DNA from: Treponema sp.
GTDB taxonomy: Bacteria; Spirochaetota; Spirochaetia; Treponematales; Treponemataceae
Length of the DNA stretch: 58,796 bases
Direction of reading: 5' to 3'
Assembly (NCBI GenBank): GCA_024687165.1
Contig: JAILEY010000081.1
Location: forward strand, 1-58,796
Below are positions 1 through 58,796 of the stretch, piece after piece (the stretch's first letter is position 1; every line of letters starts with the position of its first letter). Below the pieces are notes generated by a model that had not been told where the DNA came from, did not search any database, and saw nothing but the letters and a program-made list of their open reading frames with translations. Both the position numbers and the translations under genes were made by a program.

Positions 1-1
1 A

Positions 2-586
2 ATAGACTTATTGGTTGACGGAACTTCTGGTGATTTAACGGCAAGAACAGTTGATGACGGCTATCACACTCTGACGATAAGAGTTTCAAAGGCAGGTTAT
101 GCTTCTGTTGATATTTCAAAGCGTGTATATGTAAAGATTAAGCCGGTGAAAGTTACCTTACCAAAAATGAAGGCATTCCTTACAAGAGGTGACGGCTACA
201 GGCTTTTCCTTGATGTATATTTATATATCGAGGCTAAGAATGACGATAGTTACACAGGACAGCAAGAAATTGCCTACTGGAGAGGAGAACAGAATAATGA
301 TTTTAATCGTGATAATGTAGAAATGAATTCAAGTACAAACACAGTAACTCTTACTGCTAAAGAAAGTACATTCTATTTTTATACGTCTAAGGCAGATGAT
401 TACAGTGATAGCAACGTTGAAGTTGGAAGGATAAACAGGGAGTACTTATATACTACACGTACTTTGGAGGCTTTGAAAGAAGATAAAACCTTTGATTCTC
501 AATGTGTTAACTCTTTTGGTAATACGTGTGGTGACAACGGCAGAAGATCACATTACTGGTTTACCGTAACTTTGGATGATAATTAA
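2..586 (+). CDS. C-terminal part of a surface or secreted protein (5' truncated)
   Basis: The reading frame is open from the first bases of the window, so the TTG at 11 is only an internal codon and the real start lies upstream. The visible 194 residues begin with a short Gly/Asp/Thr-rich stretch that looks like the end of an Ig-like or bacterial surface beta-sandwich repeat (a DGYHTLTIRVSKAGY segment). A second region rich in Tyr, Asn and Thr follows and contains two cysteines near the C-terminus (CVNSFGNTC). I do not recognise a family. The make-up fits an exported or lipid-anchored envelope protein. It is followed by a 64-base gap and a strong RBS for the next gene. Confidence 0.5.
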   Translation: MDLLVDGTSGDLTARTVDDGYHTLTIRVSKAGYASVDISKRVYVKIKPVKVTLPKMKAFLTRGDGYRLFLDVYLYIEAKNDDSYTGQQEIAYWRGEQNNDFNRDNVEMNSSTNTVTLTAKESTFYFYTSKADDYSDSNVEVGRINREYLYTTRTLEALKEDKTFDSQCVNSFGNTCGDNGRRSHYWFTVTLDDN

Positions 587-650
587 TTAGCGTCTGTTCT
601 ATAAATGCAGTGACCGCAAAGTATTGAACCTTTAAAGTAGGAGGAAAATC

Positions 651-933
651 ATGGAAGTTGTACAGGTTATTCCTAAAGATGATTATAAAGTGATTGTCTA
701 CTTTGTTGATGGTTTAATAAAAGAATTTGATGTTTCTCATTTAGTTGGCAAAGGTGTTTTTGAGTGTTTAAAGAATATCAGTTTTTATAAGAGTAATTGT
801 ACTGTTTTGAATGGAACATTAGCCTGGATCTTAGCATAGAAAATACGATAAGCATAATTGTTTAGATATTGATCCTTATGTTATTTATGAGAAAGGTCGA
901 GATATTTCTGATCCTCTTATTCAAGGTGCATAA
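651..933 (+). pseudogene. DUF2442-family protein, frame-disrupted
   Basis: An AGGAGG RBS precedes an ATG at 651. The first 62 codons read like the N-terminal half of a DUF2442 protein (short YDG/FDG-type strands ending in GTLAW). The frame then stops at 837-839. The family's typical C-terminal half continues in another frame up to 931-933, reading CLDIDPYVIYEKGRDIS, which is the expected DUF2442 ending. At least one indel just after the Trp codon (about 825-845) therefore split the gene. DUF2442 proteins are often partners of DUF4160 genes in small toxin-antitoxin-like pairs; no partner is visible here. The call rests on family memory plus the clear two-frame continuity. Confidence 0.65.
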
Positions 934-996
934 AAATTATTCTGAACCTCTTACTTTTGATTTTAAAGTTTAATCATCTTTTTATAATATCAAGAG

Positions 997-1112
997 AAAA
1001 ATCCTAGCCCCGATTGAAGTGGAATGCGCGCAGCGAAGCGAGCACATTGGAGCGGAAAGCGGGTTAGCGGAAAACGCCCGCTCCTGAGAAAACCGCTAAT
1101 TATTGATTTTTT
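997..1112. repeat. Long-hairpin intergenic repeat, divergent copy A
   Basis: An imperfect palindrome with outer arms AAAAATC / GATTTTT, then TAGC / GCTA, and a GC-rich inner stem (GGAGCG...CGCTCC). It shares the outline and the right end (TTGATTTTTTCCATA) with the copies at 32954, 50123 and 54500, but its core differs. It lies directly upstream of dapA, so it may also act as an upstream terminator or leader structure. Assignment to the family is tentative. Confidence 0.4.
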
Positions 1113-1166
1113 CCATATAAAGTGCAATAATCACGCAAGTAAATTTTAAATTACAGGAGTTCAATT

Positions 1167-2072
1167 ATGGCAGCAATTCACGGTGCTTACACAGCAATGA
1201 TTACGCCGATGAACGCTGACGGATCTGTTGATTACGACGGATTTGCCAAGAATGTTCAGTTTCAGTTGGATCAGGGAATTGACGGACTTTTGCCTTTAGG
1301 AACTACAGGTGAAACTCCAACCCTCACAGAAGATGAAGAAGATAAACTTATCGACATCGCAATAAAACTTGTTAAAGAATTCAACTCTAAAACTGGCAAA
1401 GACGTTAAAGTAATGATTGGAGCCGGAAGTAACTGCACTCTTGATGCTGTTCGTTATGTTGAACGCGCAAAGGCAAAGGGTGCTGATTTTGCACTTGTTG
1501 TTGCTCCATATTATAACAAGCCTTCAAAGGAAGGTATTTATCAGCATTTTGCAGCATGTTCAAAGGTTGGTATTCCAATCGTTGTTTATAATATTGCAGG
1601 AAGAACAGGAGTTAATATTCCTACTGATTTGATGGTTCGTATTGCTGATCTTCCGAATATTGCCGGTGTAAAGGAAGCTTCTGGTTCTGTTGCTCAGATG
1701 ATGGAAGTTATCGGTCAGGTTAAGTCAGTACATCCTGAATTTGCTGTTATGTCTGGTGATGATGGTTTGACATTGCCTCTTGTTGCAGCTGGTGGAGACG
1801 GTATTATTTCTGTTGCTTCAAATCTCATTCCAAAGCTGATGCATGAATTTGCTCAGTCTGGTCTTGATGGTGATTTTAAGAAGATGAGAGAAATTCATTA
1901 TCGTCTTGCTCCATTCTTCAAGGCAGAATTCTGTGATGGAAATCCTACAAGCATTAAGTACGCAATGAACTTTAAGAAGATGCCTGCAGGTGCAATGAGA
2001 CTTCCTCTTGTTGAAGTTACAGATGCTGCAAAGAAAACTATTGAAGATGCAATTGCAAAGTGCGGTCTTTAA
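1167..2072 (+). CDS. dapA: 4-hydroxy-tetrahydrodipicolinate synthase
   Basis: Condenses pyruvate with aspartate semialdehyde, the first committed step of the diaminopimelate/lysine pathway, in the cytoplasm. The 301-residue protein has normal length for the family. The GTTGET motif is at 45-50, the proton-relay tyrosine is Y141 in YNIAGRTG, and the Schiff-base lysine is K169 in GVKEASG. The start has an ACAGGAG RBS 7 bases upstream. It is followed 69 bases later by asd, whose product makes the substrate, so the two form a functional pair. A hairpin with a T-run sits between them and may attenuate read-through. Confidence 0.96.
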   Translation: MAAIHGAYTAMITPMNADGSVDYDGFAKNVQFQLDQGIDGLLPLGTTGETPTLTEDEEDKLIDIAIKLVKEFNSKTGKDVKVMIGAGSNCTLDAVRYVERAKAKGADFALVVAPYYNKPSKEGIYQHFAACSKVGIPIVVYNIAGRTGVNIPTDLMVRIADLPNIAGVKEASGSVAQMMEVIGQVKSVHPEFAVMSGDDGLTLPLVAAGGDGIISVASNLIPKLMHEFAQSGLDGDFKKMREIHYRLAPFFKAEFCDGNPTSIKYAMNFKKMPAGAMRLPLVEVTDAAKKTIEDAIAKCGL

Positions 2073-2081
2073 TTGATTAAT

Positions 2082-2119
2082 GCGGCAGATAATTTTCCTG
2101 CTGCAAATATTTTTTTTAG
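2082..2119 (+). terminator. Hairpin plus T-run between dapA and asd
   Basis: GCGGCAG and CTGCTGC can form a 7-bp stem (one G-U pair) with a 9-base loop. It is followed after AAATA by eight T residues. This looks like a weak intrinsic terminator inside the dapA-asd pair and could reduce downstream expression. Confidence 0.5.
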
Positions 2120-2141
2120 AAACTGATTAAGGAATAAAATT

Positions 2142-3245
2142 ATGGAAAAGATTAATGTAGGTGTTTTGGGCGCAACAGGTATGGTTGGCCAGAGATATAT
2201 CAAGCTTTTGGAAAATCATCCGTTTTTTAAGGTAACATATGTTGCTGCTTCTCCAAGAAGTGCAGGTCAGCTTTATAAGGATGTTGTTGCTTCAAAGTGG
2301 CTCATCGGTGAAGATATTCCTGCTGATGTTGCAAATCTTGTAATTCAGGATGCAAACGATGCAAAGGCTGCAATCGGAAAATGTAAGTTTGTTTTCTCTG
2401 CACTTGAACTTCCAAAAAAAGAAGATATTAAGAATCTTGAGGAAGCTTATGCTGCAGAAGGAATCCCGGTTGTATCAAATGCTTCTGCAAACCGCTGGAC
2501 AGAAGATGTTCCAATGCTTATTCCTGAAATTAACTTTGCACACCTTGATGTAATTGCAGAACAGAAAAAGCATCACGGCTGGGATAAGGGCTTTATTGCA
2601 GTAAAGCCTAATTGTTCACTTCAGACATACATGATGCCTCTTCACGCTCTTATTCAGGCAGGTTATCCTGTAAAGAGAATAATCGTTACAACACTTCAGG
2701 CAACTTCCGGTGCAGGATATCCTGGTGTTCCTTCATTCGATATGATCGACAATATTGTTCCATACATTGGCGGTGAAGAAGAAAAGACAGAAAAAGAATG
2801 TCTTAAGATTCTTGGATCTGTTAAAGACGGAAAGATTGAAAATGCAGCTCTTCCTGTTGTTTCTTCAACATGTACTCGTGTTCCTGTAATTGACGGACAT
2901 ACAGCTTGTGTTTCTTTGGAATTTGATCTTCCTGAAGACAAGAAGCCTTCTCTTGAAGAAATTAAGAAGGTATGGGCAGCATATAAGTCTGTTCCTCAGG
3001 AACTTGATTTGCCTTCTTCTCCAAAACAGCCTATCGTTTACCGCGAAGAAGAAAATCGTCCTCAGCCACGCCGTGACCGTGAAACAGAAAAGGGTATGGC
3101 ATGTGTAGTAGGCAGACTTCGCCCATGTAACGTATTCGATGTAAAGTTCGTTGCTCTCAGCCACAACACAAAGCGTGGTGCTGCAATGGGTGGAATCCTT
3201 AACGCTGAACTTCTTAAGGTTAAGGGATTTTTCGATAATCTGTAG
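2142..3245 (+). CDS. asd: Aspartate-semialdehyde dehydrogenase (archaeal-type)
   Basis: Reduces aspartyl phosphate to aspartate semialdehyde with NADPH, supplying DapA and threonine/methionine synthesis. The nucleotide-binding motif GATGMVGQRY is at 10-19, the catalytic cysteine is C158 in PNCSL, and the conserved histidine is H253 in DGHTACVS. At 367 residues, with the QATSGAGYPGVPSFD segment, it belongs to the archaeal/fungal-type branch rather than the E. coli type. An AAGGA RBS precedes the ATG. It lies in tandem with dapA. The last codons are part of a direct repeat described separately (3231-3321). Confidence 0.94.
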   Translation: MEKINVGVLGATGMVGQRYIKLLENHPFFKVTYVAASPRSAGQLYKDVVASKWLIGEDIPADVANLVIQDANDAKAAIGKCKFVFSALELPKKEDIKNLEEAYAAEGIPVVSNASANRWTEDVPMLIPEINFAHLDVIAEQKKHHGWDKGFIAVKPNCSLQTYMMPLHALIQAGYPVKRIIVTTLQATSGAGYPGVPSFDMIDNIVPYIGGEEEKTEKECLKILGSVKDGKIENAALPVVSSTCTRVPVIDGHTACVSLEFDLPEDKKPSLEEIKKVWAAYKSVPQELDLPSSPKQPIVYREEENRPQPRRDRETEKGMACVVGRLRPCNVFDVKFVALSHNTKRGAAMGGILNAELLKVKGFFDNL

Positions 3246-3321
3246 AGCAGCCGGTTTATGCTTTGCATAAAGCGGTGAGGCAGACGTAAGGCTGCCTTAG
3301 TTTCTTTGATAATCTGTAGAG
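3231..3321 (+). repeat. 17-bp direct repeat bracketing two hairpins at the asd 3' end
   Basis: The last codons and stop of asd (3231-3247) recur at 3305-3321 with 16 of 17 bases matching. Between them lie two hairpins. One is an 11-bp stem around TTTATGC-TTT-GCATAAA with one mismatch. The other is a 6-bp stem AGGCAG / CTGCCT. No T-run follows. It reads as a small insertion or duplication, possibly a transcript 3'-end structure. Confidence 0.6.
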
Positions 3322-3358
3322 TTTATAGCTTTAAACTTTTTTTTATAGAGGATGAGAT

Positions 3359-4888
3359 ATGAAAAAATTACTCTTGTGCACATTGATGATTGCTTCTGCA
3401 ATGACAGTGTTTGTTTCTTGCGGAAAAAAGAAGTCAGATGCAAAAAGCGCTGAAAGTGCTCCAGTAAATCCAGTTCTTAAGCTTAAGACTGTTGATGCTC
3501 CGGTTCTTTTCCCTCAGGGTGGTATCTGGAAGAAATTGACTGAAGGTGAAAATGCAGGAAAGATGAAGTACTGCTACACTGTTCGTCAGGGAACTGTGCT
3601 TAAGGCCGTTGTTGTTGACGGAAAGCCTGTTGTAGAAAAAGCAATCCGCATGTCTGACAATCAGGAAAGAGATTTTATCCAGATTGTTTATGAAGATAAT
3701 ATCTATTATGTTCAGGATGTTATTGTTGCTTTTGATGCAAAACCTGGTATGATCAGATGCTATAATTCTACAGTATTTACTTACAAGTCTCCGGATGATT
3801 CTGATATTTCTTCAAGAAAGATTACAAAGTCTACTTATTGTGGAGCTTTCAACGAATTCATTAATCCTGAATTCTGTCTTGTAAATTATTATGCAGACAA
3901 AACTGTAATTGAAAAAGTTTACGTTAAGAAGTCTGATATTACATTCAGTGAAGAAAACATCATCTATGATATGCTTTCAGATCTTATTGATTCAACAAAG
4001 GATGAGCTTCTTAAGAGCACATATTACAAGTGTCTCAACGATATGGAAAATCCTGTTGAAGAACAGCGTCCTCTCAAGGAAACTGAAGTTGGTGAACAGA
4101 GAAAAGGTCAGCTTCTTTGTCTCCAGGAAGATAAGGATAAGTCTGCATTCATCTGCAAGAAAATTGAAAGTGGTGAAAACAAAGGTGCAATTGATTTCAA
4201 GAAATACATTCCAACAGGAACTGTTCTTGTAGAAGCATCAGATAAGCCACAGAAAGTTACAAGACTCAGCGGAAAAGAAAAGACTGAAGTTGAAGCATTC
4301 TCTGCAAAGTATAAGAGTGAAGACTGTTTCATTTATGCAAACAGAGTTACTCCATACAACGGACATGAAGCTTTTATCCTTGAAGATACACCTGTTTTCT
4401 CAGCTCCAAATCCACTTGATTACGCTGGAAGAACACTCAAGAAGGAAGCAATCGTTCAGATCATCGGAAAGGCAGAACGCTCGATTCAGCTTAATTTCTT
4501 CAAGATTAAATATTTTGACGTAAATTCATACACTGTAAAAGAAGGTTATGTACGTGATTTTGCAGTTTCTTCTGACAGCCGCGATACACAGTCTCTCATG
4601 CTTGTAAAGAAGGCTCGTGCAGAAAAAGATGCAGATATCAAGATGCAGCTTTGTAATAATGCAAAAAAATATGCTGTAACAGATTACATCAAGAAGGAAA
4701 TCATCGCTATTACTGGTGAACCATATTTTGATGAACCTGAAGCAAATTATGAATCTGATGATTCTTCTGATTACGATGCTGATTATGATTCAGATGATGG
4801 TGAAGAAGAACAGGAAGAAGTTGAAGAAGATTATTCAGACGATGAGGATGAAGAAGAAGAACAGCCTGATGAAGACTGGGATTATTAA
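3359..4888 (+). CDS. Lipoprotein with SH3-like region and acidic C-terminal tail
   Basis: The 509-residue protein starts with a lipoprotein signal peptide ending at a VSC lipobox (C21), so it should be lipid-anchored outside the cytoplasm. The middle has no family I recognise. Residues of about 325-420 (YNGHEAFILEDTPVFSAPN, then a stretch ending GYVRDFAV) resemble a bacterial SH3-type module. The last 50 or so residues are almost entirely Asp, Glu, Ser and Tyr, a strongly acidic tail. The RBS is AGGATGAG. The stop codon overlaps the convergent methyltransferase gene by 4 bases. Function unknown; a cell-envelope role is likely. Confidence 0.8.
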   Translation: MKKLLLCTLMIASAMTVFVSCGKKKSDAKSAESAPVNPVLKLKTVDAPVLFPQGGIWKKLTEGENAGKMKYCYTVRQGTVLKAVVVDGKPVVEKAIRMSDNQERDFIQIVYEDNIYYVQDVIVAFDAKPGMIRCYNSTVFTYKSPDDSDISSRKITKSTYCGAFNEFINPEFCLVNYYADKTVIEKVYVKKSDITFSEENIIYDMLSDLIDSTKDELLKSTYYKCLNDMENPVEEQRPLKETEVGEQRKGQLLCLQEDKDKSAFICKKIESGENKGAIDFKKYIPTGTVLVEASDKPQKVTRLSGKEKTEVEAFSAKYKSEDCFIYANRVTPYNGHEAFILEDTPVFSAPNPLDYAGRTLKKEAIVQIIGKAERSIQLNFFKIKYFDVNSYTVKEGYVRDFAVSSDSRDTQSLMLVKKARAEKDADIKMQLCNNAKKYAVTDYIKKEIIAITGEPYFDEPEANYESDDSSDYDADYDSDDGEEEQEEVEEDYSDDEDEEEEQPDEDWDY

Positions 4889-5631
4889 TCGTCAGAAGTT
4901 CCTGAGCTGATGGTAGTTTTACCGTAGATTTTCAGGATTTCATCTGTGTAGGAATTATTTTCATTATACACAAAGAGCGGCTTGAGGATTCTCAGGTCGC
5001 TCTTTGCATTTTTGACGGCTTCAATTAAAATCATTGTCGGTGCTTTGTTTTCAGATGGATGAATCATCTGAAGTCTTTTTGGTTCAAGGTTGTATTTTTC
5101 GCAGCATTTGAAAATTTCTGAAAGTCTGTTTGGTCTGTGAATCATAAAAAATTTTCCCTGCGATTTTAATAGGCCTGCCGCAGCTTTTACAACATCATCA
5201 AGTGTGCATAAGATTTCATGTCGCGCAATTGATTTTGCATCGTTTGAATTAATTACTGCACTTTCAGTTTTCATGTACGGTGGATTGCTTGTAACGTAGT
5301 CAAAAGAATTTTTTTCAAGAACAGAAAATACATTTTTTATATCTTCATTGAATATTGTAATCTGATTTTTAAGTTTGTTGATTTCAACGCTTTTTACTGC
5401 CATATCTGCAATTTCTTTCTGGATTTCAACGCCGTAAAATTTTACTGCCGGATTTTTTGCAGCCATTAAAATCGGGATGATTGCGTTTCCTGTTCCAAGG
5501 TCAGCGCATTTTGTGTTTTTGTGGCATTCAGCAAAATCAGAAAGAAGAACTGCATCTATTCCCCAGCAGAATTTTTCTTTATCCTGAAAGATTTTGAAAT
5601 TCTTTATATGCAGATTTCCCAGTTTTTCCAT
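4885..5631 (-). CDS. tRNA1(Val) A37 N6-methyltransferase-like protein
   Basis: A Rossmann-fold SAM-dependent methyltransferase of the TrmN6/YfiC type. Features in order are the start-proximal F.WGIDAVLLSDFA region, the SAM-binding motif ADLGTGNAI, an acidic residue in YGVEIQ, and the adenine-N6 catalytic motif NPPY. The 248-residue length fits. It probably modifies an adenine in tRNA, but substrate specificity cannot be read from sequence. Upstream on its strand a TATATT box ends 7 bases before the ATG, suggesting a leaderless mRNA, although the -35 is weak. The 3' end overlaps the lipoprotein gene by 4 bases. Confidence 0.8.
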   Translation of the reverse strand: MEKLGNLHIKNFKIFQDKEKFCWGIDAVLLSDFAECHKNTKCADLGTGNAIIPILMAAKNPAVKFYGVEIQKEIADMAVKSVEINKLKNQITIFNEDIKNVFSVLEKNSFDYVTSNPPYMKTESAVINSNDAKSIARHEILCTLDDVVKAAAGLLKSQGKFFMIHRPNRLSEIFKCCEKYNLEPKRLQMIHPSENKAPTMILIEAVKNAKSDLRILKPLFVYNENNSYTDEILKIYGKTTISSGTSDD

Positions 5632-5665
5632 GAACTAAAATATATAAAAATTTTAAAAAAAAATC

Positions 5666-5694
5666 TTGATTTAAATTTAGAGTTAGTGTATGAT
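5666..5694 (+). promoter_or_regulatory. Sigma70-like promoter of a candidate small RNA
   Basis: TTGATT (5666-5671), a 17-base spacer, then TATGAT (5689-5694). It points at no long reading frame but at a 109-base region that ends in an intrinsic terminator. Confidence 0.6.
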
Positions 5695-5700
5695 AACTTT

Positions 5701-5809
5701 ATCAGTTAGATATAGCTAACTTTACAAGACTTCCATTTGGTTAATGTGTGTTTATGGTTGTTTTATTAAATACCCTCTGGTTTTAGTCCATGCCAGGGGG
5801 TATTTTTTT
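5701..5809 (+). ncRNA. Candidate small RNA with own promoter and terminator
   Basis: This orphan transcript candidate lies in the 220-base gap between two divergent genes. It begins 7 bases after a good -10 box and opens with a hairpin (AGTTAG, loop ATATAG, CTAACT). It ends in a 10-bp stem (TACCCTCTGG / CCAGGGGGTA, one G-U) followed by seven T residues at 5803-5809. It carries no credible ORF and matches no RNA family I know. The next gene has its own promoter 24 bases further on, so this is probably not just that gene's leader. Confidence 0.55.
5771..5809 (+). terminator. Intrinsic terminator of the candidate small RNA
   Basis: A 10-bp stem TACCCTCTGG / CCAGGGGGTA with a 12-base loop, followed by TTTTTTT. 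Confidence 0.8.
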
Positions 5810-5832
5810 GAATAAGATTTGAATTTCAAAAA

Positions 5833-5861
5833 TTGAAAAATTTTACATTAAATTGTATACT
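5833..5861 (+). promoter_or_regulatory. Promoter giving a leaderless topoisomerase subunit B mRNA
   Basis: TTGAAA (5833-5838), a 17-base spacer, TATACT (5856-5861), then only TATTTT before the ATG at 5868. The expected transcription start is the A of the ATG, and there is no Shine-Dalgarno sequence. The alternative TTG start at 5853 lies inside the promoter and is rejected. Confidence 0.75.
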
Positions 5862-5867
5862 TATTTT

Positions 5868-8099
5868 ATGGGTGGAAAGACAGAAAAAAAAGTAACTGCT
5901 GCAAAAACTACGGCGGTTAAAAAAAGTGCGCCTGCAGCAAAAAAAACTGCACCGGCTAAAGTATCTGCTGCAAAATCAACAGTTTCAAAAACAGCATCTT
6001 CGAAAACAGTATCTTCAAAATCTGCAGCTGTAAAAGCAACTGCGGTAAAATCAGTAAAAGCAAAAGCTGCTGTAAAATCTGCTGCGTCTGAAGAAAAATT
6101 CAGTGCTTGGTCAAATGCAAAGACTGTAAAGAAAACAAAGAAAGAACTTGAGGCTGAAAAAAAAGCTGCATTAAAGGCCGCTTCATCTGCTGTAGAATCA
6201 GAGAAAAAACTTGCTGCTGCTAAACAGATTGATCCTGCATCTCAGCGTGCAAAAAAAGAAGTTCAGGATTATGGTGATGATAAAATCAAACATCTTGATG
6301 CACTTGAGCATATCCGCCTTCGCTCCGGAATGTATATCGGTCGTCTTGGAAACGGTTCCAATGAAAATGACGGTATTTATGTTCTTATAAAAGAAATAAT
6401 TGATAACTCTATAGATGAATTTATTGTCGGCTTTGGAAAGCAGATTGATGTATCTGTTCAGGATGGCCGCGTAAAAGTTCGTGACTATGGCCGCGGAATT
6501 CCTCTTGGAAAAGTTGTTGATTGTGTAAGTCAGATTAACACTGGTGCAAAATATAATGATGATGTATTCCAGTTTTCTGTTGGTATGAATGGTGTCGGTA
6601 CAAAAGCTGTAAATGCACTTTCTTCATATTTCCGTGTAGTTTCAGTTCGTGACGGTCAGTGTACAGACGCTGTTTTTGAAAAAGGAAAGCTTGTAAGTCA
6701 AAGAACAGGTGCTCTTAAAAATCCGCAGAAAAACGGAACTTATTTTGAGTTTGTTCCAGATGAAGAAATTTTCGGCAAGTACACTTTCAATATGGAATTT
6801 GTTGAAGCCAGAATGTGGAACTATGCATTCCTTAATCCGGGACTTACGCTTAGACTTAACGGACAGGAATTCAAATCAGACAATGGACTTCTTGATCTTC
6901 TTAACAAAGAGCTTGGATCTTCAAAGGATAAGGAAAATCTTGAGCCACCTTTGTATGATATCGGTTCGTATTCTGGTGAACATTTAAAATTTGCATTCAG
7001 CCATGTAAGCGGTGTAAATGAAATTTATTTTTCTTTCGTAAACGGACAGTACACTTCTGACGGCGGTTCGCATCTCAACGCATTCAAAGAAGGTTTTATA
7101 AAAGGTATCCGCGAATTCTACGGAGAAAATTTTGACATCGATGACATCCGCTTTGGTCTAAGAGCTGCAGTTCTTGTAAAAATCAAGGATCCGGTTTTTG
7201 AAAGTCAGACAAAAAATAAACTTGGAAATACTGATATCAAGCAGTGGATTGTTGCTGAAACTCAGTCGGGGCTTGATGCATGGCTTCACAAAAATCCAAC
7301 TGCCGCAGAAAAAATAAAGGATAAAATTAAGGCAAATGAAAAGTACCGCACGGATTTGAGCAAAGTCAAAAAGGAAGCAAAGGAACTTGACCGAAAAACA
7401 AGTATCCGCATTGATAAACTTAAGGACTGCCATTTCCATCTTCAGGATGGTGCAAAGGGTGAAAACTCAATGATCTTTATCACGGAAGGTCAGTCTGCAT
7501 CCGGTACAATGACACACAGCCGCAATGCAGATTATCAGGCAATTTTTAGTCTTCGCGGTAAACCTGAAAATATGTACGGAAAGAGACAGAGTGAAATCTA
7601 CAAGAATGCAGAACTTTACATGCTGATGAAAGCACTTGGAATTGAACAGACTGTAGAAGATCTCCGCTATTCAAAAATCGTAATTGCAACTGATGCCGAT
7701 AATGACGGTTTCCATATTCGCAATCTTCTGCTTACATTCTTCCTCGGTTACTTTGAAGAACTTGTGATGCAGCATCGTATTTATATTCTTGAAACACCTC
7801 TTTTCCGCTGCAGAAATAAAAAAGAAAAAATTTACTGTTACAGTGAAGAAGAGCGTGATGAGGCTCAGAAGAAGCTTGGTGCATCCTGTGAAACAACCCG
7901 ATTCAAAGGTCTTGGAGAAATTTCCGGTGCAGAGTTTAAGGATTTTATTCAGCCTGAAACAATCCGTCTTACACCTGTAGAAATCAGTCAGCTAAAATTG
8001 ATTCCAAAACTGCTTGAGTTCTATATGGGAAAAAATACACCTGAGCGCAGGGCATTTATTGAAAAGAATCTTCTGACAAATGATCAGATTGATGCATAA
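5868..8099 (+). CDS. parE: Type II topoisomerase (topo IV-like) subunit B with H1-like N-terminal tail
   Basis: ATPase subunit of a type IIA topoisomerase that relaxes or decatenates DNA together with the next gene's product. The GHKL ATPase has the DNSIDEF motif (about 179-185) and DYGRGIP (about 206-212). A transducer domain follows, then a Toprim domain with EGQSASG and DADNDGFH. Distinctive is an added N-terminal region of about 135 residues dominated by Lys, Ala, Ser, Thr and Val in AAK, AVK and SKT-type runs, like histone H1 or HctB tails. At 743 residues it is about 100 longer than usual. Start chosen at ATG 5868 because its promoter ends 6 bases upstream. The name parE rather than gyrB is inferred from the short subunit A partner. 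Confidence 0.88.
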   Translation: MGGKTEKKVTAAKTTAVKKSAPAAKKTAPAKVSAAKSTVSKTASSKTVSSKSAAVKATAVKSVKAKAAVKSAASEEKFSAWSNAKTVKKTKKELEAEKKAALKAASSAVESEKKLAAAKQIDPASQRAKKEVQDYGDDKIKHLDALEHIRLRSGMYIGRLGNGSNENDGIYVLIKEIIDNSIDEFIVGFGKQIDVSVQDGRVKVRDYGRGIPLGKVVDCVSQINTGAKYNDDVFQFSVGMNGVGTKAVNALSSYFRVVSVRDGQCTDAVFEKGKLVSQRTGALKNPQKNGTYFEFVPDEEIFGKYTFNMEFVEARMWNYAFLNPGLTLRLNGQEFKSDNGLLDLLNKELGSSKDKENLEPPLYDIGSYSGEHLKFAFSHVSGVNEIYFSFVNGQYTSDGGSHLNAFKEGFIKGIREFYGENFDIDDIRFGLRAAVLVKIKDPVFESQTKNKLGNTDIKQWIVAETQSGLDAWLHKNPTAAEKIKDKIKANEKYRTDLSKVKKEAKELDRKTSIRIDKLKDCHFHLQDGAKGENSMIFITEGQSASGTMTHSRNADYQAIFSLRGKPENMYGKRQSEIYKNAELYMLMKALGIEQTVEDLRYSKIVIATDADNDGFHIRNLLLTFFLGYFEELVMQHRIYILETPLFRCRNKKEKIYCYSEEERDEAQKKLGASCETTRFKGLGEISGAEFKDFIQPETIRLTPVEISQLKLIPKLLEFYMGKNTPERRAFIEKNLLTNDQIDA

Positions 8100-8110
8100 G
8101 GAAACAGACA

Positions 8111-10090
8111 ATGGCTTTTGTAAAAAATATATTTGATAAAAACTTTATTGAGTTTGCAAGTTACGTTATCCGTTCTCGTGCAATTCCAGATCTTGAAGAC
8201 GGATTAAAACCTGTTCAGCGCAGAATCATGCACACTCTTTTTCAGATTGATGACGGAAGAATGCATAAGGTTGCTTCTGTTGTCGGTGACTGTATGAAAT
8301 TTCATCCGCACGGAGATGCATCAATTGGTGGTGCTCTTGTAGTTCTTGCTAACAAAGGAATTTTCATTCAGCGTCAGGGAAACTTCGGAAACCTTTACAC
8401 TGGAGATGAAGCTTCAGCAACTCGTTACATTGAATGTAGCGTTCATCCGTTTGCAAAAGATTTTTTGTACAATCCGCATATTACAGAATATGTTCCAAGT
8501 TACGATGGTCGTGGTAAAGAACCGATTGCTTTCCGCGCAAAACTTCCTGTTGTGCTTCTTGGTGGAGCAGAAGGAATTGCCGTTGGTATGAGTACAAAAA
8601 TTCTTCCGTATAATATTCGTGAAGTAATCGATGCTGAAATAAAATGCATTAAGGGCGAAAAGTTTCAGATCTTCCCGGATTGTTTTACAGGCGGACTTAT
8701 TGATGTTTCAAACTATAATGATGGAAACGGAAAAATTGTTACTCGTGCAAAATTTGATTTAAGCGATGAAAAGAAAATTGTAATTACACAGCTTCCGTTC
8801 GATACAACTTCAAAAGAACTTCTGGACTCAATTGATGCCGCATATAAATCAGGAAAAATTAAAATCAGTTCTGTTGAAGATTATACAACAGATCATTGTA
8901 ATATTGAAATCAGACTTCCGCGCGGTGTTTATTCTAAGGATGTTGAAAAAGCACTTTATGCATACACGGCTTGTGAAAAATCAATTTCATGTTCGATGCT
9001 CGTAATTAAAGATAATGTTCCTGTTGTAATGACTGCTACAGAAATTATAAAATTCTATGCTCAGCGTCTTACATCGATTATTAAGGATGAACTTGAATTT
9101 GAACGTAGCTCGCTGATGGAAGATCTTCATGCAAGAACTCTTGAGCGAATCTTTATTGAAGAAAGAATTTATAAAAAGATTGAACAGATGACTACTGCGG
9201 AAGATGTTGATAAGGCTGTTAAAAAAGGTTTTGTTCCTTTTAAAGATGAACTCATTCGCGATGTTACTGATGAAGATGTTGAAAAACTTTTGAAGATTCC
9301 AATCCGACGTATTTCACTTTTTGATATCAACAAAAATCGGGATCAGGTTACAGCAATTAATGCTCGACTTAGGGAAATTGCAAAGAGACTCAAGAATCTT
9401 AAGGCTTGTGCTGTTGAATATCTTAACGGCATGGTTGAGCAGCTTGAAAAATATTCAATGCTCGATGAAAAAAATGATACACGTTACATCGATCCAAAAC
9501 TTTTGACTCGACAGACTGAAGTTACAACCTTCAGTGCAGTAGATGTTAAGACTGTTGTTAAAAGAGATATTCCTCTCCGCTATGATGAGAAGGGCTATCT
9601 TGGAATTAAGGTTTCAGGCGGAAGAGAAATTATTCGTGTTACTCCATATGACAGAATTCTCATTGTACGCAAAACCGGAATCTGGGGTGTTCAGGATGTT
9701 GCTGATAAAACTTTTGTTGATCAGGGAATGTTCTATTGTAATTATGCAGAAAAAGAAATTATCAACAAAGTTTTGTTTACAATAATTTATCGTGATCCAA
9801 AAACAATGCAGTGTTACATAAAGAGATGCCGTATTGCCGGATGGATTATGAACCGTGATTACAATTTTGCACCGGATGGAATGGAAGTGCTTCATGTTGA
9901 TACTCGTGAGAAGTTCAAGTTCGATCTTAAGTACGTTAAGAAGCCTAGAATTAAAGCTGAAGGCGCATCTTACAAAGCTCAAGATTATGAAGAAAAAGGT
10001 CTCAAAGCCGGCGGTGTAAGAATCGATACTCATGAAGTGGAAAGCATTGTCGTTGAAAGTGCTGATGCTCAAGCTAACTTATTCAGTTAA
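8111..10090 (+). CDS. parC: Type II topoisomerase (topo IV-like) subunit A
   Basis: DNA-cleaving subunit of the same type IIA enzyme. It begins 11 bases after the subunit B stop, so the two are co-transcribed. The protein shows the winged-helix region with R-A-I-P-D-L-x-D-G-L-K-P-V-Q-R-R (23-38), HPHGDA (65-70), the QGNFG loop (89-93) and the catalytic tyrosine Y106 in ATRYIEC. At 659 residues it is much shorter than GyrA. The C-terminal DNA-wrapping region lacks a recognisable GyrA box, which favours a topo IV-like rather than a supercoiling enzyme. Confidence 0.88.
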   Translation: MAFVKNIFDKNFIEFASYVIRSRAIPDLEDGLKPVQRRIMHTLFQIDDGRMHKVASVVGDCMKFHPHGDASIGGALVVLANKGIFIQRQGNFGNLYTGDEASATRYIECSVHPFAKDFLYNPHITEYVPSYDGRGKEPIAFRAKLPVVLLGGAEGIAVGMSTKILPYNIREVIDAEIKCIKGEKFQIFPDCFTGGLIDVSNYNDGNGKIVTRAKFDLSDEKKIVITQLPFDTTSKELLDSIDAAYKSGKIKISSVEDYTTDHCNIEIRLPRGVYSKDVEKALYAYTACEKSISCSMLVIKDNVPVVMTATEIIKFYAQRLTSIIKDELEFERSSLMEDLHARTLERIFIEERIYKKIEQMTTAEDVDKAVKKGFVPFKDELIRDVTDEDVEKLLKIPIRRISLFDINKNRDQVTAINARLREIAKRLKNLKACAVEYLNGMVEQLEKYSMLDEKNDTRYIDPKLLTRQTEVTTFSAVDVKTVVKRDIPLRYDEKGYLGIKVSGGREIIRVTPYDRILIVRKTGIWGVQDVADKTFVDQGMFYCNYAEKEIINKVLFTIIYRDPKTMQCYIKRCRIAGWIMNRDYNFAPDGMEVLHVDTREKFKFDLKYVKKPRIKAEGASYKAQDYEEKGLKAGGVRIDTHEVESIVVESADAQANLFS

Positions 10091-10116
10091 TAATATTTAA
10101 AAACAGAGGATAAAAA

Positions 10117-10986
10117 ATGAAGCTTAAAAGCCCTGAATATAAAAGGATGAATCCAATATTAAGAAAAAGATTGAGTTTGTGTCTTGGAAAAACTATTTTT
10201 TCAATTTTCCTTTTCACAATTCTTTCTCCGTTGATGATATCTGTTTCTATAGTTCCTGTTATGCAGGAAAGATCTGTGAGAAATATGTGTATCACTGCTG
10301 TGGTTTTATTCTGTGCTTTGACTGTTGTATTTACTGTAATTTCAGGGCTTGTTGGAAAGGCAACAAAAATTATCAGACATGCTTCTCCGTGGGAAAATGT
10401 TTTGTTCTCTGGATTTGATGATAAGAGAAATGTTAATGCAGGATTGTTTTATGCGTTTCTATTTTGTGTTTCCGGTTTAATTCTTTTGCTGATAATAAAA
10501 TTTTCTGGAAATGTTTTTACTTCCATGATTCCTTCAAAAATTGATTTTGGAAATGAAAAAGAGTTTGTAAAGTTTGTACGTTCTGCAACAATTTTTTCTA
10601 CTATGCTTATAACTATATTTGTAATTTTAGTTCTTCCGTTTATTTTTGCATGGAATGTTCTTATTGATTATAAGGAAATTTCTGCAGCAAAAGCAATTTT
10701 AAGGAGTGCATCATTACTTGGTCCAAAATATTTTCAGTTCATCGGATATGTTTTCTACTCAGTGTTTAAAAATATAATAATGATTATATTTGTTACTGCT
10801 CTTGATATTGCTGTTTTATCAAGATTTAAGCTTTCATTTTTATCTCTTGTTTTTTCATTTTATGCAATTCTTCAGCAATATACGATTTATTCAAAAATTC
10901 TTTTCTGCATTCCGATTTATTATTACTCCCTTTTGAGCGTGAACGAGATTCTTCCGGAGTCATGTAATGAAAGTTCTTCTCAATAA
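10117..10986 (+). CDS. Multi-spanning membrane protein of unknown function
   Basis: The 289-residue protein has about five or six hydrophobic segments: near 25-50, 55-75, 110-130, 155-180, 215-235 and 245-270. It has no motif I recognise. The first segments are preceded by a Lys/Arg-rich cytoplasmic N-terminus. The RBS is AGAGGA 7 bases before the ATG. It follows subunit A by 26 bases, and its 3' end overlaps the YigZ gene by 20 bases, so it is probably in the same operon. No function proposed. Confidence 0.7.
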   Translation: MKLKSPEYKRMNPILRKRLSLCLGKTIFSIFLFTILSPLMISVSIVPVMQERSVRNMCITAVVLFCALTVVFTVISGLVGKATKIIRHASPWENVLFSGFDDKRNVNAGLFYAFLFCVSGLILLLIIKFSGNVFTSMIPSKIDFGNEKEFVKFVRSATIFSTMLITIFVILVLPFIFAWNVLIDYKEISAAKAILRSASLLGPKYFQFIGYVFYSVFKNIIMIIFVTALDIAVLSRFKLSFLSLVFSFYAILQQYTIYSKILFCIPIYYYSLLSVNEILPESCNESSSQ

Positions 10987-11554
10987 TCCCTCAAATGAAA
11001 TTAACATTAAAGGGTCTCGTTTTATTGCAGAAGTATTTACAGTAACAACACAGGCTGAAGCAAGAGAAAAACTTCATGAACAGAAGCAGCGTTATTCAGA
11101 TGCAACTCATGTCTGCCACTGTTTCATTGCGGGATTAAAAGCTGAAACCTGCGGAATGAGTGATGATGGAGAGCCGGGTGGAACTGCAGGCAGGCCAATG
11201 TTTGATGTTTTAAAAGGCAGTGGCATAACGAATATTCTTGTGACTGTTACAAGATATTTTGGCGGAACACTTCTTGGAACAGGCGGGCTTGTAAAGGCTT
11301 ACGGTGACAGTGTTAAAGAAGTCCTTGCTCTTTGTGAAACTGAAGAATATATAGAAAAAACTGATTTTGAATTTGAATGTGATTATGGACTATACGAAAC
11401 GCTGAAAAGAAAACTTGAAGTGTTTAATATCAGTTCATTATCTGAAGAATATACAAGCGGAGTAAAACTTTCAGGAAAAATTTATTCTTCAGAGTTTGAA
11501 CAGATGAAGGAACTTGTAAAAAATATCAGTAAAGGATCTGTAATAATCAGTTAA
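10967..11554 (+). CDS. YigZ/IMPACT-family protein (UPF0029)
   Basis: The 195-residue protein has the UPF0029 signature: GSRFIAEV near the N-terminus, then DATHVCHCF, DDGEPGGTAGRPM and VTRYFGGTLLGTGGL, followed by a C-terminal ferredoxin-like domain. Eukaryotic IMPACT relatives modulate GCN2; the bacterial role is not settled. The start codon lies inside the end of the upstream membrane protein gene (20-base overlap). A copy of the 165-bp repeat element begins 24 bases after its stop. Confidence 0.85.
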   Translation: MKVLLNNPSNEINIKGSRFIAEVFTVTTQAEAREKLHEQKQRYSDATHVCHCFIAGLKAETCGMSDDGEPGGTAGRPMFDVLKGSGITNILVTVTRYFGGTLLGTGGLVKAYGDSVKEVLALCETEEYIEKTDFEFECDYGLYETLKRKLEVFNISSLSEEYTSGVKLSGKIYSSEFEQMKELVKNISKGSVIIS

Positions 11555-11578
11555 TCTTAATTTTGAATTGTTATTGAT

Positions 11579-11743
11579 ATAATATAATTGGCGCGAAAGA
11601 GTGTTGAGCAGGACGAAAATATTCTGTTTGTTGCAGTCGCGATAGCTACATGATAAATAGTTACTTTGCAACAGACAGTATATAGATGCTGTACAGCATC
11701 GGTTTTGGACTGCTCAGCGCGACTGGGAGCAAATTATATTATT
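11579..11743 (+). repeat. MITE-like repeat element, full-length copy 1
   Basis: About 165 bp, with imperfect terminal inverted repeats that share ATAATATAATT at the left end and AATTATATTAT at the right end, and GTTGAGCAG / CTGCTCAGC arms inside them. The interior has an inverted repeat around GATGCTGTACAGCATC. No ORF is visible. Most of it matches the reverse complement of 15809-15976; shorter relatives occur at 40497 and 56805. It lies between the YigZ gene and the convergent thioesterase gene. Confidence 0.8.
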
Positions 11744-11761
11744 TTTTAGAAAAAATCGAAT

Positions 11762-12178
11762 TTATGATTGGTTAGAATCAGTTTCAGGCTTTAATCCTTC
11801 TACGAGATATTTTCCCGGGAGCTTTGAAGGACGTCCTGTTTTTGTAACACTTGCCCAGGTAACATCAGCTTCTGCACAGACAGTACCATCTTTTTTGCGG
11901 ATTATCTGATGCATCTGGCCTGTAATATGTTTAAGCTGAGTAGGGTATGTTTCAATTTCAAGTTCGTCATTTAAAAGGGCTGAAGCTTTGTAATAGATAT
12001 CAACATGGGTAACATAAAGATAAAATCCTTCTGCAACAATTCCGTTGTAATCGAAGCCGCTTTTATTAAGAAAATCCATTCGTGCCATTTCAAGATAGTT
12101 GAGGTAAACTGCATTATTTACATGGCTGTAGGAATCGCATTCATATGGTCGGACTTTTAATTCTGTAATTGTTTTCAT
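11762..12178 (-). CDS. Hotdog-fold acyl-CoA thioesterase (YbgC/4HBT-like)
   Basis: A 138-residue single-domain hotdog protein with the family's N-terminal V-R-x-Y-E-C-D-S-Y-S-H-V-N-N-A-V-Y segment, where Asp is the usual catalytic position, and a central strand region YKASALLNDELEIETYP. It probably hydrolyses an acyl-CoA or acyl-ACP thioester. The start was placed at the ATG at 12178 rather than an upstream ATG: TATAAT ends 6 bases before it, with TTGAAC 18 bases further up, which would give a leaderless transcript. The -35 overlaps that of the divergent GGDEF gene. Confidence 0.82.
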   Translation of the reverse strand: MKTITELKVRPYECDSYSHVNNAVYLNYLEMARMDFLNKSGFDYNGIVAEGFYLYVTHVDIYYKASALLNDELEIETYPTQLKHITGQMHQIIRKKDGTVCAEADVTWASVTKTGRPSKLPGKYLVEGLKPETDSNQS

Positions 12179-12184
12179 GTTTGA

Positions 12185-12238
12185 ATTATAGCTTAAACTA
12201 GAAAAAATGTTCAATCTGTATTAAAATATACTTATAAA
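12185..12238. promoter_or_regulatory. Divergent promoters with overlapping -35 boxes
   Basis: Minus strand: TTGAAC (12209-12214), 18 bases, TATAAT (12185-12190) for the thioesterase gene. Plus strand: TTCAAT (12210-12215), 17 bases, TATAAA (12233-12238) for the diguanylate cyclase. The two -35 hexamers share GTTCAA, so polymerase cannot bind both at once. Confidence 0.6.
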
Positions 12239-12258
12239 AAATAAGTGTGAGTTTATGA

Positions 12259-13821
12259 ATGAAAAAGTTAATTAGAAAAATTCTTCTTGTTGCATCTATT
12301 ATCATGATGTTATTGATGTCCGGATTTATGCTGGTAAAAAAATATCTGGACAGAAAGACACAGTTTAAAAAATCTTCTGAAAACTTTTTTTATCAAATAG
12401 AATCCATAATGGACAGTAATAGTGAAGAATTTGATGTTGCAATATCTGAAATAAAAGAAAACTGTATGACAAAGGCACAGGCAGCATCTTATATCCTCAG
12501 CAACCTTACAAGTAAAATTACGCCACTCAAATTACGTGAAATTGCGGCAATAATTGATGTTGATGAAATTCATCTTTTTAATTCGGAAGGAGTTTTGTAT
12601 TTAGGAAGCCAGGAAAAATACATCGGTTTTAGCTTTGATTCCGGAGAACAGATGGCCTTCTTTAAGCCACTTCTTGAAAATAAAGACCTCTTTTTGTGTC
12701 AGGAAATAATGCCAAATACTGCTGAAGGAAAAAATATGCAGTACTCAGCACTCTGGTCGGAAAACAGAAAGTTCATTGTTCAGATTGGATATGAGCCTCA
12801 TCGAATTTCAGAAATGACGGAACGAAATGAACTTCCATACATTTTTTCTTTGCTTACAGACAGTCTTGAATCAAACATTATTGCAATTGATCCAAAATCT
12901 TTTAAAGTAAAAGGATCTGCAAGAACTGATCTTGTTGGAAAGTCGATTGAATATCTTGGAATGAAAAGATCTTTCTTTAAGGAAAAAGGTAATAACTTCA
13001 CCTTTGTTTCTAAACAGGGAGATAAATTTTTTTCAGTTCATAAAAAGAGCGGAGATATAATTCTCTGCAGAATAATTCCTTATTCAGAATTGTTTGATGA
13101 TTTTTTTGATGATATATTCTGTTTTATACTTCATATCATAATTTCATTTATTGTTTTCTATTTCCTTCTTGCAAAAGTTTTTGACCGTTACATTGTAAAT
13201 TCAATCAATAGAGTAAATTGCGGCCTTAAGAAAATTGGTGAAGGAAACCTTGAAGAAAAAATCAGGGTAGATTCAATTCCGGAATTCATGGAACTTTCTG
13301 AATATATTAATAATATGGTCGGGCAGCTTAAGAAAGATCTTACTGAAGATATTTTGACGGGACTTGCTTCGCGTCGTGCATTTTATTCAGAAATCAATAA
13401 ATATTTTTATGCGGGTGAATGTCCTGCTGCAGCTTTCTATATGATTGATGCAGACAGCCTTAAATATGTAAATGATACTTATGGCCACGAAATCGGTGAT
13501 ATGTATCTTATGAAGATTGCAACGATTTTAAAAAGTATACCGGCTTCAAACAGAATTATTGCCAGACTCGGTGGGGATGAGTTTGTAGTTGTTGTTTACG
13601 GTGAGATAAGAGCAGAATTTAACAGATATTTTGAATCATATAAAGAGCTCCGTTCTTCAAGTAAAATAATTATTTCAATGAGTGAGGAATTGAATGTTTC
13701 CTTTTCTATTGGAATGTCTATTGCAAATGAAGATGGAACAAACTATCACGAGCTTTTGAAAGTTGCTGATAAAAGAATGTACCAGGATAAAATCAGCAGG
13801 AAAAAATCCAGAAAGCTGTAA
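12259..13821 (+). CDS. Membrane-bound diguanylate cyclase with extracytoplasmic sensor
   Basis: The 520-residue protein has an N-terminal TM helix (about 5-28), then a periplasmic region of about 250 residues of the Cache type. A second TM helix follows (about 285-310), then a HAMP-like linker (GLKKIGEGNLEEKI) and a C-terminal GGDEF domain. The active-site sequence is ARLGGDEFVVVV, with DADSLKYVNDTYGH upstream, so it should make c-di-GMP from two GTP. Its start follows a promoter at 12210-12238 with a leader of only about 14 bases. It is the first of two GGDEF proteins in the window. Confidence 0.9.
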   Translation: MKKLIRKILLVASIIMMLLMSGFMLVKKYLDRKTQFKKSSENFFYQIESIMDSNSEEFDVAISEIKENCMTKAQAASYILSNLTSKITPLKLREIAAIIDVDEIHLFNSEGVLYLGSQEKYIGFSFDSGEQMAFFKPLLENKDLFLCQEIMPNTAEGKNMQYSALWSENRKFIVQIGYEPHRISEMTERNELPYIFSLLTDSLESNIIAIDPKSFKVKGSARTDLVGKSIEYLGMKRSFFKEKGNNFTFVSKQGDKFFSVHKKSGDIILCRIIPYSELFDDFFDDIFCFILHIIISFIVFYFLLAKVFDRYIVNSINRVNCGLKKIGEGNLEEKIRVDSIPEFMELSEYINNMVGQLKKDLTEDILTGLASRRAFYSEINKYFYAGECPAAAFYMIDADSLKYVNDTYGHEIGDMYLMKIATILKSIPASNRIIARLGGDEFVVVVYGEIRAEFNRYFESYKELRSSSKIIISMSEELNVSFSIGMSIANEDGTNYHELLKVADKRMYQDKISRKKSRKL

Positions 13822-13828
13822 TTCAAGT

Positions 13829-13857
13829 TTGTAATTTTTTTTCATTCTTACTATAAT
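13829..13857 (+). promoter_or_regulatory. Promoter for a leaderless xpt mRNA
   Basis: TTGTAA (13829-13834), a 17-base spacer, TATAAT (13852-13857), then 7 bases to the ATG at 13865. No Shine-Dalgarno sequence. Confidence 0.7.
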
Positions 13858-13864
13858 CTGTAAT

Positions 13865-14461
13865 ATGTCTCAGAAATTAAACTTTTTGGAGAAGAAAATT
13901 CTCAAAGACGGAATTGTCAAGGAAGGAAATGTTCTTCGCGTTGACAGTTTCTTGAATCATCAACTTGACGTCGGTTTACTTGAAGAAATCGGTAAAGAAT
14001 TCTACAAAAGATTTAAATCAGAAAACATTACAAAGATACTTACTGTTGAATCTTCTGGAATTGCAATTGCATGTTTTGTTGCGCAGAAATTCAGAGTTCC
14101 GGTTGTCTTTGCAAAAAAATCAAAATCTCTGAACATAAGCGACGATGTTTATTCTGCAGAAGTTGAATCGTTTACTCACAAGACAAAAAATACTGTTGTA
14201 GTTACAAAGCAGTACATTACTCAGGATGACTGCATTTTGATTATTGATGATTTTCTTGCAAATGGAGCTGCTCTTCAGGGACTTATTTCAATTTTGAATC
14301 AGGCGGGTGCAAAAGTTTCTGGAATCGGAATTGCAATTGAAAAAGGATTTCAGCCTGGCGGACAATTCATCAGAAACCTCGGTTATCATCTTGAATCACT
14401 TGCAATTGTTGATTCAATGGAAGTTGAACCTAAGAAAATTAATTTCAGAACAAATAAATAG
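13865..14461 (+). CDS. xpt: Xanthine phosphoribosyltransferase
   Basis: Converts xanthine (and possibly guanine) plus PRPP to XMP in the cytoplasm. At 198 residues it is close to the B. subtilis Xpt length. It begins with a typical L-E-x-K-I-L-K-D-G segment and carries VESSGIAIACFVA. The PRPP-binding motif is CILIIDDFLANGAALQGL (about residues 121-138), and a VVFAKKSK lysine pair precedes it. It is followed 42 bases later by an NCS2 permease, and a guanine deaminase lies just beyond, so the three fit a guanine/xanthine salvage route. I see no purine riboswitch, because the transcript appears leaderless. Confidence 0.92.
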   Translation: MSQKLNFLEKKILKDGIVKEGNVLRVDSFLNHQLDVGLLEEIGKEFYKRFKSENITKILTVESSGIAIACFVAQKFRVPVVFAKKSKSLNISDDVYSAEVESFTHKTKNTVVVTKQYITQDDCILIIDDFLANGAALQGLISILNQAGAKVSGIGIAIEKGFQPGGQFIRNLGYHLESLAIVDSMEVEPKKINFRTNK

Positions 14462-14503
14462 TTTTGAATAGTATTATCAGGTCTAATTTAGCAGGAGTAT
14501 ATT

Positions 14504-15805
14504 ATGGAAAAGATGCAGGAAATTTATGAACTTGATGGAAAATTGAATCCGCTCAAGGGACTTCCTTTTGGTTTGCAGCATGTACTTGCAATGTTCGTTG
14601 CAAATATTACACCTATCATGATCATTGCTGGTGCTTGTGGAGTTGGACAGCATAATGTTGCACGTTTGATTCAGTCTGCAATGTTCATCGCGGGAATCGG
14701 TACATTCATTCAGCTTTTTCCGTTGTGGAGAATCGGTTCACGTCTTCCAATCGTAATGGGAATTAGTTTTACATTCGTTGGAGTTGCATGTTCAATTGGA
14801 CTAAAATTCGGCTATGGTGCAATTGTTGGTGCTGTAATTGCCGGCGGTATTATTGAAGGACTTCTTGGTCTTTTTGGAAAATTCTGGATTAAACTGATTA
14901 AGCCTGTTGTTGCTGCAAACGTTGTTCTTGCAATCGGATTTTCTCTTTTGTCAGTTGGTGCAACTTCTTTTGCCGGCGGATATAATCCTGATTTCGGTTC
15001 TGCAAAAAACTGGATCATCGGTTCTGTAACTCTTATAAGCGGACTCCTTTTTTCTCATTTTGCAAAAAATTATCTCAAGTCACTTTCAGTTCTTTTTGCG
15101 CTCATCGTTGGATACATTCTTGCCTTTATTCTTGGAAAAGTTAATTTTTCTGGAGTAGGATCTTCACCAATCATCGGTGTGCCTGCATTCATGATGTTCA
15201 AACCTGTGTTCAATGTTAGTGCAATTATTTCTTTTGTTTTGATTTATCTTGTTTCTGCAACTGAAACTTTGGGTGATACTTCTGCTCTTTGTGCTTCAGG
15301 GCTTAAGAGAGAAATTACAGTTAAGGAAGCTTCAGGATCGATTTCCTGTGACGGATTTATAAGTGCTCTTGGTGGTCTTTTTGGCTGTTCACCAATCACT
15401 TCATTCAGTCAGAACGTTGGTCTTGTTGCAATGACTGGAGTTGTAAACAGAATTGCAATCGGAACAGGAGCTGCAGTTCTTATCATCGCTGGTGTGTTCC
15501 CTGTATTTGGTGCAGTTCTTGCAACATTACCTGATGCAGTTCTTGGAGGATGTACAATCATGATGTTCGGTTCAATTGTTACAAGTGGAATTCAGATGCT
15601 TTCAAAGTGCGGCTTCAGTTCAAAGAATGTTACAATTACAGCTCTTTCACTTGGAATCGGTCTTGGCTTTACTCAGGTTAACGACATTTTCAGATGTTTC
15701 CCAAAAATTGTTCAGACTGTTTTTGCAGGAAACTGTGTTGCTGTTGTATTTGTTGTTGCTCTTGTTCTTTCTCTCGTAATGCGTGATAAAGAATCTGCTG
15801 AATAA
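14504..15805 (+). CDS. NCS2-family xanthine/uracil permease
   Basis: Cytoplasmic-membrane purine/pyrimidine symporter of 433 residues with about 12 to 14 hydrophobic segments. It has the NCS2-type N-terminus (GLQHVLAMFVANITP), a central ATETLGDTSALC segment, and GLFGCSPITSFSQNVG, the substrate-binding signature. Next to xpt, xanthine is the likeliest substrate. The RBS is GCAGGAG, 8 bases before the ATG. The gene ends 4 bases before a full-length copy of the 165-bp repeat element. Confidence 0.9.
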   Translation: MEKMQEIYELDGKLNPLKGLPFGLQHVLAMFVANITPIMIIAGACGVGQHNVARLIQSAMFIAGIGTFIQLFPLWRIGSRLPIVMGISFTFVGVACSIGLKFGYGAIVGAVIAGGIIEGLLGLFGKFWIKLIKPVVAANVVLAIGFSLLSVGATSFAGGYNPDFGSAKNWIIGSVTLISGLLFSHFAKNYLKSLSVLFALIVGYILAFILGKVNFSGVGSSPIIGVPAFMMFKPVFNVSAIISFVLIYLVSATETLGDTSALCASGLKREITVKEASGSISCDGFISALGGLFGCSPITSFSQNVGLVAMTGVVNRIAIGTGAAVLIIAGVFPVFGAVLATLPDAVLGGCTIMMFGSIVTSGIQMLSKCGFSSKNVTITALSLGIGLGFTQVNDIFRCFPKIVQTVFAGNCVAVVFVVALVLSLVMRDKESAE

Positions 15806-15808
15806 ATA

Positions 15809-15976
15809 GAATAAAATTTTCTCCCAGTTGTGTTGAGCATTACAAAACCGATGCTGTACAGCATCTATATACTGTTTTTTGCAAAGAAACTATTTATCAT
15901 GTCGCTTTTGCGACTGCAACAAACAGAATATTTTCGGTCTGCTCAACACTTCCTTTGCGATAATTTTATATAAAAT
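15809..15976 (-). repeat. MITE-like repeat element, full-length copy 2 (inverted)
   Basis: This matches the reverse complement of 11579-11743 over essentially its whole length. Shared parts include GATGCTGTACAGCATC, CTATTTATCATGT, GCAACAAACAGAATATTTTC and the GCTCAACACT arm. The ends are AT-rich and complementary (AATAAAATT / AATTTTAT). It fills the gap between the permease gene and the convergent guanine deaminase gene. Confidence 0.8.
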
Positions 15977-15987
15977 AAAAATTAAGA

Positions 15988-16458
15988 TTAGTACATTTCT
16001 TTGTTCATTTCTTTATATTCTTCAAATAATTTCAAACATTTTTCCCTGTCGATTTCTTCCAGTTCAAGTACATCTTTGTTACTGCAGTTTCCTTTTATAT
16101 ATTCATAGATAAAGTCATCGCGGAATCCGATTTTATCTGCATCTGAAGGTCTGCATCCGAAACGGCATTTTTTTATGTTTGCCCAGATGATTGCACCAAG
16201 ACACATTGGACATGGATATCCTGTTGCGTAAATTGTACAACCGCTCAAATTGTGAGTGCCGAGTTTCTTGCATGCTTCACGAATTGCGGAGATTTCTGCG
16301 TGTGCTGTCGGGTCATGATCTCCAAGAACACGGTTGCTGCTTACTGCAATCAGCTTTCCGTCTTTGTCTGTTATTGCAGCACCAAAAGGTCCACCGATAT
16401 TTTTATTCATTGTTTCTCTTGCTTTGTCTACTGCCATCTGCATAAAGTCTTCGTTCAT
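15988..16458 (-). CDS. guaD: Guanine deaminase (cytidine-deaminase fold)
   Basis: Hydrolyses guanine to xanthine and ammonia. The 156-residue protein resembles the small B. subtilis-type GuaD. It has IGGPFGA (21-27), the zinc ligand and general acid in TAHAE (H53, E55), the zinc cysteines in PCPMC (C83, C86), and the C-terminal GFRDDFIYEYI typical of guanine rather than tRNA-adenosine deaminases. A GAGGTG RBS sits 5 bases before the ATG and a TATAAT box just above. It is convergent with the xpt-permease pair, which would use its product. Confidence 0.88.
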   Translation of the reverse strand: MNEDFMQMAVDKARETMNKNIGGPFGAAITDKDGKLIAVSSNRVLGDHDPTAHAEISAIREACKKLGTHNLSGCTIYATGYPCPMCLGAIIWANIKKCRFGCRPSDADKIGFRDDFIYEYIKGNCSNKDVLELEEIDREKCLKLFEEYKEMNKEMY

Positions 16459-16483
16459 TTTTTCACCTCATAAAAATTATAAC

Positions 16484-16512
16484 ATGAAAATTTAATTTTT
16501 TCGTGGTAAACT
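16484..16512 (+). promoter_or_regulatory. Promoter for a leaderless patatin mRNA
   Basis: ATGAAA (16484-16489, a weak -35), a 17-base spacer, TAAACT (16507-16512), six T residues, then the ATG at 16519. No Shine-Dalgarno sequence. Confidence 0.45.
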
Positions 16513-16518
16513 TTTTTT

Positions 16519-17604
16519 ATGACTGCTCAGATTAAGAAAAGATTTTTACCTGTTTATTTTTTATTTTGTTTTGTTTTTTTAATTTCATGTACAAAACAGA
16601 GAACTGAAGATTCCGCAGAAAAAGTCGGCGTTGTTTTTTCCGGTGGTGGTGCAAAAGGTGCTTATGAAATCGGTGTGTGGAAAGCTTTTGAGGAATATGG
16701 AATAACAAAAGATATACAGGTTATCAGTGGTACTTCTGTTGGTGCGTTGAATGCGGCTCTCTGTGTGTGCACTGATTGTGAAACTCAGGAAGAAATCTGG
16801 AGAAATAAGGTCGGTTATTTTTCTTTTATGAGGCCTGATAAAAAAACTCTTTATTCTGTCGGTGAATCTTTGCTGAGTACGGCGATTGAATCAAGCGGGG
16901 AAGATGGTGTTGATTTTGAAGAATTTGGAAAGAATCTTCTTGGAAAAATTGGGAAAGGCCTTCTGGATTATTCATTGAATGATTCTCATGCGGAGGGGCT
17001 TTTTGACAGAAATCCTTTGCGAAAAATAATTGAAAAAAATGTCACACTTAAAAAATTGAATGAAAGTGGAATTGATGTTTATGCAACGGCTTTGGAAAAA
17101 CAATCGATTTTAATTCAGTATTTAAGCGGTGAAAATTCTTTTTTATACAGCTTTCTTTTGAATGAGCAGATTAATGAAAAAAATGTATGTGATATTCTTT
17201 TGGCAAGTTCTGCTCTTCCAGGAATTTATCAGTCACAGACTCTTGATAAATCTGTTATTGAAGAAGGAATTTCTCTTGGTGAGAGTAAGGAATTTGTTGA
17301 CGGCGGATTTTCTCAAGCTGGTGGTGAAAATACTCCGCTTGCACCTTTGTTGAAATATAAGAATCTGGAAAAAATTTTTATTGTTTATTTGCGTCACGAT
17401 CCTGCGCTTAGAAATTTTAATGATGGGGAATCTTCTGCTCAGATCATTCATATTGTTCCTTCTTATGATCTTGGAGATATGGTTAATGGAACTGTGAATT
17501 TTTCATCTGAAAAAATTTATTCTCTGATTGAACTTGGATACAGCGACGCCTGTAAAGTTCTTGAAGAATACGGTTATGCAAAAAAAATCCCCGCCAGAAG
17601 TTAA
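16519..17604 (+). CDS. Patatin-like phospholipase lipoprotein
   Basis: The 361-residue protein has a signal peptide ending in LISC (C24), so it should be a lipoprotein. A patatin domain follows with the oxyanion motif SGGGAKG (41-47), the nucleophile S73 in GTSVG, and the dyad aspartate in FVDGGFSQ. It probably cleaves acyl chains of phospholipids at the cell envelope. It is divergent from guanine deaminase and convergent with pckG, with no clear functional partner. Confidence 0.88.
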   Translation: MTAQIKKRFLPVYFLFCFVFLISCTKQRTEDSAEKVGVVFSGGGAKGAYEIGVWKAFEEYGITKDIQVISGTSVGALNAALCVCTDCETQEEIWRNKVGYFSFMRPDKKTLYSVGESLLSTAIESSGEDGVDFEEFGKNLLGKIGKGLLDYSLNDSHAEGLFDRNPLRKIIEKNVTLKKLNESGIDVYATALEKQSILIQYLSGENSFLYSFLLNEQINEKNVCDILLASSALPGIYQSQTLDKSVIEEGISLGESKEFVDGGFSQAGGENTPLAPLLKYKNLEKIFIVYLRHDPALRNFNDGESSAQIIHIVPSYDLGDMVNGTVNFSSEKIYSLIELGYSDACKVLEEYGYAKKIPARS

Positions 17605-17662
17605 TCTGACAGGGAAATGCTTTTTAGACCGCACCCGTTAAGCGAGTGCTGAATCTGAAAAA

Positions 17663-19507
17663 TTATTTGTTCAAGCGAGCTTCGATATCATCGAGGATTG
17701 CGCTGAGTTCCTTTGGAAGGTGTGAACCGAATTTTGTGTAGTGGTTTTCACGAACATCCTTAAGTTCTTTCTTCCATCCTTCAACATCAACCTTGAGGAT
17801 TTCTGGGAGTGCTTTCTTGTAGTAGTCTGCAAGACCTTCTGTGTTAAGAGCACCTTCTTTTGGCATGAATCCGATTGGTGTTTCAACTGCATTGTCAACA
17901 CCGTTACAGCGGTCGAAAATCCATGCGAGAACACGGCTGTTGTCACCGTATCCTGGCCACATGAATCCACCTGGGAGATCTGCATTGTTTTCGTCCTTGC
18001 GGAACCAGTTAACGTAGAAGATCTTAGGAAGCTTGTCCTGATCTTTTGCAGCCTTACCAACGTTAATCCAGTGCTGGAAGTAGTCACCCATGTTGTATCC
18101 ACAGAATGGGAGGATTGCGAATGGGTCACGGCGGATCTTACCAACTTCGTCTGCGTTGATTGTAGAAGCAGCTGTGATTTCTGAACCTACGATAGAACCG
18201 AGGAATACACCGTGGTTCCAGTTGCGGCTCTGGTGTACGAGAGGTACTGTTGATGGGCGGCGTCCACCGAAGAGGATTGCAGAAATAGGTACACCCTTTG
18301 GATCTTCCCATTCCTTTGCGATACATGGACACTGTCCTGCTGGTGCTGTAAAGCGTGCATTTGGATGAGCGAATTCTTCACCCTTAGGAGATTTGTCCTT
18401 TGGAAGAGCGTCGCGTGTGTTGTTTTTCCAGTCAACAAGCTTGCCCTTTGCTGGATATCCGATACCTTCCCACCAAACGTCTCCGTCTTCTGTAAGAGCA
18501 CAGTTTGTGAAGATTGTATTCTTTTCAGCAGAAATAAGAGCGTTTTTGTTTGATTCAGCAGATGTTCCTGGTGCAACACCGAAGAATCCTGCTTCTGGGT
18601 TGATAGCATAGAGACGACCGTCATCACCGAACTTCATCCATGCGATATCATCACCGATTGTTTCAACCTTCCATCCAGGAATTGTTGGAATAAGCATAGC
18701 GAGGTTTGTTTTTCCACATGCTGATGGGAATGCGCCTGTTACGTACTTAACTTCTCCCTGTGGGTTTGTAAGCTTAAGGATAAGCATGTGTTCAGCAAGC
18801 CATCCTTCTTCGTGAGCGATTACAGATGCAATGCGGAGTGCGAAACATTTCTTTCCGAGGAGAGCGTTTCCGCCGTATCCAGAACCGAAAGACCATACAA
18901 GATGTTCTTCTGGGAACTGTGAAATGTATTTCTTTTCAACTGGAGCACATGCCCAAATACCATTGTCTTTTTCGCCGTTATTGAGTGGCTTACCAACTGA
19001 GTGGAGACATGGAACGAAGTTGTCATCAAGATACTGCCAAACTTTTTCACCTGCACGTGTCATGATATCCATGTTGAGAACAACGTATTCAGAGTCTGTA
19101 AGTTCAACACCACACTTTGAAATTGGTGAACCGAGTGGACCCATACAGAATGGAATTACGTACATTGTGCGACCATGCATACATCCCTTGTAGAGACCAG
19201 ACATAGTTGCTTTAAGTTCTTTTGGATCGATCCAGTTGTTTGTTGGACCTGCTGCTTCCTGTGTTTTTGCAGCGATGAATGTTCTTTTTTCTACGCGTGC
19301 AACGTCAGATGGATCTGAGCGGAAAAGGAAAGAGTGTGGCTTTTTTGCCAATGGAGTAGCGAGACCTGCATCAACACATTTCTGTGCAAGGCGGTCATAC
19401 TCTGCTGCTGAACCATCACAAACTACAACTTCATCAGGTTCACACATTTTAACGCATTCTTCGATCCATGCTTTGATCTTAGAATTTTTAATTTCGTTAA
19501 CTGTCAT
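17663..19507 (-). CDS. pckG: Phosphoenolpyruvate carboxykinase (GTP)
   Basis: Interconverts oxaloacetate and PEP using GTP/GDP. In anaerobic fermenters it often runs in the CO2-fixing direction toward succinate. The 614-residue length is standard. The P-loop FPSACGKTN with catalytic C264 is at 260-268. [15 protein letters not shown] and the guanine-binding region WFRKD also fit the GTP class. An AAGGAG RBS precedes the ATG. A promoter on the minus strand (TTGAAT at 19611-19616, TATATT at 19588-19593) implies a leader of about 75 bases that contains two copies of a GAAATTTCTCG-like sequence. Confidence 0.96.
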
Positions 19508-19587
19508 AAAAACTCCTTTTATTGGGTGGCCTTTTCGGTCTGACCCATTAATTCAAACTTCGAGAAATTCCGAGAAATTTCAGTATA

Positions 19588-19640
19588 AATATAATGTTTT
19601 TTACCGTTATATTCAACTAAGATGAAATTTTTGCTATATT
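19588..19640. promoter_or_regulatory. Divergent pckG / NUDIX promoters sharing a -35
   Basis: Minus strand: TTGAAT (19611-19616), 17 bases, TATATT (19588-19593) for pckG. Plus strand: TTCAAC (19612-19617), 17 bases, TATATT (19635-19640), then 6 bases to the NUDIX ATG at 19647 (leaderless). The two -35 hexamers overlap by five bases, the same arrangement as at 12209-12215. Confidence 0.65.
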
Positions 19641-19646
19641 ATTCAT

Positions 19647-20174
19647 ATGAAAGACAATGTATTCAACTTTTGTCCTGATTGTGGTTCAAAAAACATTCAA
19701 ACGCTTCTAAATGGAAGAAAATGGTTTTGTCCAGACTGCGGTTTTGATTTGTATAACAATGTTGCATCTGCAGTCGGTGTTGTAATAGAAAATTCCAAGG
19801 GTGAAATTCTTTTTGAAAAACGTGCAAAGAATCCGAGAAAAGGATTTCTGGCTCTTCCCGGTGGATTTTGTGAGCCTGATGAAACTGCAGAACAGTCAGC
19901 TGTAAGAGAATGCCGTGAAGAAGTTGGACTTGAAGTTTGTGATATAAAATTTCTGTGCAGTTTTCCGAATACGTATGTTTACCGCGATATCATCTATAAA
20001 ACATGCGATATATTTTTTACGGCTAAAATAAAAGAGGGTGCTCAAATCAAAATGGATGAGAGTGAAGTTTCTGAATATGTCTGGGTTTCTGCTGATACGA
20101 TGGAAGAAATTGAAAAAATTCCGCTTGCTTTTGACAGTGCGAAAAAAACTTTATTAAAGAGAATTGAAAAATGA
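19647..20174 (+). CDS. NUDIX hydrolase with N-terminal zinc ribbon
   Basis: The 175-residue protein has an N-terminal zinc ribbon (two CPDCG knuckles, about residues 9-32) followed by a NUDIX domain. The Nudix box begins GGFCEPDETAEQ and continues into RECREEVGLEV, matching G-x5-E-x7-R-E-x2-E-E-x-G. The ribbon plus Nudix layout recalls NADH pyrophosphatase (NudC) relatives, but this protein is short and lacks the full NudC N-terminal domain, so the substrate is uncertain. Leaderless start (see promoter). The stop overlaps the next start by 4 bases (ATGA), implying coupled translation. Confidence 0.85.
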   Translation: MKDNVFNFCPDCGSKNIQTLLNGRKWFCPDCGFDLYNNVASAVGVVIENSKGEILFEKRAKNPRKGFLALPGGFCEPDETAEQSAVRECREEVGLEVCDIKFLCSFPNTYVYRDIIYKTCDIFFTAKIKEGAQIKMDESEVSEYVWVSADTMEEIEKIPLAFDSAKKTLLKRIEK

Positions 20175-20464
20175 GTTATAAATTGATTATTGTTCTTGCA
20201 TCAACTTTTTTACTTTTACTTGAAATCATTGTCTGGTCTTTAAAAATTTCAAAAATCAAAACACAGAAAAAAAGTGAAGGCTTCGAAATTCCAAAGGCTG
20301 AAAAAAAATTTGTAATCAGCATTATTTTGTGCTGGATTCTGGAACTTTTGCTTTATCTTGTTCCGATGTCGCTGTTCAATATTTGTGTAATCGGATTATG
20401 TGCAGTTATCGGTGCACACAATGTGTTTGTTGAAAGAAGCAGCCAGCTGAAGAATTTGAAATAA
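20171..20464 (+). CDS. Small membrane protein, unknown
   Basis: The 97-residue protein has three hydrophobic segments (about 3-23, 47-66 and 68-85) separated by a basic loop. Its start overlaps the NUDIX stop by 4 bases, so the two are translated together. No family recognised. Confidence 0.6.
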   Translation: MSYKLIIVLASTFLLLLEIIVWSLKISKIKTQKKSEGFEIPKAEKKFVISIILCWILELLLYLVPMSLFNICVIGLCAVIGAHNVFVERSSQLKNLK

Positions 20465-20487
20465 TTATTGAATTTTGAATTATTATC

Positions 20488-20516
20488 TTGACACTCAGTA
20501 ATGAATTTGTTAGATT
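20488..20516 (+). promoter_or_regulatory. Promoter of tRNA-Cys
   Basis: A consensus TTGACA (20488-20493), a 17-base spacer, TAGATT (20511-20516), then 13 bases to the first base of the tRNA. Confidence 0.7.
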
Positions 20517-20529
20517 ATTAACACCTTAT

Positions 20530-20601
20530 GGCGTCGTACCCAAGTGGTAAGGGACTGGTCTGCAAAACCACTATGCATCGGTTCGATTCCGATCGACGCC
20601 T
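20530..20601 (+). tRNA. tRNA-Cys (anticodon GCA)
   Basis: A 72-base cloverleaf. The acceptor stem is GGCGTCG / CGACGCC. The D arm is CCC...GGG with a GTGGT loop. The anticodon loop is CTGCAAA with anticodon GCA. The T arm ATCGG-TTCGATT-CCGAT is canonical. The discriminator base is T73, a cysteine identity feature. CCA is not encoded. The first base pair of the anticodon stem is a C-C mismatch. Confidence 0.93.
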
Positions 20602-20614
20602 TTCACAAGAAAAT

Positions 20615-20640
20615 GGAGTTCATGTTGGACTCCTTTTTTT
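20615..20640 (+). terminator. Terminator after tRNA-Cys
   Basis: GGAGTTC and GGACTCC form a 7-bp stem (one T-G pair) around ATGTT, followed by seven T residues. It ends the single-tRNA transcript. Confidence 0.75.
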
Positions 20641-20727
20641 GTTTCCAGGCCTTTCGAGCAAAGCTGGGGTCTGATAAAATATATATGAGGGGGCATGGTT
20701 CTGCGGAACTGTGTCCTTTTTTTTGCC

Positions 20728-23580
20728 ATGAAGTTTCTTTTGTCATTTTTTGTAATTTCTGTTCTCTCTGTTTTTACTTTGTCTGCTTCTCCCCGCTGCA
20801 TTTCTACAAAATATTTTGACATAATTTATCTGGAAAAAAATACAAAGAGCGCAGTAGAACTTTCTCGTCATGCAGATTCAATCTATGAAGAGATTTGTGC
20901 AGATTATAACATTCCGATTGATTCAAAGTATTTTCGCTTTTCAGTTGTGTTTACTTCCGCAAATGATGTTTTTAATGCTTATTTTTCAACAATGATGTTC
21001 AATCATATCGTTCTGTATGATACAAAGCCTGCTGAAGATTTTTCATCAATGGAAAATACGCTGATTGATTGTTTTACTCACGAGCTTACACATGCGCTTA
21101 CTTTCAATATGAAAAATAAGTTCTACAAATTTTTGAGTACTGTTTTTGGCGACGTGATTAATTTTGGAATGATTGTTTCTACTCCGACTATAATTTCTGA
21201 AGGTGCAGCAATTTCTCAGGAGTCAAAACACGGTGCCGGAAGAATGAACGACGGTTACTTTTTTAATCTTATTCGCGGTGCAAAAATAACGGATGAGTTT
21301 CCGGGGTTTGCTGATGTAATGGGTGCAAGGGATGTTTACCCTGGTGGCAGTGCGTCTTATGCTTTTGGCGGTCCTTTTACAAAATATCTCATAGATAAAT
21401 ATGGAAATGAAAAATATTCCAGGTTCTGGTGGTATATGATTAACGGCCGTACATGCAACGGATCATTTAAAAAAGCTTTCGGGTGCAGTATAAATCATGA
21501 ATGGAAAGAATTCCGCAGAAGTTATGAAGTTCCTGAAATTGATTTTGAATTGAGTTATGACGTTAGTATGTTGAACCGGAATCTTTCAAGAATGGGTGGG
21601 CTTACCTGTTATGAAAGAGGTGGTGCTTTTTTTGATGAAGCAACGAATCGTGTGTACCTTTATAATCTGGATGAAAAAAATGAATTGACTTCAAGAAAAT
21701 TTTTTACAAAAAAGAATCTTCAGAAAATTCAATTTAGTATTGATGGAAAATATATTGCCTGTAGTTATTACAACATGAATTCTTTTGGATTAAAAAACAT
21801 GGTTGCAGTTTATGATGTTGAAACTAAGTGTATTTACGATTTGATGAAGTTTCATGTTTCTGAAGCCTGCGTAATTTACAAAGACGGAAAAACTTATCTT
21901 GTTGCAAAAAAATCTTCAAAAAGAGATACGAGCATTGTCTGTTATGAATTGAATTCAAAAAAGAAATTTGATTTCGTAAAAGAAATTCCGGTTGCTCTTG
22001 ATGCAGAAATTTACAGTTTCTGTCCTGCTGATGAAGGAGAAATTTATTTTTCATTTAAATATGGAAAAAATTGGTCTGTCTGTAAATCAAAAAATCTGCT
22101 GGAAGATAATTTTGAAATTATAAAGGTAGAGCTTCCTGAAAATTATAAAGTCAGAAATTTTTCAAAGTCTTTTGCATCGGGCAAAAAAGATACTGTAGTT
22201 TTTTCATTTGTTAAAGGAACAGATCTTCCAAAGGTCGGAGAGATTGATTTTGCTTCTGAAAAAAGTGAACTGAAATTTATCGACAATAATTTTAACGGTG
22301 GAATTTTTTCTCCTGTTGAATATGAAGGTATTATTTTTTACAGTGCGCATTTTTATGATGAAAACAGAATTTATGAAATCAATTTGAGAAATGAAAATTT
22401 AAAATTTAAAACTATTTCATGTGCAAGAAAAGAAATTAATTTTAGCGAGCTTCAAAAATCCATAGAAATAGAAAGTGAAAAAAAAATCGAAGGTCTTCCT
22501 GAGTATGAAAGTAAAGCTTATACAAAAATCTTTCCTCCGCGAATTTCCTGGATTCCTCTTGGTTTTGTAAATCCGTATTCAATAGATAAAAATGGTGATT
22601 TTGAAACGTATAATAACTGTCTTCTTGGTGCAACTTTTTTTATGAATTCAATTAATGATTCTGCATTTTTTATGACTTCTGCAGGTTACGATATAACGAA
22701 TAATGTTGCCGGCATTTCAGGATATATGAAATTTCCTTTTGTTTCCAATACAAATTTTATGAGTTTTGTTGATAAGCCGACTTTAATTTTTGATGAAGAT
22801 GGATTTCGTCAGTTTACGAACGCGGCTGAATTTTCTATGTCAATTAATTTTGGAAGGTATTCTTCTTTTACTCTTTCTGATTTCAATATTTTTCTTACAG
22901 GAAAAGAATACAGTTTTGGAAATAAACACAAAGCATATTTTGGAAACCCAGATGAAAATGTTATCTACACAAAAAACGATGTTTCCCTGATGTATTCAAA
23001 TGTTCATAAAGTTGGCGGCGGATATTACGAAAATTTAGGATTTAGCATTGGTCTTGCATATCAGACTATTCTCAGACAGAACATAATATCGTTTTCAGGC
23101 AGACTGTATAAATCTGTTTATCCGCTGGGGTCACTTGTTCTTCCATATCTTATTCCGATTGAATGCAAAAAATATTTTACATACAATCTTCCTGTAACCT
23201 GTACACTGTCTTTAATTCCGTCTGATAATATTTTTTATGATTTGAATGCAAAAATGAAACTTTTTGGTTATGACATTCAGAAGGGAATCAGTTTCTTCCC
23301 GCTTTATTTCAATAGAGTTGCCCTTGAATTTGAATATGACGGACAGTACGAAAAAAATAACCGCAACTTTGAAATCAGATATTTATTTTCTGATCTTTTT
23401 ACAACTGATACAAAAAATTATGAAGACTTCATTGCTTTGAATTTTATTTTGACAAGCACACCAAATATTGAAGCACTGGCAAATGTAAAATTTAATTTGA
23501 ACTTTCAGACGAGATATTATATTCACGGAGATGATGCCGGTGAGCTTAAATTTAACTTTGTATTTTCACTTGCGATGTGA
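20728..23580 (+). CDS. Predicted surface metallopeptidase with beta-propeller and beta-barrel regions
   Basis: The 950-residue protein starts at ATG 20728, because from there a clean signal peptide is read (about 1-21, ending LSAS). An upstream GTG in frame gives a poor N-terminus. Residues of about 25-290 resemble the peptidase-MA/gluzincin fold, with the zinc site HELTH (118-122) and a likely third ligand E158 in ISEGAA. A middle region of about 290-600 has repeated short beta-strand blades (YIACSYY, IYFSFKYG, IFYSAHFYDENRIYE) like a TolB-type propeller. The last 330 or so residues alternate aromatic and polar strands and end in a hydrophobic-aromatic strand (FNFVFSLAM), as in outer-membrane barrels. 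Substrate unknown. Domain calls beyond HELTH are inferred. Confidence 0.65.
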   Translation: MKFLLSFFVISVLSVFTLSASPRCISTKYFDIIYLEKNTKSAVELSRHADSIYEEICADYNIPIDSKYFRFSVVFTSANDVFNAYFSTMMFNHIVLYDTKPAEDFSSMENTLIDCFTHELTHALTFNMKNKFYKFLSTVFGDVINFGMIVSTPTIISEGAAISQESKHGAGRMNDGYFFNLIRGAKITDEFPGFADVMGARDVYPGGSASYAFGGPFTKYLIDKYGNEKYSRFWWYMINGRTCNGSFKKAFGCSINHEWKEFRRSYEVPEIDFELSYDVSMLNRNLSRMGGLTCYERGGAFFDEATNRVYLYNLDEKNELTSRKFFTKKNLQKIQFSIDGKYIACSYYNMNSFGLKNMVAVYDVETKCIYDLMKFHVSEACVIYKDGKTYLVAKKSSKRDTSIVCYELNSKKKFDFVKEIPVALDAEIYSFCPADEGEIYFSFKYGKNWSVCKSKNLLEDNFEIIKVELPENYKVRNFSKSFASGKKDTVVFSFVKGTDLPKVGEIDFASEKSELKFIDNNFNGGIFSPVEYEGIIFYSAHFYDENRIYEINLRNENLKFKTISCARKEINFSELQKSIEIESEKKIEGLPEYESKAYTKIFPPRISWIPLGFVNPYSIDKNGDFETYNNCLLGATFFMNSINDSAFFMTSAGYDITNNVAGISGYMKFPFVSNTNFMSFVDKPTLIFDEDGFRQFTNAAEFSMSINFGRYSSFTLSDFNIFLTGKEYSFGNKHKAYFGNPDENVIYTKNDVSLMYSNVHKVGGGYYENLGFSIGLAYQTILRQNIISFSGRLYKSVYPLGSLVLPYLIPIECKKYFTYNLPVTCTLSLIPSDNIFYDLNAKMKLFGYDIQKGISFFPLYFNRVALEFEYDGQYEKNNRNFEIRYLFSDLFTTDTKNYEDFIALNFILTSTPNIEALANVKFNLNFQTRYYIHGDDAGELKFNFVFSLAM

Positions 23581-23586
23581 TACACT
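23558..23586 (+). promoter_or_regulatory. Promoter inside the preceding gene, leaderless GH3 mRNA
   Basis: TTGTAT (23558-23563), a 17-base spacer, TACACT (23581-23586), then TTCCCT before the ATG at 23593. The -35 and spacer lie in the last codons of the metallopeptidase gene. Confidence 0.5.
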
Positions 23587-23592
23587 TTCCCT

Positions 23593-25278
23593 ATGAAAAA
23601 CAAGTGGTTCCTGACAGCAGTAATTTTATTTTTTATTCCATTTATTTCTTTTGCGCGAATTGATGGTGATATTGATTTCTGGAGTAATTATCCTGATGAA
23701 GAACTTGCTGATGAACTTGTTGAGCGAATGAGCGATGAGGAGCTTCTTTCGCAGATTCTTATGTTCGGCTGGGCAGGACAGGAGCCGAGTGTTCTTTTGA
23801 ATTCCTGGGTCACAGAACGCGGATTGGGAAGTGTAAAAGTTTTTGGATGGAATACTGACAATATTCAGAATGTTGCAAAATCAGTTCGTATTCTTCAAAA
23901 GGAAGCCGCAAGCAGACCTCTAAAAATTCCTCTCTTTGTTGCAACAGATCAGGAAGGCGGATGGATTCGTCACGTAAAAGGCGAAACCTCTGATACTCCT
24001 GGAAACATGGCAATCGGTGCCGGTGGTTATCCTGCAGACGCATATTATTCGGGCTTTTACATCAACAGGGAAATTCGTGCGCTCGGTATAAACATGAATT
24101 TTGCTCCTACTGTTGACCTTTACACAAATCTTGATTCAACAGTTATTGGTCCGCGTTCGTTTGGTGCAGATCCAGATAATGCAGGAATTCTTGGAGAAGC
24201 ATTTTCAAAAGGTTGTGAAGATGCAGGTGTTATTCCTACTGCAAAACATTTTCCCGGGCATGGAGACACAAGTCTGGACAGTCACGGTAAACTTCCTCAG
24301 ATTGAAATTGATGAAGAAACTCTTTTAAACAGAGAACTCATTCCATTTAAATATTTGATTCAGGCAAAAATTCCTGCTGTGATGAGCGGACATCTTTCTT
24401 TTCCGCTTATTGAAACTGACGGAACTCCTGCAAGCTTAAGTAAAAAATTCCTTACTGAAATTCTTCGTGAAAAACTTGGCTATGAAGGATTGATTATTAC
24501 GGATGATATGATGATGAACGGGGCTTCTCTTTTTGCAGGTTCATTTTCACGCGCAGTAACAATGGCGATTGAAGCCGGAAATGATATCGTTATTTCTTCA
24601 ACAACAGCAAATCTGAATGAAAGCATGTGGACAAAAAATCTCTCCAGAATGATTACACATAAGGAATTTAAAGCTCGTGTAAAGGAAAGTGCCAGAAGAG
24701 TAATTCTTGCAAAACTGAAATATTTTAAAAGCGAAAATCACGCTCCTTTGTATCCAGATGAAAATACGATTTTTGAGCATATCCCTGATAAGGACGGTGC
24801 AAAATTTTTCCTTGAGCAGGCATGCCGTTCAATCAGCGTTTACAAAAAGGGAGAACTCTTCCCGTATACAAAAGAAAATGCAGGACGTGTTTTAGTTGCA
24901 GGTCCGTTTTTATCATTGTACAGTGAGGCAAGAAAAAGATTTCCGAATTGCTCAACGTTTCATTTTAGTTATGATTTAAAAAATGATAACAGCAATTATG
25001 ACGAATGGAATGCAGCGGGACTGACTTCTGTTGCAGATGATTACGATACGATAATTATCTGCGTGTATGACAAGCATACTGCAAAAATTGCACAGCGCCT
25101 TAAGTATATGGGAAAAACTGTTGTGATTCTTTCAATAATGTCGCCTGTGCATGTGATGAAGGATTTTGAATGGGCTGATACAATTATCTGCGGATACAGC
25201 TATTCTGATTATTCTTTTGCAGCTTTGTTCGGTGCATTGCATGGTGAATTTACTCCAAAGGGAAAAATACCTCTTTGA
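23593..25278 (+). CDS. Glycoside hydrolase family 3 enzyme, beta-N-acetylhexosaminidase-like
   Basis: The 561-residue protein has an N-terminal signal peptide (about 1-21), then a GH3 TIM barrel. It carries DQEGGWIRH, the NagZ-type catalytic loop KHFPGHGDT (218-226) with a following D-S-H, and the nucleophile D304 in IITDDMM. A C-terminal alpha/beta domain follows, from about 415. NagZ enzymes remove beta-N-acetylglucosamine, for example from peptidoglycan fragments. The signal peptide places this one outside the cytoplasm, so it may act on wall turnover or host/plant glycans. It starts 12 bases after the metallopeptidase gene but appears to have its own promoter. Confidence 0.87.
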   Translation: MKNKWFLTAVILFFIPFISFARIDGDIDFWSNYPDEELADELVERMSDEELLSQILMFGWAGQEPSVLLNSWVTERGLGSVKVFGWNTDNIQNVAKSVRILQKEAASRPLKIPLFVATDQEGGWIRHVKGETSDTPGNMAIGAGGYPADAYYSGFYINREIRALGINMNFAPTVDLYTNLDSTVIGPRSFGADPDNAGILGEAFSKGCEDAGVIPTAKHFPGHGDTSLDSHGKLPQIEIDEETLLNRELIPFKYLIQAKIPAVMSGHLSFPLIETDGTPASLSKKFLTEILREKLGYEGLIITDDMMMNGASLFAGSFSRAVTMAIEAGNDIVISSTTANLNESMWTKNLSRMITHKEFKARVKESARRVILAKLKYFKSENHAPLYPDENTIFEHIPDKDGAKFFLEQACRSISVYKKGELFPYTKENAGRVLVAGPFLSLYSEARKRFPNCSTFHFSYDLKNDNSNYDEWNAAGLTSVADDYDTIIICVYDKHTAKIAQRLKYMGKTVVILSIMSPVHVMKDFEWADTIICGYSYSDYSFAALFGALHGEFTPKGKIPL

Positions 25279-25296
25279 TTTTTACGGAGAATTAAA

Positions 25297-26313
25297 ATGA
25301 CATATGATGAAGTTCTTGAAAATGCAAGAAAAGTAATGGCTCCAAAATGCCGCGTGTGTAAAGAATGTAATGGTGTTGCATGCCGCGGAGAAATTCCTGG
25401 TCTTGGTGGAAGAGGAGATGGACGTTCTTTTACAGTCTGCAGAGATTTTTTTAAATCAGTAAAAATTGAAATGGATACAGTTCATGAAGAGTTTGAGCCT
25501 GACTTGAGTGTTGAAATGTTCGGAAAGAAATTTGATGTTCCTTTTTTTGCAGCACCAATCGGTGGAATGTCATTTAATTATACAAACTTCATGACGGAAG
25601 AAGAATATTCTGAAGCAATCGTAAATGGCTGCAGAGAGGCGGGAACTTTACCCTGGACAGGGGACGGTCCGAAGGATGATTATTTTTCTTCAACGCTTCC
25701 GTACATAAAAGCTGCGGGTGGAGTTGCGATTTCTACGATGAAGCCGTGGACAAAAGAAAAAGTAATGAAGCAGATTGAAATGCTTAAGGAAACAGGCGCT
25801 ATCGGCTGGAGTATGGATATTGATTCTGCTGCTCACCAGAACCTTAAGCTTATGGGAAAGCCTGTTGAAACAAAAACTGTGGAACAGCTTCGTGAATTTG
25901 CGCAGGCTGCAGGAATACCTTTTGTTGTTAAAGGAATTATGACTGCAAAGGCTGCACTTAAATGTAAGGAAGCAGGTGCGTATGGAATTGTTGTTTCAAG
26001 TCATGGTGGCCGTGTAATGGAAGATAATCCGTGTCCTGCAAGTCTTGTTGAAGAAATTCGCACTGCATGCGGAAATAATTTTAAAATTATTGTAGACGGT
26101 GGAATTCGAACAGGCGGTGATGTGTTTAAATGTATTGCGCTTGGAGCAGATGCAGTTTTAATCGGACGACCTTTTTCTGTTGCTGCACATGGTGGAAGAG
26201 CAGAAGGCGTAAAACTTTATATTCAGAAAATTAAAGAAGAACTTCGTGAAATTATGATTATGAGCGACTGCAGAAGCATCAGTGAAATCATAAGAAATAA
26301 AATCAGATTTTAA
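25297..26313 (+). CDS. FMN-dependent alpha-hydroxy-acid oxidoreductase
   Basis: The 338-residue TIM barrel is of the lactate oxidase/glycolate oxidase family. It has FFAAPIGGM near the start of the barrel, the active-site histidine H236 in SSHGGR, IIVDGGIRTGGDV as the phosphate-binding part, and ALGADAVLIGRPF. An unusual N-terminal cysteine group (C18, C21, C24, C29) resembles that in clostridial relatives and could bind a metal or Fe-S centre. The first catalytic tyrosine region is not obvious, so the substrate is unknown. The RBS ACGGAG lies 19 bases beyond the GH3 stop, so the two are likely co-transcribed. Confidence 0.8.
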   Translation: MTYDEVLENARKVMAPKCRVCKECNGVACRGEIPGLGGRGDGRSFTVCRDFFKSVKIEMDTVHEEFEPDLSVEMFGKKFDVPFFAAPIGGMSFNYTNFMTEEEYSEAIVNGCREAGTLPWTGDGPKDDYFSSTLPYIKAAGGVAISTMKPWTKEKVMKQIEMLKETGAIGWSMDIDSAAHQNLKLMGKPVETKTVEQLREFAQAAGIPFVVKGIMTAKAALKCKEAGAYGIVVSSHGGRVMEDNPCPASLVEEIRTACGNNFKIIVDGGIRTGGDVFKCIALGADAVLIGRPFSVAAHGGRAEGVKLYIQKIKEELREIMIMSDCRSISEIIRNKIRF

Positions 26314-26315
26314 AA

Positions 26316-26969
26316 TCAAAAAAGATTTTTAAGTTCTCCAAGATTTTTTAAGACACAGTCAGAAACTTTTTCTGTTTCTTCATTCGGCTGGATTCTGTCT
26401 GGAACCATGATTGTGTACATTCCGGCTGCTTTCGCACTCTTTAATCCGTTGAGACTGTCTTCAATCGCTGCACATTCTTCCGCTTTTAAATTTAAGCTTT
26501 TACAGGCCATTAAATAAATTTCTGGATCCGGTTTACTGTGTGTTACCATGTCACCGCATGTGAGTGTTTCAAAATAGTTTATAAGTCCTGCAGAAGAAAG
26601 CTGCTGTTTTACGATAATTTCTCTTGTTGAAGAAGCAAGTGCAATTCTATAATTTTTGACCTTAAGATATTCAAGACATTCTTTTGCAAAAGGAAGAATT
26701 TTTATTCCTTCAGTTTCTGCAATTTTATGAAAGAGCTGTGAAGTCCGAGTAAGAAAATTTTCAACAGGAAATCCATTGCCGCAGTTTTTAAGAATTATCT
26801 GCTTTGTGTCATACTTGTTTGTTCCACGGCACATGCTTATGATTTCTGCAGCACGTTCTTTTGAAAGATTAAATTCTTCGCCTGCCTCTGCCCAAGTCCT
26901 GTCACAAATACTTTCTGTGTCCAGCAAAACGCCGTCCATATCAAAAATTAAAGCTTTAATTTCCTTCAT
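26316..26969 (-). CDS. HAD-family phosphatase / beta-phosphoglucomutase-like
   Basis: The 217-residue protein is a HAD hydrolase subfamily IA member. Motif I is FDMDGVLLDTE (nucleophile and acid Asp), motif II is ALASSTR, the lysine region is SKPDPEIY, and motif IV is IEDSLNGLKSAKAAGM. It probably dephosphorylates or isomerises a sugar phosphate; the exact substrate cannot be assigned. It is convergent with the FMN enzyme, with 2 bases between stops. Its promoter gives a leaderless transcript. Confidence 0.87.
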   Translation of the reverse strand: MKEIKALIFDMDGVLLDTESICDRTWAEAGEEFNLSKERAAEIISMCRGTNKYDTKQIILKNCGNGFPVENFLTRTSQLFHKIAETEGIKILPFAKECLEYLKVKNYRIALASSTREIIVKQQLSSAGLINYFETLTCGDMVTHSKPDPEIYLMACKSLNLKAEECAAIEDSLNGLKSAKAAGMYTIMVPDRIQPNEETEKVSDCVLKNLGELKNLF

Positions 26970-26976
26970 GAATTGA

Positions 26977-27005
26977 AGTATATCGTTTTTTCCTTTTAAT
27001 GTTAA
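26977..27005 (-). promoter_or_regulatory. Promoter for a leaderless HAD phosphatase mRNA
   Basis: On the minus strand: TTAACA (27000-27005), a 17-base spacer, TATACT (26977-26982), then 7 bases to the ATG at 26969. No Shine-Dalgarno sequence. Confidence 0.65.
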
Positions 27006-27072
27006 TTTTTTTTGAAAATATGTTGATTAATGAATTGGGTAAAAATATTGAGTTTTTATACATAAGTATTAA

Positions 27073-27101
27073 TTGAAAATTAACCATAAAATTAATATAC
27101 T
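27073..27101 (+). promoter_or_regulatory. Promoter for a near-leaderless mnmG mRNA
   Basis: TTGAAA (27073-27078), a 17-base spacer, TATACT (27096-27101), then 9 bases to the ATG at 27111. The expected start leaves at most a few leader bases. Confidence 0.7.
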
Positions 27102-27110
27102 CATTTCACT

Positions 27111-29153
27111 ATGGCGTTTTATGATTATTTTGATGTAGTTGTTTGTGGTGGCGGTCATGCCGGAATTGAAGCTTGTCTTTCTTCAGCACGAATGGGATTA
27201 AAAACCCTGCTTGTAACTCAGACTATTGATTCAATTGGACGAATGAGCTGCAATCCTTCAATCGGTGGAATTGCAAAAGGAAACATCGTTCGTGAAATTG
27301 ATGCACTCGGCGGAGAAATGGGAAAACTCATTGACCTCAGCATGATTCAGTTCCGTCTGTTAAACAGAAGCCGTGGTCCTGCAGTACAGGCTCCAAGAAG
27401 TCAGGCTGATAAAATCACATATGCATCACTTGCAAGAAAAATAATTGAAACAACGCCAAATCTTTCAACGCTCATGGATACTGTAGTTGATGTGCTTACT
27501 GTTGCATCTGATGAAGACCTTCCTCCGTCAAGTGAAACTACAGCAGAGAAGGGAACTATCCCAGGTGAAAAACGCGGAACAGAAAATGCTTATTTAACTG
27601 AAGCTGCCGTAAGCGGAAAAAGACAAAAGATAATCGGAATTGTGACTGAACGAGGTCGTGTGATTCCTTGCCGCAGTGTCGTTCTTACAACAGGAACTTT
27701 TTTGGGCGGAAGAATTTTTATCGGTGAATATGATGCATCTTGTGGAAGAATTGGAGAAGCAGGTGCCTTTGGTCTTACAGAAAGTTTGAGCCGTCTTGGA
27801 TTTACTACGGGCCGACTTAAGACAGGAACTCCTCCACGCATATTAAGACATACAGTTGATTTTTCAAAGTTTGAACTTCAACTTGGAGATGACGATGTAA
27901 TTCCATTCAGCTTTGATACAGAAAAAGTTGAACGACCTATGGTTCCGTGTCATCTGGTTTATACAAATGAAGAAACTCATAAAATCATCCGCGACAATAT
28001 TGGAAGGAGTCCGCTTTATTCTGGAAAAATAAATGGAATAGGTCCCCGCTATTGTCCTTCAATTGAAGATAAGGTTATGAGATTTCAGGAACGTGAGCGT
28101 CATCAGCTTTTTGTAGAACCTGAAGGACTTGAAACTGATGAAATATATCTCAATGGTTTAAGTTCATCGCTGCCGGAAGAAGTTCAGGATGCATTTTTGC
28201 GTACGATGAGCGGATTTGAAAATTGTGTTGTAAGTCGTCCCGGCTATGCGGTTGAATATGATTATGTTGAACCGACTCAGCTTTTTCCGTCTCTTGAAAC
28301 AAAACGTGTTGCAGGACTTTTTAATGCAGGACAGATAAATGGAACTTCAGGATATGAAGAAGCAGCAGGTCAGGGGCTTGTTGCGGGAATTAACGCTGGT
28401 CTTTATGCCCGTGAGCATATCAAACTCCTTGGTGACTTGTGTAAACCTGACAGTTCAATTCCGTCTTCTCCTGCAAGTACAGAAAAAAATCATTTTTGTC
28501 CAAAGCCACAGTTTTCTGCAGAAGATTTAAAACTCTTTGCTGAATTATCAGCTGCAACAACAAAAGCTCTTGAAGCAAAATTGAATCAGTCAAAGAGTAT
28601 TCCAAAATATCAGCCTCTTATTCTTGGCCGTGATGAAGCATACATCGGTGTTCTTATTGATGATCTTGTTACGCTTGGAACAAAAGAGCCGTACAGAATG
28701 TTCACTGCTCGTGCAGAATATCGTCTTAAGCTTCGTCATGATACAGCAGACAGAAGATTAAGAGAGAAGGGATTTAATGTTGGTTTGATTTCAAAAGTTC
28801 AGCTTGATGCATTGAATGAAAAATATGCAAAGGTTGAAGAAGCAATGACAATCCTTGAAAAAAAGCCGGATGCAGAAAAGCCAGAAGAATTTTCTGTTAC
28901 AGAATGGACTCTTGCTCAGGAAGATTTTAAATATAAGTATTACATCCAGAAGCAGGACAGTAGAGTTGCAAAAATGCACAAAATGGAAAATGCAAGAATT
29001 CCTGCAGATTTTGATTATTCAAAAGTTGTTGCTCTCAGTTCAGAAAGCCGTGGAAAACTTGAAGCTGTCAGACCTCTTACTCTTGGACAGGCATCCCGTA
29101 TCAGCGGAATTCGAAACAGCGACATTATGCTTCTGATGGTTTATTTGAAATAG
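27111..29153 (+). CDS. mnmG: tRNA uridine 5-carboxymethylaminomethyl modification enzyme MnmG
   Basis: An FAD-dependent subunit that acts with MnmE to modify U34 of certain tRNAs. The FAD-binding motif VCGGGHAGIE is at 11-20. SIGRMSCNPSIGGIAKG, TGRLKTGTPPR, and the C-terminal GYEEAAGQGLVAGINAG and R-D-E-A-Y-I-G-V-L-I-D-D-L motifs are all present. At 680 residues it is about 50 longer than usual. The extra length lies in two Ser/Pro/Glu-rich loops (about 140-170 and 440-465). The 3' end overlaps the convergent MATE gene by 29 bases. Confidence 0.96.
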   Translation: MAFYDYFDVVVCGGGHAGIEACLSSARMGLKTLLVTQTIDSIGRMSCNPSIGGIAKGNIVREIDALGGEMGKLIDLSMIQFRLLNRSRGPAVQAPRSQADKITYASLARKIIETTPNLSTLMDTVVDVLTVASDEDLPPSSETTAEKGTIPGEKRGTENAYLTEAAVSGKRQKIIGIVTERGRVIPCRSVVLTTGTFLGGRIFIGEYDASCGRIGEAGAFGLTESLSRLGFTTGRLKTGTPPRILRHTVDFSKFELQLGDDDVIPFSFDTEKVERPMVPCHLVYTNEETHKIIRDNIGRSPLYSGKINGIGPRYCPSIEDKVMRFQERERHQLFVEPEGLETDEIYLNGLSSSLPEEVQDAFLRTMSGFENCVVSRPGYAVEYDYVEPTQLFPSLETKRVAGLFNAGQINGTSGYEEAAGQGLVAGINAGLYAREHIKLLGDLCKPDSSIPSSPASTEKNHFCPKPQFSAEDLKLFAELSAATTKALEAKLNQSKSIPKYQPLILGRDEAYIGVLIDDLVTLGTKEPYRMFTARAEYRLKLRHDTADRRLREKGFNVGLISKVQLDALNEKYAKVEEAMTILEKKPDAEKPEEFSVTEWTLAQEDFKYKYYIQKQDSRVAKMHKMENARIPADFDYSKVVALSSESRGKLEAVRPLTLGQASRISGIRNSDIMLLMVYLK

Positions 29154-30516
29154 ATTTCGTTTGGACAGGTGACGGTTGTTTTACATTGAGATATTTTTTT
29201 GAAATGATGATCCATGCAACTGCCATTAAGATTGCTGATATTGTCCACGAAACAGGATAGACAATTAAAAGGTTTTCGTAAGTGTGAACCATTTTAAATG
29301 CAGTATTTATCCAGGTGATTCTTATTACGCAGGTGCCGAAGAGAACGATTGCTGTTGGAACTGTTGACCATCCGATTCCTCTGAGTGCTGAACTTAAAAC
29401 TTCGTAGGTTGCAACAAGAGCTCCGAGCATTTCTACAGTAAAGACTCTTCTTTTTGCATAATCAAGTGCGATTTCATTTTTTGTGTAGATTTTGCACAGA
29501 AGGTCACGAGCCCAGACCCAGGTTTGAGAAAGAACAAGCGCACCGATAAAAGCACACAGCAGACATTCTTTCATAATTCTTTTACATCTGTCGAACTGTT
29601 TTGCTCCGTAATTCTGGCTGATGAAACTTGTGCAGGACTGGTTGAAGCCACAGATGATGAAGTATGAGTACATTTCAAAATTTAGTGCAGCACTTGAGCC
29701 GGCAACTGCATCTGAACCAAAAGAGTTTAATCCGCGCAGAATGCACATGTTTGAAATTGAAAATACAAGCCCCTGTAATCCCGCAGGAAGTCCGATCTGT
29801 ACGATTCTCTTTAGATGTTTAAAATCGATGTGAAGTTTCATGAGATTCAATTTAAAATCATCTTTTTCTTTGAGAAGTAAATATAATGTCAGAAGTCCGC
29901 TTATTGCATTTGAAATTAGAGTTGCAATTCCAACGCCCCGGACTCCCATGTTGAACACAATTACAAACAGAAGATTTAAAAGTACATTGATAATTCCGCT
30001 TGCAATCAGAATATACATCGGACGCTGAGTGTCACCTTTGCTTCTTAAAATTGCAGAAGAAAAATTGTAAATCATTATGAACGGCATCCCAAGAAAATAA
30101 AGCCTCAGGTAAATTGTTGCATAATCAATAACATCAGACGGGGTATTAACCAGAAGGAGAATTTTTTTTGTGATGAGCATTCCTAAAGCAAGTAGAAAAA
30201 TCCCGCTGATTGCTGCTACAGTCATTGCTGTATGAATTGCTTTTGGAATTTCATGTTTTTTATTTTGTCCGATCAATGTGCTGATTACAACATTTGCTCC
30301 AAGTGAAAGACCGACGAAAATATTAATCAAAGTGTTAATTACTGGTGCATTACTTCCGACTGCTGCAAGTGCTCTGTTTCCGCAGTAATGACCTACAACT
30401 GCAACATCCGCAGAATTAAAAAGCTGCTGCAGAATACTCATTGCGATTATCGGGAGAGCAAACACAATTATTTTTTTTAACGTTGGTCCGTTGAGCATAT
30501 CAACATTTTTTGACAT
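29125..30516 (-). CDS. MATE-family efflux transporter
   Basis: An inner-membrane cation-coupled exporter. The 463-residue protein has 12 predicted helices in two homologous halves, with the typical N-terminus GPTLKKIIVFALPII, SADVAVVGHYCG in the first half and GLNSFGSDAVAGSSAA in the second. Drug or metabolite specificity cannot be told. A TATAAT box ends 6 bases before the ATG, so the transcript may be leaderless, though the -35 is weak. The 3' end overlaps mnmG by 29 bases. Confidence 0.9.
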   Translation of the reverse strand: MSKNVDMLNGPTLKKIIVFALPIIAMSILQQLFNSADVAVVGHYCGNRALAAVGSNAPVINTLINIFVGLSLGANVVISTLIGQNKKHEIPKAIHTAMTVAAISGIFLLALGMLITKKILLLVNTPSDVIDYATIYLRLYFLGMPFIMIYNFSSAILRSKGDTQRPMYILIASGIINVLLNLLFVIVFNMGVRGVGIATLISNAISGLLTLYLLLKEKDDFKLNLMKLHIDFKHLKRIVQIGLPAGLQGLVFSISNMCILRGLNSFGSDAVAGSSAALNFEMYSYFIICGFNQSCTSFISQNYGAKQFDRCKRIMKECLLCAFIGALVLSQTWVWARDLLCKIYTKNEIALDYAKRRVFTVEMLGALVATYEVLSSALRGIGWSTVPTAIVLFGTCVIRITWINTAFKMVHTYENLLIVYPVSWTISAILMAVAWIIISKKYLNVKQPSPVQTKSISNKPSEA

Positions 30517-30601
30517 GAGAGAATTATAGAATTATACATGGAAAAGTGCTACACTTGCTTAAGAAATTAAACCTTGATTTTTTGTGGAGATTTATTTTTT
30601 T

Positions 30602-32089
30602 ATGGATTTGATGAAATTACAGAATGGTAGCGATGTTCGTGGAATTGCACTTGAAGGTGTTGCTGATGAACATGTAAATCTTACAGAAGAAGCATGTAAT
30701 AGAATTGGTCAGGCTTTTGCTTTATGGCTTTCAAAAAAATGTGGAAAGAAAACAGAAGAACTTAAAATCGGTATTGGACGTGATGCTCGCGTAACAGGAC
30801 CTGCACTCTTGAAAGCAACTGCAGAAGGTATGAGCAGTACAGGTGCAAAGATTGTTGATTGTGGTCTCGCTACAACTCCTGCAATGTTTATGTCTACAGT
30901 TTTTGAGCAGACAAAATTTGATGGCTCTGCAATGCTTACTGCAAGTCATCTTCCTTTTAACAGAAACGGCATTAAGTTTTTTGATGTAAACGGCGGTCTT
31001 GAACATGATGATATTACTGATGTTTTAAAAATTGCATCTGAAAAAGATGTTGCTGAAGTTTCAAAAATTTTTGACGGTACTTTTAATCTTCTTGATTTGT
31101 ATGCATCTCATCTTAAAAATACAATTGCAAAAGAACTTGGTGCATCAGAAAATGACAAGCCTCTTGCTGGCCTTCACATTGTAGTTGATGCAGGAAACGG
31201 AGACGGCGGATTCTTCGTTGATAAAATTCTTCAGCCTCTTGGTGCAGATACAACAGGAAGTGCTTTCCTTGAACCAGACGGAATGTTCCCGAATCACATT
31301 CCAAATCCGGAAAATAAATATGCGATGAAGGCAATTCAGAATGCAACAGTTTCAAATAAAGCTGATCTTGGTCTTATTTTTGATACTGATGTTGACAGAA
31401 TGAGCGCTGTATTCCACACAGGAGTTGAAGTAAACCGTGACAGCATCATTGCTCTTTTTGCTGCAATACTTGCTCCTGAATTTCCTGGCAGCACAATTAT
31501 AACAGACAGCGTAACAAGTGACAGACTTACATTTTTCCTTGAACAGAAGCTTGGTCTTAAGCATTTGCGTTATATGCGCGGATATAAAAATGTTATCAAC
31601 AAGCAGATTGAACTTAATAAAAAAGGTGAAGTTGCTCCACTTGCAATGGAAACTTCAGGACATGGTGCACTTAAAGATAATTACTTCCTTGATGACGGTG
31701 CATTCCTTGCTGTTAAGCTGATTATTGCCGTTGCCCGCGCTGCAAAAGAAAATAAAAAAATCGACAGTCTTATTGCGGATCTTCCTGCAGCTGGTGTTGA
31801 GCTTGAAAAGAGATACAAGATTAAGGCAGAAGATTTTAAATCATACGGGAAAAAAGTTCTTGAGGAATTTAAAAATCGTGCTGTTGCAAAAGGTTATGAT
31901 CTTCCGGAAAATTTTGAGGGCGTAAGAATTTCCTTCCATGATCAGAATGCAAACGGCTGGATGCTTTTGAGAATGTCACTCCATGATCCTGTGATGCCGA
32001 TGAATATTGAAGGTAAAACAGAAAAGGATAAGGATGCAATTCTTAAAATTGCTGAAGATCTTCTTGCAGGTTTTGATCAGCTTGCATAG
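30602..32089 (+). CDS. Phosphomannomutase / phosphoglucomutase family protein
   Basis: A sugar 1,6-phosphomutase of the alpha-D-phosphohexomutase family with 495 residues. The N-terminal signature is QNGSDVRGIA, the catalytic serine is in TASHLPFNRNG, the metal-binding loop is DTDVDR, and the sugar-binding loop is METSGHGA. It may interconvert glucose or mannose 1- and 6-phosphates for envelope or storage polysaccharide. The ATG at 30602 was preferred over a GTG at 30584, because the extra residues are hydrophobic and atypical and the GTG falls in a GTGGAG RBS-like sequence. The 3' end overlaps the convergent YdcF gene by 47 bases. Confidence 0.88.
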   Translation: MDLMKLQNGSDVRGIALEGVADEHVNLTEEACNRIGQAFALWLSKKCGKKTEELKIGIGRDARVTGPALLKATAEGMSSTGAKIVDCGLATTPAMFMSTVFEQTKFDGSAMLTASHLPFNRNGIKFFDVNGGLEHDDITDVLKIASEKDVAEVSKIFDGTFNLLDLYASHLKNTIAKELGASENDKPLAGLHIVVDAGNGDGGFFVDKILQPLGADTTGSAFLEPDGMFPNHIPNPENKYAMKAIQNATVSNKADLGLIFDTDVDRMSAVFHTGVEVNRDSIIALFAAILAPEFPGSTIITDSVTSDRLTFFLEQKLGLKHLRYMRGYKNVINKQIELNKKGEVAPLAMETSGHGALKDNYFLDDGAFLAVKLIIAVARAAKENKKIDSLIADLPAAGVELEKRYKIKAEDFKSYGKKVLEEFKNRAVAKGYDLPENFEGVRISFHDQNANGWMLLRMSLHDPVMPMNIEGKTEKDKDAILKIAEDLLAGFDQLA

Positions 32090-32879
32090 TTTTTATTTGA
32101 GAAGGTTTGCCTGTTAAAATAATTCGTAAACCGAGTTTTGCGTATGCGCATATTTCTCTTGCGTATACGTTTAAAACAAAAATTGCAGGAACATGTGCGG
32201 AAAGTCCGAAAGTTTTTTTGAAACCAAGTCTTTCCGCAAGAATCTCTGCTCTCCTCAGGTGAAAGTTGCTTGTCACAATCGTTAAAGGCATTTCAAGAAC
32301 TTCAGTTAAATTACAGCCTTTGTCTTTCGCAATAAGTTCGGCACTGTATTTAAAATTTTGAATTGTGTCCAATGCTTTATCTTCTATTAAGATTCTTTCT
32401 TTTTTAATTCCAAGTTTTTCAAGTTCTCGTGCAAGTTCCGGAGCTTCACTGTGATTTGTAAACGGCAAAGTTCCGCCTGTAACAACCGCTTTTGTTTCCG
32501 GATGAAATTTTAAATATTCAGCTGCAGTAATCAGTCTTTCCCGTGGCATCTGTGTAATAGTTCCATCCTGCTTAATCCCGCCGCCAAGAATCAGAATATA
32601 TTCAGTGTCGATTGTGCCGTCATTTATTTTTGGATTTAAAATCATCGGAAGAGTGACTGAACATAAAATCGCTGTACCGCAAAGAAAAATTACTGCAAAA
32701 ATTTTCTGCCACTTTTTAAATGGAGATTTCTTTTTTAATTTTAAAGCAGCATAAAAAAATAAAACTGCAACAATAAACCAATATGAGGAAAAACTTATAA
32801 TCGCAGGATTGATAATTTGAAGGATCAGAAAGTAAATAAAAAAAATTAATGAAAGAAAAAATAAAACAAAGTGTTTCAT
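32043..32879 (-). CDS. YdcF/ElyC-family (DUF218) membrane protein
   Basis: The 278-residue protein has two N-terminal TM helices (about 5-23 and 28-47) and a third (about 58-80), followed by a DUF218 domain. Domain motifs are ILILGGGIKQDG, VVTGG, ILIEDKALDTIQN and VTSNFHLRRA. ElyC relatives affect envelope synthesis and undecaprenyl-phosphate handling, and SanA relatives affect the envelope barrier. A similar role is likely but unproven. The promoter (ATGACA at 32911-32916, TATAAT at 32888-32893) ends 8 bases before the ATG. Confidence 0.85.
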   Translation of the reverse strand: MKHFVLFFLSLIFFIYFLILQIINPAIISFSSYWFIVAVLFFYAALKLKKKSPFKKWQKIFAVIFLCGTAILCSVTLPMILNPKINDGTIDTEYILILGGGIKQDGTITQMPRERLITAAEYLKFHPETKAVVTGGTLPFTNHSEAPELARELEKLGIKKERILIEDKALDTIQNFKYSAELIAKDKGCNLTEVLEMPLTIVTSNFHLRRAEILAERLGFKKTFGLSAHVPAIFVLNVYAREICAYAKLGLRIILTGKPSQIKTMQADQNLQEDLQQF

Positions 32880-32887
32880 ACGAACTG

Positions 32888-32916
32888 ATTATAAAAGGGA
32901 ATTCATAAAATGTCAT
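32888..32916 (-). promoter_or_regulatory. Promoter for a leaderless YdcF mRNA
   Basis: On the minus strand: ATGACA (one mismatch to consensus), a 17-base spacer, a perfect TATAAT, then 8 bases to the ATG at 32879. Confidence 0.65.
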
Positions 32917-32953
32917 TTAAGGATTCAATGCGGATTTATTCTGTAATAAAAAT

Positions 32954-33088
32954 CAGGAATCAATGTAAGCGGAACTTAATCACGAAAAAAATTCTGCACA
33001 CACACCGTAGCAAGGGCGTGCGGTGTGCCGTAGGGCGAAGCGCGGAAGCCTTTTTTCGGGATTAAGTCCTGATGTTAATTGATTTCTG
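32954..33088. repeat. Long-hairpin intergenic repeat, copy B
   Basis: An imperfect palindrome of about 135 bp. Outer arms are AATCAAT / ATTGATT, then GGAACTTAAT / ATTAAGTCC, then CGAAAAAAA / TTTTTTCG. The apical part includes CACACCG...CGGTGTG. It shares AAAAAA-TTCTGCAC and GCGCGGAAGCCTTTTTTCGGG with copy D at 54500. It lies between the 3' end of glnN and the ydcF promoter, and the T-run could serve as a terminator for either strand. Confidence 0.7.
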
Positions 33089-33101
33089 TATATTTTTGAA
33101 A

Positions 33102-35159
33102 TTAAATTCTAAAAAGAAGATCCTCGTATGTCGGGAACGGAATGTATTCTTTCGGAAGAAGAGGTTCAATGCTGTCTGCAACAGTACGTACTTCTTTCAT
33201 CGCAGGAAGAATTTCATCCGCATAGATTTTTGCTTTCTTCATGCAGTCATTTTCTGCAGAAGCTTTATTGTGCAGTGCATCGAGTTTTTCTGATTTTGCA
33301 TAAAGCTCATCTGTAAGTTTTTCAAGCTGACTTGAAATTGATGCTGAAGCCTTTGTTTTTAATCCGTTGAGAACCAGAATGTACTTGAATGCAGCTGGAA
33401 GAATTTCCTGTCTTACCATTTCAAGCATTGTGTTTACTTCGATGTTGCGGATCTTTGAATATTTTTCAAGCTTGATTTCGTAATGACTTTCAAGTTCAAC
33501 TTTTGTGTAAACTTTAAGGTCTGTAAAAAGCTTTACATTTTTTGCATCAAGGTAATGTGCTGTTGCGTCTGGTGTTGTTCTTAAATTTAAGAGACCGCGT
33601 TTTTCAGCTTCTTCAACCCATGACTCAGCATATCCGTCTCCGTTAAAGAGAATGTTCCAGTGTGCAGTAATTTCTGCTTTGATAAGCTCATCAAGTGCTT
33701 TGTCAAAATCAGAAGCCTTTTCAAGCTTATCTGCAAATTTTTTGAGAGTGTATGCTACGATTGAATTGAGAGTTGTATTTGGTCCTGAAATTGAAAGTGA
33801 AGAACCTACAGAACGGAATTCAAATTTATTTCCTGTGAATGCAAATGGAGAAGTTCTGTTTCTGTCTGTTGAATCCTTTGGAATGGAAGGAAGAACTTCT
33901 GCTCCAATCGACATTTTTTCTTTTGTAGCTCCGTTGAAAGATTTTCCTTCCTTAATGCATTTGAGGACTTCGTAAAGTTCATCACCAAGATACATTGAAA
34001 TGATTGCAGGAGGTGCTTCACAAGCTCCAAGTCTGTGGTCGTTTCCGGCAGATGCAACACAGATCCTAAGCAGATCCTGATTTTCATCAACTGCCTTTAT
34101 GATTGCAGTAAGGAACAGAAGAAACTGTGCGTTCTTTGCAGGAGTATCTCCAGGTTCAAGAAGATTTTCTCCCAGGTTTGTTGAGAGAGACCAGTTGTTG
34201 TGTTTTCCGCTTCCATTTACACCTTCAAAAGGTTTTTCGTGCAAAAGACATACAAGGCCATGCTTTCGTGCAACTTTTTTCATAAGTTCCATCGTAAGCT
34301 GATTCTGATCTGCGCTCAAATTTGTTGTTGTAAAAATCGGAGCCATTTCATGCTGTGCAGGTGCGGCTTCGTTATGCTCTGTTTTTGAATAAATTCCGTA
34401 TGACCAGAGAACATCGTTAAGTTCTTCCATGTACTTTGCAATGCGTGGTTTAAGTGCTGCAAAATACTGATCATCCATTTCCTGTCCTTTTGGGGGCTTT
34501 GCACCGAACAAAGTTCTTCCTGTAAGCTGAAGGTCTCTTCGTGCAAAAAAGTTTTTTTCATCAACAAGAAAATATTCCTGCTCTGAACCTACAGTTGTAT
34601 TTACGTGAGTTGCTTCATTATTTCCAAAGAGCCTCAAGATTCTTAAAGTCTGCTCGTTGATAACTTCCATTGAACGAAGAAGCGGAGTTTTTTTATCAAG
34701 TGCTTCACCAGTGTATGAACAGAAGGCTGTTGGAATACAAAGAGTATGTTCCTTTACAAATGGATAGCTTGTAGGATCCCAGACTGTATATCCGCGTGCT
34801 TCAAAAGTTGCTCTTCTTCCGCCACTTGGAAAACTTGAAGCATCAGGTTCTCCTTTAACAAGTTCTTTTCCGCTGAAAGTCATTATTACAGAACCGTCAT
34901 CCTGAGGTGTAATGAAACTGTCGTGCTTTTCTGCAGTGAATCCGTTTAAAGGCTGGAACCAGTGAGCAAAATGAGTTGCTCCTTTTTCTATGGCCCATTC
35001 CTTCATGGCATGTGCAACAACATTTGCCACTTCTATATTCAAAGATTCGCCGTTATCAAAAGTTTTTTTCAATGCCTTGAAAGTTTCTTTCGGCAATCTT
35101 TCCTTCATTACCTGCTGGTTAAAAACCATGCTCCCAAAATGTTCCGGAACGTTCTGCAT
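33102..35159 (-). CDS. glnN: Glutamine synthetase type III
   Basis: Ammonia assimilation: glutamate + NH3 + ATP to glutamine. The 685-residue length marks the large type III (GlnN) class. Motifs include [40 protein letters not shown] and [13 protein letters not shown], which form the ATP/metal and ammonia site. The start at 35159 (MQNVPEHFG) was chosen because it begins the family's usual N-terminus. Its promoter is TTGAAA (35217-35222), 17 bases, TATTAT (35194-35199), leaving a leader of about 30 bases with an AGGGG sequence. Upstream in-frame ATGs lie inside the promoter. Confidence 0.93.
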
Positions 35160-35193
35160 TTTTATCATACCCCTATATAAAAATGATAGGAGA

Positions 35194-35222
35194 ATAATAT
35201 CATAATGAATCATGATTTTCAA
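35194..35222 (-). promoter_or_regulatory. glnN promoter
   Basis: On the minus strand: TTGAAA (35217-35222), a 17-base spacer, TATTAT (35194-35199). A small inverted repeat (CCTAT...ATAGG, 35171-35190) lies between the -10 and the start codon. Confidence 0.6.
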
Positions 35223-35246
35223 TTAAACTAGTAATATAGAAAAAAC

Positions 35247-35275
35247 TTGAAAAAAATATATTCCGGGATTAAAAT
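35247..35275 (+). promoter_or_regulatory. Promoter of the propeller/HD-GYP gene
   Basis: TTGAAA (35247-35252), a 17-base spacer, TAAAAT (35270-35275). This gives a leader of about 25 bases that ends in a GAAGG RBS. Confidence 0.55.
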
Positions 35276-35307
35276 TAATTATCAAATTTTAAAAGTGAAG
35301 GTAAAAA

Positions 35308-38300
35308 ATGGATTTAACCGGTGTCAAAAATAAGTATGCATTCTTTGTAGTCTGCCTTGTATTGAATCTGGTGGGCCTTGCACTTTCGGCTTTTTTTTGT
35401 TTCCCGATAAATCTTGATGTCATCGGTTCGATTCTTGCATCTTCTTTCCTTTCATTGCCTTTTACTGTTGCTGCTGCTGTAGTTCCTCATTTTATTATTG
35501 CACAGAATTTTCTTTCAGCCTTTTTAAGTGCAGTTTCATCCGCAGCCGTTGCAGTTATTTTTTACTATGGAATAAAAAGACTCCATCATTTAAGGATAAA
35601 TTCATATATTGTACTTGGAACTTTTTCGGCTTTTGCAGTTTCATTGCTTTTATTTATTTTTTCTTTTATTCCGTATTTTAATGACGGTAATATCTGGTCG
35701 TCTTCCCTCGCTCAGTTGATAAGTGAAAGCAGAATTAATCCTGTAATTTCAAAGTTTGCATCGTTTCTTGCAGTTAATCTTTTTGATATTCAGATTTCTT
35801 CAATCGTATCTTTTGGGATAATTCAGGTTTTAAATTATAAATCTGGAAAGCTTGAAAAAAGAAAAGCAAAAAAAATTTTTATTAATCTTGCTGTAATTTC
35901 AGTTCTTCTTTTTCCTATTTTGATTATTGAAACAATTTTTGTTCATCATATTCCTGAAAGAAAATTTTACGATGAAAAAAATATTGCTGCTTCAAAAAAA
36001 TCCGTTGAAGGTGATGTGAATAATCCTGTTGATTTGGATAATTACAGATATACACTTTATGATCGTTCAAGCGGAATGACTTCATCGGATTCAAATTGTA
36101 TTTGTGAAACTGATGACGGCTATATCTGGATTGGAAGTTATTCCGGTCTTACAAAATATGACGGAACAAATTTTACTTTTCTGTCCGACAGCGGAATTAC
36201 AAATGTTACTGCCATGATGAAGGATAGAGAAGGTGCCTTGTGGATTGGAACAAATGATCAGGGAGTTGCAAGATACAATGCACGGGAAGATAAATTTGTT
36301 TTCTGCAATCTTAAGGATGATAATTCTGTTTATTCAATCAGATCTTTCTGTCAGACTTCTACAGGAAAAATTTATGTCGGTACTTCCGGAAGATTGTGTA
36401 GAATCGGTGAGGATGGATTTTTAAAAGTTATTGATGCAGATTTAAATTATATAAGCTCAATCGTGTCCTGGGGAAACAGAGTTGCAGGTACTACACGGCA
36501 GGGAGAATTTTTTGTTGTAGAAGGCGATCACCTTGTTGCGCTTCTTGATCCTGCAGAAATGGGATTTAGATTTACCTGTGTTGCTTCAGACGGATTTAAT
36601 CTTGTTGCAGGGACTTCTGAAAACTTTATAAAAAAAATAAAATTTAAAGACGGAAAAATTGAATTAGCAGAAACATTTTCAACGCTTAAACTATTTAACA
36701 TAACGTCGCTGTATTTTGGAAAAAACAATAATCTTTTTTTTACAACAGAAGGCGAAATTGGTTTGTTTAACGAAAAGTTTGAAATGAGCTTCAGGTTTAT
36801 TCCTGGCTTTTCAAAAATCAGAGCTATACATGAAGATTATGAAGGCAATCTCTGGGTTTCATCTGCAAGATATGGTGTACTTAAATTTTCAGAAAATAAT
36901 TTTTCAAAAATAAATATTCATCAGGAAGCTTCAAATGCAGTCTGCCTGTTTGACGGAAAATATTATTTTGGAACAGACAAGCGCCTTGAAATAAAAGACG
37001 CAGCAACTGGAAAATTTATTTATGATGACCTTGCAAAATATCTTGAAAAAAACAGAATCAGATATCTTTATAAAGACCTCGCTGATAATCTGTGGGTTTG
37101 TTCTTATGGAGATAAAGGTCTTGTAAAATATTCAAAGAACGGAAATATTCAGCTTGTTTCAAAAGGCGATCTTTCTCAGTTTAATTTCAGATGCATCACA
37201 AATGTTGACAAAGAGAATCTTGTTGCAGGAACTAAGGCTAACGGAATCCTCTTTTTGAATTCTGACGGCACAACAAATCTTGTTGATGATGAAGACGGAC
37301 TTTCAAATCTTCAGATTCTGAATCTGTATGTTGATGCAGAAAAAAATGTTTATGCAGGAACTGACGGCGGCGGAATTTATGTTCTGAAAGATCAGAAAAT
37401 CGTAAAGCATATTGACCGAAGCAGTGGCCTTACTTCTGATGTAATCATGAAAATCGTTCCATATAAAGATAAGGGGACATTCCTTGTTACAAGTAATTCT
37501 CTCTGTTATATGGAAAATGATTCTGTTGTTCCGCTGACAAAATTTCCTTTCTATAATAATTTTGATGTTATCCTCAAAGGTGAAAAAGTTTTTGTAACGG
37601 CAAGTTCAGGTTTGTATGAATTAAGTGCGGAAGATTTAAGACAGAATAAAATTTCTTCATATAAACTTTATGATCGCTCAATGGGACTTGATGTAGACTT
37701 CGTTCCAAACTCAGTTAATGTTGCAGAAAAAAACAGACTCTTGCTTTGTTCAAACAGCGGTGTGTATTCGTTTGATTTAATGAAAAAAGATTCAAGTCAT
37801 CCTGTTTATAAATTTGATGTTTCAAGCGTAACTGCTGACGGACAAAAAATAAAATGCAAAGACGGCAAATATGTAATTCCAGCTGGTGTAAGAAAAATTT
37901 CTCTTCTCCCTGGAATCAGAAATTATTCAATCCCGAACTTTAAGATTAAGTTTTATATTGAAGGCTATAATGATGAAGCAGAATATTTTGCTCAGGATAA
38001 AATTTCTCCGCTGAATATTTATCATTTGAATTACGGAACTTACAGAATCTGGATAAAAATATTTGATGATGCAAATAATCTTCTTCAGGAAAAAAATTAT
38101 CTTTTAAAGAAAGAAGCGTTTATCTGGGAAACAACATGGTATAAGCTTTTCCTCATTTATGCTGTCTTCTGGATTTTTGCAAATATCATCTGGAGTGTTG
38201 TTTCATACATTCTTTATCTGAGGGAAGAGCTTCGGGTTCAGGACCAGAAAAGAATTCAGGAAGTTATTGAAACATTTACTGGTTTTGTTGATGCAAAAGA

Positions 38301-38811
38301 TTCGTACACTGCAGGTCATTCAAGCCGTGTTGCACAGATTTCCAAAACGATTGCATCATATCTTGGATACAGCGATGAAGTTTGCCAGAATATTTTTTAC
38401 TGCGCACTTCTTCATGACTGCGGAAAAATAGGTATTCCAGATTCCATTCTTACAAAGCCGGGTGCATTGAGTGATGAAGAATATACTTCGATGAAAACTC
38501 ATACAATTAAAGGATGGGAAATTCTTCACGGAATGTCTTCAATTCCTGATGCACTTAATGCAGCAAGAAGTCACCATGAACGTTTTGATGGAAACGGTTA
38601 TCCTGACAAGCTTAAGGGAAAGGATATTCCAGAACTTGCAAGAATAATTTGTCTTGCAGATTCTTATGACGCAATGAATACAAACAGATGCTACAGAGAG
38701 CATCTTGAGAAAAACGTTATTATTGAAGAACTTAGAAGATGCGCAGGAACACAGTTTGATCCGGATTTAGTTGAAATCTTAATTAAACTGATTAAAAGCG
38801 GCGTTGTATAA
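35308..38811 (+). CDS. Membrane sensor with two-component-type beta-propeller and HD-GYP c-di-GMP phosphodiesterase
   Basis: The 1167-residue protein has four parts. The N-terminus has about six TM helices (about 10-215), resembling ECF substrate-component or MASE-type sensor domains. A long propeller region (about 245-830) has repeated Reg_prop blades such as DGYIWIGSYSGLTKYDG, GALWIGTNDQGVARYN, GNLWVSSARYGVLKF and NVYAGTDGGGIYVL. A Y_Y_Y-type sandwich follows (about 860-940), then a TM helix (about 955-975). The end is an HD-GYP domain with HDCGKIGIPD and HHERFDGNGYP, the full metal and substrate motifs. It should hydrolyse c-di-GMP in response to an external ligand. Such propellers normally feed histidine kinases. 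Confidence 0.88.
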   Translation: MDLTGVKNKYAFFVVCLVLNLVGLALSAFFCFPINLDVIGSILASSFLSLPFTVAAAVVPHFIIAQNFLSAFLSAVSSAAVAVIFYYGIKRLHHLRINSYIVLGTFSAFAVSLLLFIFSFIPYFNDGNIWSSSLAQLISESRINPVISKFASFLAVNLFDIQISSIVSFGIIQVLNYKSGKLEKRKAKKIFINLAVISVLLFPILIIETIFVHHIPERKFYDEKNIAASKKSVEGDVNNPVDLDNYRYTLYDRSSGMTSSDSNCICETDDGYIWIGSYSGLTKYDGTNFTFLSDSGITNVTAMMKDREGALWIGTNDQGVARYNAREDKFVFCNLKDDNSVYSIRSFCQTSTGKIYVGTSGRLCRIGEDGFLKVIDADLNYISSIVSWGNRVAGTTRQGEFFVVEGDHLVALLDPAEMGFRFTCVASDGFNLVAGTSENFIKKIKFKDGKIELAETFSTLKLFNITSLYFGKNNNLFFTTEGEIGLFNEKFEMSFRFIPGFSKIRAIHEDYEGNLWVSSARYGVLKFSENNFSKINIHQEASNAVCLFDGKYYFGTDKRLEIKDAATGKFIYDDLAKYLEKNRIRYLYKDLADNLWVCSYGDKGLVKYSKNGNIQLVSKGDLSQFNFRCITNVDKENLVAGTKANGILFLNSDGTTNLVDDEDGLSNLQILNLYVDAEKNVYAGTDGGGIYVLKDQKIVKHIDRSSGLTSDVIMKIVPYKDKGTFLVTSNSLCYMENDSVVPLTKFPFYNNFDVILKGEKVFVTASSGLYELSAEDLRQNKISSYKLYDRSMGLDVDFVPNSVNVAEKNRLLLCSNSGVYSFDLMKKDSSHPVYKFDVSSVTADGQKIKCKDGKYVIPAGVRKISLLPGIRNYSIPNFKIKFYIEGYNDEAEYFAQDKISPLNIYHLNYGTYRIWIKIFDDANNLLQEKNYLLKKEAFIWETTWYKLFLIYAVFWIFANIIWSVVSYILYLREELRVQDQKRIQEVIETFTGFVDAKDSYTAGHSSRVAQISKTIASYLGYSDEVCQNIFYCALLHDCGKIGIPDSILTKPGALSDEEYTSMKTHTIKGWEILHGMSSIPDALNAARSHHERFDGNGYPDKLKGKDIPELARIICLADSYDAMNTNRCYREHLEKNVIIEELRRCAGTQFDPDLVEILIKLIKSGVV

Positions 38812-38828
38812 TTTATTTTTTTTGAAAC

Positions 38829-38857
38829 TCGACATTTGCGCTGATATTCACTATAAT
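38829..38857 (+). promoter_or_regulatory. guaB promoter
   Basis: TCGACA (one mismatch to consensus), a 17-base spacer, a perfect TATAAT (38852-38857). The upstream sequence TTTTGAAACTCGACATTTG nearly repeats the htpG promoter region at 54611-54629. Confidence 0.65.
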
Positions 38858-38904
38858 ACGTTGGCAAATAGTTATTATCTTTATAAATTTTACAGGAGAT
38901 TTCC

Positions 38905-40410
38905 ATGGCTTACTATTATGAAGAACCATCCCACACATTTGCCGAGTACCTTTTGATTCCTGGATACACATCAGAAGATTGTATTCCAGATAACGTTTCA
39001 CTTAAAACACCTGTTGTCAGATACAATAAGAAGGCTGGTGAAAAGCCATCCCTCACAATGAATATTCCTATGGTTTCTGCAGTAATGCAGTCCGTTTCAG
39101 ATGATAAGCTTGCTATTGCACTTGCAAAGGAAGGCGGAATCAGTTTTATTTTTGGTTCACAGACAATTGAAAATCAGGCTGCAATGGTTGCACGCGTTAA
39201 AGCATATAAAGCAGGATTTGTAACATCTGATTCAAATATCCGCCCTGACCAGACAATTTCAGAAGTTGTAGAACTTATTGAAAAAACAGGTCACAGTACA
39301 ATCGCAGTTACAAGCGACGGTTCGGCTCATGGAAAGCTTGAAGGAATCATTACAGAACGCGACTACAGAATTAATCATGTTGCACCGGATGCAAAAGTAA
39401 GCGAATACATGACACCTTTTGCAAAGCTTGTTACAGGAAAAGACGGAATTTCTCTTTCTGAAGCAAATGACCTTATCTGGGCACATAAAGTAAATCAGCT
39501 TCCTGTAATTGATTCAAACGGAAATCTTGTTTCAATGGTTTTCCGCAAGGACTTTGATAATCACCAGACATATCCGAATGAAAATCTTGATTCACAGCAC
39601 AGATATATTGTTGGTGCAGGAATTAACACACGCGACTATATGGATCGTGTTCCGGCTCTTCTTGATGCAGGTGTTGATGTTCTTTGTCTTGATTCTTCTG
39701 AAGGATATTCATGCTGGCAGGGAAAGGCACTTAGAGAAATCCACGCAAAATGGCCGAATGCAAAAGTTGGTGCAGGTAATGTTGTAGACCGCGAAGGATT
39801 TATGTATCTTGCAGAACAGGGTGCAGACTTTATTAAGATTGGTATCGGTGGTGGATCAATCTGTATCACACGTGAAACAAAAGGTATTGGTCGTGGACAG
39901 GCTACAGCAACTATCGAAGTTGCAAAGGCTCGTGATGAATATTATCAGAAAACAGGAATCTACATTCCAATCTGTTCAGACGGTGGTGTAGTTCACGATT
40001 ATCATATCACTCTTGCTCTTGCAATGGGTGCAGACTTTGTAATGCAGGGTAGATATTTCGCACGCTTTGATGAATCTCCAACTGCAAAGCTTAATATCAA
40101 CGGAAGCTTCGTAAAGGAATACTGGGGTGAAGGAAGTAACCGCGCAAGAAACTGGCAGCGTTATGATGTTGGCGGAAAGAAGACAATGGCTTTTGAAGAA
40201 GGTGTTGATTCTTACGTTCCATACGCAGGTCATTTGCATGACGGTGTTGCACTTACAACAAGCAAGATTATTCACACAATGTGTAACTGTGGTGCTCTTT
40301 CAATCCCTGAACTTCAGGAAAAAGCAAAGATCACTCTTGTAAGCCAGACAACAATCAGTGAAGGAAGTGCTCACGACGTTGTTGTAAAAAACACAAGCAT
40401 TAATTCATAA
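38905..40410 (+). CDS. guaB: IMP dehydrogenase (Tritrichomonas-like type)
   Basis: Oxidises IMP to XMP with NAD, the committed step to GMP. The 501-residue TIM barrel carries a CBS pair (about 100-220, [10 protein letters not shown]...VFRKDF). The catalytic C320 lies in [10 protein letters not shown], and the flap has [10 protein letters not shown] and [13 protein letters not shown]. The N-terminus [20 protein letters not shown] and the flap closely follow what I remember of Tritrichomonas foetus IMPDH, whose catalytic Cys is 319, rather than typical bacterial GuaB. A CAGGAG RBS precedes the ATG. Terminated by a strong hairpin at 40431. Confidence 0.95.
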
Positions 40411-40430
40411 ACTTACGTAAAATAATTTAT

Positions 40431-40464
40431 AAAACTGCTTCGGTTTTCTGAGGCAGTTTTTTTT
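40431..40464 (+). terminator. Strong intrinsic terminator after guaB
   Basis: A long stem AAAACTGCTTCGG / CTGAGGCAGTTTT (13 pairs including G-U) with a TTTT loop, followed by more T residues. Confidence 0.85.
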
Positions 40465-40496
40465 ATGTAAAATAGTAATTTCGAATTATTATAGAT

Positions 40497-40536
40497 ATAA
40501 TAAAATTGGAGCGACTGGAAGCCAATTTTGTTATTT
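40497..40536. repeat. MITE-like element, minimal remnant (terminal arms only)
   Basis: TAATAAAATTGGAGCGACTGG followed by AAGCCAATTTTGTTATTT: the left and right ends of the 165-bp element joined with the interior lost. The flanks also resemble those of copy 1 (upstream AATTT-GAATTRTTAT, downstream TTTTTTAAGA). It lies in the gap between guaB and the small zinc protein gene. Confidence 0.6.
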
Positions 40537-40599
40537 TTTTAAGAGAATTGAACTTATTTTAAAATATTAAATTAAACTGCCGCAAATTCGGAGGTTTTT

Positions 40600-40809
40600 A
40601 TGAGATGCCCAAAATGTCATGGAGAAAATTGTCAGATTATCAACGAAGTAACTACAACCGGAAAAGATTTTTCTGCCGGACAAAGCTGCTGCGGCTACAT
40701 TCTGTTTGGGCCAATCGGACTGCTTTGTGGAGCCTGCGGAGAAGGTAAGCAGGTAAAAAATACAAATTACTGGGTTTGTAAAAATTGCGGAAACAAATGG
40801 AAAGTTTAA
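40600..40809 (+). CDS. Small zinc-ribbon protein
   Basis: The 69-residue protein begins with a CPKC zinc knuckle (about 3-6) and ends with CKNCGNKW (about 60-67), with a Gly/Cys-rich hydrophobic centre (SCCGYILFGPIGLLCGACGEG). It probably binds one zinc; the role is unknown. A CGGAGG RBS lies 7 bases before the ATG. The next gene's start overlaps its last codons. Confidence 0.7.
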   Translation: MRCPKCHGENCQIINEVTTTGKDFSAGQSCCGYILFGPIGLLCGACGEGKQVKNTNYWVCKNCGNKWKV

Positions 40810-41177
40810 ACAGTAAATCCGTAATCAGATGGAAAAAGTTTATGGCATTTGGAGCTCGCTTAGGCTGTCATCAGATGCCGGAGAGAAGTTTTTTTATAAA
40901 AGGATATCAGTTTTTTGTATGCGCCCGTTGTACTGGTGTAATTGCAGGTGAAATCATCGCTATTGCAACATTCTTTTTTATAAAGCCTTCACTTATATTA
41001 TCATTATTATTGCTTATCCCGATGGCTGTAGATTGGGGGCTTCAATACTTAAAAATTTTAGAATCAACAAATATCAGGAGATTTTTTTCAGGACTTATAA
41101 GCAGCATTGGATTGACCTTTTTGTATATAAAATTTTTTGTTTTTATTTTTAAGCTTCTGATAAAGTTATTCTCTTGA
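40797..41177 (+). CDS. DUF2085 small membrane protein
   Basis: The 126-residue protein has the DUF2085 signature CHQMPERSF...FFVCARCTGV, whose cysteines could bind a metal or haem. Three hydrophobic segments follow (about 45-65, 68-85 and 97-120). The ATG at 40797, inside the end of the zinc-ribbon gene, is preferred to a TTG 12 bases earlier. The two genes are translationally coupled. The 3' end overlaps the convergent diguanylate cyclase gene by 12 bases. Function unknown. Confidence 0.75.
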   Translation: MESLNSKSVIRWKKFMAFGARLGCHQMPERSFFIKGYQFFVCARCTGVIAGEIIAIATFFFIKPSLILSLLLLIPMAVDWGLQYLKILESTNIRRFFSGLISSIGLTFLYIKFFVFIFKLLIKLFS

Positions 41178-42710
41178 TGCTTTCATTTCTTTTTTAGCAC
41201 GATACATTTCATCATCAGCACGCTTAAAGATGTTTTCATATGAGGCATCAACTTTAGGATCAAAAACAGCATAACCGATTGCGGCAGATGTCTTTTCCCA
41301 GTATTCAAGCTTTTCGTCTTCCTGTCTTGCTTTAAGCTCTCCGTTGAATTCAACAATAAGATTATCAATCTGTTCCAGATCGTGACCTTTTAAGATTACA
41401 ACAAATTCATCTCCGCCGATTCTGAAAACAGGTGAATGCTTAAATATGCGGCAGACAATCTGGCAGAGCGTAATAATTGAAATGTTTCCTTTATCATGGC
41501 CGTAATTGTCATTTATTTTTTTAAGGAAGTTCAGGTCTATCATTGCAATACCAAACTTCATTCCTTTATTGTTCATGTCGATTTCAATCTTTTTAACTTC
41601 CCTGTCGTAGGCTGTTTTATTTCTGATACCTGTAAGAGAATCTTTTGTTGCAAGCTCATTTAATTCAATTGCATGCTTCTGAGAATTTCTCAAATCATTT
41701 TTTGCCTTTGTAAGATTTTCAATGTAATTTTCAACCTCATAAATCATTTCTGTAAATTGTAAAATGATTGCAGAAATTTCATCTTCATTTGTAATTTCCG
41801 GCTTCAGCTGATTTGCAATTTTTGTATCTTTAGTCTGTGAGTATTCTTCAATTGCATTGCGGAGTTTTATAAGTTTTTTGATGTATTTAGCTCTTATTAA
41901 CAGAAGAAGCAGCAGTGAGAAAACAATAAGCACGCCTCCGACTATAGCCATGTTTTGGATTGTACTCATGTAAATATCACGCATTATTTTACTAAGTTCA
42001 ACTTCAACTGCAATAACTCCGATCTTTTCTCCGTTTATATAAAGCGGTTTATAGTAGAGACATTTTTGATTGAAAGAATCATAGCCGCTTGTAATTTTTC
42101 CAGTCTCCCAGGTCTTCCAGAGATTTTTGAATTTTGCTTTCGGATAATTTTTTGTCTTTCCAAGATTAAGAAATTTTTTCCTGAATATAGTTTTGTTTTT
42201 GCGCACACTGTCAATGATAATTGTAACATCATCTGAGCCTTTGCTTTTTGGAACCATATAATAGATGTTTTTTAAATCAAACATCTCTCGGGCTTTTTCA
42301 AAGGCAGACTGATAATATTCGTGGCTGTATATTTCGTAGTACATTTTTGTTCTTGGAGAAAGATCTTTAAAATCGATATCCTCACCAAGAACTAATCCTG
42401 GATATTCCTGTGAAATTGAAGCTTCATAATCATGTCGTGCATCCTGAACCGATTCTGTATCAAATTCAAACGGAATTCTGAATTCATCGCATTTTTCAAG
42501 ATAATAATTCTGGTACCAGGTAAAATAAATATCATCAGCCACGAGAAGTTCTTCAAGATATGATGCAACAAAAAGTGCACTTTCTTCACGCTGTTCTTTA
42601 TATATTTTTGTCTGGTTTATCATTGAAAACACAGCAGTAATTGAGAGAGAGAGAATTATAAAAGCTGCAAACATCAGAGTAAATTTAAAAGTCAAATCTT
42701 TTTGTTTCAT
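41166..42710 (-). CDS. Membrane-bound diguanylate cyclase
   Basis: The 514-residue protein has TM helices at about 8-30 and 245-265 around a Cache-like periplasmic sensor, a HAMP-like linker and a coiled coil (about 320-350). A C-terminal GGDEF domain carries IDLNFLKKINDNYGHDKGN and FRIGGDEFVVIL. The motif is intact, so it should make c-di-GMP. On its strand a TATAAT box lies about 17 bases before the ATG, with GGGGAC as a close RBS. It is the second GGDEF protein of the window and resembles the one at 12259 in layout only. Confidence 0.9.
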   Translation of the reverse strand: MKQKDLTFKFTLMFAAFIILSLSITAVFSMINQTKIYKEQREESALFVASYLEELLVADDIYFTWYQNYYLEKCDEFRIPFEFDTESVQDARHDYEASISQEYPGLVLGEDIDFKDLSPRTKMYYEIYSHEYYQSAFEKAREMFDLKNIYYMVPKSKGSDDVTIIIDSVRKNKTIFRKKFLNLGKTKNYPKAKFKNLWKTWETGKITSGYDSFNQKCLYYKPLYINGEKIGVIAVEVELSKIMRDIYMSTIQNMAIVGGVLIVFSLLLLLLIRAKYIKKLIKLRNAIEEYSQTKDTKIANQLKPEITNEDEISAIILQFTEMIYEVENYIENLTKAKNDLRNSQKHAIELNELATKDSLTGIRNKTAYDREVKKIEIDMNNKGMKFGIAMIDLNFLKKINDNYGHDKGNISIITLCQIVCRIFKHSPVFRIGGDEFVVILKGHDLEQIDNLIVEFNGELKARQEDEKLEYWEKTSAAIGYAVFDPKVDASYENIFKRADDEMYRAKKEMKASRE

Positions 42711-42877
42711 GAAAGTCCCCGCTTAAAATTATAGTACAGGTATTTGAAAATGCAAATTATGGAAGAAAGTTTTTATTTAAATAAGTCCTATGGTCAAAGC
42801 ATATAAAAAATGATAGTATTGTGCGGTTGCATTTACCGGAGACAATAAAATATCAAACTCATATTTGGGAGAAAAAA

Positions 42878-44110
42878 ATGAAGATTGTAATAATCGGTGC
42901 ACAGTGGGGCGATGAAGGAAAAGGTAAGATTGTTGATTACCTTGCAGAAGACGCAAAGTATGTTGTTCGTTATTCAGGCGGACCAAACGCAGGACATACA
43001 ATCGTTGTAGACGGAAAGCAGTTTGCACTTCATCAGGTTCCAAGTGGAATTCTTTACAAGGATAAGCAGGTTTTCCTTGGATCAGGAATGGTTATTGATG
43101 CAGAAGCTTTGTTCCAGGAACTTCAGATGATCAAGGATAATGGCATTGACTGGGAAGGCCGCGTATTTATTTCTGATCGTGCACAGCTTATTCTTCCACG
43201 TTACCGCCAGATGGATAAAGATCGTGATGCTTCTAGAAAGAGACCGATTGGAACTACAGGCCGCGGAATGGGAATTGCCTACGCAGAAAAAGCACACCGT
43301 GATGGACTTCGCCTTGCAGATCTTGACTGGGAAGAAAAGATGGCAGAATTCGAAGGTGAAGATCTTGAATATATCAACAAATACAAGGAACGTCTTCTTT
43401 CAATGAGAGTTGACCTTGCACAGAAGATGTGGGAATTCCGCAAAGATAATATTCTTTTTGAAGGTGCTCAGGGTGCAATGCTTGACATCGATTCTGGTAC
43501 ATATCCTTATGTTTCTTCTGGTGCTTCTTGTGCTGCCGGTGCTGCAACTGGATGTGGAATCGGACCTCATAATCTTGATAATATCATGGGTGTATTTAAG
43601 GCTTATGAAACTCGTGTTGGAAACGGTCCTATGCCAACAGAATTTAATGATTCAGATGAAAGTGAAAGTGAACTTTGCCGCTATGTTCGCGATACAGGTC
43701 GTGAATATGGTGTAACAACTGGTCGTGCACGCCGCTGCGGTTATCTTGACCTTGTTGCATTGCGTTATGCATGTCGCGTTAATTCTCTGGACAGTCTTGT
43801 TCTTACACACATCGATATTTATGATGAAATGGATCAGATTGAAGCTTGTATCGGTTATGAAATTGACGGAAAGATTGTAACAGATTTCCCTGCAAATATT
43901 GATAAGCTTAACAGAGCAAAACCAATCCTTCAGAAGTTTGACGGTTGGAAGACTTCTCTTAAGGAATGCAGAAACTACAAGAAGATGCCAAAGAATGCAA
44001 AAGAATATGTTGAATTTATTGAAGCATTCACAGGTACACCTGTAAGCATTATTTCTGTAGGATACGAAAGAAACCAGACATTTATTAGAAAGAATCCGTG
44101 GAAAAAATAA
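42878..44110 (+). CDS. purA: Adenylosuccinate synthetase
   Basis: Joins IMP and aspartate using GTP, the first step from IMP to AMP. From the ATG at 42878, preceded by GGGAG, it has 410 residues and opens with VIIGAQWGDEGKGK (GTP loop, catalytic Asp/Lys) and AGHTIVV. It also has RPIGTTGRGMGIAYAEK, and TTGRARRCGYLDLVALRYA near the aspartate site. The in-frame codon at 42821 is rejected because it gives an extra segment unlike the family. The stop codon lies inside a perfect 15-bp hairpin arm. Confidence 0.95.
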   Translation: MKIVIIGAQWGDEGKGKIVDYLAEDAKYVVRYSGGPNAGHTIVVDGKQFALHQVPSGILYKDKQVFLGSGMVIDAEALFQELQMIKDNGIDWEGRVFISDRAQLILPRYRQMDKDRDASRKRPIGTTGRGMGIAYAEKAHRDGLRLADLDWEEKMAEFEGEDLEYINKYKERLLSMRVDLAQKMWEFRKDNILFEGAQGAMLDIDSGTYPYVSSGASCAAGAATGCGIGPHNLDNIMGVFKAYETRVGNGPMPTEFNDSDESESELCRYVRDTGREYGVTTGRARRCGYLDLVALRYACRVNSLDSLVLTHIDIYDEMDQIEACIGYEIDGKIVTDFPANIDKLNRAKPILQKFDGWKTSLKECRNYKKMPKNAKEYVEFIEAFTGTPVSIISVGYERNQTFIRKNPWKK

Positions 44111-44130
44111 GCTTCGCTTATTTTTTCCAC
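44098..44130 (+). terminator. Perfect hairpin spanning the purA stop codon
   Basis: A 15-bp perfect stem GTGGAAAAAATAAGC / GCTTATTTTTTCCAC around TTC. The stop TAA (44108-44110) is in the left arm. The right arm itself holds the T-run. It probably ends or stabilises the purA transcript, and perhaps blocks antisense read-through. Confidence 0.6.
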
Positions 44131-44168
44131 TTGAGAATATTTCGCTCTAATGGGCGAAATATTCTCAA
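44131..44168. repeat. Second perfect hairpin downstream of purA
   Basis: A 15-bp perfect stem TTGAGAATATTTCGC / GCGAAATATTCTCAA with an 8-base loop. It directly abuts the previous hairpin. Its right arm is reused as the start of the tandem repeat at 44154-44294. Confidence 0.6.
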
Positions 44169-44294
44169 CGGTGATGCTTGAGATTAATTTTTAAGACGCG
44201 GCTTTATGTCGCGTTTTTTTTAATCTGCGAAATATTCTCGACGGTACCTGTACTGATAATTTTTTTATGACGCGGCATTTTTGCCGCTTTTTTT
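44154..44294 (+). repeat. Tandem pair of about 72-bp units, each ending in a terminator
   Basis: Unit 1 (44154-44225) and unit 2 (44226-44294) both begin GCGAAATATTCTC-ACGGT, pass through GAT-AATTTTT, and end with a GACGCGGC hairpin plus a T-run (44194-44221 and 44269-44294). The hairpin arms differ but still pair (GCGGC-TTTAT-GTCGC and GCGGCA-TTTT-TGCCGC). A third terminator of the same type is at 44932. Confidence 0.7.
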
Positions 44295-44366
44295 TGCTTC
44301 TGACAGTCTCTTAAAAATCTATCTTGACATTTTTTTTTGTGTCATTTTGGAAACGGAGGCTTAAAA

Positions 44367-44858
44367 ATGGTTTGTTCAAAATGCGGAAAAGAAATTGGTG
44401 AAGAAATGGCTTTTTGTCCTTCATGCGGTAATGCTGTTGAAGAAGTAAAAAAAGCTGCTGCTGCTTCGGAATCAGAGATAAAAAATCAGGGTGAAAATAG
44501 AATTTCAAAAAGAAGCAGGGTTTGTGCATTCATTCTGGGATTCTTTCTGGGCGAATTTGGAATCCATAATTTTTATTTAGGCAGGATCTTAAGAGGTGTC
44601 TGTCAGTGCGTACTGTTTATAGCAGGCTTTATTTTTTATTTATATTCATTGCTAAAGCTGACCATGTTGGAGACAAGTCAACTTCCTCGTAACGAGGAGT
44701 TTTATGAAGATATTTCATTCCATTCATTTATGATATTATTAGGAATTGTCTTACTCCTTGCGGCTGTAATCTGGAGTTTTGTAGAATGGGTAAAAATCCT
44801 GAACGGCACTGCAAAAGATGCGGAAGGATTAAAAGTCATCAAGTGGACGAATGAATAA
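44367..44858 (+). CDS. Zinc-ribbon plus TM2-domain membrane protein
   Basis: From ATG 44367, with a GGAGGC RBS, the 163-residue protein has an N-terminal zinc ribbon (CSKCG, CPSCG; about 3-22) and a linker. A TM2-type domain follows (ILGFFLGEFGIHNFYLGRILRGVCQ) and then two or three hydrophobic helices. TM2 proteins are small membrane proteins of unclear role. An upstream GTG in frame at 44337 is not used because the RBS fits the ATG. Confidence 0.8.
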   Translation: MVCSKCGKEIGEEMAFCPSCGNAVEEVKKAAAASESEIKNQGENRISKRSRVCAFILGFFLGEFGIHNFYLGRILRGVCQCVLFIAGFIFYLYSLLKLTMLETSQLPRNEEFYEDISFHSFMILLGIVLLLAAVIWSFVEWVKILNGTAKDAEGLKVIKWTNE

Positions 44859-44880
44859 ATCAATTTGAACAGGTAGACTG

Positions 44881-44919
44881 AAAGGACTGATTTCTTGAAA
44901 AAGAGTCAGTCCTTTTTTT
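44881..44919 (+). terminator. Terminator after the TM2 gene
   Basis: A perfect 10-bp stem AAAGGACTGA / TCAGTCCTTT with a 15-base loop, followed by more T residues. Confidence 0.85.
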
Positions 44920-44931
44920 GTTCAGGAATTT

Positions 44932-44960
44932 TAAGACGCGGCGTTCTGTCGCGTTTTTTA
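44932..44960 (+). terminator. Third copy of the GACGCGGC terminator
   Basis: AAGACGCGGC-GTTC-TGTCGCGTTTTTT: the same arms as at 44194 but a different loop. It lies 23 bases before the next ATG, so it could also act as a leader attenuator for that gene. Confidence 0.6.
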
Positions 44961-44982
44961 ATTTTGTGATATAGTTCTTATC

Positions 44983-45600
44983 ATGGAAAATAAAACTTTA
45001 GAAAATAGAAATCAGAATTTTTTAATCTTTTCATATCCCATTGTGATTCAGATTCTGCTTGGACTTCTCTGTGGCTGTTTGAATATTGGTGCAAATTATC
45101 TTCAGCACTTTAATCCTGTTCCGCTTTACATTGATACAATTTTTACAATTACAGCTTCATTTTTTGGAGCGGTAAGCGGTGTTATAAGTGCACTTGTTTA
45201 TCATATTTCTACAACAATCATTTATGCAAAGGTGCCGCTGTGGTCGCTTGTGTGGGCAATCTGCAGTCTTACAATCGTTCTTATAATCAGAATATATATT
45301 CACACCCGCAGAAAGATTGAAATTACAGATTTAGTTCTTCTTGTGTTTGTGATTTCGCTTGTAGTCAGCCTTGAAGGTTCGGCTATTTTTACTGTTTTGA
45401 ACGTTGCAACAGGTTACAGGGAAGATTCGCAGGTAAAATTTATGTACGCACTTTTAAGCAGCAATAGTATTTCGATTTTTGTGTCGGCCCTTTTGCCTCG
45501 CGTTCCTGTAAATATTTTAGATAAAGCAATCAGTACCTGCATCGGCTGGTTAAGCTTTAAAGGAATTAGCAGATTGCTTTCACTGGTAAAAAAAGCTTGA
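44983..45600 (+). CDS. ECF-transporter S-component-like membrane protein
   Basis: The 205-residue protein has about five or six hydrophobic segments. Its fold-like signature PLYIDTIFTITASFFGAVSGVISAL resembles vitamin-uptake S components and related sensor membrane domains. A lone S component would need a shared energising module, and none is in the window. Alternatively it is a stand-alone sensor domain: the N-terminus of the HD-GYP protein at 35308 has a similar hydrophobic pattern. A TATAGT box ends 7 bases before the ATG. The 3' end overlaps the convergent histidine kinase gene by 35 bases. Confidence 0.6.
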   Translation: MENKTLENRNQNFLIFSYPIVIQILLGLLCGCLNIGANYLQHFNPVPLYIDTIFTITASFFGAVSGVISALVYHISTTIIYAKVPLWSLVWAICSLTIVLIIRIYIHTRRKIEITDLVLLVFVISLVVSLEGSAIFTVLNVATGYREDSQVKFMYALLSSNSISIFVSALLPRVPVNILDKAISTCIGWLSFKGISRLLSLVKKA

Positions 45601-46426
45601 TTTGAGTTCCTGTTTCTTCATTACTTTTAATATCAAGCTGTGCACCTAAAAGAGTTGCGCGGCTTTTCATTCCTTTGATTCCCAGGTGAGTGCTTTGAGA
45701 AATTACATCTTTTTGTTCAGCACTGCCGGTTGTTGTGTCAGAATTAAATCCCGATCCGTCATCGCTAATCATAAATAAAAGACCTGTGCAGTTGTTATCT
45801 GTGTCAGTTTCTTCTCTCGCAATTACACTGATTTCTGTTGCGCCTGAATGCTTTACTGCATTTGTAATACTTTCTTGAATGATTCTAAAAATATTCAACT
45901 TCTGTTCTGTAGAGATTTCCGAAATTTTTGTAAGAAGAGCTGAAGGTGCGGCATAAAATTTACATTCAACTAGACCCGATTCATTTGTGTTTTCGCATAA
46001 TTCAGAAAGCAGCTGTGTGATGGATGCAGTTTCAATTTCGCTTGGTGTGAGGTTTCGGATAATGTTGCGGATATTTTTAAGATTCTCTTCTTCTATCTTC
46101 TGGATTTTTTGAAGCAGATTTTTTTGTCCTTCACAGAGACCTTGTGAATCGCGAAGCTTGTGAGTGTAGATAAGTGCGGTTCTGATATCCTGAGTAACCG
46201 TGTCGTGAAGATCCCGGCTTATGCGGCTTCTTTCGTTTTCCTGAACCTGTGTAATTGTTTCTGTAACAAGACGCTCTTTTTTATTCTGCTCTTCAAGGCT
46301 TCTGTTTTTATCTCGGTTTTTGATGTAAGACAAAAGAAAGATAATAAAGGAAATACATAAAACTGAAATAATAGAAAGAAGTTCAACAAACTGAAAAACC
46401 GCAATATTTATTTCTGAAGGATTCAT
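45566..46426 (-). CDS. NarL-type sensor histidine kinase, minimal sensor
   Basis: The 286-residue protein has a single TM helix (about 12-34) and almost no extracytoplasmic part, then a coiled coil. The HisKA_3 dimerisation/phosphorylation site is at H74 in SRDLHDTVTQD. The HATPase has the N box IIQESITNAVKHSG and the G boxes ISDDGSGF and LGIKGMKSRA. It probably phosphorylates the response regulator encoded 18 bases upstream on the same strand. With so little sensor domain, the signal is likely from the membrane or another protein. Confidence 0.9.
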   Translation of the reverse strand: MNPSEINIAVFQFVELLSIISVLCISFIIFLLSYIKNRDKNRSLEEQNKKERLVTETITQVQENERSRISRDLHDTVTQDIRTALIYTHKLRDSQGLCEGQKNLLQKIQKIEEENLKNIRNIIRNLTPSEIETASITQLLSELCENTNESGLVECKFYAAPSALLTKISEISTEQKLNIFRIIQESITNAVKHSGATEISVIAREETDTDNNCTGLLFMISDDGSGFNSDTTTGSAEQKDVISQSTHLGIKGMKSRATLLGAQLDIKSNEETGTQIKLFLPVKAIC

Positions 46427-46444
46427 AGCTTTATTGTGACAGTA

Positions 46445-47068
46445 TCACCTTAGTTTTTCAAGCAAGCCCGCACGGTCGCGACAGCCGATTTTGTCGTAAA
46501 TTATGCTGATGTAATTTTCCAGTGTTGTATGTTTGATTTGAAGTTTTGATGCAATGTCGTCGTTTGTGCGTCCGTCTTGAATCAGTTTAACAACCTGCAT
46601 TTCTCTTTTTGTGAGAATTGAAAGAAGGGAATTTATTTCCATAAGGGATGCAACAAGATCCGGCTGAACAAAAGTTTTTCCGTCTGCAACAGTATTGATT
46701 GCATCAAGCAGCATCTTTTCATCACTCAATTTTGAAACAAAACCTTTAGCTCCAACTTCACTGCTCATTGCGCGTTCAATATAGGCACCTGAATCGTGGC
46801 TTGAAAAAATTACGCTTGGAATATTTGCTTTTAAAAGTAATTTTACCGCTTCAAATCCCTTGTATGTGTAATCGGGATTTCCCTTAATCTGAATGTCTAC
46901 AACTGCGACGATTTTGTCTTTTTCAGAATTGCTCTTTTTTATGATTTCAGGAATTTCATCAAGGCTTTCCGCTTCTGCAAGGATTTCCCAGTCAGTGTTT
47001 TCTGATATGTAAGACGAGATACCTTTTCTAAGCATTTTATGATCATCAATTAAAATTAACTTTTTCAT
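46445..47068 (-). CDS. NarL/FixJ-family response regulator
   Basis: The 207-residue protein has a receiver domain (acidic pair DD at 8-9, phospho-acceptor D58, Lys in GFVSKL) and a C-terminal LuxR-type HTH (LTKREMQVVKLI...TTLENYISIIYDKIG). It is the first gene of an operon with the histidine kinase. The ATG at 47068 was chosen over one 18 bases upstream, because TATACT (47076-47081) ends 7 bases before it and TTGCTC sits 17 bases further up, again a leaderless arrangement. Target genes are unknown; the divergent lipoprotein gene is a candidate. Confidence 0.9.
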   Translation of the reverse strand: MKKLILIDDHKMLRKGISSYISENTDWEILAEAESLDEIPEIIKKSNSEKDKIVAVVDIQIKGNPDYTYKGFEAVKLLLKANIPSVIFSSHDSGAYIERAMSSEVGAKGFVSKLSDEKMLLDAINTVADGKTFVQPDLVASLMEINSLLSILTKREMQVVKLIQDGRTNDDIASKLQIKHTTLENYISIIYDKIGCRDRAGLLEKLR

Positions 47069-47075
47069 TTTGTTC

Positions 47076-47104
47076 AGTATAACCATACGTTGCTAAAGGA
47101 GCAA
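47076..47104 (-). promoter_or_regulatory. Promoter of the response-regulator operon (leaderless)
   Basis: On the minus strand: TTGCTC (47099-47104), a 17-base spacer, TATACT (47076-47081), then 7 bases to the ATG. Confidence 0.55.
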
Positions 47105-47229
47105 TCAATATTACTCATGAAAAAATAATGAGTTGGCTCATGAATTTTGGCAAAGTCAGCAAACTAGCGGAATGGTGGCTGGTATTTTATAATTTTCAAA
47201 AAATAAAGACTTTATCTGGAGGATTTTAC

Positions 47230-48273
47230 ATGAAAAAATTAACAAAAATTTTTGCACTTGTATGCTTTATATCTGCACTGTGTTTTACCAGCTGTTCGAA
47301 TTCAGCGGGCGTATCGAGTGGGGTGCCACAGGATGAAGATGATAATGGATTTAAAGGTACACCGTATACAGTACTTACAGGGGCAAACAAGAATGGAACT
47401 GCTGGTACAGAAGCAAATTATGTTCTTTTTGGCGATTTTCCGCAAAGTTTGAAGTCTGAAACTGTAACTGTTGACGAAACAAAAAGCGTAGTGCGTGGCG
47501 ACTACACCTACTACAAAGGAAGCGATGGCGCCTGGTATGTAAAGCAAGCAGAAAAAGTTTACAATAATGTTCCTACATACAGAGATGGTACAACAGCAGC
47601 TGGACATGATGGAACGACGTACCGTTATTTCAAGGTTGAACCAATCAAGTGGCGTGTTGTTGATGAAAATTACGACATTGATGGCACTGGTGGAACAGCA
47701 ACTGGAAAACTTTTAGTTGCAGAAAATGGACTTGTAGTTTGTGAATATTATGACTCCGACATTACTTATATTCGTACAATAAGTGGAAGCCCTGTTTACT
47801 ACAACAATTACAAAGAAAGCCGGGTACGAGCATATTTGAATGGTCTTAGCTATACAAAAAGAACAAGAAGTGACAGCACTTTTAACGGAAAAGGATTTAT
47901 TAGCACAGCATTTACCAGCAGCTTGCAGTCAAAAATAATAACAACAAAAGTTGATAATTCTGCAAGTACAACAGTTAACGAAACAAATCAATATGAATGT
48001 GATAACACAGATGATAAGCTTTTCTTGTTAAGTCATAGCGAAGCACTTAATACTTCATATTTTGCTGATAATCATGCACGAAAACGACTAGATACAGATT
48101 TTTCACTAGCAACTGGTGCAATCGGAAGTGATGAATACCGTGCTTATTGGTACTTGCGTTCTCCAAGTTCAACGCGTGCATATGAAATTTATAATATCTC
48201 GAGTATCGGTTATCCAGAAACTAATGGGTATGTAGGCACTTGCGTAGTTCCTGCTTTGTGTATTAGGAATTAA
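47230..48273 (+). CDS. Lipoprotein with DUF6273-like domain
   Basis: From ATG 47230, with a GGAGG RBS, the 347-residue protein has a lipoprotein signal peptide ending TSC (C19). A low-complexity linker follows, then a domain that starts VLFGDFPQS and includes PIKWRVVDE, YNNYKESRVRAYLNG, KLFLLSHSEA and YWYLRSPSS, and ends in CVVPALCIRN. This matches what I recall of DUF6273, common in treponemes and Firmicutes. The WYLRSP...PA ending resembles C-type-lectin/FGE-like folds. Upstream in-frame ATGs near 47128 are rejected because they put the signal peptide internally. The role may be surface binding; function is unknown. Confidence 0.75.
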   Translation: MKKLTKIFALVCFISALCFTSCSNSAGVSSGVPQDEDDNGFKGTPYTVLTGANKNGTAGTEANYVLFGDFPQSLKSETVTVDETKSVVRGDYTYYKGSDGAWYVKQAEKVYNNVPTYRDGTTAAGHDGTTYRYFKVEPIKWRVVDENYDIDGTGGTATGKLLVAENGLVVCEYYDSDITYIRTISGSPVYYNNYKESRVRAYLNGLSYTKRTRSDSTFNGKGFISTAFTSSLQSKIITTKVDNSASTTVNETNQYECDNTDDKLFLLSHSEALNTSYFADNHARKRLDTDFSLATGAIGSDEYRAYWYLRSPSSTRAYEIYNISSIGYPETNGYVGTCVVPALCIRN

Positions 48274-48296
48274 GGAAGAAAGAGGAGAAAAAAAAT

Positions 48297-48608
48297 ATGA
48301 ATGAAACATTGAATATTTGCATTGGTTCTGTAATTGCTCTTATTGCTTCAGTTGTAGTTGCGTTAATCCAAGATCACAGAAATAATAAAAAAAGTCAGAT
48401 AAAAGATTATATCATTCAGTTTGCAAGTTTTTATGAATTAGAAAAATTATATGTTGCAGAAATCTCAAGACTTCGCCATGATTCTACTGATGAGAAAAGC
48501 GACAAAGAAAAAAACATAAAAGAAGAATTCCGCAGACTAAATGAAAATAATAATGCTCATATTGACTTAACTGCTGTAAAGGCAAACAGTTTTTTGAAGA
48601 GATTGTAA
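48297..48608 (+). CDS. Small single-pass membrane protein with coiled-coil tail
   Basis: The 103-residue protein has an N-terminal TM helix (about 7-25) followed by a basic stretch and a charged, probably helical tail rich in Lys, Glu, Asn and Arg. It starts 23 bases after the lipoprotein stop, with GGAGAAAA as RBS, so the two are likely co-transcribed. A strong terminator follows. No family recognised. Confidence 0.6.
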   Translation: MNETLNICIGSVIALIASVVVALIQDHRNNKKSQIKDYIIQFASFYELEKLYVAEISRLRHDSTDEKSDKEKNIKEEFRRLNENNNAHIDLTAVKANSFLKRL

Positions 48609-48630
48609 ATCTCATGTTAATTTAAAAAGT

Positions 48631-48679
48631 CAGCGGGTCTTGTAAGTTCATTTGCTTTCAAGACCCGTTGTTTTTTTCT
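48631..48679 (+). terminator. Terminator after the small membrane protein gene
   Basis: A 12-bp stem CAGCGGGTCTTG / CAAGACCCGTTG with one G-U pair, then a run of seven T residues. Confidence 0.85.
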
Positions 48680-48687
48680 TTAAATTT

Positions 48688-48829
48688 ATTCTTTGCATAA
48701 ATTCAAATATCCTTTACATAAATCAAAATATCCTTTGGATAAATCAATTTATGTAAAGGATAACCTATGGTTATGTAAAGGATATTTTCAAATATATAAA
48801 AGATAAATCAATTTATCCTTTGGATAATT
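48688..48829. promoter_or_regulatory. Cluster of inverted and direct AT-rich repeats upstream of the VapB-like gene
   Basis: The core TATCCTTT-N2-ATAAAT occurs on the plus strand near 48707, 48728 and 48813 (the last without the final bases), with a weaker form near 48690. It occurs inverted (ATTTATGTAAAGGATA) near 48747 and 48771. Together with the downstream ATAAATCAATTTATCC they form several overlapping dyads. They end 60 bases before the VapB start, which is where antitoxin autoregulation sites are expected. Operator function is inferred. Confidence 0.5.
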
Positions 48830-48889
48830 TCAGTTCGATTAAACTGTATAAGTTGCATCATTTTTTATTTTTGATGCGAGGAGGTTTAA

Positions 48890-49111
48890 ATGGTAAGTGT
48901 TCATGGATATTATGATGGGGCAAATTATATTACAACAGAAACTGTTAATCCTTACAAAAATCAAAGTGTAATTATTACTTTGCTTGATGAACCGCATTCT
49001 GTAAGAAAATCTATAACTCTTGAAAAGTTAGAATCATTCGCAATTCATGCAACTAATGCTGATGATGCTCAAGATTTTGTTAGTAAAATGAGAGATGACC
49101 GTGTCCTCTAG
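48890..49111 (+). CDS. VapB-like antitoxin
   Basis: The 73-residue protein is acidic and ends in a charged tail (DDAQDFVSKMRDDRVL), as in antitoxins that wrap a PIN toxin. The N-terminal half contains short strands that could be a small DNA-binding or dimerisation domain (GYYDGANYITTE). A GAGGAGG RBS lies 7 bases before the ATG. The toxin start (ATG 49095) overlaps its last codons, the classic coupled toxin-antitoxin layout. Identity rests mainly on the neighbour. Confidence 0.65.
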   Translation: MVSVHGYYDGANYITTETVNPYKNQSVIITLLDEPHSVRKSITLEKLESFAIHATNADDAQDFVSKMRDDRVL

Positions 49112-49519
49112 AATTTTTTCGATACAGCTCCGATAATTTATTTTCTTGATAAATCTCCTTTATATTTTGATAAGGTAAAGAATTTTATTTTCAAATCAGC
49201 AAATGAAAATTCTCAGTTTTATACCTCTGTTATCACAGATATGGAATATATGGTAAATCCATATAAATTTGATAATCAGCAAAAGATTCAGAATTATTAT
49301 GAATTTCAGAATTATCTTGATATAAAAAAAAATGATATTAATACTGAAATTGCGAGTTATGCCGGCAAACTTCGATCGCAATATGATTTTTTAAAAGGAA
49401 TGGATGCATTACAGATTTCTGCATGTCATTGTTATGATTGTGATTATTTTGTAACAAATGATAAATCACTTTTACAGGTAAAAGAGATTAAGAATCCAAT
49501 ACTTGTAGCCAGTATGTAG
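49095..49519 (+). pseudogene. VapC-like PIN-domain toxin, frameshifted at a T6 run
   Basis: Starting at ATG 49095, the frame reads MTVSSRIF and then hits TTTTTT (49114-49119), after which it stops within 10 codons. One more T would continue into FDTAPIIYFLDKSPLYF and an intact PIN domain to the stop at 49517-49519. All four expected acidic residues are present: D in FDTAP, E in TDMEYM, D in GMDALQ and D in TNDKS. PIN toxins cleave RNA with Mg2+. The only lesion is therefore a -1 in a homopolymer, immediately before the first catalytic residue. It could be a real knockout, a phase-variable switch or a sequencing error. Confidence 0.75.
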
Positions 49520-49535
49520 TTTTTCTAAGCTGCAT

Positions 49536-49679
49536 TTAACTCTGTTTTTCCTTCAGCCAGAAAGTTGCGATTATTGAGTATAAACAGTTTATCCCTGCAT
49601 AATCTTCCACTTTATCTGCAAATTTTTCCCTTAAATGTAACTTAGACGGCTTCTCGTTTATTATATAGTCATAAAGAAA
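49536..49679 (-). pseudogene. Possible gene remnant, minus strand
   Basis: An open stretch of 47 codons with no start, ending at TAA (49536-49538). It reads NEKPSKLHLREKFADKVEDY followed by a hydrophobic end (AGINCLYSIIATFWLKE). The composition looks protein-like rather than random, but no family is recognised and there is no RBS or promoter. It may be the decayed tail of a former gene in this accessory region. Confidence 0.2.
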
Positions 49680-49697
49680 TTAAAGAGAGGTTATCTT

Positions 49698-50090
49698 ATG
49701 AAAAACAATAAGCGTTTGCGCGGTGTATTTGCCGCATTGATTTGTTTTGCCGTTATGGGGCTTACATCTTGTGTTGCAATTCTGGACGATTTTGATAGTC
49801 CAAGCATAAAAAGTGCATATCTTCCAAGCTGCCACAATGATGAGATTATGTTGACTTATACTGGCAGTCTTAGTGATTATGATTTTGATGTTGAAGTTTA
49901 TGACTGTTGTGGAAAAAAGCTTCACAATTATTGGATTGTTGATGAAGATAGAATTCATAATGGTTCTGAAAAAAAATATGTTATTCAGATGAATCGATCT
50001 TTGCGAAATTATGATGTTGACATGATTATTGTAAAATGCAGCAAATGGAATAAGACGATTACAAAAGTCATTTATCGAAATCAGTGGTAA
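49698..50090 (+). CDS. Small lipoprotein, unknown
   Basis: The 130-residue protein has a signal peptide ending LTSC (C25), hence a lipoprotein. The mature part is a compact domain with three further cysteines (PSCHN, YDCCG) and many Tyr and Asp residues, suggesting a small extracytoplasmic beta domain. The RBS is AGAGAGG. No family recognised. Confidence 0.7.
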   Translation: MKNNKRLRGVFAALICFAVMGLTSCVAILDDFDSPSIKSAYLPSCHNDEIMLTYTGSLSDYDFDVEVYDCCGKKLHNYWIVDEDRIHNGSEKKYVIQMNRSLRNYDVDMIIVKCSKWNKTITKVIYRNQW

Positions 50091-50122
50091 AAAAATTAAT
50101 ATTGATTTATGAGAAGAGACTT

Positions 50123-50222
50123 AGAAATCAACGGAAGTGTGGGAGCGGACCGAAAAAAAATCTGTACGACCGAAGGAAGGAAGCCTTTTTTCGGTCTGGC
50201 CTACAATGGTAGTTGATTCCTG
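50123..50222. repeat. Long-hairpin intergenic repeat, copy C
   Basis: The outer arms are AATCAAC / GTTGATT, where other copies have AATCAAT / ATTGATT (a compensatory change). The inner arms are GGACCGAAAAAA / TTTTTTCGGTCT, with AATCTGTAC and GGAAGCC in the apical part. It lies between a lipoprotein gene and a convergent ABC transporter operon, where its T-run could terminate both. Confidence 0.75.
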
Positions 50223-50240
50223 TATATTTTCTTTTAAATC

Positions 50241-50990
50241 TTACTGATTAAATCTTTTTAAGAAAGTCTTCATTCTTTCTGTTTTCGGATTATTAATTAC
50301 ATCCTGTGGATTTCCCTGTTCTACAATCAATCCGCCATCCATAAAAATAATGTGATCGCTTGTGTCGCGGGCAAAAGACATTTCGTGAGTAACAACAACC
50401 ATTGTCATTTTTTCTTTTGCAAGATCACGGATAACTGCAAGAATTTCTCCGGTTAATTCAGGATCAAGTGCAGAAGTTGGTTCGTCAAAAAAAAGTACCT
50501 GAGGCTTTAGAGCAAGTGCACGTGCTATGCTTACACGCTGCTGCTGTCCGCCGCTTAATTCACACGGATATGCAAAGGCTTTTGTTTCAAGTTCCATTTT
50601 TGCAAGAAGATCCATTGCACAAGCTTCACTTTCTTCTTTTGATTTTTTTAGAACAAGGCGCTGAGCTTCTGTAATATTCTGCAGAACTGAAAGATGCGGA
50701 AAGAGGTTAAAATTCTGGAACACAAGACCAACGTTCATCCCGATTGAATGAAGAGTTTTTTTGTCTGCGTAAATTCCGTCTGTTACCATTGGAGTTCCAC
50801 AAATCGAAATTGAACCATTTGTAACTTTTTCAAGCTGGCAGATGCATCTTAAAAGTGTAGATTTTCCGCTTCCGCTTGGCCCGATAATTCCAAGAACTTC
50901 GCCTTCATGTACCGTAAAGTTTATGTCTTTTAAAACTTCAAGACTTCCGAATTTTTTATTTAAATTTTGAACATTGATTATTTCATTCAT
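50241..50990 (-). CDS. Polar amino-acid ABC transporter, ATPase
   Basis: The 249-residue ATPase has Walker A GPSGSGKST (about 38-46), the Q-loop VFQNFNLFPH, the signature LSGGQQQR, Walker B VLFFDEPTSALD and the H-loop VVTHEMSFA. It belongs to the GlnQ/HisP/ArtP group and powers the permease encoded just upstream (4-base overlap). The operon order on this strand is binding protein, permease, ATPase, preceded by argH. Confidence 0.94.
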   Translation of the reverse strand: MNEIINVQNLNKKFGSLEVLKDINFTVHEGEVLGIIGPSGSGKSTLLRCICQLEKVTNGSISICGTPMVTDGIYADKKTLHSIGMNVGLVFQNFNLFPHLSVLQNITEAQRLVLKKSKEESEACAMDLLAKMELETKAFAYPCELSGGQQQRVSIARALALKPQVLFFDEPTSALDPELTGEILAVIRDLAKEKMTMVVVTHEMSFARDTSDHIIFMDGGLIVEQGNPQDVINNPKTERMKTFLKRFNQ

Positions 50991-51637
50991 TTATAATAGT
51001 CCAGTTTCTTTTCTGCAAAATTGAATGCTGCTGAAACAATTGCATTTAAAACAAAATAAATTAAACCTGCTATGAACAGAGGTATTACGCTTGCAAGACG
51101 CCCGCCCTGTGTTTTTGCAACATGAAAAAGTTCAGCAACTCCAAGTACCTGTACAAGAGCCGTATCCTTTACAAGAGTGATTACTTCATTTCCCATTGCA
51201 GGCATGATTTTTTTTATAACCTGAGGAAGAATAATTTTTCTGAAGGTCTGGTCTTTTGAGAAGCCGAGAATTTTTGCAGCTTCATACTGACCGATTGGAA
51301 TAGACTGAATTCCGCCGCGGTAAATTTCTGCAAAGTATGCTGCATAGTTTACAACGATTGCAATGATTGCTGCGGTGAATCTGTCAAAGCCTGCATGAAA
51401 AATATAGAGCGGTGCAAAGTATACGATTATCAGCTGAAGCATCAGTGGCGTACCGCGGATAATCAGAAGAAAAATATTTGTAATCATTGCAAGCGGCTTG
51501 AACTTTGACATTCTGCCGCCACAGATGACAAGTGCCAGTGGTATTGAAAAAATTAATGTTAAAAGAAAAACCTGAAGAGTTGTTCCTGTTGCTTCAATCA
51601 GGATGTTAATCAGGCTTTTCAAATTTATGTTGTTCAT
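50987..51637 (-). CDS. Polar amino-acid ABC transporter, permease
   Basis: The 216-residue inner-membrane protein of the HisM/GlnP type has about five TM helices and the EAA coupling motif (YEAAKILGFSKDQTFRKIILPQ region split around residue 125-145) that docks on the ATPase. It starts 8 bases after the binding-protein gene and overlaps the ATPase start by 4 bases. Confidence 0.93.
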   Translation of the reverse strand: MNNINLKSLINILIEATGTTLQVFLLTLIFSIPLALVICGGRMSKFKPLAMITNIFLLIIRGTPLMLQLIIVYFAPLYIFHAGFDRFTAAIIAIVVNYAAYFAEIYRGGIQSIPIGQYEAAKILGFSKDQTFRKIILPQVIKKIMPAMGNEVITLVKDTALVQVLGVAELFHVAKTQGGRLASVIPLFIAGLIYFVLNAIVSAAFNFAEKKLDYYK

Positions 51638-51645
51638 GATTCAGA

Positions 51646-52428
51646 TTATTTTCCAATCAATGAAATATCAGAGCCGAACCATTTTGTTGAAATTTTTGCA
51701 ACTGTTCCGTCTGCAGCCATTTCTTCAAGAATAGTCTGAACTTTATCTCTTAATTCAACATTTCCTTTTTTGAATGCGATTCCGTATTCTTCAGGAGAGA
51801 GTGATTCTTCAATGCATGTGAGAGCTGCTTTTCCCTGTGCAATGTTATAGTTTGCAACAGTTACATCCATTACAACACCGTCAAGATTTCCGAATTCAAG
51901 GTCATTCATTGCTGTAACATTGTCTGCAAATTCAACAATTTCTTTTACAGATGCTTTGAATTCAGGATTTGCGTTGATTGCGTCCTGAGCAGAAGATCCA
52001 GCCTGCACACCGATTGTTTTTCCTTTAAGGTCAGCAAGGGTAGTGAAGCCTGAACTTTTCTTTACTACAACAACCTGTGCGTTTTCAATGTAAGGCTTTG
52101 TAAAGATCATTTCACTCTGTCTTTTTTCTGTAATTGTAAGACCGTTCCAGATGCAGTCGATGTTGTTGTTATTAAGTTCAAGTTCTTTTGTGTCCCAGTT
52201 GATAGGCTGACATACAAGTTCTTTTCCCATGCGCTTTGCAACTTCTTCTGCAAGGTCGATGTCGTAACCAATAACTTCATTTTTTTCATTGCGGAAACCG
52301 AATGGAGGGAATGAATCATCAAGTCCTAAAATGAACTGATTTGCGCGGTTTGACTTTTTACATGATACAGCTGAAAATGCTGAAACTACAGCTGCTGCGA
52401 TTACTAATGCTTTAAAAATCTTTTTCAT
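51646..52428 (-). CDS. Polar amino-acid ABC transporter, substrate-binding lipoprotein
   Basis: The 260-residue SBP family 3 protein has a lipobox VSC (C23), so it is membrane-anchored. It has the family's LGLDDSFPPFGFRNEKNEVIGYDIDLAEEVAKRMG-type N-terminal lobe (about 34-68) and GKTIGVQAGSSAQD in the hinge/second lobe. It captures an amino acid for the permease. Ligand identity is not readable; the position directly downstream of argH makes arginine, citrulline or ornithine reasonable guesses. Confidence 0.92.
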   Translation of the reverse strand: MKKIFKALVIAAAVVSAFSAVSCKKSNRANQFILGLDDSFPPFGFRNEKNEVIGYDIDLAEEVAKRMGKELVCQPINWDTKELELNNNNIDCIWNGLTITEKRQSEMIFTKPYIENAQVVVVKKSSGFTTLADLKGKTIGVQAGSSAQDAINANPEFKASVKEIVEFADNVTAMNDLEFGNLDGVVMDVTVANYNIAQGKAALTCIEESLSPEEYGIAFKKGNVELRDKVQTILEEMAADGTVAKISTKWFGSDISLIGK

Positions 52429-52444
52429 AGTCTTTTCCTTTACT

Positions 52445-53875
52445 TTATTTTTTGCTGTTTTTTTTGCAGAATGATTTGAGGTTTTTTACCTGAACTGCTG
52501 TTGTCTTTGAAGATGGAGCACCGATTGTCTGTCTGTTTTCAACACAGCTTTCCGGTGTAAGTTTATCGTAAACATCTTCATCAATCAGCGGTGAACATTC
52601 TTTAAGCTCTTCCATGCAGAGATCTTCAATTTTTGTAAGTCCTGCATCAATTGCTTTTCTTACGGCACTTGCAGAAACTGAGTGTGCAGTACGGAACGGC
52701 ATTCCTTTTCTAACAAGATATTCTGCAAGATCAGTAGCGTTTGCAAATCCGCCTTCACAGCTTGCAGCCATTTTTTCTGTATTCCATTTGCAGCTTGAAA
52801 TCATTGCTGTGAAAACTTTAATGTTTCCTTCAACAGTATCAAGTGCTTCAAAAAGAGGAGCTTTGTCTTCCTGCATGTCGCGGTCGTAGGCAAGTGGAAG
52901 TCCCTTAACCATTGTAAGAAGATTTATAAGATCTCCGTAAACTTTTCCAGTTCTTCCGCGGATAAGTTCTGCAAAATCAGGGTTCTTTTTCTGTGGCATG
53001 ATTGAAGAGCCCGTTGACCATTTTTCGCTCATTTCAACAAAAGAAAATTCTGTTGTACTCCACAAAACAAGTTCTTCACACATGCGGCTGAGGTGTGACT
53101 GAAGAAGTGCAAAATCAGATGTGAACTCAATGCAGTAATCTCTGTCTGAAACTGTATCAAGTGAGTTGTCTGTTACGTCTTCAAATCCAAGCTGCTTTGC
53201 AACACTCTTTCTGTCCAAAGGTAAAGTGCTTCCCTGGAGTGCACCGCTTCCAAGAGGACATTTTGAAATTCTTTTAAGGGAATCTTCAAGACGCTCCCAG
53301 TCACGCTCAAGCATAAATGCCCATGCTAAAAGATGCTGTGCAAGAGTTCCAGGCTGAGCATGCTGCATGTGAGTGTATCCTGTAAGAAGTGAGTTCTTGT
53401 GTTTATCTGCAATTGAAGTAAGAGTTTCAATCAGAGTGATAATTTCGTTCTGAAGACACGGAATGATTCTGTTAAGATAAAGGCGTTCATCAAGTGCAAT
53501 CTGATCGTTGCGGCTTCTTCCTGTATGAACTTTTTTCCCAGCTTCACCGATTCTGTCTGTAAGAGTTGCTTCAACAAAAGAGTGAATGTCTTCTGCGCTG
53601 TAATCAATTTTGAGTGTGCCGTTTTCAAGATCTTTTTCAATTGATTTAAGACCTTTTACGATTTCTGCACTTTCTTTTTTGCTGATGATTCCGCTGTCTC
53701 CAAGCATTGTTGCGTGTGCGATTGAACCGTGAATGTCGTCCAAAGCCATTCTTTCATCAACATAAATTGAAGTTTCAAATTCAACGGCTGCTGCGTCCGG
53801 ACCTTCTGCAAATCTTCCAGACCAGAGTGCCTTGTGATTGTCATCAGTGTGAGTTCCGTGTGATTTTGATGCCAT
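52445..53875 (-). CDS. argH: Argininosuccinate lyase
   Basis: Splits argininosuccinate into arginine and fumarate. The 476-residue protein has WSGRFAEGPD at the N-terminus, the SRNDQIALD region, GYTHMQHAQPGTLAQHLL, and the fumarase-superfamily signature GSSIMPQKKNPD with the catalytic serine. An AGAGGA RBS precedes the ATG. It lies 16 bases upstream of the amino-acid transporter genes on the same strand, which suggests joint regulation. No argG is in the window. Confidence 0.95.
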   Translation of the reverse strand: MASKSHGTHTDDNHKALWSGRFAEGPDAAAVEFETSIYVDERMALDDIHGSIAHATMLGDSGIISKKESAEIVKGLKSIEKDLENGTLKIDYSAEDIHSFVEATLTDRIGEAGKKVHTGRSRNDQIALDERLYLNRIIPCLQNEIITLIETLTSIADKHKNSLLTGYTHMQHAQPGTLAQHLLAWAFMLERDWERLEDSLKRISKCPLGSGALQGSTLPLDRKSVAKQLGFEDVTDNSLDTVSDRDYCIEFTSDFALLQSHLSRMCEELVLWSTTEFSFVEMSEKWSTGSSIMPQKKNPDFAELIRGRTGKVYGDLINLLTMVKGLPLAYDRDMQEDKAPLFEALDTVEGNIKVFTAMISSCKWNTEKMAASCEGGFANATDLAEYLVRKGMPFRTAHSVSASAVRKAIDAGLTKIEDLCMEELKECSPLIDEDVYDKLTPESCVENRQTIGAPSSKTTAVQVKNLKSFCKKNSKK

Positions 53876-53939
53876 TTTTATTCCTCTAAAAAATATTTCT
53901 CTTCTATATAATAATTAAAATTTTACAGATGAAGACTGA

Positions 53940-54314
53940 TTATGAATTTTTCTTCATCCATTTTTCGATGCCTTTTCTTACATCTTCATCAATATCATGT
54001 TCAATTTTGCATGCGTTTTCTTCTGCCTGTTCTTTTGAAACGCCTGTGATTTTAACAAGAAAATCTGTAAGCAGAATATGGCGGCTGTAAATTGATTTTG
54101 CCTTTTTGAGACCTTTTTCAGTCAGCTCAAGGGACCCGATATTTCCCAGCGTAACGTAGCCTGATTCCTGAAGAATTCCCATTGCCCGGCTTACACTTGG
54201 CTTTGAAACATTAAGGCGGCGTGCAACATCAACAGCACGTGCAATTCCATTTTCTTCTTTTAGACAAAGAATTGCTTCAAGGTAGTCTTCTCCAGATTCA
54301 TGAATTTCAGCCAT
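53940..54314 (-). CDS. Short DtxR/MntR-family metal-dependent repressor
   Basis: The 124-residue protein has an N-terminal winged helix (SGEDYLEAILCL, then RAVDVARRLNVSKPSVSRAM) and a metal-binding dimerisation region with RHILLTDFL and CKIEHDIDED. It lacks the C-terminal SH3-like domain, as MntR and TroR-like proteins do. It probably represses metal-uptake genes when loaded with Mn or Fe. The ATG at 54314 was chosen because it begins the usual MAEIHESGEDYLEA. A GAGGGTGAG RBS lies upstream. A dyad just above may be its own operator. Confidence 0.87.
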   Translation of the reverse strand: MAEIHESGEDYLEAILCLKEENGIARAVDVARRLNVSKPSVSRAMGILQESGYVTLGNIGSLELTEKGLKKAKSIYSRHILLTDFLVKITGVSKEQAEENACKIEHDIDEDVRKGIEKWMKKNS

Positions 54315-54333
54315 ATTTCTCACCCTCATATAG

Positions 54334-54354
54334 ATAAATAGAGTTCTTATTTAT
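54334..54354. promoter_or_regulatory. Candidate autoregulatory operator of the DtxR-type gene
   Basis: A perfect inverted repeat ATAAATA-GAGTTCT-TATTTAT, 19 to 39 bases before the repressor's ATG. It overlaps a TATAAA box on the repressor's strand. Location and symmetry fit an operator; binding is inferred. Confidence 0.4.
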
Positions 54355-54499
54355 AGTAAAGAACGATTAAAACCGTTCCACATTCTACTATTAATACTGT
54401 TAATTTTCAACGCTACAGTACTATTATAAAATTTGCATTTTTTTTCCCTTTTTATTACTTTTATTTATAAGATTAATATCGAGTTTTAAGAAGACGCTT

Positions 54500-54600
54500 A
54501 AAAATCAATGGAAGCGGGGTCACAGACCGAAAAAAATCTGCACAAGCGGAGCGCGGAAGCCTTTTTTCGGGATGAGAACCCGCTGTGAATTGATTTTTTT
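54500..54600. repeat. Long-hairpin intergenic repeat, copy D
   Basis: The outer arms are AAAAATCAAT / AATTGATTTTT, then AGCGGGGT / ACCCGCT, then CCGAAAAAA / TTTTTTCGG, with AATCTGCAC and GCGCGGAAGCC in the apical part. The whole 100 bp can fold as one long hairpin. It lies in the divergent region between the DtxR-type gene and htpG. Confidence 0.75.
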
Positions 54601-54611
54601 CATATTTAATT

Positions 54612-54640
54612 TTGAAACTTGACATTTGACCTTGTATATA
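54612..54640 (+). promoter_or_regulatory. Probable htpG promoter
   Basis: TTGAAA (54612-54617), a 17-base spacer, TATATA (54635-54640). A consensus TTGACA inside the spacer has no well-placed -10. There is no CIRCE element. The upstream bases TTTTGAAACTTGACATTTG nearly match the guaB promoter. Confidence 0.45.
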
Positions 54641-54672
54641 AAATTGCTTTTTTATAGGAGTCTATTGTAATT

Positions 54673-54768
54673 ATGGCTAAACATGAATTTCAAACTGAAG
54701 TAAACGTGTTTCAGCCATTGTCTCCGTCAATGTCTGAAACCCCGAGTTTGCTACACAAACTCGCATAA
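54673..54768 (+). CDS. 31-codon leader ORF duplicating the HtpG start
   Basis: The ORF has its own TAGGAG RBS. Its first 32 bases (54673-54704) are identical to the first 32 bases of htpG (54788-54819), so the first 10 residues are the same. It then diverges and stops at 54766-54768. The unique part contains two hairpins: GTTTCAG..ATTG / CAAT..CTGAAAC, and a perfect 8-bp CGAGTTTG / CAAACTCG just before the stop. It is either a remnant of a partial duplication or a translated leader controlling htpG. Confidence 0.5.
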   Translation: MAKHEFQTEVNVFQPLSPSMSETPSLLHKLA

Positions 54769-54787
54769 ATATTATTAGGAGGCCGAT

Positions 54788-56764
54788 ATGGCTAAACATG
54801 AATTTCAAACTGAAGTAAATCAGCTTTTAAAACTTATCATTCACAGCATGTATTCTAATAAGGACATTTTCCTTCGTGAAATTGTTTCCAACGCTTCTGA
54901 TGCTCTGGACAAACTCAAGTATCTTACTGTAAGCGATGACAAATATAAAAGTGTAAAATTCGATCCTAAAATCAGCATTACTTTTGATGAAGCAAAAAAT
55001 GTTCTTACTGTTCAGGATTCTGGAATCGGTATGGACGAGGCTGATCTTAACAACAACCTTGGTACAATTGCACGTTCAGGAACAAAGGCATTTATTGAAA
55101 AACTTTCTGAAACAAACACTCAGTCAGATTTGATTGGTCAGTTTGGTGTAGGTTTCTATTCTGCATTTATGGCAGCTTCAAAAATTGATGTTTATACACG
55201 CAAGGCTGCCGGGGATGGAAAAGTTTATCACTGGTTCTCTGACGGAACTAATTCTTATGAAATTGAAGAACTTGACTGCAAGAACGAAGCTTTCTGTAAA
55301 TACGGATTTGATAAAGCTGAAACTTGTGGATCTGCAATTGAAATCCACCTTAATGAAGACAGTAAGGAATATGCTTCAAGATGGAAGATTGAAGATTTAA
55401 TCAAAAAATATTCAAATCACATTGCATTCCCAATCTATCTTACTTACACACAGAATAAATATGATAAAGACGGAAAGCAGGAAGGAACTGAAACTAAAAC
55501 TGAAAAAGTAAATTCAGCAAGTGCCCTATGGAAAAAATCAAAGTCTGAACTTAAAAAAGAAGATTACAATGAATTCTATAAATCAATTGCTCATGATGGA
55601 ACAGATCCGTTGATGCATGTTCACACTCATGCGGAAGGAACTCAGGAATATACAACATTGTTCTATGTTCCGTCACATGCACCTTTTGACATGTACCAGG
55701 CTGATTATAAGAGCGGTGTGAAGCTTTATGTTAAGCGTGTTTTCATTACAGATGATGACCGTGAATTGCTTCCGTCATATTTGAGATTTGTCCGCGGTAT
55801 TATCGACAGTGAAGATTTGCCTTTGAACGTTAGCCGTGAAATTTTGCAGCAGAACAGAATCCTCGACAATATTAAAACTCAGTCTGTAAAAAAACTTTTG
55901 TCTGAATTCAAAAAGCTTTGTGATGAAGGCAAAAAAGTAGAAGAGAAAAAAGAAAACGGTGCAGCTCTTACAGAAGACGAAAAGAAGACTCTGGAAAATT
56001 ATGCAGCTTTCGTAAAGAATTATAATCGTCCACTTAAGGAAGGGCTTTATTCTGATTTTGCAAACCGCGATGAACTTGCAGAAATCATCAGATTTAAATC
56101 AACAGATGCAAGTGGAAACGGAGATGATAAATGGACAACATTTGCTGATTATGTTCAGCGTATGAAGACTGATCAGAAGGCAATTTATTATATCAGCGGA
56201 AACGATGAAAAGAATCTTCGTAATTCTCCACTTATTGAAGCATACAAAAACAAGGGGTTTGAAGTTCTTATTATGGCTGATGATATTGATGATATCGTTA
56301 TTCCTGCTTATGGAAAATACAAGGACTTTGAACTTAAGGCTGTTAACCGCGCCGGTAGTGATGAAGAACTTGGAATTGATAAAGACGAAGCAAAGAAAAA
56401 GGAAGAATCATTTAAGCCTGTTCAGGAAAAAATCAAAAAAGCTCTTGAAGGCCGCGTAAAGGATGTTGTTCTTTCTAAGCGTCTTTCTGACAGTCCTGCA
56501 TGTGTTGTTGTTGATGAAAATGATCCGACAATGCAGATGGAACGCATGATGAGAGCAATGGGACAGGGCGGTGAAAGTCTTGTAAAACCAATTCTTGAAG
56601 TTAATGCAGATCATCCGATCGTTAAAAAACTTGAAGGCGATGTTTCAGAAGATTACGTAAAGAACGTGAGTGAAGTTCTCCTTTCACAGTCACTTCTCGT
56701 AAACGGCGGCGAAATCAGCGACCCTGTTGCATTCGTTAAAGCAATGAACGCTTTGATTGGGTAA
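54788..56764 (+). CDS. htpG: Molecular chaperone HtpG (Hsp90)
   Basis: The 658-residue ATP-dependent chaperone has the N-terminal GHKL ATPase (NIHSMYSNKDIFLREIVSNASDA-type region around 20-43, DSGIGM, GTIARSGTKAF, GQFGVGFYSAF), the middle domain (RGIIDSEDLPLNVSREILQQ) and a C-terminal dimerisation domain. An AGGAGG RBS lies 6 bases before the ATG. It is preceded by a leader with a duplicated start region; stress control by that leader is possible but unproven. Confidence 0.96.
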   Translation: MAKHEFQTEVNQLLKLIIHSMYSNKDIFLREIVSNASDALDKLKYLTVSDDKYKSVKFDPKISITFDEAKNVLTVQDSGIGMDEADLNNNLGTIARSGTKAFIEKLSETNTQSDLIGQFGVGFYSAFMAASKIDVYTRKAAGDGKVYHWFSDGTNSYEIEELDCKNEAFCKYGFDKAETCGSAIEIHLNEDSKEYASRWKIEDLIKKYSNHIAFPIYLTYTQNKYDKDGKQEGTETKTEKVNSASALWKKSKSELKKEDYNEFYKSIAHDGTDPLMHVHTHAEGTQEYTTLFYVPSHAPFDMYQADYKSGVKLYVKRVFITDDDRELLPSYLRFVRGIIDSEDLPLNVSREILQQNRILDNIKTQSVKKLLSEFKKLCDEGKKVEEKKENGAALTEDEKKTLENYAAFVKNYNRPLKEGLYSDFANRDELAEIIRFKSTDASGNGDDKWTTFADYVQRMKTDQKAIYYISGNDEKNLRNSPLIEAYKNKGFEVLIMADDIDDIVIPAYGKYKDFELKAVNRAGSDEELGIDKDEAKKKEESFKPVQEKIKKALEGRVKDVVLSKRLSDSPACVVVDENDPTMQMERMMRAMGQGGESLVKPILEVNADHPIVKKLEGDVSEDYVKNVSEVLLSQSLLVNGGEISDPVAFVKAMNALIG

Positions 56765-56804
56765 AGTTTTTATTTAATAGCAATCAAATAGAGTTATTAA
56801 AGAT

Positions 56805-56870
56805 TAAATAAAATTGGCTTTCTGTTGGTTTGGGACTGCTCAACACGACTGGGAGCCAATTTTTATTTTA
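56805..56870 (+). repeat. MITE-like element, internally deleted copy
   Basis: TAAATAAAATTGGC at the left and GCCAATTTTTATTTTA at the right are near-perfect inverted ends. The inside keeps only the right part of the full element (GGTTTGGGACTGCTCAACACGACTGG, written here as one segment of 26 bases split: GGTTTGGGACTGC then TCAACACGACTGG). Its right end overlaps the stop codon of the convergent AraC gene. Confidence 0.75.
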
Positions 56871-57690
56871 AACTGCCTGAAAGTTTTTCACGCATCTTTA
56901 AATATTTCAACGGCGTAATTCCGCAGAATTTCGTGAAGTCACGGATGAACTGACTTTGATCGTAGTAGCCAAGTTCAACAGAAGTCTTAGTCATATTTTC
57001 AGGGCGTCCGCTGTTTAGAATTTCCAGTGCTTTTTGAAACTGAATAATCTTGCAGAAAATCTTTGGAGAAAATCCCATCTCTTCAATGAAGATTTTGTTT
57101 ATGTAGCGTTCAGTATAACCTGTTCGTTCTTCAAGATCGTGAATCTTTATTTTCCCATTTGACTCGTATGTGAATTTCTTTACGGCCTGCAGTAGTTCGT
57201 TTTTCCCGTAGAGTCTTGTTTTTGCTTTTTCAATATTTGTGTAGTATTCCAGAAAAATTTTTATACGCTCGTGGAAATCAGTTTTTTGTGCCATGAGGTT
57301 TAACCATTCCTTGTCGCCGTTTAAAACTTCTTCTGTATTGAATCTGTTGTTGAGTAATTTTTTCATAGTAATGTTCAGCATTAAAGGATGATTTCCAGGT
57401 ATGAATCTGATTCCAAAAACTTCCTTATGAAAAAGCCTCGGGTCTGTCATGAATTCAAGTTTTGTTCCCGCAACGTATGAGTGCATGTGTCCGGGGCGTT
57501 CTGGATCGTATTCAAAAAGAATGTCTATGCATGCGTCAGGAACTATGCGCGGAGAAATTTCTTCGTTTGTGTTGAACTGGTAAAAATGACTTATTCCGTC
57601 TTTTAAATAAATTTCCTGCTGAAGGTTGATTGTATCAATAATAAAATAAGGCTGAGTTGGTCTTAATACGTAGTTGATTTCTTCAGTCAT
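56863..57690 (-). CDS. AraC-family transcriptional regulator
   Basis: The 275-residue protein has an N-terminal effector-like region (about 1-150, with ACIDILFEYD and GIRFIPGNHPLM) similar to the DUF6597-type sensor in some AraC proteins. The C-terminal double HTH has KIHDLEERTGYTERYINKIFIEEMG and the AraC signature GYYDQSQFIRDFTKFCGITPLKYL. The ATG at 57690 follows a CGGAGG RBS. A terminator-like hairpin lies in its leader. The last codons are part of the repeat element at 56805. Target unknown. Confidence 0.87.
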   Translation of the reverse strand: MTEEINYVLRPTQPYFIIDTINLQQEIYLKDGISHFYQFNTNEEISPRIVPDACIDILFEYDPERPGHMHSYVAGTKLEFMTDPRLFHKEVFGIRFIPGNHPLMLNITMKKLLNNRFNTEEVLNGDKEWLNLMAQKTDFHERIKIFLEYYTNIEKAKTRLYGKNELLQAVKKFTYESNGKIKIHDLEERTGYTERYINKIFIEEMGFSPKIFCKIIQFQKALEILNSGRPENMTKTSVELGYYDQSQFIRDFTKFCGITPLKYLKMREKLSGSLK

Positions 57691-57714
57691 ATTATCCTCC
57701 GCAGATTGTCTGTA

Positions 57715-57751
57715 AATAAAAAAAGCCGGGCCCAATTTAATGAGTCCGACT
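57715..57751 (-). terminator. Terminator-like hairpin in the AraC gene leader
   Basis: On the minus strand AGTCGGACTC pairs with GGGCCCGGCT (nine of ten pairs, some G-U) around ATTAAATT, followed by TTTTTTT. It lies about 25-60 bases before the AraC ATG. It is downstream of a possible promoter (TTGACT, 17 bases, TAAATT), so it may attenuate the gene. Confidence 0.55.
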
Positions 57752-57832
57752 TCTTTGTCTTTGCTTGAATTTAATATTGATATAAATTTTAGTCAATCAT
57801 TTATTTTAATCTCTTCCGATTTTTACAATTAT

Positions 57833-57876
57833 AAAAAAGGTGAGGATTGTCCTGTGGGAAGGGCAGAACAATCCTC
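57833..57876 (-). terminator. Terminator after glutamate dehydrogenase
   Basis: On the minus strand GAGGATTGT and ACAATCCTC form a perfect 9-bp stem with a 17-base loop, followed by ACC and TTTTTT. Confidence 0.85.
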
Positions 57877-57910
57877 TGGAGGTATTATAAAAATATCTTT
57901 TAAAAGTTGA

Positions 57911-58796
57911 TCAAGGGAAAATGCCTTTCATTTCTTCTGCACGAAGAAGCTTCCTTAATGCAAGAATATATGCGGCCATTCTGAAATTGCATTTACATTC
58001 TTCACGTATATCCTGAATCTCACCAAAAGATTTTGTCATCAGCTGTTCTAGCATCTGGCAGATTTTTTCTCTGTCCCAGGTAAGTTCCTGAATGTTCTGA
58101 ACCCATTCAAAATATGAAACAACAACTCCACCTGAGTTTGCAAAAATATCAGGAACAACAAGTATTCCTCGCTGTTCAAGAATTTCATCAGCCTCTTTTG
58201 AAGTTGGACCGTTTGCAGCTTCAATTACATATGAGCACTTAACATTTTCTGCAATCTCTTTTGTAATCTGATTTTCCAAGGCTGCAGGAATCAGAACGTC
58301 GCAATCGCATAAAAGAAGTTCTTTGTTTGTAATGTGAGTAACACCTTCTGCGTTGTAATCTTTTAAACTTCCTCCTTTTTCAAGATGCTGTGAAATCTGC
58401 TGAATGTTCAGTCCATCTTCGCAGTAAAGTCCGCCGTCAATGTCGCTTACTGCAACAATTTTTATTCCGCGGTGATAGAAAATTCTTGCGGCATTTGCGC
58501 CAACGTTTCCCATCCCCTGAATTGCAACTTTTATTCCGTCAAGGTAGCGTCCTTCACTTTCAAGAAGAAGCTTTGTTGCAAAATAAACTCCTCGGCCTGT
58601 TGCAGAATTTCTTCCTTTAGATCCGCCAAGTTCAATCGGCTTACCTGTAACAACCCCAGGACAAGGCTTTCCCTGAAGCTGACTGTATGTATCAAGAACC
58701 CATGCCATTGTCTGTGCGTTTGTATTAACGTCTGGAGCAGGAATATCTGTATCCTGACCAATGACTGGTGAAATTGCAAATGTATATCGTCTTGTA
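57911..58796 (-). CDS. gdhA: Glutamate dehydrogenase (5' truncated by the window)
   Basis: Glu/Leu/Phe/Val dehydrogenase family; interconverts glutamate and 2-oxoglutarate plus ammonia. The frame continues past the ATG at 58708 to the window edge, reading the family motif TDIPAPDVNTNAQTMAW, so that ATG is internal. The visible 295 residues have GGSKGRNSATGRG, the dinucleotide fold AIQGMGNVGANAAR, EAANGPTS and NSGGVVVSYFEWVQN. It is most like the hexameric catabolic-type GDH of about 420 residues, so about one third is missing. Amino-acid versus glutamate specificity and cofactor cannot be fixed without the rest. Confidence 0.88.
   Translation of the reverse strand, partial: TRRYTFAISPVIGQDTDIPAPDVNTNAQTMAWVLDTYSQLQGKPCPGVVTGKPIELGGSKGRNSATGRGVYFATKLLLESEGRYLDGIKVAIQGMGNVGANAARIFYHRGIKIVAVSDIDGGLYCEDGLNIQQISQHLEKGGSLKDYNAEGVTHITNKELLLCDCDVLIPAALENQITKEIAENVKCSYVIEAANGPTSKEADEILEQRGILVVPDIFANSGGVVVSYFEWVQNIQELTWDREKICQMLEQLMTKSFGEIQDIREECKCNFRMAAYILALRKLLRAEEMKGIFP

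Follow-up and report, generated by a model that had tools for sequence, protein, structure and literature searches.

Promoter spacing points to common leaderless initiation at first genes of a gut-type Treponema

Introduction

How is a bacterial gene translated when its promoter lies immediately in front of its start codon? The question is raised by topB, the gene for a type IIA topoisomerase ATPase subunit, whose upstream region (5833..5870, plus strand) consists of a -35 element TTGAAA, 17 bp, a -10 box TATACT and 6 nt before the ATG at 5868, without a Shine-Dalgarno (SD) sequence. If the transcript starts at the AUG, the ribosome must initiate without its usual docking sequence. The gene lies in a 58,796-nt stretch of DNA, here called the window, from a Treponema metagenome-assembled genome (MAG) of 2.38 Mb in 87 contigs with about 37% GC; the nearest matches to the MnmG protein of this genome are Treponema MAGs, the named ones including T. 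berlinense and T. bryantii. Leaderless initiation has hardly been described before in this group. For flaA and flaB2 of T. denticola, mapping gave leaders of 14 and 124 nt, respectively (PMC9481697), and we found no genome-wide map of transcription start sites (TSSs) for any Treponema in the open literature. A first-pass annotation of the window had claimed that about a dozen genes share the topB arrangement and that first genes of transcripts are often leaderless in this organism, and we analyzed both claims across the genome, the genus and the phylum.

Promoters at start codons in the window

The 12 starts listed in the first-pass annotation all have a TAnnnT box ending 6–9 nt before the ATG, as had been claimed; none has AGGA, GGAG or GAGG at -18 to -4, and an SD 5–10 nt upstream is absent from all 12. 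Most also have a -35 element at 17–18 bp, readable from the sequence as TTGAAA, TTGTAA or TTAACA-like. With the spacing given as the nucleotides between box and ATG, putative leaderless starts on the minus strand are those of a TrmN-like methyltransferase divergent to topB (5629..5644; TATATT, spacing 7, ATG 5631), a YbgC-type thioesterase (12176..12190; TATAAT, 6, ATG 12178), a HAD gene divergent to mnmG (26967..26982; TATACT, 7, ATG 26969), a MATE transporter (30514..30528; TATAAT, 6, ATG 30516) and a response regulator (47066..47081; TATACT, 7, ATG 47068), and on the plus strand those of xpt (13852..13867; TATAAT, 7, ATG 13865) and a NUDIX gene (19635..19649; TATATT, 6, ATG 19647). The weakest boxes among the 12 belong to a patatin-like gene (16507..16521, plus; TAAACT, 6, ATG 16519) and a GH3-family gene (23581..23595, plus; TACACT, 6, ATG 23593). 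Longer spacings occur at ydcF (32877..32893, minus; TATAAT, 8, ATG 32879) and at mnmG (27096..27113, plus; TATACT, 9, ATG 27111), and a further candidate, absent from the earlier list, lies at 44970..44985 (plus; TATAGT, 7, ATG 44983). The description of the listed genes as first genes stands for 10 of the 12, which are clearly first or separately placed; the exceptions are xpt, 43 bp behind the previous gene, and GH3, which is not clearly a first gene because its ATG lies only 12 nt behind the preceding stop (23580).

Promoter position also corrects the choice of start, as had been proposed. The longer topB reading frame would begin at TTG 5853, between the -35 and -10 elements, and an upstream ATG of the response regulator (47086) lies inside its promoter; neither would therefore be transcribed from these promoters. 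For the thioesterase, a longer frame starting at TTG 12214 was rejected in favour of ATG 12178. Back-to-back pairs of putative leaderless genes also occur elsewhere in the genome, separated by 46 bp (contigs C72 and C6), 65 bp (C53) and 66 bp (C2); in pairs as close as 46 bp, the two promoters must overlap, the -35 element of one with the -10 box of the other.

The same spacing is enriched genome-wide

A genome-wide scan of -10-to-ATG spacing was run on 1.18 Mb, half of the genome to which the window belongs, window included. Genes were called from their codon signal only, which kept upstream sequence out of the placement of starts, and a TATAAT-like box was defined by fixed T1, A2 and T6 with at least 5 of 6 matches. 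With starts placed in this way, boxes peak at spacings 6 (32 of 400 first genes) and 7 (18 of 400) against about 5 per position elsewhere, and operon-internal genes in the same sample show no spacing peak. In a relaxed test, any ATG within 4 nats of the best start was allowed, equally for test and control spacings. Here a box at spacings 6–9 was found in 128 of 467 first-like genes (27.4%) against 40.7 expected from control spacings (8.7%, binomial p ~5e-32), with 57, 40, 15 and 18 genes at spacings 6, 7, 8 and 9, about 10 per position elsewhere, and no peak at any other spacing; operon-internal genes showed no excess (3.6% against 4.3% at control spacings).

From this excess, the leaderless share is estimated at 20.5% (15.5–25.6) of first-like genes and 28% (22–35) of divergently transcribed genes, and it is similar across motif definitions (16–22% and 27–31%, respectively). 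About one-fifth to one-third of the transcription units in this gut-type Treponema thus appear to begin at or within a few bases of the AUG. The claim that first genes are often leaderless is borne out by the excess at first-like genes, but at a frequency of about 20–30%, not as the state of most of them. Taken with the evidence below, we consider it very probable that many first genes of this organism have sigma70-type promoters that start the RNA at or near the AUG, have no SD, and have their 5'-terminal AUG recognised directly. Sequence statistics establish the promoter architecture and the exclusive use of ATG; the steps of translation that would follow are set out further below.

SD loss and the predicted transcription start

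Among the 400 first genes, an SD is present in only 2 of the 70 that have a near box and in 132 of the 330 that do not (p 6e-13 in a related test), and it is kept in 31 of the 60 genes with a box at 14–29. The 3' end of 16S rRNA was not found in this MAG, so that the anti-SD can be read in its relatives only, where it is present. In the aligned leaderless promoters, exactly 17 bp separate the -35 element (TTGA) from the -10 box, and the bases before the ATG follow the register of that box: at spacings 6–7, the base at -1 is a pyrimidine in 83% of genes against 60% of SD genes; at spacing 6, it is a C in 55% against 7%; and at spacing 9, there is an A at -3 in 86%, giving A-Y-Y-ATG. Because of the -10 position and these initiator bases, the TSS is probably the A of the ATG at spacings 6–7, and 3 nt earlier at spacing 9. 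For topB, the predicted TSS is accordingly the A of ATG 5868, and the predicted 5' end reads ATGGGTGGA. The proposal of a strictly 5'-terminal AUG thus holds for boxes at 6–7, but not for those at 8–9 (ydcF, mnmG), which predict a leader of 1–3 nt; overall, a minority class would be near-leaderless, with leaders of 1–5 nt. The spacing-9 class comprises 21 genes in this genome, with a predicted 3-nt leader A-Y-Y that is often ACU or AUU; mnmG of the window belongs to it, with the predicted leader ACU.

These data bear on one alternative, namely that the promoters are real but secondary, and that the main transcript starts upstream with a leader bound independently of an SD, through S1 or A/U-rich sequence. 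Both an SD and a near -10 box are lacking in about half of the first genes (198 of 400), which fits such a mechanism and leaves room for SD-independent initiation on leadered mRNAs as well; yet the SD is almost wholly lost exactly where the -10 box is near, and the pyrimidine/A initiator follows the register of that box, as expected if an ATG-proximal TSS matters for translation. As an account of the near-box genes we therefore regard it as very unlikely, although at any individual gene an additional promoter further upstream may provide a leader.

Start placement and the mnmG comparison

A second alternative is that these genes are SD-led and truly start further downstream, which would put the -10 box at its usual distance. 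The coding signal in codons 2–13 is indeed modest, at 0.03 in the leaderless set against 0.14 in SD genes, and some leaderless calls are therefore probably wrong; a few are probably of this kind. Against it as a general explanation, in-frame SD-led starts downstream of leaderless ATGs are not in excess (2.8% against 4.8–5.1%, with 4.8% in SD genes), topB has no in-frame Met nearby, and the N-terminus of MnmG, conserved over 81 species, begins at the listed ATG. We consider this alternative very improbable, and keep to the reading that the RNA starts at or near the listed AUGs.

The conserved N-terminus also fixes the start for a comparison of 81 Treponema mnmG loci. In 49, classed as leaderless or near-leaderless, a box lies at spacing 5–11, an SD is lacking and the base at -1 is always a pyrimidine, while control windows of equal width contain a -10 box in 1–8 of the 81; the commonest single spacing is 9 (15 of 49). 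Another 21 loci have an SD, with the -10 box often some 20–40 nt upstream, and 11 have neither. Mapping the SD label on a tree of MnmG proteins gives 10 changes, at least 7 of them forced by supported branches, although this was a quick tree and some labels may err; the changes indicate that leaderless and SD-led modes interconvert.

Specificity and taxonomic breadth

The genome-wide result held when spacing, reading frame, start codon, operon position and organism were controlled for. In the own-genome scan, boxes near in-frame ATGs reach 3.0 per 100 per site, compared with 1.17 off-peak, and there is no excess before out-of-frame ATGs (0.57/0.66) or before in-frame GTG, TTG or CTG. A depletion of out-of-frame ATGs near the TSS was discounted, since CTG is equally depleted and the effect is probably compositional. 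Summed over 79 genomes of the same genus, TATAAT-N6-GTG occurs 1226 times against 5564 for TATAAT-N6-ATG, the N6 spacing alone being counted for GTG. Mycobacterial leaderless genes also use GTG, whereas the Treponema signal is confined to ATG. No excess was found in 200 kb of E. coli MG1655 (3.2% against 3.8%) or in a genome classed as Borrelia-like by its size and GC content (9.1% against 12.4%). Chance would mean that TATAAT-like words fall near many ATGs in the T/A-rich intergenic DNA of a 37% GC genome and are then picked out by a reader. The background for this is sizeable (8.7% of first genes per average 4-nt spacing interval), but chance has next to no probability left: it is refuted by the controls for spacing and frame, and is at odds with the sharp spacing peak, the specificity for frame, start codon and operon position, the anticorrelation with SDs, and a pair of spirochaete genomes richer in AT (28.6% and 27.3% GC) that show no excess (9.1% against 12.4%, and 12.4% against 21.7%).

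Within the genus, TATAAT-N6-ATG outnumbers TATAAT-N15-ATG in all 79 genomes (5564 against 2458 in total), with a median ratio of 2.46 and a ratio of 2.7 in the window's own genome. The N6/N12 ratio falls from about 2.1 in the genus to about 1.4 in a neighbouring genus of the family and about 1.0 in the Borrelia-like family. A gene-based profile of genome G149 is in agreement (14.8% against 6.6%); those of a same-genus sample (G081; 13.7% against 10.1%, 51 genes) and of the neighbouring genus (12.3% against 10.5%, 81 genes) are weak. Two genomes from other families of the phylum, G096 (f6) and G138 (f3), contain TATAAT-N6-ATG and TATAAT-N12-ATG in counts of 22 against 0 and 110 against 49, respectively, which suggests further leaderless-rich lineages elsewhere in the phylum.

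Proposed mechanism and relation to known leaderless genes

We propose that ordinary sigma70-type promoters are placed such that RNA polymerase would start at the A of the AUG (spacings 6–7), or 1–5 nt before it (spacings 8–11). The resulting mRNA would have no SD site, and its 5'-terminal AUG would be recognised directly, by analogy with the leaderless mRNAs of other bacteria either by a 70S ribosome or by a 30S subunit with initiator tRNA. Operon-internal genes and many of the remaining first genes would use SD-led initiation.

Leaderless translation itself is already known; what appears to be new, as far as genome sequences can tell, is an unusually strong, common and evolutionarily changeable case in Treponema. 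The signature, a position-specific -10 box without an SD, is identical to that of the TA-led genes of Zheng et al. (2011), in which TAnnnT precedes the start codon by about 12 bp (PMC3160421). For 6 of 18 spirochaete genomes, that in silico study reported TA-led shares of 1.8–6.9% of genes, and its text names no Treponema (PMC3160421); here, the share comes to about 20% among first-like genes, which extrapolates to around 13% across all genes. Leptospira interrogans is likewise a spirochaete, but a distant one with mapped TSSs, where dRNA-seq gave about 440 mRNAs with a 5' UTR shorter than 10 nt, half of them shorter than 2 nt (PMC5243855); the Treponema case comes from sequence analysis. In the leaderless transcriptomes of Mycobacterium and Deinococcus, as cited in PMC5243855 and PMC5397173, leaderless initiation is a routine mode beside SD-led initiation, as it would be here, in a low-GC genome with full TATAAT and -35 elements. 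For annotation, start-codon calling in Treponema should apply a promoter-at-ATG model to about one-fifth of first genes, and expression work in this genus cannot take SD-dependence for granted. Since one and the same gene alternates between leaderless and SD-led states over hundreds of species of this group, the switch between modes is directly testable.

The topB start and its GGTGG element

Of 30 topB orthologues from the genus (L180–L209), 16 share an invariant ATGGGTGG at the start (window 5868–5880). Its GGTGG corresponds to codons 2–3, GGT GGA or GGT GGT, even though just 32% of glycine codons are GGT. Five leadered orthologues (L192, L201, L202, L206 and L207) have an SD-like GGGTGGG a few nt upstream of the start, and in two others (L184 and L187) a short ORF in another frame begins with ATGGGTGGG immediately ahead of the main start. 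GGGTGG also precedes the start of five leadered genes in the window's genome, and genome-wide there was no clear sign of an SD-like element directly behind leaderless ATGs (8% against 1–5%). The simplest reading of the orthologues suggests that the topB start codon moved from behind its SD to in front of it, and conservation of GGTGG may perhaps reflect continued ribosome contact at a leaderless 5' end. A broader proposal, which we hold to be possible rather than probable, is that leaderless initiation, restricted to AUG, serves rumen and gut Treponema as a main route, that orthologues enter and leave this route repeatedly, and that at topB the start hopped over its SD (from GGGTGGG, a few nt and ATG to ATG GGT GGA), with SD-like codons 2–3 still conserved at the nucleotide level. 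The protein encoded from ATG 5868 begins with a Lys/Ala/Ser-rich extension (5868–6260) of about 120–130 residues ahead of the GyrB/ParE profile match, which resembles a histone H1-like tail.
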